A stretch of DNA of 44,460 nucleotides from positions 1-44,460 of the forward strand of contig NZ_FOPS01000013.1 of assembly GCF_900113545.1 (NCBI RefSeq). The letters are read 5' to 3'. Shown piece by piece: positions 1 through 44,460 of this stretch (within the stretch, counting starts at the first letter, position 1; each line of letters begins with the position of its first letter). Both the position numbers and the translations under genes were made by a program. This DNA is from Neisseria elongata subsp. elongata. GTDB lineage: Bacteria > Pseudomonadota > Gammaproteobacteria > Burkholderiales > Neisseriaceae. Under the pieces are notes generated by a model that saw nothing but the letters and a program-made list of their open reading frames with translations, was not told where the DNA came from and did no database searches.

Positions 1-48
1 GTGAAACCTGCCGCTCAACCCGCAGCAGGGAAAAATGCGGCTAAGTAG
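1..48 (+). CDS. C-terminal tail of an unknown gene (cut by window edge)
   Basis: Frame 1 is open from the first base to TAG at 46-48 and reads VKPAAQPAAGKNAAK, an Ala/Pro/Lys-rich tail of the kind seen at the ends of envelope or nucleic-acid-binding proteins. A perfect inverted repeat follows at 72-110 and would suit a terminator for this frame. Only 15 codons are visible, so the product cannot be named and the call is an inference from composition and context. Confidence 0.35.
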   Translation: MKPAAQPAAGKNAAK

Positions 49-71
49 GGATGGCCGATTCGCTTCGGAAG

Positions 72-110
72 AAAGGCCGCGCTCTTGTCTTGTAAAAGGG
101 GGCGGCCTTT
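72..110 (+). terminator. Possible terminator after the left-edge gene
   Basis: AAAGGCCGC at 72-80 and GCGGCCTTT at 102-110 form a perfect 9-bp stem with a 21-base loop, followed by GGCTTTT. The loop is long and the T run is interrupted, so this is a moderate to weak terminator call. Confidence 0.4.
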
Positions 111-323
111 GGCTTTTACGGCAAGGGAATCTCGGGTGCTGTTGCTCGGATGTGATGCGGGGTGTCGGGGGTAAGGCGTGTGGGCCTATGCTTTATGTGG
201 TCGGTGTTGTGAAGCCGCGCTGACCATATTGTGCTGACAGTAAGGGTATGGATCAAATCTGCTTTGCTTCATTCCGATGGTTGTGGCAGCTGCTTTTTAG
301 TTGGGGAGCAATATATGATGAGA

Positions 324-355
324 CCGTCTGAAAGCTTGACTCGGCTTCCAGACGG
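324..355 (-). terminator. Degenerate DUS-pair terminator of the aldehyde dehydrogenase gene
   Basis: CCGTCTGAAAGC at 324-335 and GCTTCCAGACGG at 344-355 form a 12-bp stem with one mismatch and an 8-base loop, about 40 bases beyond the stop of the minus-strand gene. One arm carries a diverged DUS (CAGACGG preceded by TTC-C). Confidence 0.6.
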
Positions 356-394
356 CGTTTGTCGCTATATCAATCAACGATGTTTGGCAGGCAA

Positions 395-1870
395 TCAATA
401 GAAGCCTTCGCGTTCCTCGCGGGTGGAAATGTAGATGTTTTTCACCTGCGTGTACGCGGCGAGCATCATTTTGTGGGTTTCGCGGCCGATGCCTGAAGTC
501 TTGTAGCCGCCGAACGGTGCGCCTGCGGGCAGGCGGTTGTAGCAGTTCACCCAAACGCGGCCGGTTTCCAGTGCATTGGAAACGCGCAGGCAGCGATTGA
601 TGTCTTTGCTCCAAACTGCGCCGCCCAAGCCGTATTCGCTGTCGTTCGCCATTTTGATGACTTCTTCTTCGGTTTTGAATTTAATCACGGTGGCAACCGG
701 GCCGAAGATTTCTTCTTGGGCGATGCGGGCGTTGTTGCTGCCGGCTTCGATCAAGGTCGGTTCGACAAATTCGCCTTTGCCCAATTCGCCTTCGATTTTC
801 TTACCGCCGGTGATGATGCGGCAGCCTTCCTGTTCTCCGATTTTGACGTATTTCAAAATGGTCTCAAGCTGACCAGCGTTGACTTGTGAACCCATTTGGG
901 TGTCGTCTTCCCAAGGTAGGCCGACTTTGATTTTTTTGAATTCTTCCGCCAAGGCGTTGACGAATTTGTCGTAAATGCCTTCTTGTACGAAGATGCGCGA
1001 GCCGGCGCAGCACACTTGGCCTTGGTTGAACAAAATACCTTTTTGCGCGCCTTCGAGAGCTTTGTCGAACGGCATGTCGTCAAAGAAAATGTTGGCGGAT
1101 TTGCCGCCCAGCTCCAAGGTGGCGGGAATCAGCATTTCAGCGGCGGCGATGCCGATGTGGCGGCCGATTTCGGTCGAGCCGGTGAAGGCGAGTTTGTTGA
1201 AGCCTTTGTGGCGCAGCATGTATTCGCCGGATTTAGAACCGCGACCAGTGATGATGTTCAACACGCCTTTAGGCAGCAAGTGGTTGATTTTTTGAGCGAA
1301 CGACAGCAGGCTCAGCGAAGTGCTGGAAGACGGGTGGATAACGATGGTACAGCCTGCGGCGAGTGCGGGCGCGATTTTCCACGCTGCCATCAGGAAGGGG
1401 AAGTTCCACGGAATGATCTGACCGACTACGCCGATGGGTTCGCGCAGGACAATAGACAGGTCTTCGGAGTCAAGCTGGGTGGCGGTGCCTTCTTCGCCGC
1501 GGATGACGCTGGCGAAATAACGGAAATGGTCGGAAGCCAGCGGGATGTCGGCTGCGCGGGTTTCGCGGATGGGTTTACCGTTGTCCAGCGTTTCCTGCAA
1601 GGCGAACAATTCCAAGTTTTCGTCAATCACATCGGCGATTTTGTTGAGTATGGCGGCGCGTTCGGTAGTGGTGGTTTTGCGCCATGTTTTGAACGCTTCT
1701 TGCGCTGCGGCGACAGCGGCATCGACATCGGCGTCAGTCGCGTCAGTAAATTTCGCCAATGCTTCGCCATTGGCAGGATTGTACGAATCTAAAAGCGCGC
1801 CGGGTTTCGTCCACTCGCCGTTAATCAGCAAACCGTATTCTTTGTCAAACACATTTAAGTTTTTAGCCAT
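395..1870 (-). CDS. NAD-dependent aldehyde dehydrogenase (AldA/ExaC type)
   Basis: Oxidises aldehydes such as acetaldehyde to acids in the cytoplasm. The start at 1870 gives 491 residues beginning MAKNLNVFDKEYGLLING and is preceded by GGAGAC at 1875-1880; the frame runs 40 codons further upstream, but that part looks non-coding. Visible family motifs are IIPWNFPF (152-159), LELGGKS with the general base Glu253, and GQVCCAGSR with catalytic Cys287. The cofactor-site motif that normally reads VLKP reads VIHP here, so the usually conserved Lys is His179. It is divergent from an alcohol dehydrogenase gene, which together suggests ethanol to acetaldehyde to acetate oxidation. Exact substrate is inferred. 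Confidence 0.9.
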   Translation of the reverse strand: MAKNLNVFDKEYGLLINGEWTKPGALLDSYNPANGEALAKFTDATDADVDAAVAAAQEAFKTWRKTTTTERAAILNKIADVIDENLELFALQETLDNGKPIRETRAADIPLASDHFRYFASVIRGEEGTATQLDSEDLSIVLREPIGVVGQIIPWNFPFLMAAWKIAPALAAGCTIVIHPSSSTSLSLLSFAQKINHLLPKGVLNIITGRGSKSGEYMLRHKGFNKLAFTGSTEIGRHIGIAAAEMLIPATLELGGKSANIFFDDMPFDKALEGAQKGILFNQGQVCCAGSRIFVQEGIYDKFVNALAEEFKKIKVGLPWEDDTQMGSQVNAGQLETILKYVKIGEQEGCRIITGGKKIEGELGKGEFVEPTLIEAGSNNARIAQEEIFGPVATVIKFKTEEEVIKMANDSEYGLGGAVWSKDINRCLRVSNALETGRVWVNCYNRLPAGAPFGGYKTSGIGRETHKMMLAAYTQVKNIYISTREEREGFY

Positions 1871-2229
1871 GATAGTCTCCAAAAGTTTTAACAAATAACA
1901 GCAGTACATCAGCATAATGACAGCCTGCCAAGGGTGTCGCTTCCCAGCATATGACTTTTTACCGACTTTATGCAAGGGGTTAAGCTGCATGTGGAATGTA
2001 AAAGATTTTTACATATGACAATTATTCATGTTTAAATGTTAATTTGAGTATTTTCTTCATGCAATGAGTTTTTTTGATTGTGTTCCTGGTAGTTTAAATC
2101 GGCAATAAATCGATATAATGTAACATTTTTAATTCTTTCAAACAGTTGTCAGGTTTTGATAGCTTGACCTTGCCGTTGCGGTTTATTCATACTTAAACGC
2201 GAATCCGACCAACCGATAGGAGCATTGTC
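1871..2229. promoter_or_regulatory. Divergent promoter region between aldehyde and alcohol dehydrogenase genes
   Basis: This 359-base AT-rich stretch holds no gene of its own. TATAAT at 2114-2119 is a good -10 candidate for the alcohol dehydrogenase, although no clear -35 lies 16-18 bases upstream. I could not pick a single promoter for the leftward gene, and no convincing operator palindrome was seen. Confidence 0.45.
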
Positions 2230-3270
2230 ATGAAAATGAAAGCAGCAGTAGTAACGCAAAACAGCGATGGCAACGTTGAGATTGTGGAGCGGGAGATTCG
2301 TCCGCTGGAGCACGGCGAAGCCTTGGTGGAAGTGGAATATTGCGGTGTGTGCCACACCGACCTGCACGTTGCGGCAGGTGATTACGGCAAAAAACCGGGC
2401 CGTGTGCTGGGCCACGAGGGTATCGGTTTGGTAAAAGAGGTTGCCCCCGATGTGCAGAGTTTGAAAGTCGGCGACCGCGTGAGTATCGCATGGTTGTTCC
2501 GTAGTTGCGGTTCGTGCGAATACTGTAATACCGGCCGCGAAACCTTGTGCCGTTCAGTATTGAATGCAGGCTATACCGCCGACGGCGGCATGGCGACGCA
2601 CTGTATCGTCGATGCGGACTATGCCGTCAAAGTACCCGACGGCCTCGACCCCGCACAAGCCTCCAGCATCACTTGTGCCGGCGTAACCACTTACAAAGGC
2701 GTGAAGGTTTCCGGCGTTCGCCCAGGGCAATGGATTGCCGTTTACGGCGCGGGCGGCTTGGGCAACTTGGGTGTCCAATACGCGAAAAAAGTATTCGGCG
2801 CACACGTTGTCGCCATCGACATCAACGATGACAAACTGGCATTTGCTAAAGAATGCGGCGCGGACTTTACGGTTAATGCCGCCAAAGAAGACGCAGCCAA
2901 AGTGATTCAGGAAAAAACCGGCGGTGCACATGCGGCAGTTGTAACTGCGGTATCCGCCGCTGCGTTCAACTCCGCCGTGGATTGTGTCCGTGCTGGCGGC
3001 CGCGTGGTTGCCATCGGCCTGCCGCCCGAATCCATGGACCTGTCCATCCCACGTCTGGTCTTGGACGGAATCGAAGTGGTCGGCTCGTTGGTGGGCACGC
3101 GTAAAGATTTGGAAGAAGCTTTCCAATTCGGTGCGGAAGGTTTGGTTGTGCCTAAGGTGCAGCTGCGTGCTTTGGAAGAAGCACCGGATATTTTCCAAGA
3201 AATGCGCGACGGCAAAATTACCGGCCGCATGGTCATCGATATGAAGAAAAGTTGCGGCTGTGCCCATTGA
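2230..3270 (+). CDS. adhP: Zinc-dependent alcohol dehydrogenase (AdhP-like)
   Basis: Medium-chain NAD-dependent alcohol dehydrogenase that interconverts primary alcohols and aldehydes. The 346 residues show the catalytic zinc motif CGVCHTD (Cys41), GHEG (His62), the structural-zinc set CGSCEYC...C (Cys93, 96, 99, 107) and the Rossmann motif GAGGLGNLG near 175. AGGAG at 2218-2222 sets the ATG. The C-terminus is Lys/Cys/His-rich (KKSCGCAH), an unusual extra thiol-rich tail. It is divergent from an aldehyde dehydrogenase gene, consistent with a two-step alcohol oxidation route, and ends at a DUS-pair terminator. Confidence 0.93.
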
Positions 3271-3289
3271 TTCGATGTTAGCTTAAGGA

Positions 3290-3328
3290 AGGCCGTCTGA
3301 AACCTGAAATCGGGTTTTCAGACGGCCT
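3290..3328 (+). terminator. DUS inverted-pair terminator after adhP
   Basis: AGGCCGTCTGAA at 3290-3301 and its complement TTCAGACGGCCT at 3317-3328 form a stem followed by GTTTTTA. It lies between convergent genes and can serve both strands. Confidence 0.85.
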
Positions 3329-3344
3329 GTTTTTATCGGCGGCA

Positions 3345-3779
3345 TCATTTGTTGTTTGCGACACCGTGTTTTTCCGCGAGTTCGGCGTATTCGCGCATAA
3401 CGGCAAGCGTTTCGCGGCTGGCTGTTTTCATATTTTCCGCCATAGTGGAAAAGGCGGGGATATCTTCCGGTTTGACCGTGATGCCGACGGTCATAATATT
3501 GCTTATCTTTTCAAAGCTGCCTGCCATTTTGTCGCGGATGGTCCTGCCCTCTTTGCTGTGCATCTTAATCTGTCGCAAATGTCGGACGATACTTTCCGCT
3601 TCCGCCTGTTGTAGGCACAAAATGGCCAACCTTTCTTCAAATGTTTTGGCTTGCCGGTTCATTTCACCGTAGTCGCGGTCGGATGCCAGTTCGGCTTGCA
3701 TGGCGGTGCGGATGGCAATCAGATCGTCCTGCAGCGGAGTGGCGTATGCGGCGTGCGGCAACAGGCAGCCGACGGACAA
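3345..3779 (-). pseudogene. Periplasmic hypothetical protein with its signal peptide out of frame
   Basis: The mature part, from TPLQDDLIAIRTAMQ to the end, is a helical, charged protein of unknown family. The only in-frame initiator is TTG at 3779, which cuts a signal peptide in half. Reading the same frame upstream gives a basic start and a full hydrophobic core (IALLFLLSVGCLLP, then HAAYA), but no ATG. The well-placed ATG at 3828, after an AAGGA ribosome site near 3835-3839, is one base out of frame. Removing one T from the TTTT run at 3821-3824 would join ATG and signal peptide. It is therefore a frameshifted gene, a slippage-switchable gene, or a sequencing error. I do not recognise the family. 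Confidence 0.55.
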
Positions 3780-3960
3780 CAGAAACAGCAGGGCTATATG
3801 TAGGATGCGGATTGAGACGGTTTTGCATCATGATTCCTTGTTCAGATTAAACGGAAGACAGTTATTGTATGCCGCAATGCCCCATATTGTGCAAACGGCT
3901 TTTCTTCCCCCTGCCAACGGGTTTACACTGTGCTTTTAGCCAAAAAGCAAGGAAACCGCC

Positions 3961-5010
3961 ATGCCAAACAGTAAAAAAATCAAAATCGGCATCATTGGGG
4001 CGACGGGTTACACCGGAGTGGAACTGTTGCGCCTGCTGTCCGCCCATCCGTATGCCGAAGTGTGCACCGTTACCAGCCGCAGCGAAGCGGGTGTGAAACT
4101 GGCTGACTACTTCCCCAGTCTGCGCGGCATTTACGATTTGGTGTTTGAGAAGCCGGAAGATGCAAAGCTGGAACAGTGCGATTTGGTGTTTTTCGCCACC
4201 CCGAACGGCATTGCCATGAAAGAAGCCCCCGCATTATTGGCGCGGGGCGTGCGCGTGGTGGATTTGTCGGCCGACTTCCGTTTGAAAGACATTGCCGTTT
4301 GGGAAAAATGGTATGGCATGAAACACGAAAGTCCCGACTGGGTTTCCCGTGCCGTGTACGGGCTGACCGAATTGAACCGGGAAGCCGTTGCCGCCGCTCA
4401 GCTTGTAGCCAACCCCGGCTGTTATCCGACCTGCGTATCGCTGGCTTTGCTGCCGCTGTTGCAGACAGGTGCTTTGCGTGAGGGGCTTCCGCTGATTGCA
4501 GACTGCAAATCGGGCGTGTCCGGAGCAGGGCGCAAGGCGGCGGTCGGCACGCTGTTGTGCGAGGCGGGCGATAATTTCAAAGCGTACGGCGTTTCCGGCC
4601 ACCGCCATCTGCCCGAAATCCGCCAAACCATTTCCGGCTTGCAACACGGCGTGGCGGAGGGATTGGTATTTGTGCCGCATCTCACGCCGATGATACGCGG
4701 GATGCACGCCACCATTTATGTTCACTTGAAAGACGGCGTATCGCCGCAGGAATTGCTGGAAACGGCCTACCGCGACAGTTTCGCGGTTGATGTGATGCCT
4801 GCGGGCAGCACGCCCGAAACCCGCAGCGTGCGCGGCGTGAACGTTTGCCGCATCGGCGTGCAGCGCGCGCCGGACAGCGATTTGTGGATATTGTTGAGCG
4901 TTCAGGATAACTTGGTCAAAGGCGCGGCGGGCCAGGCGGTGCAGAATATGAATGTGATGTTCGGCTGGGATGAAAACGCAGGGCTGGGCGGCGCGGCTTT
5001 ATTGCCGTGA
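3961..5010 (+). CDS. argC: N-acetyl-gamma-glutamyl-phosphate reductase
   Basis: Third step of arginine synthesis: NADPH-dependent reduction of N-acetylglutamyl phosphate to the semialdehyde, in the cytoplasm. The 349 residues open with a Rossmann motif ([10 protein letters not shown], 9-18) and contain the active-site motif NPGCYPT with Cys154 and a downstream HRHLPEI motif. AAGGAA at about 3949-3954 supports the ATG. Length and motifs are normal for the type-1 family. No other arginine gene is adjacent, so it appears to be a single-gene unit closed by the terminator at 5024-5068. Confidence 0.96.
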
Positions 5011-5023
5011 TTGCAAAAATATA

Positions 5024-5068
5024 GGCAGGCCGTCTGAAAGGCAGAAATCGGTTTTCAGACGGCCTGCC
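5024..5068. terminator. DUS-pair terminator between argC and the SEC-C gene
   Basis: GGCAGGCCGTCTGAAA at 5024-5039 and TTTCAGACGGCCTGCC at 5053-5068 form a perfect 16-bp stem with a 13-base loop between convergent genes, so it probably works in both directions. Confidence 0.88.
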
Positions 5069-5072
5069 TTAT

Positions 5073-5546
5073 TCAGTCATCCAGCCATTTCCCGCAGCAG
5101 TGTTTAAACTTTTTGCCCGAACCGCAAATGCAGGCCGATTTCATGGATGGCAGAGGTACGGTAGGGTCGATGAAATACCAACGGCCGTTTGCCAGTACGA
5201 AGGCCGACCGTTCGCGGTGCGTTTCCCGCTTACCGCCTGCGTCCGCAAAATAGGCGGCAAATTCGACCAGCGCGTGATGTTCCCCCGCATTCGGTTCGTG
5301 GCGCAGCACATCCAAACCCAGCCACTCGGTTTGTGCCGCCCATTGCGCCAAGGCTGCCGCGTCCAGCAGCGGTTGTTGCACGGGGACGGTGGTGTGGACG
5401 ATGTAGTCTATGTTTTGCAAAACGAAGGCCGCATAACGCGACCGCATCAGTTTTTCCGCATCGGCAGCGGGCATACCTTGATGCAGCGGGCGGCAGCAAT
5501 CGGCGTAGGTTAGGCCTGATTGGCAGGGGCAGGGTTGGGCGGACAT
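5073..5546 (-). CDS. YchJ-like protein with two SEC-C zinc motifs
   Basis: A 157-residue protein with a Cys-rich SEC-C motif at each end: CPCQSGLTYADCC near the N-terminus and CICGSGKKFKHCC near the C-terminus. The middle (about 25-130) matches the layout of the SnoaL-like fold of the YchJ/UPF0225 family. SEC-C motifs bind zinc and, in SecA, contact SecB and ribosomes; the role of YchJ proteins is not established. An AG-DUS sits just upstream of the start (GAAGGCCGTCTGAAAAATG), leaving no classical ribosome binding site at normal spacing. Confidence 0.88.
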   Translation of the reverse strand: MSAQPCPCQSGLTYADCCRPLHQGMPAADAEKLMRSRYAAFVLQNIDYIVHTTVPVQQPLLDAAALAQWAAQTEWLGLDVLRHEPNAGEHHALVEFAAYFADAGGKRETHRERSAFVLANGRWYFIDPTVPLPSMKSACICGSGKKFKHCCGKWLDD

Positions 5547-5638
5547 TTTTCAGACGGCCTTCAAACGTAATACGGCTAGTCTAACAGCCGACGGCTTTTC
5601 TTGCTATCATTGCGCCCGATTATCCTTGGAGCAAACGA

Positions 5639-6589
5639 ATGGACATTTTGTTTATCGCCGACCCCTTGGCCGGTTTCAAAACCTATAAAGACACCACCTA
5701 CGCCATGATGCGCGAGGCCGCAAGGCGCGGGCACCGCCTGTTTCACACCCTGTCGGCGGAATTGTCGGTGCAAAACGGCATCGTGTATGCGGCGGCGGCA
5801 CCGTTTGAATTTCTCGGCGCGAAAGACGACCACGACCACGCATGGTTTGAGGCGGGCAGCCCCGTTCAGACGGCCTTGAGCGAATTCGGCGCGGTCATCA
5901 TGCGTACCGATCCGCCGTTCGACATGCAGTACCTCTACGCCACCCAACTGCTCACCTTGGCCGAAAGCCAAGGCGCGAAAGTCTTCAACAGCGGGCAGGC
6001 CATGCGCGACTTCAACGAAAAACTCGCCATCCTGAACTTCCCGCAATTCGTTTCCCCTACCATCGTGACTACTCGCGCAGCAGACGTGCGCGCCTTTTTG
6101 GCCGAACACGGCGACATCATCGTCAAACCGTTGGACGGCATGGGCGGCATGGGCATCTTCCGCCTGACCGAAAAAGACCCCAACATCGGCAGCATACTGG
6201 AAACCCTGATGCACCTGGATACCCGTACCATCATGGTGCAACGTTACATCCCCGACATCGTCAAAGGCGATAAGCGCGTGCTGGTTATCGGCGGCGAAGT
6301 CGTACCCTATGCCTTGGCGCGCATCCCGCAAAACGGCGAAACACGCGGCAACCTAGCGGCCGGCGGGCGCGGCGTGGCGCAAGAGTTGTCCGCATGCGAC
6401 CGCGAAATCGCCGAAACGCTTGCCCCCGAACTGAAACGGCGCGGCATACTGCTGGCCGGACTCGACATCATCGGCGAGTGCCTGACCGAAGTAAACGTAA
6501 CCAGCCCGACCGGTTTTCAGGAAATCAGCAAACAAAAAGGTTGGGACGTGGCCGCCCGCTTTATCGATGCCGTAGAACAGGCCGTCTGA
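5639..6589 (+). CDS. gshB: Glutathione synthetase
   Basis: ATP-dependent ligation of glycine to gamma-glutamylcysteine, the second step of glutathione synthesis, in the cytoplasm. The 316 residues have the bacterial GshB start (MDILFIADPLAGFKTYKDTT), the ATP-grasp glycine-rich loop DGMGGMGIFR near 161-170, and the C-terminal VNVTSPTGFQEI motif. TTGGAG at 5626-5631 supports the ATG. The stop codon lies inside a DUS: the last codons GCC GTC TGA are part of AGGCCGTCTGAA. Another AG-DUS lies inside the gene at 5865-5876. gshA is not in the window. Confidence 0.96.
   Translation: MDILFIADPLAGFKTYKDTTYAMMREAARRGHRLFHTLSAELSVQNGIVYAAAAPFEFLGAKDDHDHAWFEAGSPVQTALSEFGAVIMRTDPPFDMQYLYATQLLTLAESQGAKVFNSGQAMRDFNEKLAILNFPQFVSPTIVTTRAADVRAFLAEHGDIIVKPLDGMGGMGIFRLTEKDPNIGSILETLMHLDTRTIMVQRYIPDIVKGDKRVLVIGGEVVPYALARIPQNGETRGNLAAGGRGVAQELSACDREIAETLAPELKRRGILLAGLDIIGECLTEVNVTSPTGFQEISKQKGWDVAARFIDAVEQAV
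5865..5876 (-). repeat. AG-DUS inside gshB
   Basis: TTCAGACGGCCT, coding part of VQTAL. Confidence 0.92.
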
Positions 6590-6623
6590 ACGCACACGAG
6601 ACGCGGGCTGTTTTCAGACGGCC
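6580..6623 (+). terminator. DUS inverted pair overlapping the gshB stop codon
   Basis: GGCCGTCTGAA at 6580-6590 contains the gshB TGA (6587-6589) and pairs with TTCAGACGGCC at 6613-6623 across a 22-base loop. There is no T run, so it may be weak and allow readthrough into dgkA. Confidence 0.5.
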
Positions 6624-6641
6624 CGCATCAGGAAAACCATC

Positions 6642-7058
6642 ATGCAAACCCCTGAACAAGATCCCAATAGCTACGCCGCACAAATTAAAGGAAAAAGCGG
6701 TTTGCGCCGCATTATCAACGCCTGCGGCTATACGCGCGACGGTTTCAAAGCCGCTTGTGAAGAACAAGGCTTCCGCCAATTGCTGTGGCTTAATATTCCG
6801 TTGATTGTATTGGCCTTTATCCTACCCTTTGGGCTGGCTACCCGGATGATATTGATTGCGTCATCCTTTCTGTCGCTTATCGTCGAACTCTTCAATACAG
6901 GCGTGGAAGCCGCCGTGGACCACACATCGCTGGAAAAACACCCGCTGGCCAAGCGGGCGAAAGACGTTTGCTCCGCCGCGCAGGGCTTGGCTTTGCTATT
7001 GCTTGCCCTGCTGTGGCTGCTTGCCCTGTGGAGAGAATACGATATTAACGTTTTTTGA
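6642..7058 (+). CDS. dgkA: Diacylglycerol kinase
   Basis: Inner-membrane kinase that phosphorylates diacylglycerol to phosphatidic acid, recycling the lipid by-product of envelope glycan modification. The 138 residues contain three hydrophobic segments (about 45-65, 68-92, 108-130) and the DgkA signature ELFNTGVEAAVD, whose Glu and Asn are the catalytic and metal-binding residues of the family. The N-terminus is somewhat longer than the 122-residue E. coli enzyme. AGGAAAA precedes the ATG. It lies 52 bases beyond gshB and may be co-transcribed through the weak DUS pair. Confidence 0.93.
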   Translation: MQTPEQDPNSYAAQIKGKSGLRRIINACGYTRDGFKAACEEQGFRQLLWLNIPLIVLAFILPFGLATRMILIASSFLSLIVELFNTGVEAAVDHTSLEKHPLAKRAKDVCSAAQGLALLLLALLWLLALWREYDINVF

Positions 7059-7082
7059 GGCTGGTCAAAGTTTTTTGTTTTA

Positions 7083-7096
7083 TGCTATTGTATAAC
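7083..7096 (+). promoter_or_regulatory. Candidate -10 region for the copper chaperone gene
   Basis: TGCTATTGT at 7083-7091 has the extended -10 form (TGn plus TATTGT), and TATAAC at 7091-7096 is an alternative -10. No strong -35 is present. Confidence 0.3.
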
Positions 7097-7186
7097 GATG
7101 ATGTATTCCCATCGGCCTGCACAACCTGTGTTAGGAAACAGAACGGGTGGCAGGTAACTTTAACCATGTTGTGAAAGGAAAGCATT

Positions 7187-7687
7187 ATGAAGAAAGTATT
7201 TGCACTCGTAGCCGCTGCTGCCGCATGTCAAGCCGCGTTTGCCGCAGGCGTGGAGGCACAGAGCCCATGGGCGCGCGAAACCGTTAGCGGTATGAAAAAC
7301 GGCGGCGTGTTTATGGAACTGAAAAACGATACCGCCAAAGACATCGTGTTGGTCGGCGGTTCCAGCCCTGCAGCGAAAAGTGTTGAAATCCACGAGCACG
7401 TTCATGCTGAAATTAAAGACCCGAAAACCGGTCAAAAAGCCATGGGCATGAAAATGCAGGCTGTTCCTGGTGGTTTGAAAGTAGCTAAAGGCGAAAGCGT
7501 TACCCTGAAACCGGGCAGCTACCATGTGATGCTGATGGGCTTGAAACAGCCGTTGAAACCAGGTGCGAAATTCCCTGTAACCTTAAAATTCAAAGGTGCA
7601 CCGGATCAGACCGTACAGGTTGAAGTTCGTGCCAATGCCGGCAGCCCGGGTGCACACTCCGATATGGATCACGGTCACGGTCATTAA
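7187..7687 (+). CDS. Periplasmic copper chaperone, PCu(A)C family
   Basis: 166 residues with a Sec signal peptide (MKKVFALVAAAAACQAAFA, cleavage near 19-20). The PCu(A)C domain carries Met/His copper ligands in the typical order: EIHEHVH, then MGMKMQ, then HVMLMGL. The tail (HSDMDHGHGH) is His/Met-rich and probably adds copper affinity. Family members bind Cu(I) and help load the Cu(A) or Cu(B) centre of cytochrome oxidase; the exact target is inferred. GAAAGGAAAGC just upstream of the ATG is a good ribosome site. It stands alone and ends in a DUS terminator. Confidence 0.9.
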   Translation: MKKVFALVAAAAACQAAFAAGVEAQSPWARETVSGMKNGGVFMELKNDTAKDIVLVGGSSPAAKSVEIHEHVHAEIKDPKTGQKAMGMKMQAVPGGLKVAKGESVTLKPGSYHVMLMGLKQPLKPGAKFPVTLKFKGAPDQTVQVEVRANAGSPGAHSDMDHGHGH

Positions 7688-7718
7688 ACCAGCTATTAAC
7701 GGTTCATAACTGATTAGG

Positions 7719-7747
7719 AGGCCGTCTGAAAGTTTTTCAGACGGCCT
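7719..7747 (+). terminator. DUS-pair terminator after the copper chaperone
   Basis: AGGCCGTCTGAAA at 7719-7731 pairs with TTTCAGACGGCCT at 7735-7747 over a 3-base loop and is followed by TTTT. Confidence 0.88.
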
Positions 7748-7941
7748 TTTCGATTCTCTGCGGGATACTTGGTTTAGATGCGTTTGCCGAAGGATGGGTA
7801 TTTGGTGTGTGCAAGCCGACGGGAGATAAAATTGCTCCTGTTGCCAGGCCGTACCGCTCAATGCCAAACTTGCCCGCCATCTAAAAGCCATGTAGTATCC
7901 CGCCTTTGATTTTTCAGCTTTAAAGTCGAACAGGGAACAAA

Positions 7942-8499
7942 ATGATTAGTGATATTCAGAAAACCGCCGAAAGCAAAATGCTGCGTTCGTTGGAAGTATT
8001 GAAGGAAAATTTGGCCAAAGTACGCACAGGCCGCGCCCATACCGGTTTATTGGATCAGGTTGAAGTGGAATACTGGGGCAGCATGGTTCCCGTCAGCCAG
8101 GTAGGCAGCGTAACCCTGCTGGACGCGCGTACCATCGGCGTCAAACCTTTTGAAAGCAATATGGCAGGCAAAATCGAAAAAGCCATCCGCGATTCCAATC
8201 TCGGCTTGAACCCTGCTTCGGTCGGCGATTTGATCCGCGTGCCCATGCCCATGCTGACGGAAGAACGTCGCAAAGACTTGATTAAAGTCGTGCGCGGTGA
8301 GGCGGAAGAAGGCCGCGTGTCCATCCGCAACGTGCGCCGTGATGCGAACGACCACATCAAGCGTCTGCTGAAAGACAAAGAAGTTTCCGAAGACGAAGCG
8401 CGCCGAGGCGAAGAAGCGGTACAGAAGCTGACCGACAAAAACATTGCCGAAGTCGATAAAATCCTCGCAGCCAAAGAAGAAGACCTGATGGCGGTATAA
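7942..8499 (+). CDS. frr: Ribosome recycling factor
   Basis: Splits post-termination ribosomes together with EF-G. The 185-residue length is exactly typical, and the two-domain pattern is clear: long helices at both ends ([20 protein letters not shown], and the helix from about 105 on containing [20 protein letters not shown]) with a central domain holding [20 protein letters not shown] precedes the ATG. pyrH and tsf, often upstream of frr, are not here; uppS follows after 58 bases, as in most proteobacteria. Confidence 0.97.
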
Positions 8500-8502
8500 A
8501 AG

Positions 8503-8514
8503 AGGCCGTCTGAA
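8503..8514 (+). repeat. Single AG-DUS between frr and uppS
   Basis: AGGCCGTCTGAA stands alone here, with no inverted partner nearby, so it is not a terminator. Confidence 0.9.
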
Positions 8515-8557
8515 AAACAATCGGTCATCGGCAGGCAGCCGTCAAAAAGGATATTTT

Positions 8558-9304
8558 GTGAAAACCAGCACTCAAGCCATTCCGGAGCACCACCGGATTC
8601 CGCGCCATATCGCCGTCATTATGGACGGTAACGGCCGTTGGGCGAAAAAACGTTTTATGCCGCGCGTGATGGGGCATAAAAAAGGTTTGGATGCATTGGA
8701 AAACCTTTGTGCGGAATGTTCTGCCGCAGGGGTTGAATATCTGACCGTGTTTGCTTTCTCGACTGAAAATTGGCGGCGTCCGTCAGACGAGGTCGGCTTT
8801 CTGATGGGTCTGTTTTTGCAGGCATTGCAAAAACAGGTCAAACGGATGCACGAACACAATATGCGCCTGAAAGTGATTGGCGACCGTAGCCGTTTTAACG
8901 CAGAAATCGTTGCGGGCATAGAAGCGGCGGAAAGCCTGACTGCCGGAAACAGCGGTTTGACGCTGACCATCGCCGCCGATTACGGCGGCCGTTGGGATAT
9001 TTTGCAGGCGGTCAATAAGCTGTTGGCGGCCGGAAAGAAAGAAATAACCGAAAGCGATTTGAATGTCGGCCTGATGCTGGGAGATGTGCCCGAACCGGAT
9101 TTGTTTATCCGCACCGGCGGCGAGATGCGTATCAGCAATTTCCTCCTTTGGCAGATGGCGTATGCCGAACTGTATTTCACGGATACCCTGTGGCCCGATT
9201 TCGATTCACAGGCTTTTCAGACGGCCATTGCCTCATTCCAACAACGCGAACGCCGTTTCGGCCGTACTTCCGAACAACTGCCGCAGGAACAGCAAAGGAA
9301 TTAA
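8558..9304 (+). CDS. uppS: Undecaprenyl diphosphate synthase (GTG start)
   Basis: Cis-prenyltransferase that makes the C55 lipid carrier for peptidoglycan and surface glycans. The 248 residues show all family motifs: MDGNGRWA with catalytic Asp23, FAFSTENWRRP, and near the C-terminus PDLFIRTGGEMRISNF and YFTDTLWPDF. The start is GTG at 8558 after AAAAAGGA; the motif spacing requires this N-terminus and no ATG fits. A core DUS (TTCAGACGGC, 9216-9225) is inside the gene. It is followed by cdsA after 3 bases, so the two are co-translated. Confidence 0.96.
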   Translation: MKTSTQAIPEHHRIPRHIAVIMDGNGRWAKKRFMPRVMGHKKGLDALENLCAECSAAGVEYLTVFAFSTENWRRPSDEVGFLMGLFLQALQKQVKRMHEHNMRLKVIGDRSRFNAEIVAGIEAAESLTAGNSGLTLTIAADYGGRWDILQAVNKLLAAGKKEITESDLNVGLMLGDVPEPDLFIRTGGEMRISNFLLWQMAYAELYFTDTLWPDFDSQAFQTAIASFQQRERRFGRTSEQLPQEQQRN

Positions 9305-9307
9305 GCC

Positions 9308-10105
9308 ATGTTGAAACAGCGCGTCATTACCGCTTTGATTCTGTTGCCCATTATGCTGGGTATGCTGTTTTGGGCTTCAGACGGCCTGTGGGCCGCGTTT
9401 TCCGGCCTGATAGCAGTTCTCGCATTATGGGAATACAGCCGGATGTGCGGTATCGGCGATAAAGAGCGAGTGCCGTATTTGGCGGGTTCCGCTTTGTTTA
9501 TGTTGCTTGCTGCTTGCGGCGGCTGGGTTTTGCCGCCAATCGGCTGGTGTCTGGTGTTGGCTTTTTGGTTGGTTGTCATGCCCTTGTGGTTGAAGTGCAA
9601 ATGGCGGCTGGGCGGTGGCTGGCAGGCGTATGCCGTCGGTTGGATGCTGATGCTGCCGTTTTGGTTTGCGCTGGTGTCGTTAAGGTCGTCTGAAGAAGAT
9701 GCATTGTCTCTATTGGCCGTGATGGGTTTGGTATGGATAGCCGATATCGGAGCATATTTCTGCGGCAAGGCGTTTGGTAAAAATAAATTGGCTCCCGCCA
9801 TCAGTCCGGGTAAAAGCTGGGAAGGTGCGTTTGGCGGGGTGCTGTGCGTATTGATTTATCTGAGCGTTGTCCGTGAAGCCGGCTGGCTGGGTTTTGATTT
9901 GCCGTGGCTTCCGACCATGTTGGCCGGTGTTGTGCTGGCGGCGGTCAGCGTTTGCGGCGATTTACTGGAAAGCTGGTTGAAGCGGGTTGCCGGAGTTAAG
10001 GACAGTAGCAATCTGTTGCCGGGGCATGGCGGTGTATTCGACCGTGTGGATAGCATGATTGCCGTATTAAGCGTTTATGCGGCGATTGTTTCTATCGCAT
10101 CTTGA
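9308..10105 (+). CDS. cdsA: Phosphatidate cytidylyltransferase (CDP-diglyceride synthase)
   Basis: Polytopic inner-membrane enzyme making CDP-diacylglycerol from CTP and phosphatidic acid. 265 residues with six or more hydrophobic segments and the CTP-transferase signature near the C-terminus: KSWEGAFGG, then CGDLLESWLKR, GVKDSSNLLPGHGG and DRVDS. It is the central gene of the usual uppS-cdsA-dxr-rseP-bamA order. The coding sequence contains an AG-DUS (9376-9387) and one AGGTCGTCTGAA (9683-9694), which matches the variant described for the N. mucosa group. A second, divergent CDP-diglyceride synthase gene is at 25908-26879. Confidence 0.95.
   Translation: MLKQRVITALILLPIMLGMLFWASDGLWAAFSGLIAVLALWEYSRMCGIGDKERVPYLAGSALFMLLAACGGWVLPPIGWCLVLAFWLVVMPLWLKCKWRLGGGWQAYAVGWMLMLPFWFALVSLRSSEEDALSLLAVMGLVWIADIGAYFCGKAFGKNKLAPAISPGKSWEGAFGGVLCVLIYLSVVREAGWLGFDLPWLPTMLAGVVLAAVSVCGDLLESWLKRVAGVKDSSNLLPGHGGVFDRVDSMIAVLSVYAAIVSIAS
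9376..9387 (-). repeat. AG-DUS inside cdsA
   Basis: TTCAGACGGCCT, coding SDGL at the first loop of the membrane protein. Confidence 0.92.
9683..9694 (+). repeat. Variant DUS (AGGTCGTCTGAA) inside cdsA
   Basis: Exact match to the AG-mucDUS dialect reported for the N. mucosa group; one C-to-T change from AG-DUS. Confidence 0.75.
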
Positions 10106-10119
10106 TTGGAGTGTAGGGT

Positions 10120-10872
10120 ATGGCGGATAAAAACGGAACTTCATCGTTGTCGGTTTTGGGTGTGCTTTTGGCAGTCGGACTGATGGCGGCTGCATTTATT
10201 CTCGGCGTGCAGTTCAAAAACTTCCGTCAGCCCGGAACAATTACCGTCAAAGGCTTGGCGGAAAAGAATTTCCAGTCGGACAGCGCTACTTGGCGTACCG
10301 GTGTGTCATTGCACGGCAATACTTATCAGGTCGTGTTGGACAGTTTGGAAGAGGAGCGTGAGAAACTGGTGCGTTTTTTGCGGAAGCAAGGCTTTGATGA
10401 TGCTGAAATCCGTAGCGGGCTGCCGTCTGTAGAGCGTGCGTACGAAGATGTAAAAAACGATCAGGGCGAAATAATAGAGCGCAGGCCGAATGGTTACGAC
10501 GGCAGTTTGTCGGTTACCGTCAATACTAAAAAGTTAGACAAAATTCAAACCGCAGAGCAGGCTATCCGCAATTTGCGGGCGAAAAACGATTTTATCGAAT
10601 TTAGCGAGCCGCAATATCTGTTGGGCAATTTGGAAACCATTAAGCGCGATTTGATTACTCAGGCTACGGAAGACGCGCAAAAACGGGCGGTCGAATTCGC
10701 CAAAACGGGCGGAGGTAAAGTCGGTGCCATGCGTTCCGCATCGCAAGGGTCGTTCAATATTTATTCCGATAACGGTCCGGGTGAAGATGAAGATTACGGC
10801 GGCACTTACGATAAATCGACTATTGGGAAACAAGTGCGTTTGGTCGTAACCATAGAGTACGCCATCGAATAA
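10120..10872 (+). CDS. SIMPL-domain (DUF541) membrane-anchored protein
   Basis: 250 residues with an N-terminal membrane anchor (about 9-28, LSVLGVLLAVGLMAAAFILG) and then a SIMPL/DUF541 domain beginning at GTITVKGLAEKNF. SIMPL proteins are periplasmic and their molecular role is poorly known; some have been linked to oxidative stress or signalling. It starts 14 bases after cdsA, inside the cdsA-dxr interval, which I would not expect in every relative. GGAG and AGGG lie just upstream of the ATG. Confidence 0.82.
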   Translation: MADKNGTSSLSVLGVLLAVGLMAAAFILGVQFKNFRQPGTITVKGLAEKNFQSDSATWRTGVSLHGNTYQVVLDSLEEEREKLVRFLRKQGFDDAEIRSGLPSVERAYEDVKNDQGEIIERRPNGYDGSLSVTVNTKKLDKIQTAEQAIRNLRAKNDFIEFSEPQYLLGNLETIKRDLITQATEDAQKRAVEFAKTGGGKVGAMRSASQGSFNIYSDNGPGEDEDYGGTYDKSTIGKQVRLVVTIEYAIE

Positions 10873-10906
10873 GCCGGTTGTTTTGCCTGGAGCGTCCGCC
10901 TATATT

Positions 10907-10918
10907 TTCAGACGGCCT
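10907..10918 (-). repeat. Single AG-DUS upstream of dxr
   Basis: TTCAGACGGCCT is unpaired, between the SIMPL gene and dxr. Confidence 0.9.
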
Positions 10919-10942
10919 TCAATAAACAAAGAACCGCATAAA

Positions 10943-10948
10943 TATAAT
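10943..10948 (+). promoter_or_regulatory. Candidate -10 box unusually close to the dxr start
   Basis: TATAAT at 10943-10948 ends 11 bases before the dxr ATG (10960). If used, the transcript would have only about 5 leader bases. A TTCAAT at 10918-10923 could serve as a poor -35 (19-base spacer). Confidence 0.35.
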
Positions 10949-10959
10949 ATCTTTGAGTA

Positions 10960-12147
10960 ATGAGTATACAAGTTCTTACTGTTTTGGGCAGTACCGGCAG
11001 CATCGGGGTGAATACCTTGGATGTGGTGGCTCGTCATCCCGATCGGTTTCGCATATTTGCCCTGGCCGGTCATAAACAGACGGCCAAATTAGCCCGACAG
11101 TGCATACAGTTTCGGCCGGATTTTGCTGTGGTGGCCGACGAATCTGCGGCAGCCGATTTGAAAGCGATTCTGACTGCAGAAGGGTGTCCGACCGAGGTTT
11201 TGTACGGTCGGCAGGCTTTGATTGATGTGGCTTCTGCCGGCGAAGTGGACGGCGTGATGTGCGCCATTGTCGGTGCGGCAGGCTTGCCGTCGGCTTTGGC
11301 GGCCGCGCAAAAAGGCAAAACCATTTATTTGGCCAACAAAGAAACTTTGGTGGTGGCCGGCGAATTATTCATGGAAACTGCCCGTGCCAACGGGGCAAGG
11401 GTTTTGCCGATAGACAGCGAACATAATGCCGTTTTCCAGGTTTTGCCGCGAGATTATGAAGCGGGGTTGGATGCACACGGTATCGATTCCATCATATTGA
11501 CGGCTTCTGGCGGTCCGTTTTTAGACAAAGATTTGACCGAGTTTGACTCTATTACGCCCGAACAGGCGGTTAAACATCCCAATTGGAGTATGGGGTGGAA
11601 AATTTCGGTGGATTCGGCCACTATGATGAATAAGGGCTTGGAGCTGATTGAAGCGCATTGGTTGTTTGCCTGCCCGCCTAACAAATTGGAAGTCGTTATT
11701 CATCCGCAATCGGTTGTGCATAGTATGGTTCGTTATCGGGACGGTTCGGTATTGGCCCAATTGGGCAATCCCGATATGCGTACGCCGATTGCCTACTGTT
11801 TGGGGTTGCCGGAGCGGATTTCATCAGGTGTGGCACCGTTGGATTTCGAAACATTGTCCGCCCTGACTTTCAGACGGCCTGATTTACGCCGCTTTCCTTG
11901 CCTGCGTTTGGCTTATGAAGCCATGAATGCCGGAGGTATGGCTCCGTGCGTATTGAATGCGGCCAATGAAACCGCAGTTGAGGCTTTTTTAAACAAGGAA
12001 ATCCGCTTTACCGATATTGCTCCGGTCATCGCCCACTGTTTGGAGCAAAAGTTTTCAGACGGCTTGAATAACCTCGAAAGCTTACTGGCCCAAGACGGGT
12101 ACGCGCGCAAACAGGCGCGGGACTATATTAACGGTTTGGCGAAATAA
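10960..12147 (+). CDS. dxr: 1-deoxy-D-xylulose 5-phosphate reductoisomerase
   Basis: Second step of the MEP isoprenoid pathway, converting DXP to MEP with NADPH. 395 residues with GSTGSIG (10-16) for NADPH, the metal-binding and substrate motif IDSEHNAVF, and the later [13 protein letters not shown] block. The ATG is forced by the NADPH motif, although no good Shine-Dalgarno sequence lies before it. The gene carries an internal AG-DUS at 11869-11880 and a diverged copy near 12055. The stop overlaps the rseP start by one base (TAATG), implying coupled translation. Confidence 0.96.
11869..11880 (-). repeat. AG-DUS inside dxr
   Basis: TTCAGACGGCCT, coding FRRPD. Confidence 0.92.
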
Positions 12148-13487
12148 TGATTTTGACGATTTTGGCGTTTATTGCCGCTATTTTATTGCTGGTCAGCCTG
12201 CATGAATTAGGACATTTGTTGGTGGCGCGGTGGTGCGGCATCAAGGTGTTGCGTTTTTCGGTAGGTTTCGGCAAACCCTTTTTTAACAAGCGTTGGCGGA
12301 ATATTGAGTGGTGCCTTGCCCCGATTCCTTTGGGCGGATACGTCAAAATGGTGGATACCCGGGAAGGAGATGTGGCGGAAGAAGATTTGCCATATGCCTT
12401 CGATAAGCAGCATCCTGCCAAAAAAATTGCCGTTGTCGCAGCCGGACCGCTGACCAATTTAGTATTGGCATTTTTGCTATACGGGCTGAGCTTTTCTTTC
12501 GGCGTGACGGAGTTAAAACCGTATGTCGGTACTGTGGAGCCTTACAGCATCGCAGCAAAGGCAGGTTTCCGTGCAGGGGATAAAATCAACAGTGTCAACG
12601 GTGTGCCGGTTAAGAGTTGGTCTGACGCGCAGAGAGGCATAGTTTTAGATTTGGAGGCCGGGAAAGTCGAAGTGGCAGTGACGGACGCACAAGGCGTGCA
12701 GGCCGTTCGGACTATCGACATCGCAGGCACCGACGAAGCTGCCGATGTGCCGAAAAAGCATGGCCATATCGGATTGATGGCTCATCGCCTCACCCTTTCT
12801 ATCTCTAAGGTCGTTCCGGAGAGTGCCGCCGAGGAAGCAGGGTTAAATGCCGGAGACGTATTGTTGTCTGTGGATGGGAAACCATTGGCAGATTGGCAGG
12901 AATGGGTAGATTTGGTGCAGAAAAGTGCAGGTCAAAAGTTGCAGCTTGAATATAAGCGGGGCAACAAAGTAATGACTGCCTATATCCGGCCAAGGGCAGA
13001 GCGGCATAACGGTATGCTTGACGGAAAAGTCGGGCTGTATCCCGGCGAAGATAAAGAGTGGAGCAGGATGATACGTTTCCAGTATTATCCCACTGTCGCC
13101 GAGGCCTTTAAGATGGGCTGGGATAAAATGACAGGCTACACAACGCTGACATTGAAATTTTTAGGTCGTTTGCTGAGCGGTCAGGCTTCATTGCAACATG
13201 TATCCGGACCACTGACTATTGCAGATGTGGCAGGCAAATCCGCCGCACTCGGTTGGCAGCCTTATGTTGAATTTCTGGCTTTGGTAAGCGTCAGTTTGGG
13301 TGTGATGAATTTATTGCCGATACCGGTATTGGACGGCGGACACCTGATGTATTACAGCATCGAATGGCTTAGGGGTAAGCCGTTGGGCAGCAATATGCAG
13401 ATGATTGGCTTGCGTATCGGACTGGCATTGATGCTGGCGATGATGATTTTGGCTTTTTTTAATGATATTACCCGTTTGTTTGGATAA
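12147..13487 (+). CDS. rseP: RIP metalloprotease RseP (site-2 protease)
   Basis: Inner-membrane zinc protease that cuts anti-sigma factors and cleared signal peptides within the membrane. 446 residues: first transmembrane segment with HELGH (19-23), the [10 protein letters not shown] segment, two PDZ domains (about 105-190 and 200-285), then the last segments with the zinc ligand motif [11 protein letters not shown]. Its start overlaps the dxr stop by one base and bamA follows 3 bases later, so it is in the middle of an envelope-biogenesis operon. Confidence 0.95.
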
Positions 13488-13490
13488 CGT

Positions 13491-15893
13491 ATGAAACTGA
13501 AAAAACTAACCCTGACTTTAATGATGCTCGGCTTGTCTTCCTTGGCATCGGCTGATTTTACTATTCAGGACATCCGTGTGGAGGGTTTGCAACATACAGA
13601 ACCGGCCACAGTATTTACTTATTTGCCCGTTAAAGTGGGCGATACCTTCCACGATGGGCAAGGTGAAGAGATTATCGGCAATCTGTATGCAACAGGGTTG
13701 TTTGACGACGTGCGTGTCGAAAGTATGGGCAACCAGTTATTGCTGACTGTAGTCGAACGGCCGATTATCAGCAGTTTTGAAGTCAGCGGCGGCAAATTGA
13801 TTCAGAATGATGCCATTAAGAAAAATCTTACCGCATTTGGTTTGGGACAGTCTCAGCCTTTTAATCAAGGCCGTCTGAACGAAGCAGTTGCCGGATTGAA
13901 AGAAGAGTATCAAAAACAGGGTAAATATTCGGTACAGATTACGCCGTCTGTTACCCGTTTGGCGCGTAACCGCGTTGCTGTCGAATTAAAAATCGACGAA
14001 GGCAAAACGACGACTATCAGTGATATCGAATTCGAAGGCAACCAGCATTATTCGGATAGCAGACTGCGCAAACAGATGTCTTTGAGCGAAGGTGGTGCAT
14101 TTACCTGGCTGACAAAGTCTAACCGGTTTAATCCTGATAAATTTTCGCAGGACTTGGAGCGTATCCGCGATTTCTATCAAAACAACGGTTATTTTGATTT
14201 CCAAATCGTTGATACCGAAGTCAAGATGTCTGAAGATCAGAAACACCAAACCATGAAGATAACGGTATCCGAAGGTCAGCGTTACCGTTGGGGCAAGGTA
14301 AGCATCGAAGGCGATACCAAGGAAGTACCGAAAGAAGAGCTTTACAGCCATCTGAAAATGAAAGAAGGAAAGTGGTACGACCGTGCCCAAATGTTGGAGA
14401 GCTTGGAGAAAATCCAAAAGAGCATGGGAACCGCAGGTTATGCGTTCAGCGAAGTGAATGTTCAACCGCAACCCAATACGCAAACGGGTGTTGTAGATTT
14501 TGTACTGCACATCGAGCCTAATCGTAAAGTCTACGTGAATAAAATCAATATTTCGGGAAACAACAAGACCCGGGACGAGGTCGTACGCCGCGAATTGCGT
14601 CAAATGGAGGCTGCACCTTACGATATGTCGAAATTACAGCGTTCCAAAGAACGTGTGGAGCTTCTGGGTTATTTTGACGATGTGAAATTCGAAGCGCGTC
14701 CGGTTGCGGGAACGCCTGACCAAGTTGATATCGACATGAGTGTGAACGAGCGTGCGACCGGTTCTTTGGATTTGAGTGCGGGCTGGGTTCAGGATACCGG
14801 CTTGGTTATGGCATTCGGCGTCGCCCAGGATAACTTGTTCGGTACCGGAAAATCGATTTCGGCGCGCGTGTCCAGAAGCAGAACGACGAATAACGCCTCA
14901 TTGTCGTTTACCGATCCGTATTTCACTCCTGAAGGGGTCAGCTTGGGCTACGATTTGTATGGAAAAGTTTACGACCCCCGTAAATCTTCATCCAGCGCCA
15001 GCAACGCCCAATATAAAACTTCTACCGTAGGCGGCGGTATCCGTATGGGTGTGCCGGTTACAGAATACGACCGTGTCAATTTCGGCTTAGGTGCCGAGCA
15101 TATGCAGGTTCAAACCTTTACCGGCGCGCCGAAACGTTATCGCGACTTTATCAGCCAATACGGCAATAGCAATACCGGTATCGGAAAATATAAAGGTTGG
15201 ACGCTCAAAGGCACTGTCGGTTGGGGTCGAAACAAAACAGATAATGCATTGTGGCCGACACGCGGTTATTTAACAGATGTCAATCTGGAAGCCGGTCTGC
15301 CCGGGGGCGATTTGCAATATTACAGCCTGACGCATAACCAAAAATGGTTCTTCCCGTTAAGTAAAAACTTTACATTGATGCTTGGCGGTTCAGTAGGAGC
15401 GGCCGATGGTTATGGTAAGAACAAAGAACTGCCGTTCTTCCAAAACTTCTATGGCGGTGGCTTGGGTTCCGTGCGCGGTTATGAAAGCGGTACGCTCGGC
15501 CCGAAAGTTTATGACAATAACGGCGATAAAATCAGCTATGGCGGCAATAAAATGCTTTCCGGCACGGCAGAACTCCTATTCCCGTTCCCCGGAATTAAGG
15601 ACAGCCGCAGCGTCCGTCTGAGCCTGTTTGCCGATGCCGGCAGTGTATGGGATGGAAAAACTTACACGGATGACAGCAGTGATTTGTATAACGGCTCAAC
15701 GATACAAAACGTATACGGTGTAGGCAATCGCCATAAATCCAGCTTCAAGGAAGAGTTGCGCTACTCCGCCGGTGCGGCCGTAACATGGATGTCCCCCTTA
15801 GGGCCGATGAAATTCAGTTATGCCTATCCGATGAAGAAAAAGGCAAGCGACGAGGTTCAGCGTTTCCAATTCCAGTTGGGTACGACGTTCTAA
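13491..15893 (+). CDS. bamA: Outer-membrane protein assembly factor BamA (Omp85)
   Basis: Core of the BAM complex that folds beta-barrel proteins into the outer membrane. 800 residues: signal peptide ending SLASA (cleavage before DFTIQDIRVEG), five POTRA domains to about residue 420, then a 16-strand barrel with the conserved VRGYESG motif (VRGF/Y of lid loop 6) and a terminal Phe (QFQLGTTF). GGATAACGT precedes the ATG. An AG-DUS at 13868-13879 is embedded in the coding sequence where it encodes GRLNE in POTRA 2. Downstream ompH encodes a chaperone feeding this machine. Confidence 0.97.
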   Translation: MKLKKLTLTLMMLGLSSLASADFTIQDIRVEGLQHTEPATVFTYLPVKVGDTFHDGQGEEIIGNLYATGLFDDVRVESMGNQLLLTVVERPIISSFEVSGGKLIQNDAIKKNLTAFGLGQSQPFNQGRLNEAVAGLKEEYQKQGKYSVQITPSVTRLARNRVAVELKIDEGKTTTISDIEFEGNQHYSDSRLRKQMSLSEGGAFTWLTKSNRFNPDKFSQDLERIRDFYQNNGYFDFQIVDTEVKMSEDQKHQTMKITVSEGQRYRWGKVSIEGDTKEVPKEELYSHLKMKEGKWYDRAQMLESLEKIQKSMGTAGYAFSEVNVQPQPNTQTGVVDFVLHIEPNRKVYVNKINISGNNKTRDEVVRRELRQMEAAPYDMSKLQRSKERVELLGYFDDVKFEARPVAGTPDQVDIDMSVNERATGSLDLSAGWVQDTGLVMAFGVAQDNLFGTGKSISARVSRSRTTNNASLSFTDPYFTPEGVSLGYDLYGKVYDPRKSSSSASNAQYKTSTVGGGIRMGVPVTEYDRVNFGLGAEHMQVQTFTGAPKRYRDFISQYGNSNTGIGKYKGWTLKGTVGWGRNKTDNALWPTRGYLTDVNLEAGLPGGDLQYYSLTHNQKWFFPLSKNFTLMLGGSVGAADGYGKNKELPFFQNFYGGGLGSVRGYESGTLGPKVYDNNGDKISYGGNKMLSGTAELLFPFPGIKDSRSVRLSLFADAGSVWDGKTYTDDSSDLYNGSTIQNVYGVGNRHKSSFKEELRYSAGAAVTWMSPLGPMKFSYAYPMKKKASDEVQRFQFQLGTTF
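13868..13879 (+). repeat. AG-DUS inside bamA
   Basis: AGGCCGTCTGAA, coding GRLN in a POTRA domain. Confidence 0.92.
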
Positions 15894-15914
15894 CAGCTTA
15901 AATTTGGGAACGGT

Positions 15915-16418
15915 ATGATTCAAAAATCTCAAATCCAAAAATGGGCGGCGGCATTTGCCGCTGCAGCCTGCCTTGCTGTTCCTGCAGGTGCGGAAACCGT
16001 CCGCAAACTCGGTTTTGTCAATGTGGACCGTATTCATCGCGAATCGGTTCAGGCGCAAAATATCCAAAATAAATTGGATACCGAGTTTGCGCCGCGTCAG
16101 CGGCAGCTGGAAAAACTTCAAAACGACATCGAGGTTTCAGCGCAAAGAGCAGACAAGTTGAAGGCTGGAAAAGCACGTGCGGCCGCTATGGCCGAATTGG
16201 AACGGCAAAGGCGCGAATTTCGCGGCAGTCAGGCGCAATTGGCCGAAGAGTATGATCTGAGGCGCAACGAGGAATTCGCCGCATTGCAGAATAATGCCAA
16301 CCGAGTGATTTTGGAGCTGGCCAAAAAAGAAGGTTATGATCTGATTGTTCATGACGTGATCTTCATTGATGCCAAATTCGATATTACCGACAAGGTGATC
16401 CGCGAAATGAACCGTTAG
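15915..16418 (+). CDS. ompH: OmpH/Skp periplasmic chaperone
   Basis: Trimeric periplasmic chaperone that holds unfolded outer-membrane proteins. 167 residues with a signal peptide (cleavage near AGA-ETVRKLGFVN), the beta-strand motif KLGFVNVDRI and a long heptad-rich helical section with many Arg, Glu and Gln (about 60-130), as expected for the tentacle arms of Skp. It lies 21 bases after bamA and is closed by a DUS pair, as in other Neisseria. Confidence 0.93.
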   Translation: MIQKSQIQKWAAAFAAAACLAVPAGAETVRKLGFVNVDRIHRESVQAQNIQNKLDTEFAPRQRQLEKLQNDIEVSAQRADKLKAGKARAAAMAELERQRREFRGSQAQLAEEYDLRRNEEFAALQNNANRVILELAKKEGYDLIVHDVIFIDAKFDITDKVIREMNR

Positions 16419-16432
16419 TTCTTGATTGGGTT

Positions 16433-16463
16433 TTCAGACGGCCTTTTCGTCAGGCCGTCTGAA
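16433..16463 (+). terminator. DUS-pair stem after ompH
   Basis: TTCAGACGGCC at 16433-16443 pairs with GGCCGTCTGAA at 16453-16463 over a 9-base loop. No T run follows, so termination may be partial and lpxD could still be reached. Confidence 0.6.
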
Positions 16464-16498
16464 TAATTTGGAAAATTGGATATCTTCATCCGAATCAC

Positions 16499-17542
16499 AT
16501 GACAGTCAAACAATATACCTTATCCCAAATCACCGCCGAACTCGGCGGCGAAGTGCGCGGCGAAGACATCAGCGTCTGCGCCGTGCGGCCTTTGGCTCAG
16601 GCCGGTGTGGAACACATCAGCTTTCTGGCCAATCCGAAATACAAACACGAAGTACACGATAGCAAAGCGGGCGCAGTCATCGTATCCGACAAAGCCGCCG
16701 GAGAATTTACCGGCCGCAGCCTGATTGTCGCCGCCGACCCGTACCTCTATTTTGCCAAAGTCGCCCGCCTGTTCTCACCGGTTGTCAAAGCACGCGGTGG
16801 CATCCATCCGACCGCCGTTGTCGAACCGAGCGCTACCGTGCCCGACAGTTGCGAAATCGGCGCGAATGCCTACATCGGCGCCAATACCCTATTGGGCGAA
16901 GGTTGCCGCATCTTGGCGAATGCCGTCGTCCAACACGATTGCAAACTGGGCGACGAAGTCGTTTTGCACCCCAATGCTGTGGTTTATTACGGCTGCACGC
17001 TCGGCAACCGCGTCGAAATCCACAGCGGCGCGGTCATCGGCGCGGACGGTTTCGGCCTTGCCTTCGCCGGCGACTCGTGGTTCAAAATCCCGCAAACCGG
17101 CGCGGTAACGCTGGGCGACGACGTGGAAATCGGCTCGAACAGCAACATCGACCGCGGCGCCATGAGCGACACCACCGTCGGCAACGGCACCAAAATCGAC
17201 AACCAGGTCCAAATCGGCCACAACTGCAAAATCGGTTCCCATACCGTCATCGCCGCCAAAACCGGCATTTCCGGCAGCGTTACCGTCGGCAATTACTGCA
17301 TCATCGGCGGCGGCGTCGGTACGGTCGGCCATATTGAAATCGCCGACAAAACCACCATCGGCGGCGGCACGTCCGTTACCCACAGCATCACCGAAAGCGG
17401 GCAGCACGTTGCCGGTATTTTCCCGATGTCGTCTTACAAAGAGTGGGCGCGCAATGCCGTCCACATCCACCGCCTGAACGAAACCGGCAAACGCATCAAA
17501 CAGCTCGAACAGGAATTGGCCGAGTTGAAAAACGATAAATAG
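16499..17542 (+). CDS. lpxD: UDP-3-O-(3-hydroxyacyl)glucosamine N-acyltransferase
   Basis: Third step of lipid A synthesis: adds the second 3-hydroxyacyl chain to the UDP-glucosamine precursor, in the cytoplasm. 347 residues: N-terminal uridine-binding domain (about 1-100), then a left-handed beta-helix of hexapeptide repeats with the catalytic His in [11 protein letters not shown], and a C-terminal helix ([19 protein letters not shown]). The ATG lacks a good Shine-Dalgarno sequence. The stop TAG (17540-17542) overlaps an AG-DUS at 17541-17552. Confidence 0.96.
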
Positions 17543-17580
17543 GCCGTCTGAAACCTTACAACCGAAACATGCCGTCTGAA
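17541..17580 (+). repeat. Two direct DUS copies between lpxD and fabZ
   Basis: AGGCCGTCTGAA (17541-17552, overlapping the lpxD stop) and ATGCCGTCTGAA (17569-17580) are in the same orientation, so they form no hairpin. The second is the AT dialect, and its ATG is in frame with fabZ, creating a misleading upstream start. Confidence 0.9.
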
Positions 17581-17619
17581 AAATATGCGGGCGGCGCCAA
17601 CCTATCAAGGAATAACCGA

Positions 17620-18084
17620 ATGGAAATCAAACTACCGATTGAAGCACGCGAAATACAGGAAATCCTGCCGCACCGCTTCCCCTTTTTACTGCTGGACCGC
17701 GTCATCGCCGCCGAACCGGGCAAATCGCTGACCGCCATCAAAAACGTAACCTTCAACGAACAGTTTTTCCAAGGCCACTTTCCCGAATCGCCTGTCATGC
17801 CGGGCGTATTGATTGTGGAGGCGATGGCGCAGGCCTGCGGCGTATTGGCCGTATTGTCCCAAGGCAGCACCAAGCGTCGTGAAAACGAAATCACCCTGTT
17901 TGCCGGCTTGGACAACGTGCGCTTCAAACGCCAGGTCATCCCCGGCGACCGCCTGCAGTTTGAAGTCGAACTGTTGGCGCACAAACGCGGTATCGGCAAA
18001 TTCAACGCCGTTGCCAAAGTGGACGGCGAATTGGCTTGCGAAGCCACCATTATGTGTGCGCAGCGTATTGTCGAGAAAGACTGA
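17620..18084 (+). CDS. fabZ: 3-hydroxyacyl-ACP dehydratase FabZ
   Basis: Dehydrates 3-hydroxyacyl-ACP in fatty acid synthesis and competes with lipid A synthesis for the same substrate. 154 residues with the hot-dog fold motifs [13 protein letters not shown] and [20 protein letters not shown] (catalytic His53 and Glu67). I place the start at 17620 because AAGGAA lies just upstream and the family begins near here; the frame extends 17 codons further to an ATG that is part of a DUS, which is unlikely to be used. It sits between lpxD and lpxA as usual. Confidence 0.95.
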
Positions 18085-18120
18085 TTTTCAGACGGCCTGC
18101 CGATAGAGGCCGTCTGAAAA
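18085..18120 (+). terminator. DUS-pair stem between fabZ and lpxA
   Basis: TTTTCAGACGGCCT at 18085-18098 starts directly after the fabZ stop and pairs with AGGCCGTCTGAAAA at 18107-18120 over an 8-base loop. No T run; possibly a partial terminator or processing site within the lpxD-fabZ-lpxA cluster. Confidence 0.55.
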
Positions 18121-18196
18121 CCGAATGCGGGGCGTACCGGCGGTTTACCTGAAACGGTACAGCCGCCGGAGAGCCCCCAGACATGAAAGGAAACCC

Positions 18197-18973
18197 ATGT
18201 CCCTCATCCACCCGACCGCCGTCATCGACCCCAAGGCCGAGCTGGATTCCAGCGTCAAAGTCGGTGCGTACACCGTTATCGGCCCGAACGTGCGAATCGG
18301 TGCGAATACCGAAATCGGCCCGCACGCCGTGATTAACGGCCATACCACCATAGGCGAAAACAACCGTATCTTCCAATTTGCCAGTTTGGGCGAAATCCCG
18401 CAGGATAAAAAATATGCGGGAGAGGCCACGCGCCTGATTATCGGCAACGGCAACACCATCCGCGAGTTCACCACCTTCAACCTCGGCACGGTAACGGGCA
18501 TAGGCGAAACCCGCATCGGCGACGACAACTGGATTATGGCTTACTGCCACCTTGCCCACGACTGCGTCATTGGCAACCACACTGTCTTTGCCAACAACGC
18601 TTCATTGGCCGGACACGTTACCATCGGCGATTATGTGATTCTCGGCGGCTACACGCTGGTGTTCCAGTTCTGCCGCATCGGCGACTACGCCATGACCGCC
18701 TTTGCCGCCGGCGTGCATAAAGACGTACCGCCGTACTTTATGGCTGCGGGCTACCGCGCCGAACCGGCAGGCATCAACAGCGAAGGCATGCGCCGCAACG
18801 GTTTTACCGCCGAGCAAATTTCTGCCGTTAAAGATGTGTATAAAACCATTTATCACCGAGGAATCCCGTTCGAAGAGGCCAAAGCGGATATTTTGCAGCG
18901 TGCCGAAACCCAAGCCGAACTGGCAGTGTTCAAAGACTTCTTTGCCGAATCTACGCGCGGCATCATCCGCTGA
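18197..18973 (+). CDS. lpxA: UDP-N-acetylglucosamine acyltransferase
   Basis: First step of lipid A synthesis, O-acylation of UDP-GlcNAc. 258 residues from [22 protein letters not shown] at about 18187-18192 supports this ATG over a 24-codon upstream extension rich in Arg. The beta-helix of hexapeptide repeats carries the catalytic His121 (HLAHD, equal to E. coli His125) and His140 (LAGHV). The position matching E. coli His160 is Phe156 (LVFQFC); I believe this is shared by other Neisseria. A C-terminal helical domain follows GYRAEPAG. A terminator closes the unit; lpxB is not here. Confidence 0.95.
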
Positions 18974-18991
18974 AACGTTTGATTGGAATCG

Positions 18992-19024
18992 AAGGCCGTC
19001 TGAAAAATCATTTCAGACGGCCTT
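18992..19024 (+). terminator. DUS-pair terminator after lpxA
   Basis: AAGGCCGTCTGAAA at 18992-19005 pairs with TTTCAGACGGCCTT at 19011-19024 over a 5-base loop and runs into TTT. It abuts the Correia element. Confidence 0.88.
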
Positions 19025-19026
19025 TT

Positions 19027-19133
19027 TATAGTGGATTAACTTTAAACCAGTACGGCGTTGCCTTGCCTTGCCGTACTATCTGTACTGTCTGCGGCTTCGT
19101 CGCCTTGTCCTGATTTAAATTTAATCCACTATA
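19027..19133. mobile_element. Correia repeat (CREE/nemis), short form
   Basis: A 107-base element bounded by perfect inverted ends, TATAGTGGATTAA (19027-19039) and TTAATCCACTATA (19121-19133). The interior contains the characteristic Correia segments CAGTACGGCGTTGCC and GCGGCTTCGTCGCCTTGTCC. The length matches the internally deleted class of about 105 bases that lacks the IHF-site segment of the 155-base form. Correia elements are non-coding, inserted at TA, mobilised in trans if at all, and can supply promoters or RNase III sites. It lies between the lpxA terminator and a methyltransferase gene. Confidence 0.93.
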
Positions 19134-19226
19134 TATTCAGCAAAGCGTGAAGGGCGTAAAATACAATTATGAAAACCATTCGCAAATAGTGGTGGTCAAA
19201 CCGCCTTATCCCGAAAGGAGTTGCTT

Positions 19227-20039
19227 ATGTTGAAAATCGAAGATGCCGTCAGCGAAACGTTGCTGATTACCCTCTACATGAGGCACCTCGCTTCAAACCG
19301 TCCCGATCCCATTATCCGCGACGAATCGGCAAGCCGTTTGGTGGCGGAAATAGACTATGATTTCTCCAAGTTCGACCATGCCGAGCGCAGCATAATCGGC
19401 ACGGCGATTCGGGCCGATTATTTCGACAAACTGGCTGCCGATTTCATCCGCCGTCAGCCCAATCCCGTTATCGTCGTTATCGGCTGTGGATTGGACGGCA
19501 GGCGCGGGCGGATCGGCCGGGCGGCGGACAATGTGCCGTTTTACCAACTCGACCTGCCCGAAGTCATCGCCATCCGCAGGAAACTGCTGCCGCCGCAGGC
19601 AGGGGAAACGCTGATTGAGGCATCCGCCTTCGATACGGGCTGGATGGAGGACGTAAGCGGCAGTCATCCCGACGCGCAGTTCTTTTTGATATTGGAGGGC
19701 GTGCTGACGTATTTCGACAATGAAACCGTCGGCGGCCTGTTTAAAAATCTGGCCCATTATTTCCACCATGGCGAAGCGGTGTTTGACGTATCCAGTTCGT
19801 GGATGGTGAAAAATTCGGGCAAACACGATGCCGTCAAACATACCCGCGCCCGTTTTGCCTTTGGCTGCGACGACGACCGCGAAATCGAGCGTTGGGCGGA
19901 CAACCTGCACCTGATTTCAGCCAAATATATGATGACGGATTTTCCTGCCTGGAAACGGCTGGGGCTGTCTTACTGGATTATGCGGCTGATCCCGGTATTT
20001 AAAAATTCCTTCCGCCTGCTGCATTACCGGATTGATTGA
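19227..20039 (+). CDS. Class I SAM-dependent methyltransferase, LCM/TcmP-like
   Basis: 270 residues. The order of motifs fits the leucine carboxyl methyltransferase / PPM1 / TcmP family (O-methyltransferases): an early helix with SRLVAEIDYDF, R-ADYFD-L around 55, the SAM loop VVIGCGLDGRRGR (about 85-97), YQLDLPEVI, and ILEGVLTYF. AAAGGAG at 19214-19220 puts the start at ATG 19227, not the TTG two codons upstream. The substrate is unknown; bacterial relatives act on polyketides or small carboxylic acids. It has no linked partner genes and follows a Correia element, so it may be an accessory gene. Confidence 0.78.
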   Translation: MLKIEDAVSETLLITLYMRHLASNRPDPIIRDESASRLVAEIDYDFSKFDHAERSIIGTAIRADYFDKLAADFIRRQPNPVIVVIGCGLDGRRGRIGRAADNVPFYQLDLPEVIAIRRKLLPPQAGETLIEASAFDTGWMEDVSGSHPDAQFFLILEGVLTYFDNETVGGLFKNLAHYFHHGEAVFDVSSSWMVKNSGKHDAVKHTRARFAFGCDDDREIERWADNLHLISAKYMMTDFPAWKRLGLSYWIMRLIPVFKNSFRLLHYRID

Positions 20040-20197
20040 ACGGCGAGCGTTGCAGGAATCCTGCCTCGGGAGCAAACCGGCAAACGGGCGGATTCGGCAA
20101 GCTTATTCAGCCGCCCTGCGGGCCAATGTCGGGGAGGCACGGCCGATTTCAGGACGGCATTTCCGGTTGTGCGGGTTTGTATGAAAACCGCCATCTG

Positions 20198-20245
20198 AGG
20201 CCGTCTGAAAAGTTATGCTAAAATCGCCGCCTTTTCAGACGGCCT
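20198..20245 (+). promoter_or_regulatory. Extended -10 promoter inside the loop of a DUS pair
   Basis: AGGCCGTCTGAAAA (20198-20211) and TTTTCAGACGGCCT (20232-20245) form a 14-bp stem. Its 20-base loop contains TGCTAAAAT at 20216-20224, an extended -10 (TGn plus TAAAAT). Transcription from it would start near 20230, inside the right arm, and so would not copy the whole stem. The stem could end upstream readthrough from the methyltransferase gene while the loop promotes the next one. Confidence 0.5.
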
Positions 20246-20259
20246 TACGGTATCCGCCC

Positions 20260-21588
20260 ATGCTGCTCCACCCGAAACGACTGTTGGCCGAATTGGTCCG
20301 CATCCTTGAAGAAGACGGTTATATTTTTGCCGCCGACCCCGCCCAAATCACAGATTCCTTACGCGACAGCGACGACGGGCCGGAAGCGCGGCTTTTGCGC
20401 CGTGCGGCCTTAATCGACCGCAACGGCAGATTGGCCGATGCACTGCAACGCAACCGCAACGGCGTGTTTTGGCTGTGGGTGGTCGCCGCCACCTTGTTGT
20501 TCACCTCCTCTTTTTCCGCCACCTTCGTTCTGATGGACGAGCAGGGGCTGAATTTTTTCCTGGTATTGGCGGGCGCGTTGGGCTTGAACAGCGCGATGCT
20601 GCTGCTGTGGCTGGCGGCGGTGGTTTTTCTGCGCCGGACAACCGTGCTGCCGTTTTCCAGCCCCTCCACTTGGCTGCGCGGCAAAGACCCGGTCAATCAG
20701 GCCATGCTGAGGCTTTATGGCGGCGAATGGACAAAACCCGCCATCCGCTGGCGCATCGGGGCGGCGGCGCACAGCTTGTGGCTGTCCACGCTCGCCGGCG
20801 TGCTGGTATGCGTCCTGCTGTTGCTGCTGGTGCGCCAATATACGTTCAACTGGGAAAGTACGCTGCTGAATGCCGATGCACTGGTGAAAACCATGGCCGC
20901 CTTGTCCTGGCTGCCTGAGAAAATGGGTTTTGCCGTACCGGATGCGGGCGCGGTCGCCTCGGGTCGTCTGAACGGCAGTACGGCCGATGCCCGCGCTTGG
21001 GCGGGACTTTTAATCGGCAGCATTGTCTGCTACGGCATCCTGCCGCGCCTTGCCGCATGGTTGGCCTGCGTATGGCTGCTGCGCCGTGCCGAATCGGGCC
21101 TGCCGCTGGATGCGCCGTATTACCGCAAGATTATCGAAGGTTGGCAGAGAAGCATTGTCGATGCCGACGATTTTCAGGAAAACATTGCCGCAGTCGGCCG
21201 GAAATTTGTTTTGAACGGCGACCCGAAATGGGCGGTGATGCTGGAAACGGAATGGCAGGATTCCGGCTGGTATCGGAGCGTGCTGGCGCAAGAATGGCAG
21301 GACAAGGGCTGTGCCGACAGCCGCGATGCCGTGGCGGCATTGACGGAAGCCTTGCGGCAAACACCCACACAGCTTTTAATCGGCGTGCGCGCCCATACCG
21401 TGCCCGACCGGGGCGTGTTGCGGCAGATTGCCGCTTTGGCCGAAGCGGCGCAGGGCGGCGCGGTGGTACAGCTGCTGCAAGATACGGCCGTTCATTCGGG
21501 CAACCTGCTGCCGCAATGGCATGACGCATTGGACAAACGCGGCATTGCCTGGCTCAATCCGCCGCATATCGCGCAAACGGGCGGCTAA
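20260..21588 (+). CDS. DUF2868 family inner-membrane protein
   Basis: 442 residues with four transmembrane segments in two pairs (about 68-90, 100-128, 175-200 and 250-280) flanked by soluble regions; the layout matches DUF2868. Function is not known. In many proteobacteria this gene precedes a DUF3482 GTPase-domain gene, but that partner is missing here. I prefer the ATG at 20260 (MLLHPKRLLAEL) because the ATG at 20215 lies inside a likely -10 promoter element. Ends at a strong DUS terminator. Confidence 0.8.
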   Translation: MLLHPKRLLAELVRILEEDGYIFAADPAQITDSLRDSDDGPEARLLRRAALIDRNGRLADALQRNRNGVFWLWVVAATLLFTSSFSATFVLMDEQGLNFFLVLAGALGLNSAMLLLWLAAVVFLRRTTVLPFSSPSTWLRGKDPVNQAMLRLYGGEWTKPAIRWRIGAAAHSLWLSTLAGVLVCVLLLLLVRQYTFNWESTLLNADALVKTMAALSWLPEKMGFAVPDAGAVASGRLNGSTADARAWAGLLIGSIVCYGILPRLAAWLACVWLLRRAESGLPLDAPYYRKIIEGWQRSIVDADDFQENIAAVGRKFVLNGDPKWAVMLETEWQDSGWYRSVLAQEWQDKGCADSRDAVAALTEALRQTPTQLLIGVRAHTVPDRGVLRQIAALAEAAQGGAVVQLLQDTAVHSGNLLPQWHDALDKRGIAWLNPPHIAQTGG

Positions 21589-21597
21589 AAAGGGGAA

Positions 21598-21650
21598 GAG
21601 GCCGTCTGAAAGCCCGGTTCGGTAGCCAAACCAAGCTTTCAGACGGCCTC
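21598..21650. terminator. DUS-pair terminator between the DUF2868 gene and ybaK
   Basis: GAGGCCGTCTGAAAGC at 21598-21613 and GCTTTCAGACGGCCTC at 21635-21650 form a 16-bp stem between convergent genes, followed on the plus strand by TGTTTATTT. Confidence 0.87.
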
Positions 21651-21678
21651 TGTTTATTTCCAATCAATTTATTTTCAA

Positions 21679-22161
21679 TCAGTCTGCCGCCACATCCACG
21701 GCTTTCGCCGCCAGCGCGTTTAAGGCAATCGGGGAGATTTCGACCAAAAAACCGCGTTTGCCGCCGTTGATGTAGATTTTGTCCAGCGCGGCAATCGAAC
21801 GTTCCATATAGACGGGCAGGGCGGTTTTACAGCCGAAGGGGCTGGTGCCGCCGACCAGGTAGCCCGTCCATTTGTTTGCCTGCTGCGGATCGGCAGGTTC
21901 GATGTGCTTCATACCGAGCAGGCGGCCGAGTTTGCGGGTCGAAATCTGCTTGTCGCCGTGCATCAGCACGATTAGCCCTTTTTTCGCTTCGTTTTGCAGC
22001 ACGATGGTTTTGACGACGGCGTGCTCGTCCACATTCAGGCAGTGTGCCGAATGCGCCGTGCCGCCGCGTTCCTCGTATGGGTAAAGGTGCGGGACGAACT
22101 CGATTTTATGCTGCCGCAGGAAGCGGACGGCGGGCGTAACGGGGTGGTCGGTTTTGCTCAT
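21679..22161 (-). CDS. ybaK: Cys-tRNA(Pro)/Cys-tRNA(Cys) deacylase YbaK
   Basis: Editing enzyme that removes cysteine mischarged on tRNA-Pro. 160 residues from MSKTDHPVTPAVRFLRQ, with the YbaK/EbsC core: HAVVKTIVLQ (conserved Lys), GDKQISTRKLGRLLG and GGTSPFGCKTALPV. The open frame extends 56 codons further upstream, but that section overlaps the promoter area of the divergent symporter gene and is not conserved in type, so the ATG at 22161 is chosen; its ribosome binding site is weak. Confidence 0.92.
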   Translation of the reverse strand: MSKTDHPVTPAVRFLRQHKIEFVPHLYPYEERGGTAHSAHCLNVDEHAVVKTIVLQNEAKKGLIVLMHGDKQISTRKLGRLLGMKHIEPADPQQANKWTGYLVGGTSPFGCKTALPVYMERSIAALDKIYINGGKRGFLVEISPIALNALAAKAVDVAAD

Positions 22162-22302
22162 GGCTGTTCGGCGGGGAAGAAAAACAGCGGCCATCTTACC
22201 ACGGCGCAGGTAAAGGCGGCCGTTTTTTGCTTGCATAAATTTACATTGTGTGCTGAAATGCGCCGCTTGGTCAAATTGTAAACAATTCGGAGAATCTGCA
22301 AG

Positions 22303-23688
22303 ATGGAGCAGGTTGAAAAATTCATCCATTGGTTAAACGACAACATCGTTTGGGGGCCGGTCATGCTGGTGCTGCTGGTCGGCACGGGCATCTGGCTGAC
22401 GCTTATCTTGCGCGGCTTGCAGTTCGGCATGCTGTTTTATGCCTTGAAGCAGGCTTTCCGCCCGCATCCTAAGAAGGACGACGGCAGTGACCACGAAGGC
22501 GACGTATCGCATTTCGGCGCGCTGATGACGGCCTTATCGGCCACCATCGGTACGGGCAACATCGCCGGCGTGGCCACGGCCGTGGTAACCGGCGGGCCGG
22601 GCGCGGTATTCTGGATGTGGATTACCGCCATTTTCGGCATGGCCACCAAATACGGCGAAGGCGTGCTGGCAGTGAAATACCGCGTTACCAACAGCAAAGG
22701 CGAAATGTCCGGCGGGCCGATGTATTACATTGAAAACGGCTTGGGCAAAAAATGGAAATGGCTGGCCTTCCTGTTTGCCTTTTTCGGCGTGATGGCCTCA
22801 TTCGGCATCGGCAGTACGGTGCAGGCCAATTCGGTGGCGCAGGCGGTGCACAGCAGCTTCGGCATCGATACTTGGATTACCGGCGTGGTGCTGACGCTGA
22901 TTACCGCGTTCGTGGTGTTGGGCGGCATTCAAAGTATTTCACGCGTCAGCTCGGTGGTGGTGCCGTTTATGGCGGTGCTGTATATAGTCGGCGGACTGGT
23001 GGTGGTCGCCATGCATTTCGATTTGCTGCTGCCTGCGTTGAAAGTCATCATGCAAGACGCCTTTACCGGACAGGCCGTGGCCGGCGGCGTGGTCGGTACG
23101 GTTATCCGCTACGGCGTGGCACGAGGGGTCTTTTCCAACGAGGCCGGTATGGGTTCGGCGCCGATTGCCGCCGCCGCCGCGAAAACCGACCATCCCGTGC
23201 GTCAGGCCTTGGTGTCGATGACGGGTACGTTTTTGGATACCATCATCGTCTGCTCGATTACCGGCATCGTGCTGGTGATGGGCATACTGCAAAGCAACGG
23301 CGGTGCATTTGCCGTCCCCGACCTGAAAGGTGCGGCGCTGACGACCGCCACTTTCGATGCGATGTTGTCCGGCTACGGCGGCTGGGTGGTTACCATCGGC
23401 CTGATTTTCTTCGCTTATTCGACTACGCTGGGCTGGTGTTATTACGGTGAAAAATGCGCCACTTATGTATTTGGCGACAAATCCGTGCCGATGTACCGCG
23501 TGATTTACGTCGCCACGGTCATGCTCGGCACAGTCCTCAGCTTGGATATGGTGTGGGCGGCTGCCGATACCTTCAACGGCCTGATGGCGGTTCCGAACCT
23601 GATTGCGCTGCTGTTGCTGTCGAAGGTAATCGTGCAGGAAACGCGCGACTTCAAAGCCAAACGGGCAAGCGGCGAATTGGATTATTAA
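22303..23688 (+). CDS. Alanine/glycine:cation symporter (AGCS family)
   Basis: Sodium-coupled uptake of alanine or glycine across the inner membrane. 461 residues, about ten or eleven hydrophobic segments, with the AGCS signature TIGTGNIAGVATAVVTGGPG near 83-102 and GVARGVFSNEAGMGSAPIAAA near 272-292. GGAGA lies 8 bases before the ATG. Substrate preference is inferred from the family. It is monocistronic, divergent from ybaK and closed by a 15-bp DUS stem. Confidence 0.93.
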   Translation: MEQVEKFIHWLNDNIVWGPVMLVLLVGTGIWLTLILRGLQFGMLFYALKQAFRPHPKKDDGSDHEGDVSHFGALMTALSATIGTGNIAGVATAVVTGGPGAVFWMWITAIFGMATKYGEGVLAVKYRVTNSKGEMSGGPMYYIENGLGKKWKWLAFLFAFFGVMASFGIGSTVQANSVAQAVHSSFGIDTWITGVVLTLITAFVVLGGIQSISRVSSVVVPFMAVLYIVGGLVVVAMHFDLLLPALKVIMQDAFTGQAVAGGVVGTVIRYGVARGVFSNEAGMGSAPIAAAAAKTDHPVRQALVSMTGTFLDTIIVCSITGIVLVMGILQSNGGAFAVPDLKGAALTTATFDAMLSGYGGWVVTIGLIFFAYSTTLGWCYYGEKCATYVFGDKSVPMYRVIYVATVMLGTVLSLDMVWAAADTFNGLMAVPNLIALLLLSKVIVQETRDFKAKRASGELDY

Positions 23689-23710
23689 AAGCAGTTTCGA
23701 GGTATTAAAG

Positions 23711-23750
23711 AGGCCGTCTGAAAACGGGGAAAGATGTTTTCAGACGGCCT
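23711..23750 (+). terminator. DUS-pair terminator after the symporter gene
   Basis: AGGCCGTCTGAAAAC at 23711-23725 pairs with GTTTTCAGACGGCCT at 23736-23750 over a 10-base loop. No T run follows directly. Confidence 0.8.
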
Positions 23751-23817
23751 GGTTGTCAGCCTGCTTTATTTGACTGTAATCGGGCTGACGTAAAGATTTT
23801 TTGTTAAGGAACGACAG

Positions 23818-24336
23818 ATGGATTTGAAAAAAGTTTGCTGCCTGTGTGCCATGTTGGCCGTGTCGCCCGTATTTGCCAAAGGCGGTGCGGCTTGGCAAAA
23901 CGACCCGGTCGTCGCCATGTTGCAGGACGGCGGCAGTTTGGGTAAAGCGCAGGCGATTGATCCGCATCCGCTTTTTGCCGCAGACGGGGATAAAAATAGC
24001 ATCTATCCCGACACTTTGCGTTTGGATGATAAGGCAAAGCACATCTACACTATTGTCGGAGAAATCAAATACGGCAGCAAAGATACTTCCGGCATGCGGC
24101 ATAAAAAAGCAAGTTATGCACGTTTCCTGACAGTTGTGCATTGCGGCAAATACCGGTTTGAAGAAGCTTCTGCGGCGACTACGGTAATGTTTGATGCCAA
24201 GAACCGGGTTTTAAGCGTGGACGGGCCTTACCCTCGGGAAGAGTATTCCCAAGAAGCATTGGCTGAGTCGGACGAACTGAATAGGGACCTGCCGCTTGCC
24301 AAAGCCGTTTGCGCATTAGTGGATCGGAAAAAATAG
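23818..24336 (+). CDS. Secreted protein, possibly surface-adhesin-E-like
   Basis: 172 residues with a signal peptide (MDLKKVCCLCAMLAVSPVFA, cleavage before KGGAAW). The mature protein has two cysteines (VVHCGKY and KAVCAL) that could form a disulfide. The layout of a short strand-rich domain, TVVHCGKYRFEE, then a VMFDAKNRVL turn, a Pro-rich stretch and a C-terminal AVCALV resembles the surface-adhesin protein E domain of Haemophilus. That assignment is a pattern judgement with low to moderate certainty. AAGGAACGACAG precedes the ATG. Confidence 0.6.
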   Translation: MDLKKVCCLCAMLAVSPVFAKGGAAWQNDPVVAMLQDGGSLGKAQAIDPHPLFAADGDKNSIYPDTLRLDDKAKHIYTIVGEIKYGSKDTSGMRHKKASYARFLTVVHCGKYRFEEASAATTVMFDAKNRVLSVDGPYPREEYSQEALAESDELNRDLPLAKAVCALVDRKK

Positions 24337-24383
24337 GCAGTTGCGCGTTGGCCGGAATGCCGTTGCGCTGAAAGGCATAGAAG

Positions 24384-24423
24384 AGGCCGTCTGAAACAGC
24401 GAAAGCATGTTTTCAGACGGCCT
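24384..24423. terminator. DUS-pair terminator between the secreted-protein gene and cysN
   Basis: AGGCCGTCTGAAA at 24384-24396 and TTTCAGACGGCCT at 24411-24423, between convergent genes and flanked by A and T runs, so probably bidirectional. Confidence 0.85.
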
Positions 24424-24445
24424 TTAAGTTCGCGTGGCGGCAAAT

Positions 24446-25762
24446 TCAGATTTCGAAGCTATCGGATTCGCCGTGTTCGCGGCCTATCATGCCTGCGGCT
24501 ACGGTGTGGTTGGTGGCTTCGTCTATCAGGATGAATGCGCCCAATGCGGGGTTTTCGGTATATGGCACGGCATTGAGCGGTTGCTGCAGGGCGATGTTCA
24601 GACGGCCTATGTCGTTTGTTTTCAGGGTGTCGGCAGCGGTTACTCGGCTCAGGGTGTGTACGTCCCACACATAGCTGATGCTTTTGATTTTGGCGGCGGT
24701 GGTGCGGGTGGTGTGTTTGAGCAGGTAGCGGCGGCCGGTGTTGAGCGGGGTGTCGTCGAACCAGCAGACGGCGGCTTGGATTTGCTTGGCCGGCTGTATG
24801 GGGCTGTCGGCGGCAACGATGGCATCGCCGCGCGAGATGTCGATGTCGCGGTCTAGCGTTAGGGTCAATACTTCCCCTGCGGCCGCTTCTTCTGCCGGGC
24901 CTTGCGGGGTGTGGATTTGGGCGATGCGCGCGGTGTGTCCGGCCGGCAGGATTTTGACTTCGCCGCCGGTTTTCAGACGGCCTGCTTCAAGCCTGCCCTG
25001 ATAGCCGCGGAAGTCGTCGCTGCTGCTGCCGTCTTGCCGGGCGACGCGCTGGACGGGGAAGCAGGCGGGCTGGTGTTCGGTTTTGCTTTGGGCGGCAGGC
25101 AGGTTTTCGAGCAGGGGCAGTAGCGGTTCGCCCTGATACCAAGGGGTGTTTGCGCTGGGATTGACGATGTTGTCGCCGCCCAGCGCGCTGATGGGGATGA
25201 AGCGGATGTCGGCGTTCAGGCTGATTTGCGCGGCCAGTTTTCGGTAGGTGGAAACGATTTTTTCGTAGGCGGCGCGGTCGAAGCCGAGCAGGTCGAGTTT
25301 GTTGACGGCGACGATGATGTGCGGGGTGCCGAGCAGTTTGAGTATCGCGCTGTGGCGTTTGGTTTGCGGCAGCAGGGCGGGCTCTTCGCCGTTGAAATCG
25401 ACGCGGGTGGCATCTATCAGGATGATGGCGGCATCGGCGGTAGACGCGCCGGTAACCATGTTGCGGGTGTATTGTTCGTGCCCGGGGGTGTCGGCGATGA
25501 TGAATTTGCGTTTCGGGGTGGCGAAGTAGCGGTAGGCGACGTCGATGGTGATGCCTTGTTCGCGTTCGGCGGCCAGGCCGTCGGTCAGGCCGGCGAAGTC
25601 GGGCGTTTGGCCGTTTTGCGCCGTTTGGTCGAGTTTGGCGACTTGGTCGGTCAGCAGGGTTTTGCTGTCGTAGAGTAGGCGGCCGATGAGGGTGGATTTT
25701 CCGTCGTCGACGCTGCCGGCGGTGATGAAGCGCAAGACGGGGGCGGTTTCGGGCGTGGTCAT
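24446..25762 (-). CDS. cysN: Sulfate adenylyltransferase subunit 1 (CysN GTPase)
   Basis: GTP-hydrolysing subunit of ATP sulfurylase; works with CysD to activate sulfate to APS. 438 residues with EF-Tu-like G motifs: AGSVDDGKSTLIGRLLYDSK (P loop), DTPGHEQYTRNM (G3), NKLDLL (G4), followed by two beta-barrel domains. AAAAGGAAACCCC precedes the ATG. The Shine-Dalgarno bases lie in the 3' arm of a perfect 15-bp hairpin (25770-25825). cysD, normally directly upstream, is not adjacent, and no other sulfate gene is in the window. Two AG-DUS copies lie inside (24597-24608, 24972-24983). Confidence 0.94.
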   Translation of the reverse strand: MTTPETAPVLRFITAGSVDDGKSTLIGRLLYDSKTLLTDQVAKLDQTAQNGQTPDFAGLTDGLAAEREQGITIDVAYRYFATPKRKFIIADTPGHEQYTRNMVTGASTADAAIILIDATRVDFNGEEPALLPQTKRHSAILKLLGTPHIIVAVNKLDLLGFDRAAYEKIVSTYRKLAAQISLNADIRFIPISALGGDNIVNPSANTPWYQGEPLLPLLENLPAAQSKTEHQPACFPVQRVARQDGSSSDDFRGYQGRLEAGRLKTGGEVKILPAGHTARIAQIHTPQGPAEEAAAGEVLTLTLDRDIDISRGDAIVAADSPIQPAKQIQAAVCWFDDTPLNTGRRYLLKHTTRTTAAKIKSISYVWDVHTLSRVTAADTLKTNDIGRLNIALQQPLNAVPYTENPALGAFILIDEATNHTVAAGMIGREHGESDSFEI

Positions 25763-25769
25763 GGGGTTT

Positions 25770-25825
25770 CCTTTTTCAGACGGCTTGAAGTTGGACGGTA
25801 ATGTAATCAGGCCGTCTGAAAAAGG
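25770..25825 (-). promoter_or_regulatory. Hairpin over the cysN ribosome binding site
   Basis: On the transcript, CCTTTTTCAGACGGC (25825 to 25811) pairs perfectly with GCCGTCTGAAAAAGG (25784 to 25770), with a 26-base loop. The last bases of the 3' arm are the AAAGG of the cysN Shine-Dalgarno sequence, which ends 7 bases before the ATG. Any transcript starting upstream of 25825 would fold this stem. Confidence 0.6.
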
Positions 25826-25867
25826 GAAAGAATGCTTGCTTGTAAGTAAAGACGAATCGGCTATATG

Positions 25868-25899
25868 AGGCCGTCTGAAAAGGTGTTTTCAGACGGCCT
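25868..25899 (-). terminator. DUS-pair terminator after the second CDP-diglyceride synthase gene
   Basis: AGGCCGTCTGAAAA at 25868-25881 and TTTTCAGACGGCCT at 25886-25899 form a 14-bp stem with a 4-base loop just beyond the minus-strand stop. It should separate this gene from cysN transcription. Confidence 0.85.
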
Positions 25900-25907
25900 G
25901 CGGGTTT

Positions 25908-26879
25908 TCAGGTCCAGTAGTAACGCACGATGTGGAAGAAGACGGGGGCGGCGAAGCAGACGGAATCGACGCGATCGAGCATGCCGCCGTGGCCTTGTAT
26001 CATGTTGCCCCAGTCTTTGACGCCGTAGTCGCGCTTGATGGCCGACATGACGAGTCCGCCGAAGAATCCCATCAGGCAGATAATCAGTCCCATCGCGCCG
26101 GCCTGCCACGGGTTGAACGGGGTAATCGGTGCCATCAGGACGGCCAATACGGTGGCCGAGGCGATGCCGCCGACGGTGCCGGAAACGGTTTTGGACGGAG
26201 ATAACGAAGGCATGATTTTCGCGCCGCCGATCAGTTTGCCCCAGATGTATTGCAATACGTCGGATGCTTGTACGACGCCTATCAGGAAAATCAGCAGCAG
26301 GATGTTGTTTTCTTTATTAAATCCGTCTATTTCCAAAAACAGCAGGGCGGGGACGTGCGACAGGCAGAAAATGCAGACCATGGCCATCCATTGGGTTTTG
26401 GCGGCACGTTCGAGGAAGTGGACGGTTTGCCCGTTCATGCTGGCGATGATGGGCAGCAGCAGGAAGGCGTACATCGGAATCAGAAGGGCAAAGAGGCCGT
26501 ACCATTCGCTCCATACCAGATAGTATTGCCCGGGCAGCAGGATGTAGAAGCAGGCCGCCATGCTGTAATAATCGCTGCGGCGGCGGTAAATCAGGGTCAT
26601 GAATTCGCGCAGGGCGGCAAAGGAAATCAGGAAAAAGAGGATGACTGCGCCGATTTTGCCGAACCAGAAAGCGGCCAGCAGGACAAACGTCATCAGCCAC
26701 CAGGCATAAATGCGGGCATTCAGGTTGGCGATGGTGGCATTGGCCGCGCCGTGTTTGCGTCTCAGCCATTGGCCGATCAGCGAGGCAATGAGCAGGATGG
26801 CGAAAACGGCGGCAAAGATGTAACCCGCCTGGGGGGTAAGGCGGGCGGCGGACAGGGCGAGGGAGATACCGGGAGGCAT
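25908..26879 (-). CDS. Second CDP-diglyceride synthase (CdsA/YnbB family)
   Basis: 323 residues, about eight hydrophobic segments, with the cytidylyltransferase signature at the C-terminus: SPSKTVSGTVGG, then KRDYGVKDWGNMIQGHGG and LDRVDS. It differs clearly from the cdsA at 9308 and resembles YnbB-type paralogues. The open frame continues over 100 codons upstream with non-membrane, Arg/His-rich sequence crossing the neighbour's promoter, so I choose the ATG at 26879 (MPPGISLAL). Its specific role, apart from making CDP-diacylglycerol, is unknown; the usual YnbA-type partners are not adjacent. Confidence 0.85.
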   Translation of the reverse strand: MPPGISLALSAARLTPQAGYIFAAVFAILLIASLIGQWLRRKHGAANATIANLNARIYAWWLMTFVLLAAFWFGKIGAVILFFLISFAALREFMTLIYRRRSDYYSMAACFYILLPGQYYLVWSEWYGLFALLIPMYAFLLLPIIASMNGQTVHFLERAAKTQWMAMVCIFCLSHVPALLFLEIDGFNKENNILLLIFLIGVVQASDVLQYIWGKLIGGAKIMPSLSPSKTVSGTVGGIASATVLAVLMAPITPFNPWQAGAMGLIICLMGFFGGLVMSAIKRDYGVKDWGNMIQGHGGMLDRVDSVCFAAPVFFHIVRYYWT

Positions 26880-26955
26880 GGTCGGCTTTCTGAATGGAAT
26901 CGCGGTATTATAACCTTGGCCGTGCGGGTTTGCCTCAGTAGGAAGGCAGTCGTTA

Positions 26956-26961
26956 TATAAT
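26956..26961 (+). promoter_or_regulatory. -10 box for the MAPEG gene
   Basis: TATAAT at 26956-26961, 36 bases before the start codon region. TTGCCT at 26930-26935 is a possible -35 but with a 20-base spacer. Confidence 0.4.
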
Positions 26962-26996
26962 GCGGCGTGTGCAAAGCATTTTGAAAGGAGAATGTG

Positions 26997-27383
26997 ATGA
27001 CTTTTGCTTATTGGTGTATTTTTGCGGCCATGCTGATGCCGTTGGGCTGTGCGTTTTATGCGAAGAAAAGCGCGGGTTTTGTTTTTACTCGGGATAACGG
27101 TAATCCGAGGGCGTTTTTGGAAAAGGCGGAAGGTGCAGCCGCACGCGCCGATGCCGCGCAGCAGAATTGTTTCGAGGTGTTTGCCCCGTTTGCCGCCTCC
27201 GTGATTGTCGCCCATGCCACCGGCAATGCCGCACAGTCGGTAATCAATATTTGGGCGGGGTTGTTTGTTTTGTTCCGCCTGTTGTTTATCTTCTGCTACA
27301 TTGCCGACGAACCGCGCTTGCGCTCGATGATGTGGAGTGCCGGATTTGTCTGCATTATCGCGCTGTTTGTCGCTGCGGTATGA
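26997..27383 (+). CDS. MAPEG family membrane protein
   Basis: 128 residues with four hydrophobic helices (about 4-21, 55-75, 82-102, 110-127). The layout, including the charged first loop with FLEKAEG and helix 2 containing NCFEVFAPFAASVIVA, matches bacterial MAPEG proteins, a family of membrane glutathione transferases and relatives. AAAGGAG at about 26984-26990 gives ideal spacing to the ATG at 26997; the GTG one codon upstream is less likely. Biochemical activity is not known. Monocistronic, ending in a DUS terminator. Confidence 0.85.
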   Translation: MTFAYWCIFAAMLMPLGCAFYAKKSAGFVFTRDNGNPRAFLEKAEGAAARADAAQQNCFEVFAPFAASVIVAHATGNAAQSVINIWAGLFVLFRLLFIFCYIADEPRLRSMMWSAGFVCIIALFVAAV

Positions 27384-27400
27384 GGCAGGGATGGATACGG

Positions 27401-27434
27401 AAGGCCGTCTGAAAGTGGATTTTCAGACGGCCTT
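27401..27434. terminator. DUS-pair terminator between the MAPEG gene and the DUF4124 gene
   Basis: AAGGCCGTCTGAAA at 27401-27414 and TTTCAGACGGCCTT at 27421-27434, 14-bp stem, 6-base loop, between convergent genes. Confidence 0.88.
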
Positions 27435-27460
27435 TGTGATGTTTCGGGTTTGGGGGACGG

Positions 27461-27901
27461 TTATTTGTTCAGATTGTTCAATTCGGTTTCAGCCTGTTTG
27501 ACCGCGTTTTCCAAACCGGAAATCCGTTCCAGATATTTGGCGTAGTTGCGTTCGTTGCCGTAGCGCACTTTCCGGCCTTCTTCCAAGGCCTGTTTGGCGT
27601 TTTGCAGGCGTTGTTGCGCAGCGGCGATTTGTTCGTTGTTGATGCCGCCCGCTACGGTTTGCCCGCCTGAAGCGGACGAGCCTTCATAAGCAGTTTGCCG
27701 GGGCGTGTATGTGGTGCTGCCGGAAGAGGGTTTGACAGAGGAGTATACGGACGGACGGCCAAGGTCGCTTGTTTGGCAGTTTTTACCGCGAGGGTCTTGG
27801 GTGTAGGTTGTACGTCCCGATGCGTCTTTACAGGCATAAACGGCGGCCTGCACGGGCAGCATCGCAGCCAACAGCAGGGCGGCCAAGGTAATGTGTTTCA
27901 T
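27461..27901 (-). CDS. Secreted DUF4124-type protein with C-terminal coiled coil
   Basis: 146 residues from MKHITLAALLLAAM with a signal peptide (cleavage after PVQAA). The segment VYACKDASGRTTYTQDPRGKNC resembles the DUF4124 domain, a small domain at the N-terminus of many periplasmic proteins with two cysteines. A Ser/Thr/Gly-rich linker follows, then a Gln/Glu/Lys-rich coiled coil from about 85 to the end. GAAAGGAAACCCT precedes the ATG; the upstream 32-codon extension overlaps the next gene and is rejected. Function unknown. Confidence 0.82.
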   Translation of the reverse strand: MKHITLAALLLAAMLPVQAAVYACKDASGRTTYTQDPRGKNCQTSDLGRPSVYSSVKPSSGSTTYTPRQTAYEGSSASGGQTVAGGINNEQIAAAQQRLQNAKQALEEGRKVRYGNERNYAKYLERISGLENAVKQAETELNNLNK

Positions 27902-27924
27902 AGGGTTTCCTTTCGTTGCGTCGG

Positions 27925-28125
27925 TTAAAACCAAAAATACCAAACCAGCAGCAAAATCAGGCAGGTAATCAGGTTGGCGGCAACAATCGCCCGCCATTGC
28001 CTTTTGCGGGGCGGTGTGATTTTCAGGCCGTTACGGCTGCGGCGGATATAAAAAAACGGGGACAGCAGCACAGACACCGCCGACAGCAGGATGATGACCG
28101 CATAGTAGATTTTTTCCGCCGGCAT
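27925..28125 (-). CDS. Small two-helix membrane protein, hypothetical
   Basis: 66 residues: helix 1 about 7-26, a basic loop (IRRSRNGLKITPPRKRQWR), helix 2 about 46-65, ending WYFWF. The positive-inside rule puts the loop in the cytoplasm. It ends 23 bases before the DUF4124 gene start, so the two probably form an operon. I do not recognise a family. The Shine-Dalgarno sequence is weak, but the -10 TATAAT (28168 to 28163 on the minus strand) is well placed. Confidence 0.65.
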   Translation of the reverse strand: MPAEKIYYAVIILLSAVSVLLSPFFYIRRSRNGLKITPPRKRQWRAIVAANLITCLILLLVWYFWF

Positions 28126-28162
28126 GGTAAGGCCGTTTCTGTTTCGGTTTTGGGACGGGTAA

Positions 28163-28168
28163 ATTATA
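28163..28168 (-). promoter_or_regulatory. -10 box for the small membrane protein operon
   Basis: TATAAT on the minus strand, about 38 bases upstream of the ATG at 28125. No clear -35 at the expected spacing. Confidence 0.4.
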
Positions 28169-28202
28169 TAGCGAATGGCGCGGCTTTCCCACAGGCATGA
28201 AA

Positions 28203-28227
28203 AAACTGCCGGTCAGGCCGGCAGTTT
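28203..28227 (-). terminator. Rho-independent terminator of mdh
   Basis: AAACTGCCGG at 28203-28212 and CCGGCAGTTT at 28218-28227, a 10-bp GC-rich stem with a 5-base loop. On the minus strand it is followed by TTT. This is one of only two strong terminators here not built from DUS. Confidence 0.9.
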
Positions 28228-28251
28228 GGAGGGTTTTGCGGTTTGGTCGAA

Positions 28252-29229
28252 TTACAGCAGGTGGGCGATACCGGCTTTTTCTTCTTCCAATTCTTTCAAG
28301 GTGGCATCGATGCGCTCACGGCTGAAATCGTCGATTTCCAAGCCTTCCACCAGTTTGTATTCGCCGTTTTCGCAGGTTACGGGGAAGCCGAACATTGTGT
28401 CTTTCGGAATGCCGTAAGAGCCGTCGGACGGAATACCCATGGTTACCCATTTGCCGTTGGTGCCCAGCACCCAGTCGCGAATGTGGTCAATCGCGGCATT
28501 GGCGGCGGATGCGGCGGAAGACAGGCCGCGCGCTTCGATAATTGCCGCGCCCCGTTTGCCGACTGTAGGTAGGAAGGTGTTGGCGTTCCAGTCTTGGTCG
28601 TTAATCATGTCTTTCACGCTTTCACCGTTGATGGTGGCGAAGCGGTAATCGGCATACATCGTAGGCGAGTGGTTGCCCCAAACGCACAGTTTTTCGATTT
28701 GCGAAACGGGTTTGCCGGTTTTTTCGGCCACTTGGCTCAATGCGCGGTTGTGGTCGAGGCGCAGCATGGCGGTAAAGTTTTTGGACGGCAGGTCGGGGGC
28801 GGACTTCATGGCGATGTAGGCATTGGTATTGGCAGGGTTGCCCACAACCAGCACTTTGACGTTACGGTCGGCCACTTTGTTCAGTGCCGCGCCCTGGACG
28901 GTAAAGATGGCGGCATTAGCCTGCAACAGGTCGGCACGTTCCATGCCTTTGCTGCGCGGACGGGAACCTACCAGAATGGCGATTTGCGCATCTTTAAAGG
29001 CGACTTCGGGGTCGTCGGTGGTAAACATATCGGCCAAGAGCGGGAAGGCGCAGTCTTGCAGTTCCATCATCACGCCTTTAACGGCATTTTGAGCCTGAGG
29101 CAAATCCAACAGCTGCAGGATAACGGGTTGGTCTTTGCCCAGCATTTCACCACTGGCAATACGGAACAGCAGGGCATAACCGATTTGGCCGGCAGCACCG
29201 GTTACGGCAACACGAACGGGTGATTTCAT
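28252..29229 (-). CDS. mdh: NAD-dependent malate dehydrogenase
   Basis: Oxidises malate to oxaloacetate, closing the TCA cycle. 325 residues with [20 protein letters not shown] (NAD-binding), the active-site stretch [13 protein letters not shown] and LRLDHNRA, and the catalytic His in [17 protein letters not shown] at 29240-29244 (minus strand), spaced 10 bases from the ATG. It is divergent from sdhCDAB across an AT-rich 617-base region, so it belongs to the same TCA gene block. As I recall, N. meningitidis lacks this soluble enzyme and relies on malate:quinone oxidoreductase. Confidence 0.95.
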
Positions 29230-29328
29230 AACAGAAATTCTCCTCTTTCATAGATGAATGGGTTGAAAGGAAAGGCCGTATCGGCAAATAGAAATGCGTT
29301 ATATACCGACGGGCATGACGTGAGTTTA

Positions 29329-29353
29329 CTTGATGGCATAATGTTTAATCAAG
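29329..29353. promoter_or_regulatory. Inverted repeat upstream of the mdh promoter
   Basis: CTTGAT at 29329-29334 and ATCAAG at 29348-29353 are separated by 13 bases. The centre-to-centre spacing is about two helical turns, as for a dimeric regulator, and the site lies just upstream of the mdh -35 area. The spacing does not match an FNR site (TTGAT, 4 bases, ATCAA). Confidence 0.3.
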
Positions 29354-29750
29354 ATGTGTAAAGAAGAAAACAGAGAATCTGTAGTTTTATGTAGTTTGAT
29401 TACGGATGGGCTGTAAAACGAAATTCCGTCTCAATATGCCAGACAGGATTCAGTTTGGCTAAAAATAGATGCAAGAAAACATATTTAATTGTAATAAATT
29501 GAATTTTATTGAATAAATTTATTTTTATGGTGAGAGGGGCAGGGGAGTGGTGTAGATTTTTGATTCTGTGGCCCGGATATTCTGTTTGGGTGATGCTAAG
29601 TTGGAGTGTAACTGTATGTTAAATAAAGAAATATCAACTATTATGGTTGAAAACCGTTTTTATTTGTAATTTTGATGTAAAAACGGATTAAAAAAAATAT
29701 CGAAAGGGCTATTCAACTTGCGGCAAACAGGGTAAATTATGGTCTGACGT

Positions 29751-29795
29751 AACTTGATGTAGCATCTGTTAAAAGTCGGATTGCATCATCAAGTT
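29751..29795 (+). promoter_or_regulatory. Inverted repeat in the sdhC leader or promoter
   Basis: AACTTGATG at 29751-29759 and CATCAAGTT at 29787-29795 are perfect 9-base complements with a 27-base spacer, extended imperfectly by GCAT on each side. It lies 52-96 bases before the sdhC ATG. It contains the same CTTGAT half-site seen at 29329. Confidence 0.4.
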
Positions 29796-29846
29796 GCTTG
29801 GTTTTTGAGAGTTTGAAAAATATCGTTCATTTAAAGAGGAATTGAA

Positions 29847-30230
29847 ATGCAGACGAAAAAACGACCTGTATTCCTGGATTTGCAGGTGTTGGTTCGACAT
29901 TTGCCTGTTCCCGGGATTGTCTCCATTCTGCACCGTGCGAGCGGTGTTATCCTGTTCATCATGATTCCGGTTTTGTTGATGTTGTTGAACGGTTCGTTAA
30001 GCAGCGGCGAAGATTTCGAATCGTATAAAGCCGTGGCTGACAATCCGTTGGTCAAGCTGATACTGATCGGTGTTTTGTGGGCTTTCCTGCACCATCTGTG
30101 TGCGGGTATCCGTTTCTTGTTGCTGGATGCGCATCAAGGTTTGGAACTTCAAACTTGCCGTAAGACGGCTAAATTGGTTTTGATTATTTCCTTGTCGCTG
30201 ACTTTGGTATTGGGAGTGGCATTATGGTAG
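29847..30230 (+). CDS. sdhC: Succinate dehydrogenase cytochrome b556 subunit
   Basis: Membrane anchor of complex II, binding haem b and quinone with SdhD. 127 residues, three transmembrane helices, the SdhC start pattern (PVFLDLQ, then LPVPGIVSILHRASGVIL) and the haem-ligand region HHLCAGIRFLLLDAH. AGAGGA at 29835-29840 precedes the ATG. First gene of sdhCDAB; its end overlaps sdhD by 7 bases. In N. meningitidis the sRNA NrrF targets the sdh mRNA. Confidence 0.95.
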   Translation: MQTKKRPVFLDLQVLVRHLPVPGIVSILHRASGVILFIMIPVLLMLLNGSLSSGEDFESYKAVADNPLVKLILIGVLWAFLHHLCAGIRFLLLDAHQGLELQTCRKTAKLVLIISLSLTLVLGVALW

Positions 30231-30568
30231 ACCGCAAATTGGCCGGAGCCCATTATGGTCTGAGAGACTGGGCGGCACAGCGCATTACGGCAGTTATCAT
30301 GATTATTTATGCTGTTGTATTCTTCCTCTTCCTGCTCGGAATGGCGGGTGCGGAGGATTATTCGCAATGGCAGGCATTCTTCGGTAAAACTTGGGTTAAA
30401 GTGTTCACGCAAACTACGCTTATTGCTTTACTTATGCATGCGTGGGTCGGTATCCGCGATTTGTGGATGGACTATGTCAAGCCTTTCGGCCTGCGTTTGA
30501 CACTGCACTGCGCCACTATTGTTTGGTTGGTGATGTGCGCAGTTTATTCGTTCAAAGTAATTTGGTAA
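30224..30568 (+). CDS. sdhD: Succinate dehydrogenase membrane anchor subunit
   Basis: Second hydrophobic subunit of complex II. 114 residues, three helices, with the family motifs [15 protein letters not shown] (quinone site) and [16 protein letters not shown] (haem ligand and quinone-site Tyr). The ATG lies within the sdhC stop region (ATGGTAG), so translation is coupled. Confidence 0.95.
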
Positions 30569-30584
30569 GCATAGGAGTGAATTG

Positions 30585-32348
30585 ATGAGCTTCCCTATCC
30601 GTAAATTTGATGCCGTCATTGTAGGCGGCGGCGGTGCCGGCTTGCGTGCGGCATTGCAACTTTCTAAAGCCGGTTTGAATACCGCCGTATTATCAAAGGT
30701 ATTTCCTACCCGTTCGCATACGGTAGCGGCACAAGGCGGTATTTCCGCATCTCTCGGTAATGTGCAGGAAGACCGTTGGGATTGGCATATGTACGATACC
30801 GTGAAAGGTTCGGACTGGCTGGGCGACCAAGATGCGATTGAATTTATGTGTCGTGCTGCGCCTGAAGCAGTAATTGAATTGGAGCACATGGGCATGCCTT
30901 TTGACCGTGTGGAAAGCGGTAAAATTTATCAGCGTCCTTTCGGCGGTCATACTGCCGAGCATGGCAAGCGTGCCGTAGAACGTGCTTGTGCGGTTGCCGA
31001 CCGTACAGGCCATGCAATGTTGCATACTTTGTATCAGCAGAATGTTCGTGCCAATACACAGTTTTTTGTTGAGTGGACTGCGCTGGATTTGATCCGTGAT
31101 GAAAATGGTGATGTAGTCGGCGTAACTGTTATGGAAATGGAAACAGGCGATGTTTATATTTTCCATGCCAAAGCAGTGTTGTTTGCTACCGGAGGTGCCG
31201 GCCGTATTTACGCTTCTTCTACCAACGCCTTTATGAATACTGGCGACGGTTTGGGTATTTGTGCGCGTGCAGGTATTCCGTTGGAAGATATGGAGTTCTG
31301 GCAATTCCATCCGACCGGCGTGGCAGGTGCGGGTGTATTGATTACCGAAGGTGTGCGTGGTGAGGGCGGCATCCTGTTGAATGCGGATGGTGAACGTTTT
31401 ATGGAGCGTTATGCGCCGACCGTTAAAGACTTGGCATCGCGTGATGTGGTTTCCCGTGCAATGGCAATGGAAATCTATGAAGGTCGCGGTTGCGGTAAAA
31501 ATAAAGACCATGTGTTGTTGAAAATCGATCACATCGGTGCAGAAAAAATTATGGAAAAACTACCGGGTATCCGCGAGATTTCCATCCAGTTTGCCGGTAT
31601 TGATCCGATTAAAGACCCGATTCCCGTTGTGCCGACCACACACTATATGATGGGCGGTATTCCGACCAACTATCACGGTGAGGTTGTCGTTCCTAAGGAC
31701 GGAAACCCGGAAGTCCCTGTCAAAGGCCTTTACGCAGCAGGTGAGTGTGCTTGTGCTTCCGTACACGGCGCGAACAGGCTGGGTACGAACTCGTTGCTTG
31801 ACTTGGTGGTATTCGGCAAGTCAGCCGGTGACAGTATGATTGCTTACGTTAAAGAACAATCTGACTGGAAACCTTTGCCGAAAGATGCGGGAATGTTTAC
31901 AAAACAGCGTTTGGATCGTTTGAACGGCCAGGCTAACGGCGAAAAAGTAGATGCTTTGCGTACTGAATTGCAGCGTACTGTTCAGCTGCATGCAGGTGTG
32001 TTCCGTACTGATGCTATTTTAAAAGAAGGTGTGGATAAAGTTCTGAAACTGTATGAACGTGCAAAAAATACAGAAATCGGTGATAAGAGCATGGTGTGGA
32101 ATACGGCGCGTATTGAAGCGTTGGAGTTGGATAACCTTATGGAGGTTGCCAAAGCGACCATGATTGCGGCAGAAGCACGCAAAGAATCCCGCGGTGCCCA
32201 TGCTTCGGACGACCATCCGGATCGTGATGATGTCAATTGGATGAAACACTCTCTCTTTTATTCGGCCGACAACCGTTTGGATTACAAACCGGTTCATACC
32301 AAACCGCTTACAGTCGATTATATCGAACCGGCCAAGCGCGTTTACTAA
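30585..32348 (+). CDS. sdhA: Succinate dehydrogenase flavoprotein subunit
   Basis: Catalytic subunit of complex II, oxidising succinate to fumarate. 587 residues with the FAD-binding [17 protein letters not shown], the His45 that covalently holds FAD ([12 protein letters not shown]), the substrate region [15 protein letters not shown] and RGEGGILLN, and the later [18 protein letters not shown] block. AGGAG at 30573-30577 sets ATG 30585, one codon inside a TTG-initiated longer frame. Confidence 0.97.
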
Positions 32349-32360
32349 AGGAATGCACAC

Positions 32361-33068
32361 ATGGAAAAAATACGTCTGCAAGTGTATCGCTACAATCCCG
32401 ATGTGGATGCCAAGCCGTACATGAAAGATTACGAGTTGGAAATCGAACCAACGGATGTCAAATTGCTTGATGCGATTATCAAATTGAAAGCGCAAGACGA
32501 TAGTTTGTCGTTCCGCCGCTCATGCCGGGAAGGTATCTGTGGTTCAGACGGCATGAACATCAATGGGAAAAACGGTTTGGCGTGTCTGGTCGATATCCGC
32601 AGCTTGACGCAACCCATTGTGTTGCGTCCGCTGCCCGGTCTGCCGGTTATACGTGACTTGATTGTTGATATGACTCAGTTCTTCAAGCAATATCATTCAA
32701 TCAAGCCTTATGTGGTGAACGATACTCCGGTTGATCCTCGTAAAGAACGTTTGCAAAGCCAGGAAGAGCGTAAAGAGTTGGATGGCTTGTACGAATGCAT
32801 TTTGTGCGCCTGTTGTTCGACTTCTTGTCCATCGTTCTGGTGGAATCCCGACAAATTCGTCGGTCCTTCCGGTTTGCTGAATGCTTACCGTTTTATTGCC
32901 GATAGCCGCGACATGATTACCAATGAACGGTTGGATAATTTAAATGATCCATACCGTCTGTTCCGTTGCCATACCATCATGAATTGTGTTGATGTATGTC
33001 CGAAACATTTGAATCCTACCCGTGCAATCGGAAAAATCAAAGAAATCATGTTGAAACGAGCAGTATAG
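32361..33068 (+). CDS. sdhB: Succinate dehydrogenase iron-sulfur subunit
   Basis: Electron-transfer subunit of complex II. 235 residues; the [2Fe-2S] ligands are in SCREGICGSDG and LAC, and the [4Fe-4S]/[3Fe-4S] ligands in CILCACCSTSCP and CHTIMNCVDVCPKHLNP. An AT-DUS (TTCAGACGGCAT, 32543-32554) is embedded exactly where the 2Fe-2S motif codes GSDGM. It follows sdhA by 12 bases and precedes sdhE by 2. Confidence 0.97.
   Translation: MEKIRLQVYRYNPDVDAKPYMKDYELEIEPTDVKLLDAIIKLKAQDDSLSFRRSCREGICGSDGMNINGKNGLACLVDIRSLTQPIVLRPLPGLPVIRDLIVDMTQFFKQYHSIKPYVVNDTPVDPRKERLQSQEERKELDGLYECILCACCSTSCPSFWWNPDKFVGPSGLLNAYRFIADSRDMITNERLDNLNDPYRLFRCHTIMNCVDVCPKHLNPTRAIGKIKEIMLKRAV
32543..32554 (-). repeat. 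AT-DUS inside sdhB
   Basis: TTCAGACGGCAT, coding part of GSDGM in the 2Fe-2S motif. Confidence 0.9.
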
Positions 33069-33070
33069 AT

Positions 33071-33319
33071 ATGATAACTTTTGATGATGCAGCGAAACGG
33101 CGCATCCGTTTCCTGACACGCCGTGGACTGCTTGAGCTCGATATCGTGCTCAAGCGGTTTATGGAAAAAGAATTCCAGCATCTTAGCGATGCTGAATTGT
33201 CGGTATTCGTTGAAATTTTGGATTTGCCGGATCAGGAGTTTTTGGCTCTGGTCAATCAGAAAGAAACAACAGACAATCCTCAGTTTGCATTGCTGCTGGA
33301 TAAAATCAGGCGAAGCTGA
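33071..33319 (+). CDS. sdhE: FAD assembly factor SdhE
   Basis: Small all-helical protein that promotes covalent flavinylation of SdhA. 82 residues from MITFDDAAKRRIRF with the defining RRGLLELD motif and later LSDAELSVFVEILDLPDQEF. The ORF is open 25 codons further into sdhB, but ATG 33071 places the RGxxE motif at its normal distance. It is 2 bases after sdhB, inside the operon. Confidence 0.94.
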   Translation: MITFDDAAKRRIRFLTRRGLLELDIVLKRFMEKEFQHLSDAELSVFVEILDLPDQEFLALVNQKETTDNPQFALLLDKIRRS

Positions 33320-33328
33320 GCTATGGTA

Positions 33329-33340
33329 AGGCCGTCTGAA
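33329..33340 (+). repeat. Single AG-DUS between sdhE and gltA
   Basis: AGGCCGTCTGAA without an inverted partner; not a terminator, so sdh-gltA cotranscription remains possible. Confidence 0.9.
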
Positions 33341-33380
33341 AATGCCACCTTGTATTTTTAGAAGAATAAAGGAGTAAGAG

Positions 33381-34664
33381 ATGTCTCAGTCAATTAAAGT
33401 AGAAATCGCAGGTAAAGAACCTCTTGAACTGCCGGTATTGAAAGGTACTTTGGGCAACGAAGTGGTCGATATTCGCACGTTTACCAAAGGCAGCGGAATG
33501 TTTACTTTCGATCCGGGTTTTGTTTCAACAGCCAGTTGTGAGTCAAAGATTACCTTTATCGACGGCGATAAAGGCTATCTCTATTATCGCGGGTATCCGA
33601 TTGAGCAGCTTGCCGAACAAGGTGATTATTTGGAAACCTGTTACCTTTTGATTTATGGCGAACTGCCTAATGCTGAGCAAAAGGAAAAGTTTGTTAATAC
33701 AGTCATGCACCACACTATGGTACATGAACAGTTGACATGGTTCTTCCGCGGCTTCCGCCGCGATGCGCATCCGATGGCAATGATGGTTGGCGTGGTTGGC
33801 GCTTTGTCCGCCTTCTATCAAGACAGCTTGGAAATTGCCGATCCCGAACACCGCAAAGTCGCCATTTACCGCCTGATTTCCAAAATCCCGACTATTGCGG
33901 CGATGTGTTACCGCTACTCCAACGGCCTGCCGTTCAATTATCCGAAGAACGACCTCTCTTACACGGCAAACTTTATGCACATGATGTTTGCAACGCCATG
34001 TGAAGAATACAAGCCAAATCCGGTATTGGTTCGCGCATTGGACAGAATCTTTATCTTGCACGCTGACCATGAGCAAAACGCTTCTACTTCTACTGTCCGC
34101 TTGGCAGGTTCTTCTGGAGCGAATCCCTTTGCCTGTATTGCAGCCGGTATCGCCAGCCTGTGGGGTCCTTCTCACGGCGGTGCGAACGAAGCTGTGTTAA
34201 ATATGTTGGACGAAATCGGTGATGTATCGAAAGTTGCCGAATTCATGGAAGGGGTGAAAGCCAAGAAATACCGCCTGATGGGTTTCGGACACCGTGTGTA
34301 CAAAAATATGGATCCGCGTGCCGCCATCATGAAGAAAACATGCGACGAAGTATTGCGCGAATTGGGTTTGGAAAACGATCCGAAATTCAAGCTGGCAATG
34401 GAATTGGAAAAAATCGCATTGAACGATCCATATTTCATTGAGAAAAAACTGTATCCGAATGTTGACTTCTATTCAGGCATCGTATTGTCCGCATTGGGTA
34501 TCCCGGTTTCCATGTTTACCGTTATCTTCGCTTTGGCGCGCACAGTAGGTTGGATTTCCCACTGGCATGAGATGATTTCTGATCCGAATCAGAAAATTGG
34601 CCGTCCGCGCCAATTGTATACTGGTGCGCCGCGTCGAGACTATACTCCGGTAGACAAGCGGTAA
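33381..34664 (+). CDS. gltA: Citrate synthase
   Basis: Condenses oxaloacetate and acetyl-CoA to citrate. 427 residues, the length of Gram-negative hexameric, NADH-sensitive enzymes. Visible active-site segments: [26 protein letters not shown] and [14 protein letters not shown] (catalytic His), and [10 protein letters not shown] (catalytic Asp). AAAGGAG precedes the ATG. A good rho-independent terminator follows, so sucA has its own promoter or depends on readthrough. Confidence 0.97.
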
Positions 34665-34680
34665 TCTGATATAAAACAAG

Positions 34681-34710
34681 GAAAGCGGGAGTCATCCTGC
34701 TTTCTTTTTT
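34681..34710 (+). terminator. Rho-independent terminator after gltA
   Basis: GAAAGCGGGA at 34681-34690 pairs with TCCTGCTTTC at 34695-34704 (one G-U) over a 4-base loop, followed by six T (34705-34710). A classical terminator without DUS. Confidence 0.92.
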
Positions 34711-34779
34711 GCTGCGTGGTAGTCATAGAAAGGTATAACGAGTAAAATATTACCGTTATGCGAGTAATGTGTTTTAACG

Positions 34780-34788
34780 TGGTAAATT
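34780..34788 (+). promoter_or_regulatory. Extended -10 candidate for sucA
   Basis: TGG plus TAAATT at 34780-34788, about 44 bases before the sucA ATG. No clear -35. An imperfect inverted repeat (TTACCGTTA / TAACGTGGTAA) spans about 34750-34786. Confidence 0.35.
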
Positions 34789-34831
34789 CAGTTTCCCAAA
34801 TTAAATTTTCTCAAGCAGAAAAGGCCATGCC

Positions 34832-37663
34832 ATGATGGATGAAAAACAAAACTTCTCTTATCTTTTCGGTTCAAACGCTCCATATATTGAGGAGTTGTAT
34901 GAAGAATTTCTGAACAATCCCGATTCGGTGGAAGAATATTGGAGGCAATATTTTTCCGAACTGGCTGCTCAGCCCGGCTTTGCCGAACGTGATGTGGCTC
35001 ACCGCCCCATTCAGGAATCTTTTGTCAAATTGGCAAAATCCCGTCCGATTGCAGTGGGTACTGTTGATGAAAATATGCTGAAAAAACAAGTGGGTGTTTT
35101 GCGCTTGATTTCTGCTTACCGCATTCAGGGTGTCGGTGCGGCGCAGCTGGACCCCTTGAAACGTAAACCGCCTATCCATATCGAAGGTTTGGATCCCAAA
35201 TTCCATGGCCTTTCTGATGAGGATATGGCGGTTAAATTCAATGTAGGCCCGGGAGATTTCGGCGGGCAGTACGAGAAGCTGACTTTGTCGGAAATCCTGA
35301 GTAAATTGAAGCAGACTTATTGCGGTTCGGTTGGTATTGAATACATGCATATAACCAACCGCACCGAGCGCCGCTGGATTCGTGATTATTTCGAGAGCAT
35401 TTCCTCTACGCCGAAATATGATTCCGAACAAAAACTCTATATCTTGAAACAGCTGACAGCTGCGGAGACATTGGAACGTTATCTGCAAAACAAATATGTC
35501 GGCCAAAAACGTTTCGGCGTGGAAGGCGGAGAAAGTTCGATTCTGGCATTAAACTATTTGGTACAAAATGCCGGTAAAGATGGTGTGGAAGAAGTGATTG
35601 TCGGTATGGCGCACCGAGGCCGTCTGAATGTATTGGTCAATACCTTGGGTAAAAAGCCGAGCGATTTGTTCGCCGAATTTGAAGGCCGTGCTGAAATCAA
35701 ACTGCCGAGCGGAGACGTGAAATACCATACCGGTTTCAGCTCCGATATTGCCACGCCAACAGGCCCGATACATGTTACCTTGGCATTCAACCCCTCACAC
35801 TTGGAAATCGTCAATCCCGTGGTTGAAGGTTCAAGCCGTGCCAAACAAACGCGCCGCGGTGAAAATGGTCAGAAGCAGGTCTTGCCGGTGTTGATTCACG
35901 GCGATTCGGCCTTTATCGGCTTGGGTGTAAACCAAGCGGTATTCAATATGTCGCTAACCCGTGGCTACACTACGGGTGGAACCGTGCACGTCGTAGTGAA
36001 CAACCAAATTGGCTTTACTACTTCCGATACGCGCGATACCCGTTCAACCGTTTATTGTACAGACATTGCCAAAATAGTCGATGCGCCGATTTTCCATGTG
36101 AATGGAGACGATCCTGAGGCAGTTTGCATGGTCATGCAGGCGGCAATGGACTACCGCAAAACATTCCATAAAGATGTTGTGGTCGATGTGGTGTGCTACC
36201 GCAAAAACGGGCACAACGAGAGCGATGATCCGACATTGACCCAGCCGATGATGTACAAAGCCGTGGCCAAACATCCGGGCACACGCGCACTTTATGCGGA
36301 AAAATTGGTTCAAGAAGGTGTTGTCAGCCAAGAACAAACCGATTCGTATGTTCAAGCTTATCGTGATGCCTTGGATCGCGGCGAACACGTCGAGCAGACA
36401 CGTCTGTCGGATTACACCAGCAAACACAGCGTTGATTGGACAAAATATCAGGGCAAAGACTGGCGTGAAGCTGTGGAAAGCGGCTTGTCTGCCGAAGACA
36501 TCAAACGCTTGGCCGATAAATTTACCTATGTTCCCGAAGGGTTCGGCTTGCACAACACCTCCAAACGGCTGGTGGAGAACCGCAAAGCAATGGCGGCCGG
36601 CGAACAGAATATCGACTGGGGCATGGCGGAGACCATCGCTTATGCCAGCATGGTAACAAAAGGCACCGGCGTACGTATTTCCGGCGAAGATTCCGGCCGT
36701 GGTACTTTCTCACACCGTCAGGCTGTACTGCATGACCAAAACCGCGAAAAATGGGATGCCGGCATTTATATTCCGCTGCAGCACATCAGCGACAGCCAGG
36801 CACCGTTTACCGTTATCGACTCCATCCTGAATGAAGAGGCCGTACTGGCTTATGAATACGGCCATGCCTGCTCTGCTCCGGATATGCTGACCATTTGGGA
36901 AGCGCAATTCGGCGATTTTGCCAACGGCGCGCAAGTGGCGATTGACCAATTCATCTCTTCCGGTGAAACCAAATGGGGTCGTTTGTGCGGTCTGACAGTC
37001 ATCCTGCCGCACGGCTATGACGGCCAGGGCCCGGAACACTCGTCCGGACGTTTGGAGCGTTGGTTGCAACTGTGTGCCGAACACAATATGCAGGTCATCA
37101 TGCCGTCTGAAGCTTCGCAGATGTTCCACATCCTGCGCCGTCAGGTTTTACGGACAATGCGCCGCCCGCTGATTATCTTCATGTCCAAACGCCTGTTGCG
37201 CTTTAAAGATGCAACCAGCCCGCTGGAAAACTTCCTGGAAGGCACGACTTTCCGCCCCGTTATCGGTGATACCGTACAACGTGCCGACAACGGCAAAGTA
37301 AAACGCGTCATCCTTTGTGCAGGTCAGGTTTATTACGATTTGACTGCCGGACGTGCCGAGCGCGGTTTGGAAGAAGAAGTGGCCATCGTGCGTGCCGAAC
37401 AGCTTTATCCTTTCCCATATGCCGAAGCGGAAGCAGAATTGGCCAAATATCCGAATGCGACCGAAATCATGTGGGCTCAGGAAGAGCCGAAAAACCAAGG
37501 CGCGTGGTATCAGACACGCCACCGCTTGGAAGCTTTGGCGAAAGAAGGCCAGAAACTCATTTATGCAGGCCGCCCAGCCAGCGCATCTCCTGCCGTAGGC
37601 TATGGCAGCAAACACGCCGCACAGCTGAAACAGCTGGTGGAAGATGCCTTCACATTCAACTAA
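34832..37663 (+). CDS. sucA: 2-oxoglutarate dehydrogenase E1 component
   Basis: Thiamine-diphosphate-dependent decarboxylase of the oxoglutarate dehydrogenase complex. 943 residues; the N-terminus (SYLFGSNAPYIEELYEEFL) is the E2-binding segment, AHRGRLNVLVNTLGK lies near the active site, NNQIGFTTSD and GDDPEAV belong to the ThDP/Mg site, and GEDSGRGTFSHRQAVLHD and PHGYDGQGPEHSSGR belong to the pyrimidine and C-terminal domains. AG-DUS 35617-35628 encodes part of the AHRGRLN motif; AT-DUS 37100-37111 encodes MPSE. Start chosen at the first ATG of ATGATG, 8 bases after AAGG. Confidence 0.97.
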   Translation: MMDEKQNFSYLFGSNAPYIEELYEEFLNNPDSVEEYWRQYFSELAAQPGFAERDVAHRPIQESFVKLAKSRPIAVGTVDENMLKKQVGVLRLISAYRIQGVGAAQLDPLKRKPPIHIEGLDPKFHGLSDEDMAVKFNVGPGDFGGQYEKLTLSEILSKLKQTYCGSVGIEYMHITNRTERRWIRDYFESISSTPKYDSEQKLYILKQLTAAETLERYLQNKYVGQKRFGVEGGESSILALNYLVQNAGKDGVEEVIVGMAHRGRLNVLVNTLGKKPSDLFAEFEGRAEIKLPSGDVKYHTGFSSDIATPTGPIHVTLAFNPSHLEIVNPVVEGSSRAKQTRRGENGQKQVLPVLIHGDSAFIGLGVNQAVFNMSLTRGYTTGGTVHVVVNNQIGFTTSDTRDTRSTVYCTDIAKIVDAPIFHVNGDDPEAVCMVMQAAMDYRKTFHKDVVVDVVCYRKNGHNESDDPTLTQPMMYKAVAKHPGTRALYAEKLVQEGVVSQEQTDSYVQAYRDALDRGEHVEQTRLSDYTSKHSVDWTKYQGKDWREAVESGLSAEDIKRLADKFTYVPEGFGLHNTSKRLVENRKAMAAGEQNIDWGMAETIAYASMVTKGTGVRISGEDSGRGTFSHRQAVLHDQNREKWDAGIYIPLQHISDSQAPFTVIDSILNEEAVLAYEYGHACSAPDMLTIWEAQFGDFANGAQVAIDQFISSGETKWGRLCGLTVILPHGYDGQGPEHSSGRLERWLQLCAEHNMQVIMPSEASQMFHILRRQVLRTMRRPLIIFMSKRLLRFKDATSPLENFLEGTTFRPVIGDTVQRADNGKVKRVILCAGQVYYDLTAGRAERGLEEEVAIVRAEQLYPFPYAEAEAELAKYPNATEIMWAQEEPKNQGAWYQTRHRLEALAKEGQKLIYAGRPASASPAVGYGSKHAAQLKQLVEDAFTFN
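35617..35628 (+). repeat. AG-DUS inside sucA
   Basis: AGGCCGTCTGAA, coding GRLN of the AHRGRLN motif. Confidence 0.92.
37100..37111 (+). repeat. AT-DUS inside sucA
   Basis: ATGCCGTCTGAA, coding MPSE. Confidence 0.92.
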
Positions 37664-37726
37664 CTGCCGTACAGGCGCGGCTCGGATGATTTCCGGGCCG
37701 CATACAACCACACCTAGGAGTAAAAA

Positions 37727-38911
37727 ATGATAGTAGAAGTAAATGTTCCCGTATTCGCCGAAAGTATTACAGAAGGCACCCTGCTTGCCTGGCATAAAAA
37801 AATCGGCGAAGCCGTTGCCCGCGACGAAATTTTAGTCGATATCGAAACAGACAAAGTCGTATTGGAAGTACCTGCCCCGCAAGCCGGTGTCTTGGTTGAA
37901 GTCATCGTAAACGAAGGCGATACCGTTACCTCGCAACAGGTTTTGGCCAAAATTGATACCGAAGCCGCAGCCGTTTCTGCAGCTCCCGCCCAAGCTGCGC
38001 CTGCCGCCGAAGCGGCCGCGCCTGCCGCCGCTTCCAATGCACAGGCCGGTGTCGCCATGCCTGCCGCAGCCAAACTGGCTGCTGAAAAAGGCGTGGATGT
38101 CGGCAGTATCCAAGGCTCGGGCCGCGACGGCCGCGTATTGAAAGAAGACGTGCAAAACGCTTCTGCTGCTCCGAAAGCCGCCGCCCCCGCCGCTCCGATT
38201 CCTGTGGGCGCACGTCCTGAAGAACGCGTGCCGATGAGCCGCCTGCGTGCACGCGTGGCCGAACGCCTGCTGGCTTCGCAACAGGAAAACGCCATCCTGA
38301 CTACTTTCAACGAAGTCAACATGAAACCGATCATGGACTTGCGTGCGAAATATAAAGAAAAATTCGAGAAAGAACACGGTGTCAAACTGGGCTTCATGTC
38401 TTTCTTCGTTAAAGCAGCCGTAGCCGCGCTGAAAAAATATCCGGTGGTCAATGCCTCTGTTGATGGCAAAGATATCGTGTATCACGGTTACTTCGATATC
38501 GGTATCGCCATCGGCAGCCCGCGCGGCCTGGTTGTGCCGATTCTGCGCGATGCCGATCAAATGAGCATTGCCGACATCGAACAAGCCATCGTCGATTACG
38601 CGAAAAAAGCCAAAGACGGCAAAATCGCCATCGAAGACCTGACCGGCGGCACCTTCAGCATCACCAACGGCGGCACTTTCGGCTCCATGATGTCCACCCC
38701 GATTATCAACCCGCCGCAATCTGCCATTTTGGGTATGCACGCGACCAAAGAGCGCGCCGTGGTAGAAAACGGCCAAGTCGTTGTCCGCCCGATGATGTAT
38801 TTGGCACTCTCTTACGACCACCGCATCATCGACGGCCGCGAAGCCGTGCTGACTTTGGTAACCATCAAAGACCTGTTGGAAGACCCTGCACGCCTGTTGC
38901 TGGATTTGTAA
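37727..38911 (+). CDS. sucB: Dihydrolipoyllysine succinyltransferase (E2)
   Basis: Core of the oxoglutarate dehydrogenase complex. 394 residues: lipoyl domain with the lipoylated Lys in ETDKVVLEV (about 43), an Ala/Pro-rich linker (80-110), the E3-binding domain ([17 protein letters not shown]), a second linker, and the catalytic domain ending in [13 protein letters not shown] (His and Asp). AGGAGTAAAAA precedes the ATG. Between sucA and lpdA as expected. Confidence 0.97.
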
Positions 38912-38916
38912 GCGTT

Positions 38917-38954
38917 TTTCAGACGGCCTGTTGTTACAGACAGGCCGTCTGAAA
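38917..38954 (+). terminator. First DUS pair between sucB and lpdA
   Basis: TTTCAGACGGCCTGT at 38917-38931 pairs with ACAGGCCGTCTGAAA at 38940-38954, 15-bp stem, 8-base loop, 5 bases after the sucB stop; followed by TTT. Confidence 0.7.
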
Positions 38955-38997
38955 TTTACCGTCCAAGCCATACAGGGCATATAAGGCATATATCGCC

Positions 38998-39034
38998 TTT
39001 CAGACGGCCTCAACCTGAAAGAGGCCGTCTGAAA
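38998..39034 (+). terminator. Second DUS pair between sucB and lpdA
   Basis: TTTCAGACGGCCTC at 38998-39011 pairs with GAGGCCGTCTGAAA at 39021-39034 over 9 bases. Together with 38917-38954 this puts four DUS copies in a 169-base gap. Confidence 0.65.
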
Positions 39035-39080
39035 ACCATGTTTCAACGCAAATAACAATATTTTTAAAGGATATAGAACA

Positions 39081-40514
39081 ATGTCTCAATACGATGTCGC
39101 CGTAATCGGCGCAGGCCCGGGCGGGTATGTTGCCGCCATCCGCGCCGCACAACTGGGTTTTAAAACCGTCTGCATCGATGCGGGCGTCAATAAAGCGGGC
39201 GACGCGCCCGCGCTGGGCGGAACCTGCCTGAACGTCGGCTGCATTCCTTCCAAAGCCCTGTTGCAGTCGAGCGAACATTTCCACGCCGCGCAACATGATT
39301 TTGCCGAACACGGCATTACCGTCGGCGACGTTAAATTCGATGCGGCGAAAATGATTGCGCGCAAAGACGCCATCGTTACCAAACTCACCGGCGGCATTGC
39401 CTTCTTATTTCAAAAAAACAAAGTGGCCAGCCTGCACGGCAAAGGTTCGTTCAAAGGCAAAAACGGCGATGCCTACCAAATCGAAGTCGATAACAAAGGC
39501 GAAAAAACCGTTATCGAAGCCAAACACGTCATCGTAGCGACCGGTTCCGTGCCGCGTCCGCTGCCGCAGATTGCCATCGACAATGTAAACGTATTGGACA
39601 ACGAAGGCGCATTGAACCTGACCGAAGTGCCTGCCAAACTCGGCGTCATCGGTTCGGGTGTGATCGGTTTGGAAATGGGTTCGGTGTGGAACCGCGTCGG
39701 TTCGCAAGTCACCATCCTTGAAGCCATGCCGACCTTCCTTGCCGCCGCCGACCAGCAAATCGCCAAAGAAGCCTTTAAATACTTCACCAAAGAGCAGGGC
39801 TTGAACATCGAACTGGGCGTGAAAATCGGCGACATCAAATCTGAAGGCAAAGGCGTATCCGTTGCCTACCAAACTGCCGCAGGCGAAGCCAAAACCGAAG
39901 TATTCGACAAACTCATCGTCGCCATCGGCCGTATTCCGAATACTAAAGGTCTGAATGCCGAAGCCGTCGGCTTGGAAAAAGACGAGCGTGGCTTTATCAA
40001 AGTGGACGGCGAATGCCGCACCAACCTGCCTAATGTCTGGGCAATCGGCGACGTGGTTCGCGGCCCGATGCTGGCGCACAAAGCCAGCGACGAAGGCGTT
40101 GCTGTTGCCGAGCGCATCGCCGGTCAGAAACCGCATATCGATTTCAACAGCGTACCGTTCGTGATTTATACCGACCCTGAAATCGCCTGGGTCGGCAAAA
40201 CCGAAGAGCAGCTCAAAGCCGAAGGCGTGGAATACAAAAAAGGCACTTCCGGCTTCGGCGCAAACGGCCGCGCGTTGGCAATGGGTAAGGCAAAAGGTAC
40301 GGTCAAAGTGTTGGCGGATGCCAAAACCGACCGCATCTTGGGCGTACACATGATCGGCCCGGTTGTCAGCGAATTGGTTACCGAAGGCGTCACTGCGCTC
40401 GAATTCTTCGCCAGCAGCGAAGACATCGCCCGCATCATCCATGCCCACCCGACCTTGTCCGAAGTGGTGCATGAAGCCGCATTGGCTGCCGACAAACGTG
40501 CATTGCACGGTTAA
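39081..40514 (+). CDS. lpdA: Dihydrolipoyl dehydrogenase (E3)
   Basis: FAD enzyme that reoxidises lipoamide for the oxoglutarate dehydrogenase complex. 477 residues: FAD motif [17 protein letters not shown], redox disulfide in [16 protein letters not shown] motif [16 protein letters not shown] motif near AIGDVV, and the C-terminal active-site His in [26 protein letters not shown] precedes the ATG. No lipoyl domain is fused to the N-terminus, so it fits the OGDH-linked E3. The next genes are not sucCD. Confidence 0.97.
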
Positions 40515-40530
40515 GGCCGTCTGAAAGCAG

Positions 40531-40561
40531 CAGGCCGTCTGAAAGACTTTCAGACGGCCTG
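40531..40561 (+). terminator. DUS-pair terminator after lpdA
   Basis: CAGGCCGTCTGAAAG at 40531-40545 and CTTTCAGACGGCCTG at 40547-40561 are separated by one base, a near-palindrome. A third DUS (40514-40525) lies directly before it. Followed by TTTGCCTTTT. Confidence 0.82.
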
Positions 40562-40604
40562 TTTGCCTTTTGCCACAGTTAATGGCGTGTAAAACGCCGT
40601 ATGC

Positions 40605-40633
40605 TTGCCAATAAGGTCTCCCAAACCTATAAT
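40605..40633 (+). promoter_or_regulatory. Near-consensus sigma-70 promoter upstream of the rtcB cassette
   Basis: TTGCCA (-35, 40605-40610), a 17-base spacer, and TATAAT (-10, 40628-40633). This is the best promoter match in the window. It would start transcription near 40640 and give a leader of about 220 bases before rtcB. Confidence 0.75.
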
Positions 40634-40674
40634 CCGCCTCTTTCATCCACCCACTGCAAAGAAAGGAGCACATC

Positions 40675-40725
40675 ATGACCCAAACCATCACCTGCTCAAT
40701 CAAACTTTGCAGCCCGGTCGTTTAG
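40675..40725 (+). CDS. 16-codon leader ORF or gene remnant before rtcB
   Basis: ATG ACC CAA ... TAG, peptide MTQTITCSIKLCSPVV, with an ideal AAAGGAG at 40662-40668 and 6-base spacing. A one-base insertion after the sixth codon would open a longer frame (LLNQTLQPGRLGIHLF...) that runs to a DUS stop, so it may be the start of a decayed gene. Alternatively it is a leader peptide controlling rtcB. I cannot tell which from sequence alone. Confidence 0.4.
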   Translation: MTQTITCSIKLCSPVV

Positions 40726-40861
40726 GCATACACCTTTTCTATTGCGGTAAATCAGCCGCATCCCTTCCGCCCGCATCGGGCTGCTTTCCATCATTCCGCG
40801 CAACAGCGGCCGTCTGAAAAAACAGGCGACGTTTTTTGCGCCCGCAAGAAAGTAGCACAAC

Positions 40862-41998
40862 ATGGGCAATCCCATTTCAAACAACAACATTACCATCATC
40901 GCCGATTCCGACACATGGATAGAGGGGCGAGCCGTCCAACAACTCGAAACCACCGCCAAACTGCCGCAGATGCTGCGTGTGGCCGGAATGCCCGACCTGC
41001 ATCCCGGACGCGGTTATCCCGTGGGGGCGGCATTTTTCAGCGTCGGCCGCTTTTATCCCGCGCTCATCGGCAACGACATCGGCTGCGGCATGGCCCTGTG
41101 GCAGACCGACCTTCCTGCCGCCAAAGCCAAACCCGCCAAACTGGCCAGGCAGCTCGGCAGCATAGATGCACCGCCGGACGTAGGCTGGCAGGCACGGATT
41201 GACGAAATCCTGCCGAACCATCCTTTTCAGACGGCCTTAGGCACCATCGGCGGCGGCAACCACTTTGCCGAACTGCAAACAGTCGATACCGTCTACCACG
41301 CCGGCCTGCTGCCCGCAGGTTTCCAAACCGACCGCCTGCAACTGCTGGTACACAGCGGTTCGCGCGGCTTGGGGCAGGAAATACTGCGCCGCCATGTCGA
41401 ACGGTTCGGCCATAACGGCTTGGCCGAAAGCAGCGCCGATGCGGCAGATTATCTGGTGGAACACCAATCCGCCCTCGACTTTGCCCGCGCCAACCGCATA
41501 CTGATTGCCGAAAGAATGCTGGCGCAGTGGCACGGCGGCGGAGCGTGTCTGCTCGATGTACACCACAACTTCCTGCAACAGGCCGAAATCGGCGGCCAAA
41601 CCGGCTGGCTGCACCGCAAAGGCGCAACCCCTTCCGACTGCGGCATGGTCGTGATACCCGGTTCGCGCGGCGATTACAGCTACCTGGTCAAACCCGCTGC
41701 CGACTGCACCCATTCCCTAAACTCATTGGCACACGGCGCAGGGCGGAAATGGCAGCGCGGCGAATGCAAAGGCCGCCTGTCGCACAAATATTCTGCCGAC
41801 AGCCTGCGCCGTACCGCCTTCGGCAGCGTCGTGGTGTGCGAAGACAAAGCTTTGATTTTTGAAGAAGCCCCGCAGGCATATAAAAGCATAGACGGCATCA
41901 TTGCCGCCATGGCGAATGCCGGACTCATCGAACCCGTGGCGCGGCTGAAACCCGTATTGACTTATAAAACCGGCGGCAACTGCGGAGGTGCAGCATGA
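40862..41998 (+). CDS. rtcB: RtcB-family RNA ligase (PrfH-linked type)
   Basis: GTP and Mn-dependent ligase joining RNA 2',3'-cyclic phosphate or 3'-phosphate ends to 5'-OH ends. 378 residues with all active-site features: GNDIGCGM (Asp72, Cys75), GGGNHF (His134), VHSGSRGLG, LLDVHHN, HRKGAT, and the GMP-acceptor His in AHGAGRKW (about 291). It is shorter than the roughly 408-residue RtcB1. Linked prfH at 42685 places it in the RtcB2/PrfH group, which repairs 16S rRNA cut in the decoding centre. An AG-DUS lies inside (41226-41237). Its stop overlaps the next gene (ATGA). Confidence 0.93.
   Translation: MGNPISNNNITIIADSDTWIEGRAVQQLETTAKLPQMLRVAGMPDLHPGRGYPVGAAFFSVGRFYPALIGNDIGCGMALWQTDLPAAKAKPAKLARQLGSIDAPPDVGWQARIDEILPNHPFQTALGTIGGGNHFAELQTVDTVYHAGLLPAGFQTDRLQLLVHSGSRGLGQEILRRHVERFGHNGLAESSADAADYLVEHQSALDFARANRILIAERMLAQWHGGGACLLDVHHNFLQQAEIGGQTGWLHRKGATPSDCGMVVIPGSRGDYSYLVKPAADCTHSLNSLAHGAGRKWQRGECKGRLSHKYSADSLRRTAFGSVVVCEDKALIFEEAPQAYKSIDGIIAAMANAGLIEPVARLKPVLTYKTGGNCGGAA
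41226..41237 (-). repeat. AG-DUS inside rtcB
   Basis: TTCAGACGGCCT, coding PFQTALG. Confidence 0.92.
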
Positions 41999-42681
41999 AA
42001 ATCATCAGTAAGTTTAAAGATTTTTACGACCACAAAGTAGCCAAATACGGCATAGACCCCGTATTGGTGTTCGACCGCCGCCATCCGTCCGATGCCGAAA
42101 TCCTGCACAGTCTGCCCAAGCCGCCGGCCGAGTGGGAAAAAGAATACGGCGCGTGCGCGGCCGTATCAGTGCTGTATGTGGGCAGATTGCGCGTGTACCT
42201 GTTCAACACGGGCGCGTGTGTTTATACCTCGTTTGACGTGGCCGAAGTTTTCCGCCGCACGCAGCCGCATTTCAGCCGTGATGTTTGCCCGAAAATCCGT
42301 TTCAATGACGGCAGCGAATATTATCTGCCGAAATATGCAGACTACTTCTTGAGCGCGGACGAGAAATTCCAGGCCGAAACCATGTTCCAGCGGCAGGTCG
42401 GTGAAAATATGCCGTCCCTACACGCCGTACCGCTGCTGCTGGTGTGTGACACTGAATTGTGCATCCGGCGGGAAGGGATATTTGCGTATTACGCCAACCC
42501 GCAACTTTCCGCACTCGGTATCTACATCGATCCCGATATCGTGTGGCAGAACATCAGCGAATACCTGTCGCAGCTTAAAAGCGAGTCCGAAACCAGCCCG
42601 AACGTGCCCGACAAAGCCAAAATCGGCAACAAGGGATTTGACGAAAAATATTCCTTCCGCCCGAAGATGAAAAGGAAATAA
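41995..42681 (+). CDS. Unknown protein coupled to rtcB and prfH
   Basis: 228 residues, no signal peptide, no clear membrane segment. It starts with MKIISKFKDFYDHKVAKYGIDPVLVFDRR-like sequence (first 28 residues), followed by a strand-rich region with LYVGRLRVYLF, and ends with a basic tail, KGFDEKYSFRPKMKRK. The N- and C-terminal patterns (KIISKFKDxYD and KGFDxKYSFR) remind me of a widespread family of uncharacterised proteins seen in many bacteria and phages. The ATG overlaps the rtcB stop by 4 bases and prfH follows after 3 bases, so all three are probably co-translated. No catalytic motif is recognisable. A role in ribosome repair or its control is inference from context. Confidence 0.85.
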   Translation: MKIISKFKDFYDHKVAKYGIDPVLVFDRRHPSDAEILHSLPKPPAEWEKEYGACAAVSVLYVGRLRVYLFNTGACVYTSFDVAEVFRRTQPHFSRDVCPKIRFNDGSEYYLPKYADYFLSADEKFQAETMFQRQVGENMPSLHAVPLLLVCDTELCIRREGIFAYYANPQLSALGIYIDPDIVWQNISEYLSQLKSESETSPNVPDKAKIGNKGFDEKYSFRPKMKRK

Positions 42682-42684
42682 ATC

Positions 42685-43302
42685 ATGATTTATCTGCAAA
42701 TTTCTACCGCCCAAGGGCCTGCCGAATGCCGCATCTTCGCCCGCTTCGTCCTGAAAAAACTGCTGGCCGAAGCCGAAGCGCGGAATGTGAAGGCAGAGAT
42801 TGCCGGCGAAACGGCTGATAAATACGGCATCCTGTCGGCCGTCCTGATGCTGGAGGGAGCGGCTGCCGACACGTTGGCGCAAAGCTGGCAGGGCACGCTG
42901 CAATGGGTGTGTGCCAGCCCCGTCCGCCCGAAACATCCGCGTAAAAACTGGTATATCGGCATATTCCGCCTGCCGGAAAAACCCGAAATGCCGTCTGAAA
43001 GCGAAATCGAGTTTCAAACCTGCCGTTCGGGCGGCAAAGGCGGGCAGCACGTCAATAAAACAGAGTCGGCCGTCCGCGCCACCCACAAAGCCAGCGGTAT
43101 TTCCGTGCGGGTGGAAAGCGGACGCAGCCAGCATGCCAACAAAAAACGTGCGTTGGAACTTCTGACACACAAACTGGCCGAACATCAAACCGCACAAAAT
43201 GCCGACTATGCCAAACAGCAGCACAGCGGTTTGTATCAGGTAGAGCGCGGTAATCCGAAACGTGTATTCGAAGGACCGGGCTTCCGCGAACGGCACGCCT
43301 GA
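42685..43302 (+). CDS. prfH: Peptide chain release factor homologue PrfH
   Basis: 205 residues with the universal GGQ motif in CRSGGKGGQHVNKTESAVRATH (GGQ at 119-121), which hydrolyses peptidyl-tRNA, and a short C-terminal tail (PKRVFEGPGF). It lacks the stop-codon-reading domain 2 of RF1/RF2; its N-terminal domain (GPAECRIFARFVLKKLL) is the PrfH-specific part thought to sense a damaged decoding centre. AAGGAA at 42672-42677 supports the ATG. An AT-DUS (42988-42999) is embedded, coding MPSE. Known partner of RtcB in rescue and repair of nicked ribosomes. Confidence 0.93.
   Translation: MIYLQISTAQGPAECRIFARFVLKKLLAEAEARNVKAEIAGETADKYGILSAVLMLEGAAADTLAQSWQGTLQWVCASPVRPKHPRKNWYIGIFRLPEKPEMPSESEIEFQTCRSGGKGGQHVNKTESAVRATHKASGISVRVESGRSQHANKKRALELLTHKLAEHQTAQNADYAKQQHSGLYQVERGNPKRVFEGPGFRERHA
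42988..42999 (+). repeat. AT-DUS inside prfH
   Basis: ATGCCGTCTGAA, coding MPSE just before the GGQ domain. Confidence 0.92.
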
Positions 43303-43322
43303 TTATGCCGCCGGTACGTTAA

Positions 43323-43361
43323 AGGCCGTCTGAAAACTGATTTCAAGTTTTCAGACGGCCT
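43323..43361. terminator. DUS-pair terminator between prfH and the TonB receptor
   Basis: AGGCCGTCTGAAAACT at 43323-43338 and AGTTTTCAGACGGCCT at 43346-43361, 16-bp stem, 7-base loop, between convergent genes, flanked by A and T. Confidence 0.9.
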
Positions 43362-43380
43362 AATTTATCTTATCTTGCGG

Positions 43381-44460
43381 CTAGAATTTCCCCTTGATAC
43401 CGAAGGTAATCGTCCTGCCCGGGCCGGGGACGGGGGTGCTGGATATCGGGTCTAGGTAATAGCGGTTGGCAAGGTTGGTAACGCCGAAATTCAAGTCTAT
43501 ATGTTTCCCTATGCGGTAGCGGGCATAGGCATCGAGCAGGGTGGCGGCGTGCCAGCTATAAGGCTTGCCGCTGCTGTCGTACACGTCGCCCACGCCCAAA
43601 GCCATCATGCGGGTGTAGTTTTTCCGATCCGCCTTGCTGTGATGGATGGCGCGCATGCCCAGTTCCAGTTTTTCATTAAAGAAGCGTGTACCGACATCGA
43701 GGGTATGCCGGGATCGAGACGTAGGGAAGTGGGGGAAGGTTTGCCGCTGAGGATGGAGTTGGCATCAGAACTGCCGCCCGTGCCGTCCGCCGTCGCGCCT
43801 ATGGGCGAGAGGGTGCGGTAGTCGCGGCCTAAGAATTGGCGCAAGTCGTTTTTCTGCGCCACGGTGTTGCCGGAAAATTCGGTTTTGACTTCGATTCCCC
43901 AGTTTTTGCCTTCGGGGATGATGTCGGAAGGTTCGATGGTGCGGATGGACATCGCGCCGCCGACGCCCGATTTCACGCCGCGCGTCATGGCGGGGCTTTT
44001 TTCCACCGCGATGCTGCGGAACAGGGCGGGATCGAGGTAGTTGCGGTCGCCCACGCCGTAGTTGTTGAGCCAGACATCAACCGTTTGCTCCGTACCGTCC
44101 AGCGTTACGGGGATACGGCCCTTGCCGGTGATGCCGCGTATATTGGGCGTAATCGCGCCGCCGGCGGTGCGGGTGTTCATGTTGTACACGCCGTTTAGGC
44201 CTTTGAGCACGTCGCCGGCGGATTGGACGCGGTAGCGTTCGAGGTATTCTTTGCCGACGTAGGCGTTGGAGACGTTTTTGTAATACACGTCGTCCGTGCC
44301 TTTTTGGTCGGCACTGCGTTTGCCGGTAACGGTCAGCGCTTCGATGTTGCTGCTTTCGGTTACTTCGGCGGGCGGGTTGTCGGCGGCATAGGCGGGCAGG
44401 GCAATGAGGATGCCTGCGAGGCTGACGGCGAGGATTTTCGGCCGTGAGGGGAATTTGGAT
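43381..44460 (-). pseudogene. TonB-dependent receptor, internally deleted and frameshifted (5' end outside window)
   Basis: Reading leftward from 44460: signal peptide (KILAVSLAGILIALPAYAA), a TonB-box-like EALTVTGKR, then a full plug domain (SAGDVLKGLNGVYN, GKGRIPVTLDGTEQTVDVW, RGVKSGVGGAMSIRT). Soon after LRQFLGRDYRTLSPIGATADG the frame runs into a different one that resumes with a barrel strand (SRHTLDVGTRFFNEKLELG) and the last strands (DLNFGVTNLANRYYLD, ITFGIKGKF, terminal Phe). Only about 350 codons remain from a receptor that usually has 700-950, so most of the barrel is missing, and plug and C-terminus are out of frame near 43690-43745. Ligand unknown; resembles Neisseria Tdf-type receptors. 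Confidence 0.8.

Follow-up and report, generated by a model that had tools for sequence, protein, structure and literature searches.

What is a third gene doing inside a ribosome-repair operon that has been described as having two? The RtcB2-PrfH pair guards E. coli from colicin E3, as set out in passages of the study by PMC9223846, and the RtcB2-PrfH (RFH) operon of E. coli ATCC25922, in the parts of PMC9223846 and PMC1586002 that describe it, has the same two outer genes, of the same families, as the locus analyzed here. In those passages the two E. coli genes lie close together or overlap, whereas in our locus a gene of a phage family stands between them (PMC9223846, PMC1586002). We analyzed this locus within a stretch of 44,460 nucleotides, referred to below as the window, which is contig 14 of 23 in a genome totaling 2,360,727 bases.

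Organization of the locus and its outer genes

Three open reading frames follow one another on the + strand: rtcB (40862-41998), the middle gene (41995-42681) and prfH (42685-43302). The middle gene starts inside the rtcB stop, the two genes sharing the four bases ATGA, and the middle gene and prfH are three bases apart, bearing out the order and coordinates given for three tightly packed genes in an earlier note on this DNA. The BLAST matches of the window rtcB and prfH are separated by 690 bp, and thus not directly adjacent, and the middle gene fills this gap. A GGAGG sequence within the end of rtcB (41984-41988, + strand) probably serves the middle gene as its ribosome-binding site.

Judged from their sequences, the two outer genes form an RtcB2-PrfH pair of the ordinary kind. 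The rtcB product, of 378 aa, is assigned to RtcB2, the PrfH-linked subfamily of RtcB-family RNA ligases (TIGR03073, 541 bits for a cut-off of 272; PF01139, E 6.7e-71), and contains the motifs DIGCG (72), GGNHF (131), HSGSRG (164), HHNF (234) and AHGAGR (290), the counterparts of which align in the solved RtcB 2epg. The earlier description of a ligase with an intact active site holds as far as the presence and alignment of all five motifs go, and we take these motifs to be the holders of the catalytic residues. The prfH product is peptide chain release factor H (205 aa; TIGR03072 release_prfH, 238 bits for a cut-off of 167, profile positions 1-198 of 200). Its residues 1-202 align with the solved PrfH (7sa4 chain 8), and it aligns with RF1 chains from RF1 residue 112 onward (2b3t). 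These two alignments indicate that the part absent from PrfH is the N-terminal domain 1 and not the part that reads stop codons; the protein had rightly been called a GGQ release factor (GGQ at residue 119), and wrongly one that lacks the stop-codon-reading domain.

The middle protein belongs to a phage family

The middle gene encodes a protein of 228 aa that matches the profile of PHROG 4243 at E 6.1e-13 in two stretches, the better one covering residues 178-225. PHROG 4243 is a widespread, uncharacterized phage family represented by 63 clusters (IMG/VR). The middle protein matches no NCBIfam family and no Pfam family at the curated cut-off, and its comparison with PDB sequences gave no usable match. 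Its earlier label, unrecognized, therefore applies to its function only, and the earlier suggestion that the ligase and release factor had been joined with a phage-type factor fits its membership in this family. Known members of PHROG 4243 are phage genes, whereas the window member lies in a bacterial repair operon.

We kept the best 80 of 93 relatives. An alignment of 64 proteins (A4) was built, from which the fragment L172 was excluded; L156 and L157 yielded no middle-gene open frame. All 64 proteins, the window's among them, match PHROG 4243 at E ≤0.001, and five residues, D9, D12, F215, F221 and R222, are invariant in 64/64. D9 and D12 belong to the N-terminal end of the protein (residues 1-60, MKIISKFKDFYDH...DPVLVFDRR; 41995-42174, + strand), and F215, F221 and R222 to its C-terminal end (residues 168-228, ending GFDEKYSFRPKMKRK; 42496-42678, + strand). 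We define from these ends the motifs KDYYD...DR and GFDxKxSFR, which read KDFYD...DR and GFDEKYSFR in the window protein.

A first structure model, based on 21 rows, was of poor quality (pLDDT averaging 62); the second, based on 64 rows, reached 76.8 and predicts both ends of the protein with confidence. Foldseek with this model found no PDB match at E 0.001. Against viral models, five matches pass E 0.001, all of them uncharacterized phage proteins, and three of the five come from phages in which tblastn found a family member. The prediction of the protein alone, which had been proposed earlier, gave a model that is confident at both ends, and none of its matches among PDB or viral models points to a function. 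ATP-grasp enzymes bind nucleotide and metal through conserved Lys, Glu and Asn residues. Across the 64 members, no Lys, Glu or Asn consensus above the 55% filter appears in residues 61-167 of the middle protein, and we consider it very unlikely that this is a small enzyme of ATP-grasp-like fold which modifies RNA ends or a ribosomal component. A weak choline kinase match (Pfam, E 0.088) was rejected because its model is one among 14 scattered ones, each matched by a single one of the 64 members.

Other genes are known to accrete on the RFH-RtcB pair, and the section of PMC6514570 devoted to them names a TPR protein, a Pol-beta NTase, a ZnR protein and a charged helical protein. These are extra genes on the same core pair, as in the window (PMC6514570). 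The middle protein is unlike the TPR, NTase and zinc-ribbon accessories of that section in having no such Pfam match (PMC6514570): at thresholds up to E 1 the window protein matched no TPR, Pol-beta NTase or zinc-ribbon model, and the 14 models matched by the 64 members include none either. The charged helical accessory is known to us by its description in that section, as a protein that has no detectable homologues (PMC6514570). Among the accessories named in the section itself, none is a PHROG 4243 protein (PMC6514570). As far as we searched, with subscription journals mostly outside the search, no paper mentions PHROG 4243, and the PrfH, RtcB and RNA-repair literature, judged mainly from titles and abstract openings, contained no publication on the middle gene.

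Distribution of the middle gene

Among 83 genomes from the window's own bacterial family, 7 have a match to the middle gene: five are full length, one is a remnant and one is weak. The full-length carriers are the window's genome (G000), G039, G003, G066 and G082, which represent four genera, and all five copies sit between rtcB and prfH, the same three-gene order as in the window being found in four other genomes. The earlier note had allowed for a gene confined to this genome; its presence in one slot across four genera speaks against this. Four of the five copies have an open frame, and that of G003 is interrupted by an in-frame stop. In G082, an intact middle gene stands beside a broken prfH, where matches fall in two frames covering residues 1-153 and 177-203 (L050 7053-7588).

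PrfH scores above the cut-off in 35/83 family genomes, and the gap between rtcB and prfH was examined in 34 of these, G059 being left out. The middle gene is present at five of these loci and absent from 29. At 27 of the 34, the rtcB and prfH matches are no more than 84 bp apart, including G015, in which the RtcB match is limited to residues 275-375. Longer gaps without the middle gene occur at two loci: 740 bp in G001 (L060 4890-5628), where an opposite-strand frame encodes 137 aa, and 358 bp in G057 (L063). Outside the bacterial family, PrfH was found at E 1e-45 in 14/398 genomes, the window's own included; the middle gene is absent from all 13 of the other loci, with rtcB adjacent in 10 and not found within the 1.5-kb flank in three. 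The survey of rtcB-prfH loci that had been proposed earlier thus places the gene at 5/34 loci within the family and 0/13 outside it. Searching a phylum sample with alignment A1 matched 1/398 genomes, the window's own, and searching an order sample with the PHROG profile matched 3/399, namely the window's own, G012 and G306. Taken together, the middle gene is a real, recurrent and optional third gene of a known repair operon, and it comes from a phage family.

The concern that the gene might live mostly at unrelated loci is partly justified, since most members found are phage genes, 28 of 35 phage records that contain any of five RNA-repair families have none of these within 2 kb, and two bacterial occurrences, a pair in Fusobacterium and the remnant in G012, are not next to rtcB-prfH. 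The G012 remnant is in two pieces, with no rtcB or prfH match across its 13-kb stretch, and a 61-residue open frame (L051 6313-6498) joins both conserved ends without the core; this frame may be a relic or may encode a working small protein. In Fusobacterium vincentii (L045 5228-6730), two copies of the family lie in tandem, the second frameshifted, on a 12.7-kb stretch with no rtcB or prfH match. The neighbors of this pair are presumably cobalamin-type genes, and the record itself is 2.1 Mb long although filed as a plasmid. G306, from another family of the same order, has a distant copy (L052 1145-5804) near what we take to be a sirtuin-like and a phosphoesterase-like gene. A place in G065 (E 1.7e-4) and a second place in G082 (E 2.4e-4), each with 24% identity and three stops, were not counted, being taken for chance or remote matches.

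History of the middle gene

The five full-length copies group in a single clade (0.99), whose sister is the Fusobacterium vincentii copy (0.96). A tree of rtcB and prfH from 38 loci splits the carriers over three branches, with non-carriers interspersed, a pattern that would fit one gain followed by several losses, or later transfers. We infer that the middle gene entered this bacterial family by a single capture, was lost repeatedly and was sometimes passed between genera. Between G066 and G082, the ends of the middle gene are 94% identical (321/340 bases) and rtcB 86% (953/1104; P 2e-5), and this greater likeness of the ends suggests that the middle gene also moves alone. The word GCCGTCTGAA, which we take to be an uptake word, occurs 12 times on both strands together between 38001 and 44460 of the window. 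One AGGCAGCCTGAA word lies between rtcB and prfH in G065, which lacks the middle gene, and two bracket the middle gene in its close relative G066.

Constant ends and a variable core

Between G000 and G039, RtcB is 90% and PrfH 93% identical. The middle protein is 90% identical over residues 1-60 and 95% over residues 168-228, and only 38% over its core (residues 61-167; 42175-42495, + strand). The DNA follows the same pattern, with 92% identity in the ends (302/330) and 60% in the core (206/345; P 7e-23). The end windows have a dN of 0.04-0.06 and a dS of 0.33-0.37, against a synonymous divergence of 0.49-1.42 in the core windows; single windows of the outer genes are high as well, up to 0.72 in rtcB and 1.17 in prfH. 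The core probably changed through replacement by a diverged version, rather than through point selection alone.

These data bear on whether the gene is a passenger, that is, a single old insertion kept through descent and exchange among naturally transformable relatives, of little or no benefit to its host. Its patchy presence, the in-frame stop in G003, the shrunken remnant in G012 and the uptake words, one at the G065 junction that lacks the gene and two around the gene in G066, speak for a passenger. However, the conservation of the ends across genera, together with their low dN, needs selection, and the frame is open in four of the five full-length copies, so that we regard a mere passenger as improbable. 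Were it one, the case would still show the rtcB-prfH junction collecting conflict genes.

RNA-repair genes near the phage copies

In phage L079, the homologue ends one base before an RtcB gene (PF01139, E 3e-29) begins, and a NADAR gene just ahead of the homologue overlaps its start. The L079 RtcB has no relative but itself among those found, hence no other locus for a comparison of adjacency. In phage L078, an open frame that matches RNA ligase weakly (21 bits, below the cut-off of 27) begins 54 bases beyond the homologue; among the 12 loci of relatives of this ligase, a homologue is nearby only at L078's own, the flanks examined at the other 11 containing none.

Whole phage records were tested for 50 of the 63 clusters, leaving out the 13 with the shortest records. 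RtcB was present in 4 of these 50 records, RNA ligase in 21, PNKP in 8, RlaP in 17 and cREC in 16. At least one of the five families occurs in 35 records. With all five families, and excluding a short second RtcB match in G871, at least one gene lies within 2 kb of the homologue in 7/35 records, for 1.90 expected at random positions (P 0.0017), and within 10 kb in 14/35, for 7.83 expected (P 0.011), figures to be read knowing that RlaP and cREC were added post hoc, once seen nearby, that the random-position null ignores the clustering of accessory genes, and that DHFR genes are close by too. The other 28 of the 35 records have none of the five families within 2 kb. With RtcB, RNA ligase and PNKP alone, 3/25 records have a gene within 2 kb for 1.05 expected (P 0.08), which is not significant, nor is the test at 5 or 10 kb. 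Jumbo phages encode RNA-repair gene sets comprising RNA ligases, RtcB, PNK-HAD, cRec and RlaP, as described in passages of PMC7824862. Some PHROG 4243 genes lie near these same families, the link being statistical and weak, and no PHROG 4243-type protein is named for such sets in those passages (PMC7824862). We regard the phage neighborhoods as a hint of a link to RNA repair, not as proof.

Alternatively, the middle protein may be the product of an independent conflict gene, which shares the operon for its expression only. Such a protein would inhibit or sense a phage or toxin component by itself, its core would be a recognition surface and rtcB-prfH would be a convenient conflict-response site. 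The family is mostly phage-borne, its phage copies lie in regions rich in accessory genes, the core is fast-changing, neither rtcB nor prfH lies near the Fusobacterium pair and the G082 copy is intact next to a broken prfH, all of which agree with an independent gene. However, nothing in this explanation requires all five family copies to occupy one slot, although one inherited insertion would look alike. We hold an independent conflict gene to be quite possible, if not what we would bet on.

A possible accessory of ribosome repair

The explanation we prefer, to which we give a probability of about 45%, is an RtcB2-PrfH rescue-and-repair operon with an optional third gene of phage family PHROG 4243 that works as a repair accessory. 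We infer this accessory function, and consider a role in repair plausible, from three sets of observations: all five full-length copies occupy the rtcB-prfH slot and belong to one clade, and the start codon of the middle gene overlaps the rtcB stop; the ends are conserved (0.90 and 0.95, against 0.38 for the core), with low dN and confident models; and RtcB and NADAR genes adjoin the L079 homologue, 7/35 phage records having a repair gene within 2 kb. Several findings argue against an accessory function, namely the absence of the gene from 29/34 prfH loci in the family and 13/13 outside it, the in-frame stop of G003 and the intact gene beside the broken prfH of G082, the Fusobacterium pair and G012 remnant without rtcB or prfH, the non-significant narrower phage test, the 11 other relatives of the L078 ligase without an adjacent homologue and the lack of a functional fold match.

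If the middle protein is a repair accessory, its two conserved ends could form one compact site. This site would bind a constant partner, which might be the damaged ribosome, an RNA end, RtcB or PrfH, and the variable core would face a changing counterpart, for instance the attacking nuclease. PrfH would then release the stalled ribosome and RtcB would reseal the cut, as in the two-gene system. A more specific model is that the phage family gives a third subunit to bacterial ribosome repair, with ends that attach to the repair enzymes or to the damaged ribosome itself and a block-replaced core that meets different nucleases, and that phages use the family to protect their own translation; in this full form we find it doubtful. 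If the middle protein does take part in repair, a large unstudied phage family would be tied to ribosome damage, and a recognition or processing step would be added to a system described as two genes.

Other genes near the family members

Counts of genes near and far from the phage homologues are circular for rare families, since the seeds were partly drawn from near genes; in such a count, six clusters (L131, L139, L158, L151, L092 and L097) have a DHFR gene no more than 2.3 kb from the homologue, with 6 near and 0 far in the flanks. In the window, what we take from its sequence to be a TonB-receptor-like protein lies downstream of prfH on the - strand (43381-44460). It is split over two frames (43381-43656 and 43605-44459, - strand), may be broken, and continues past the window end.
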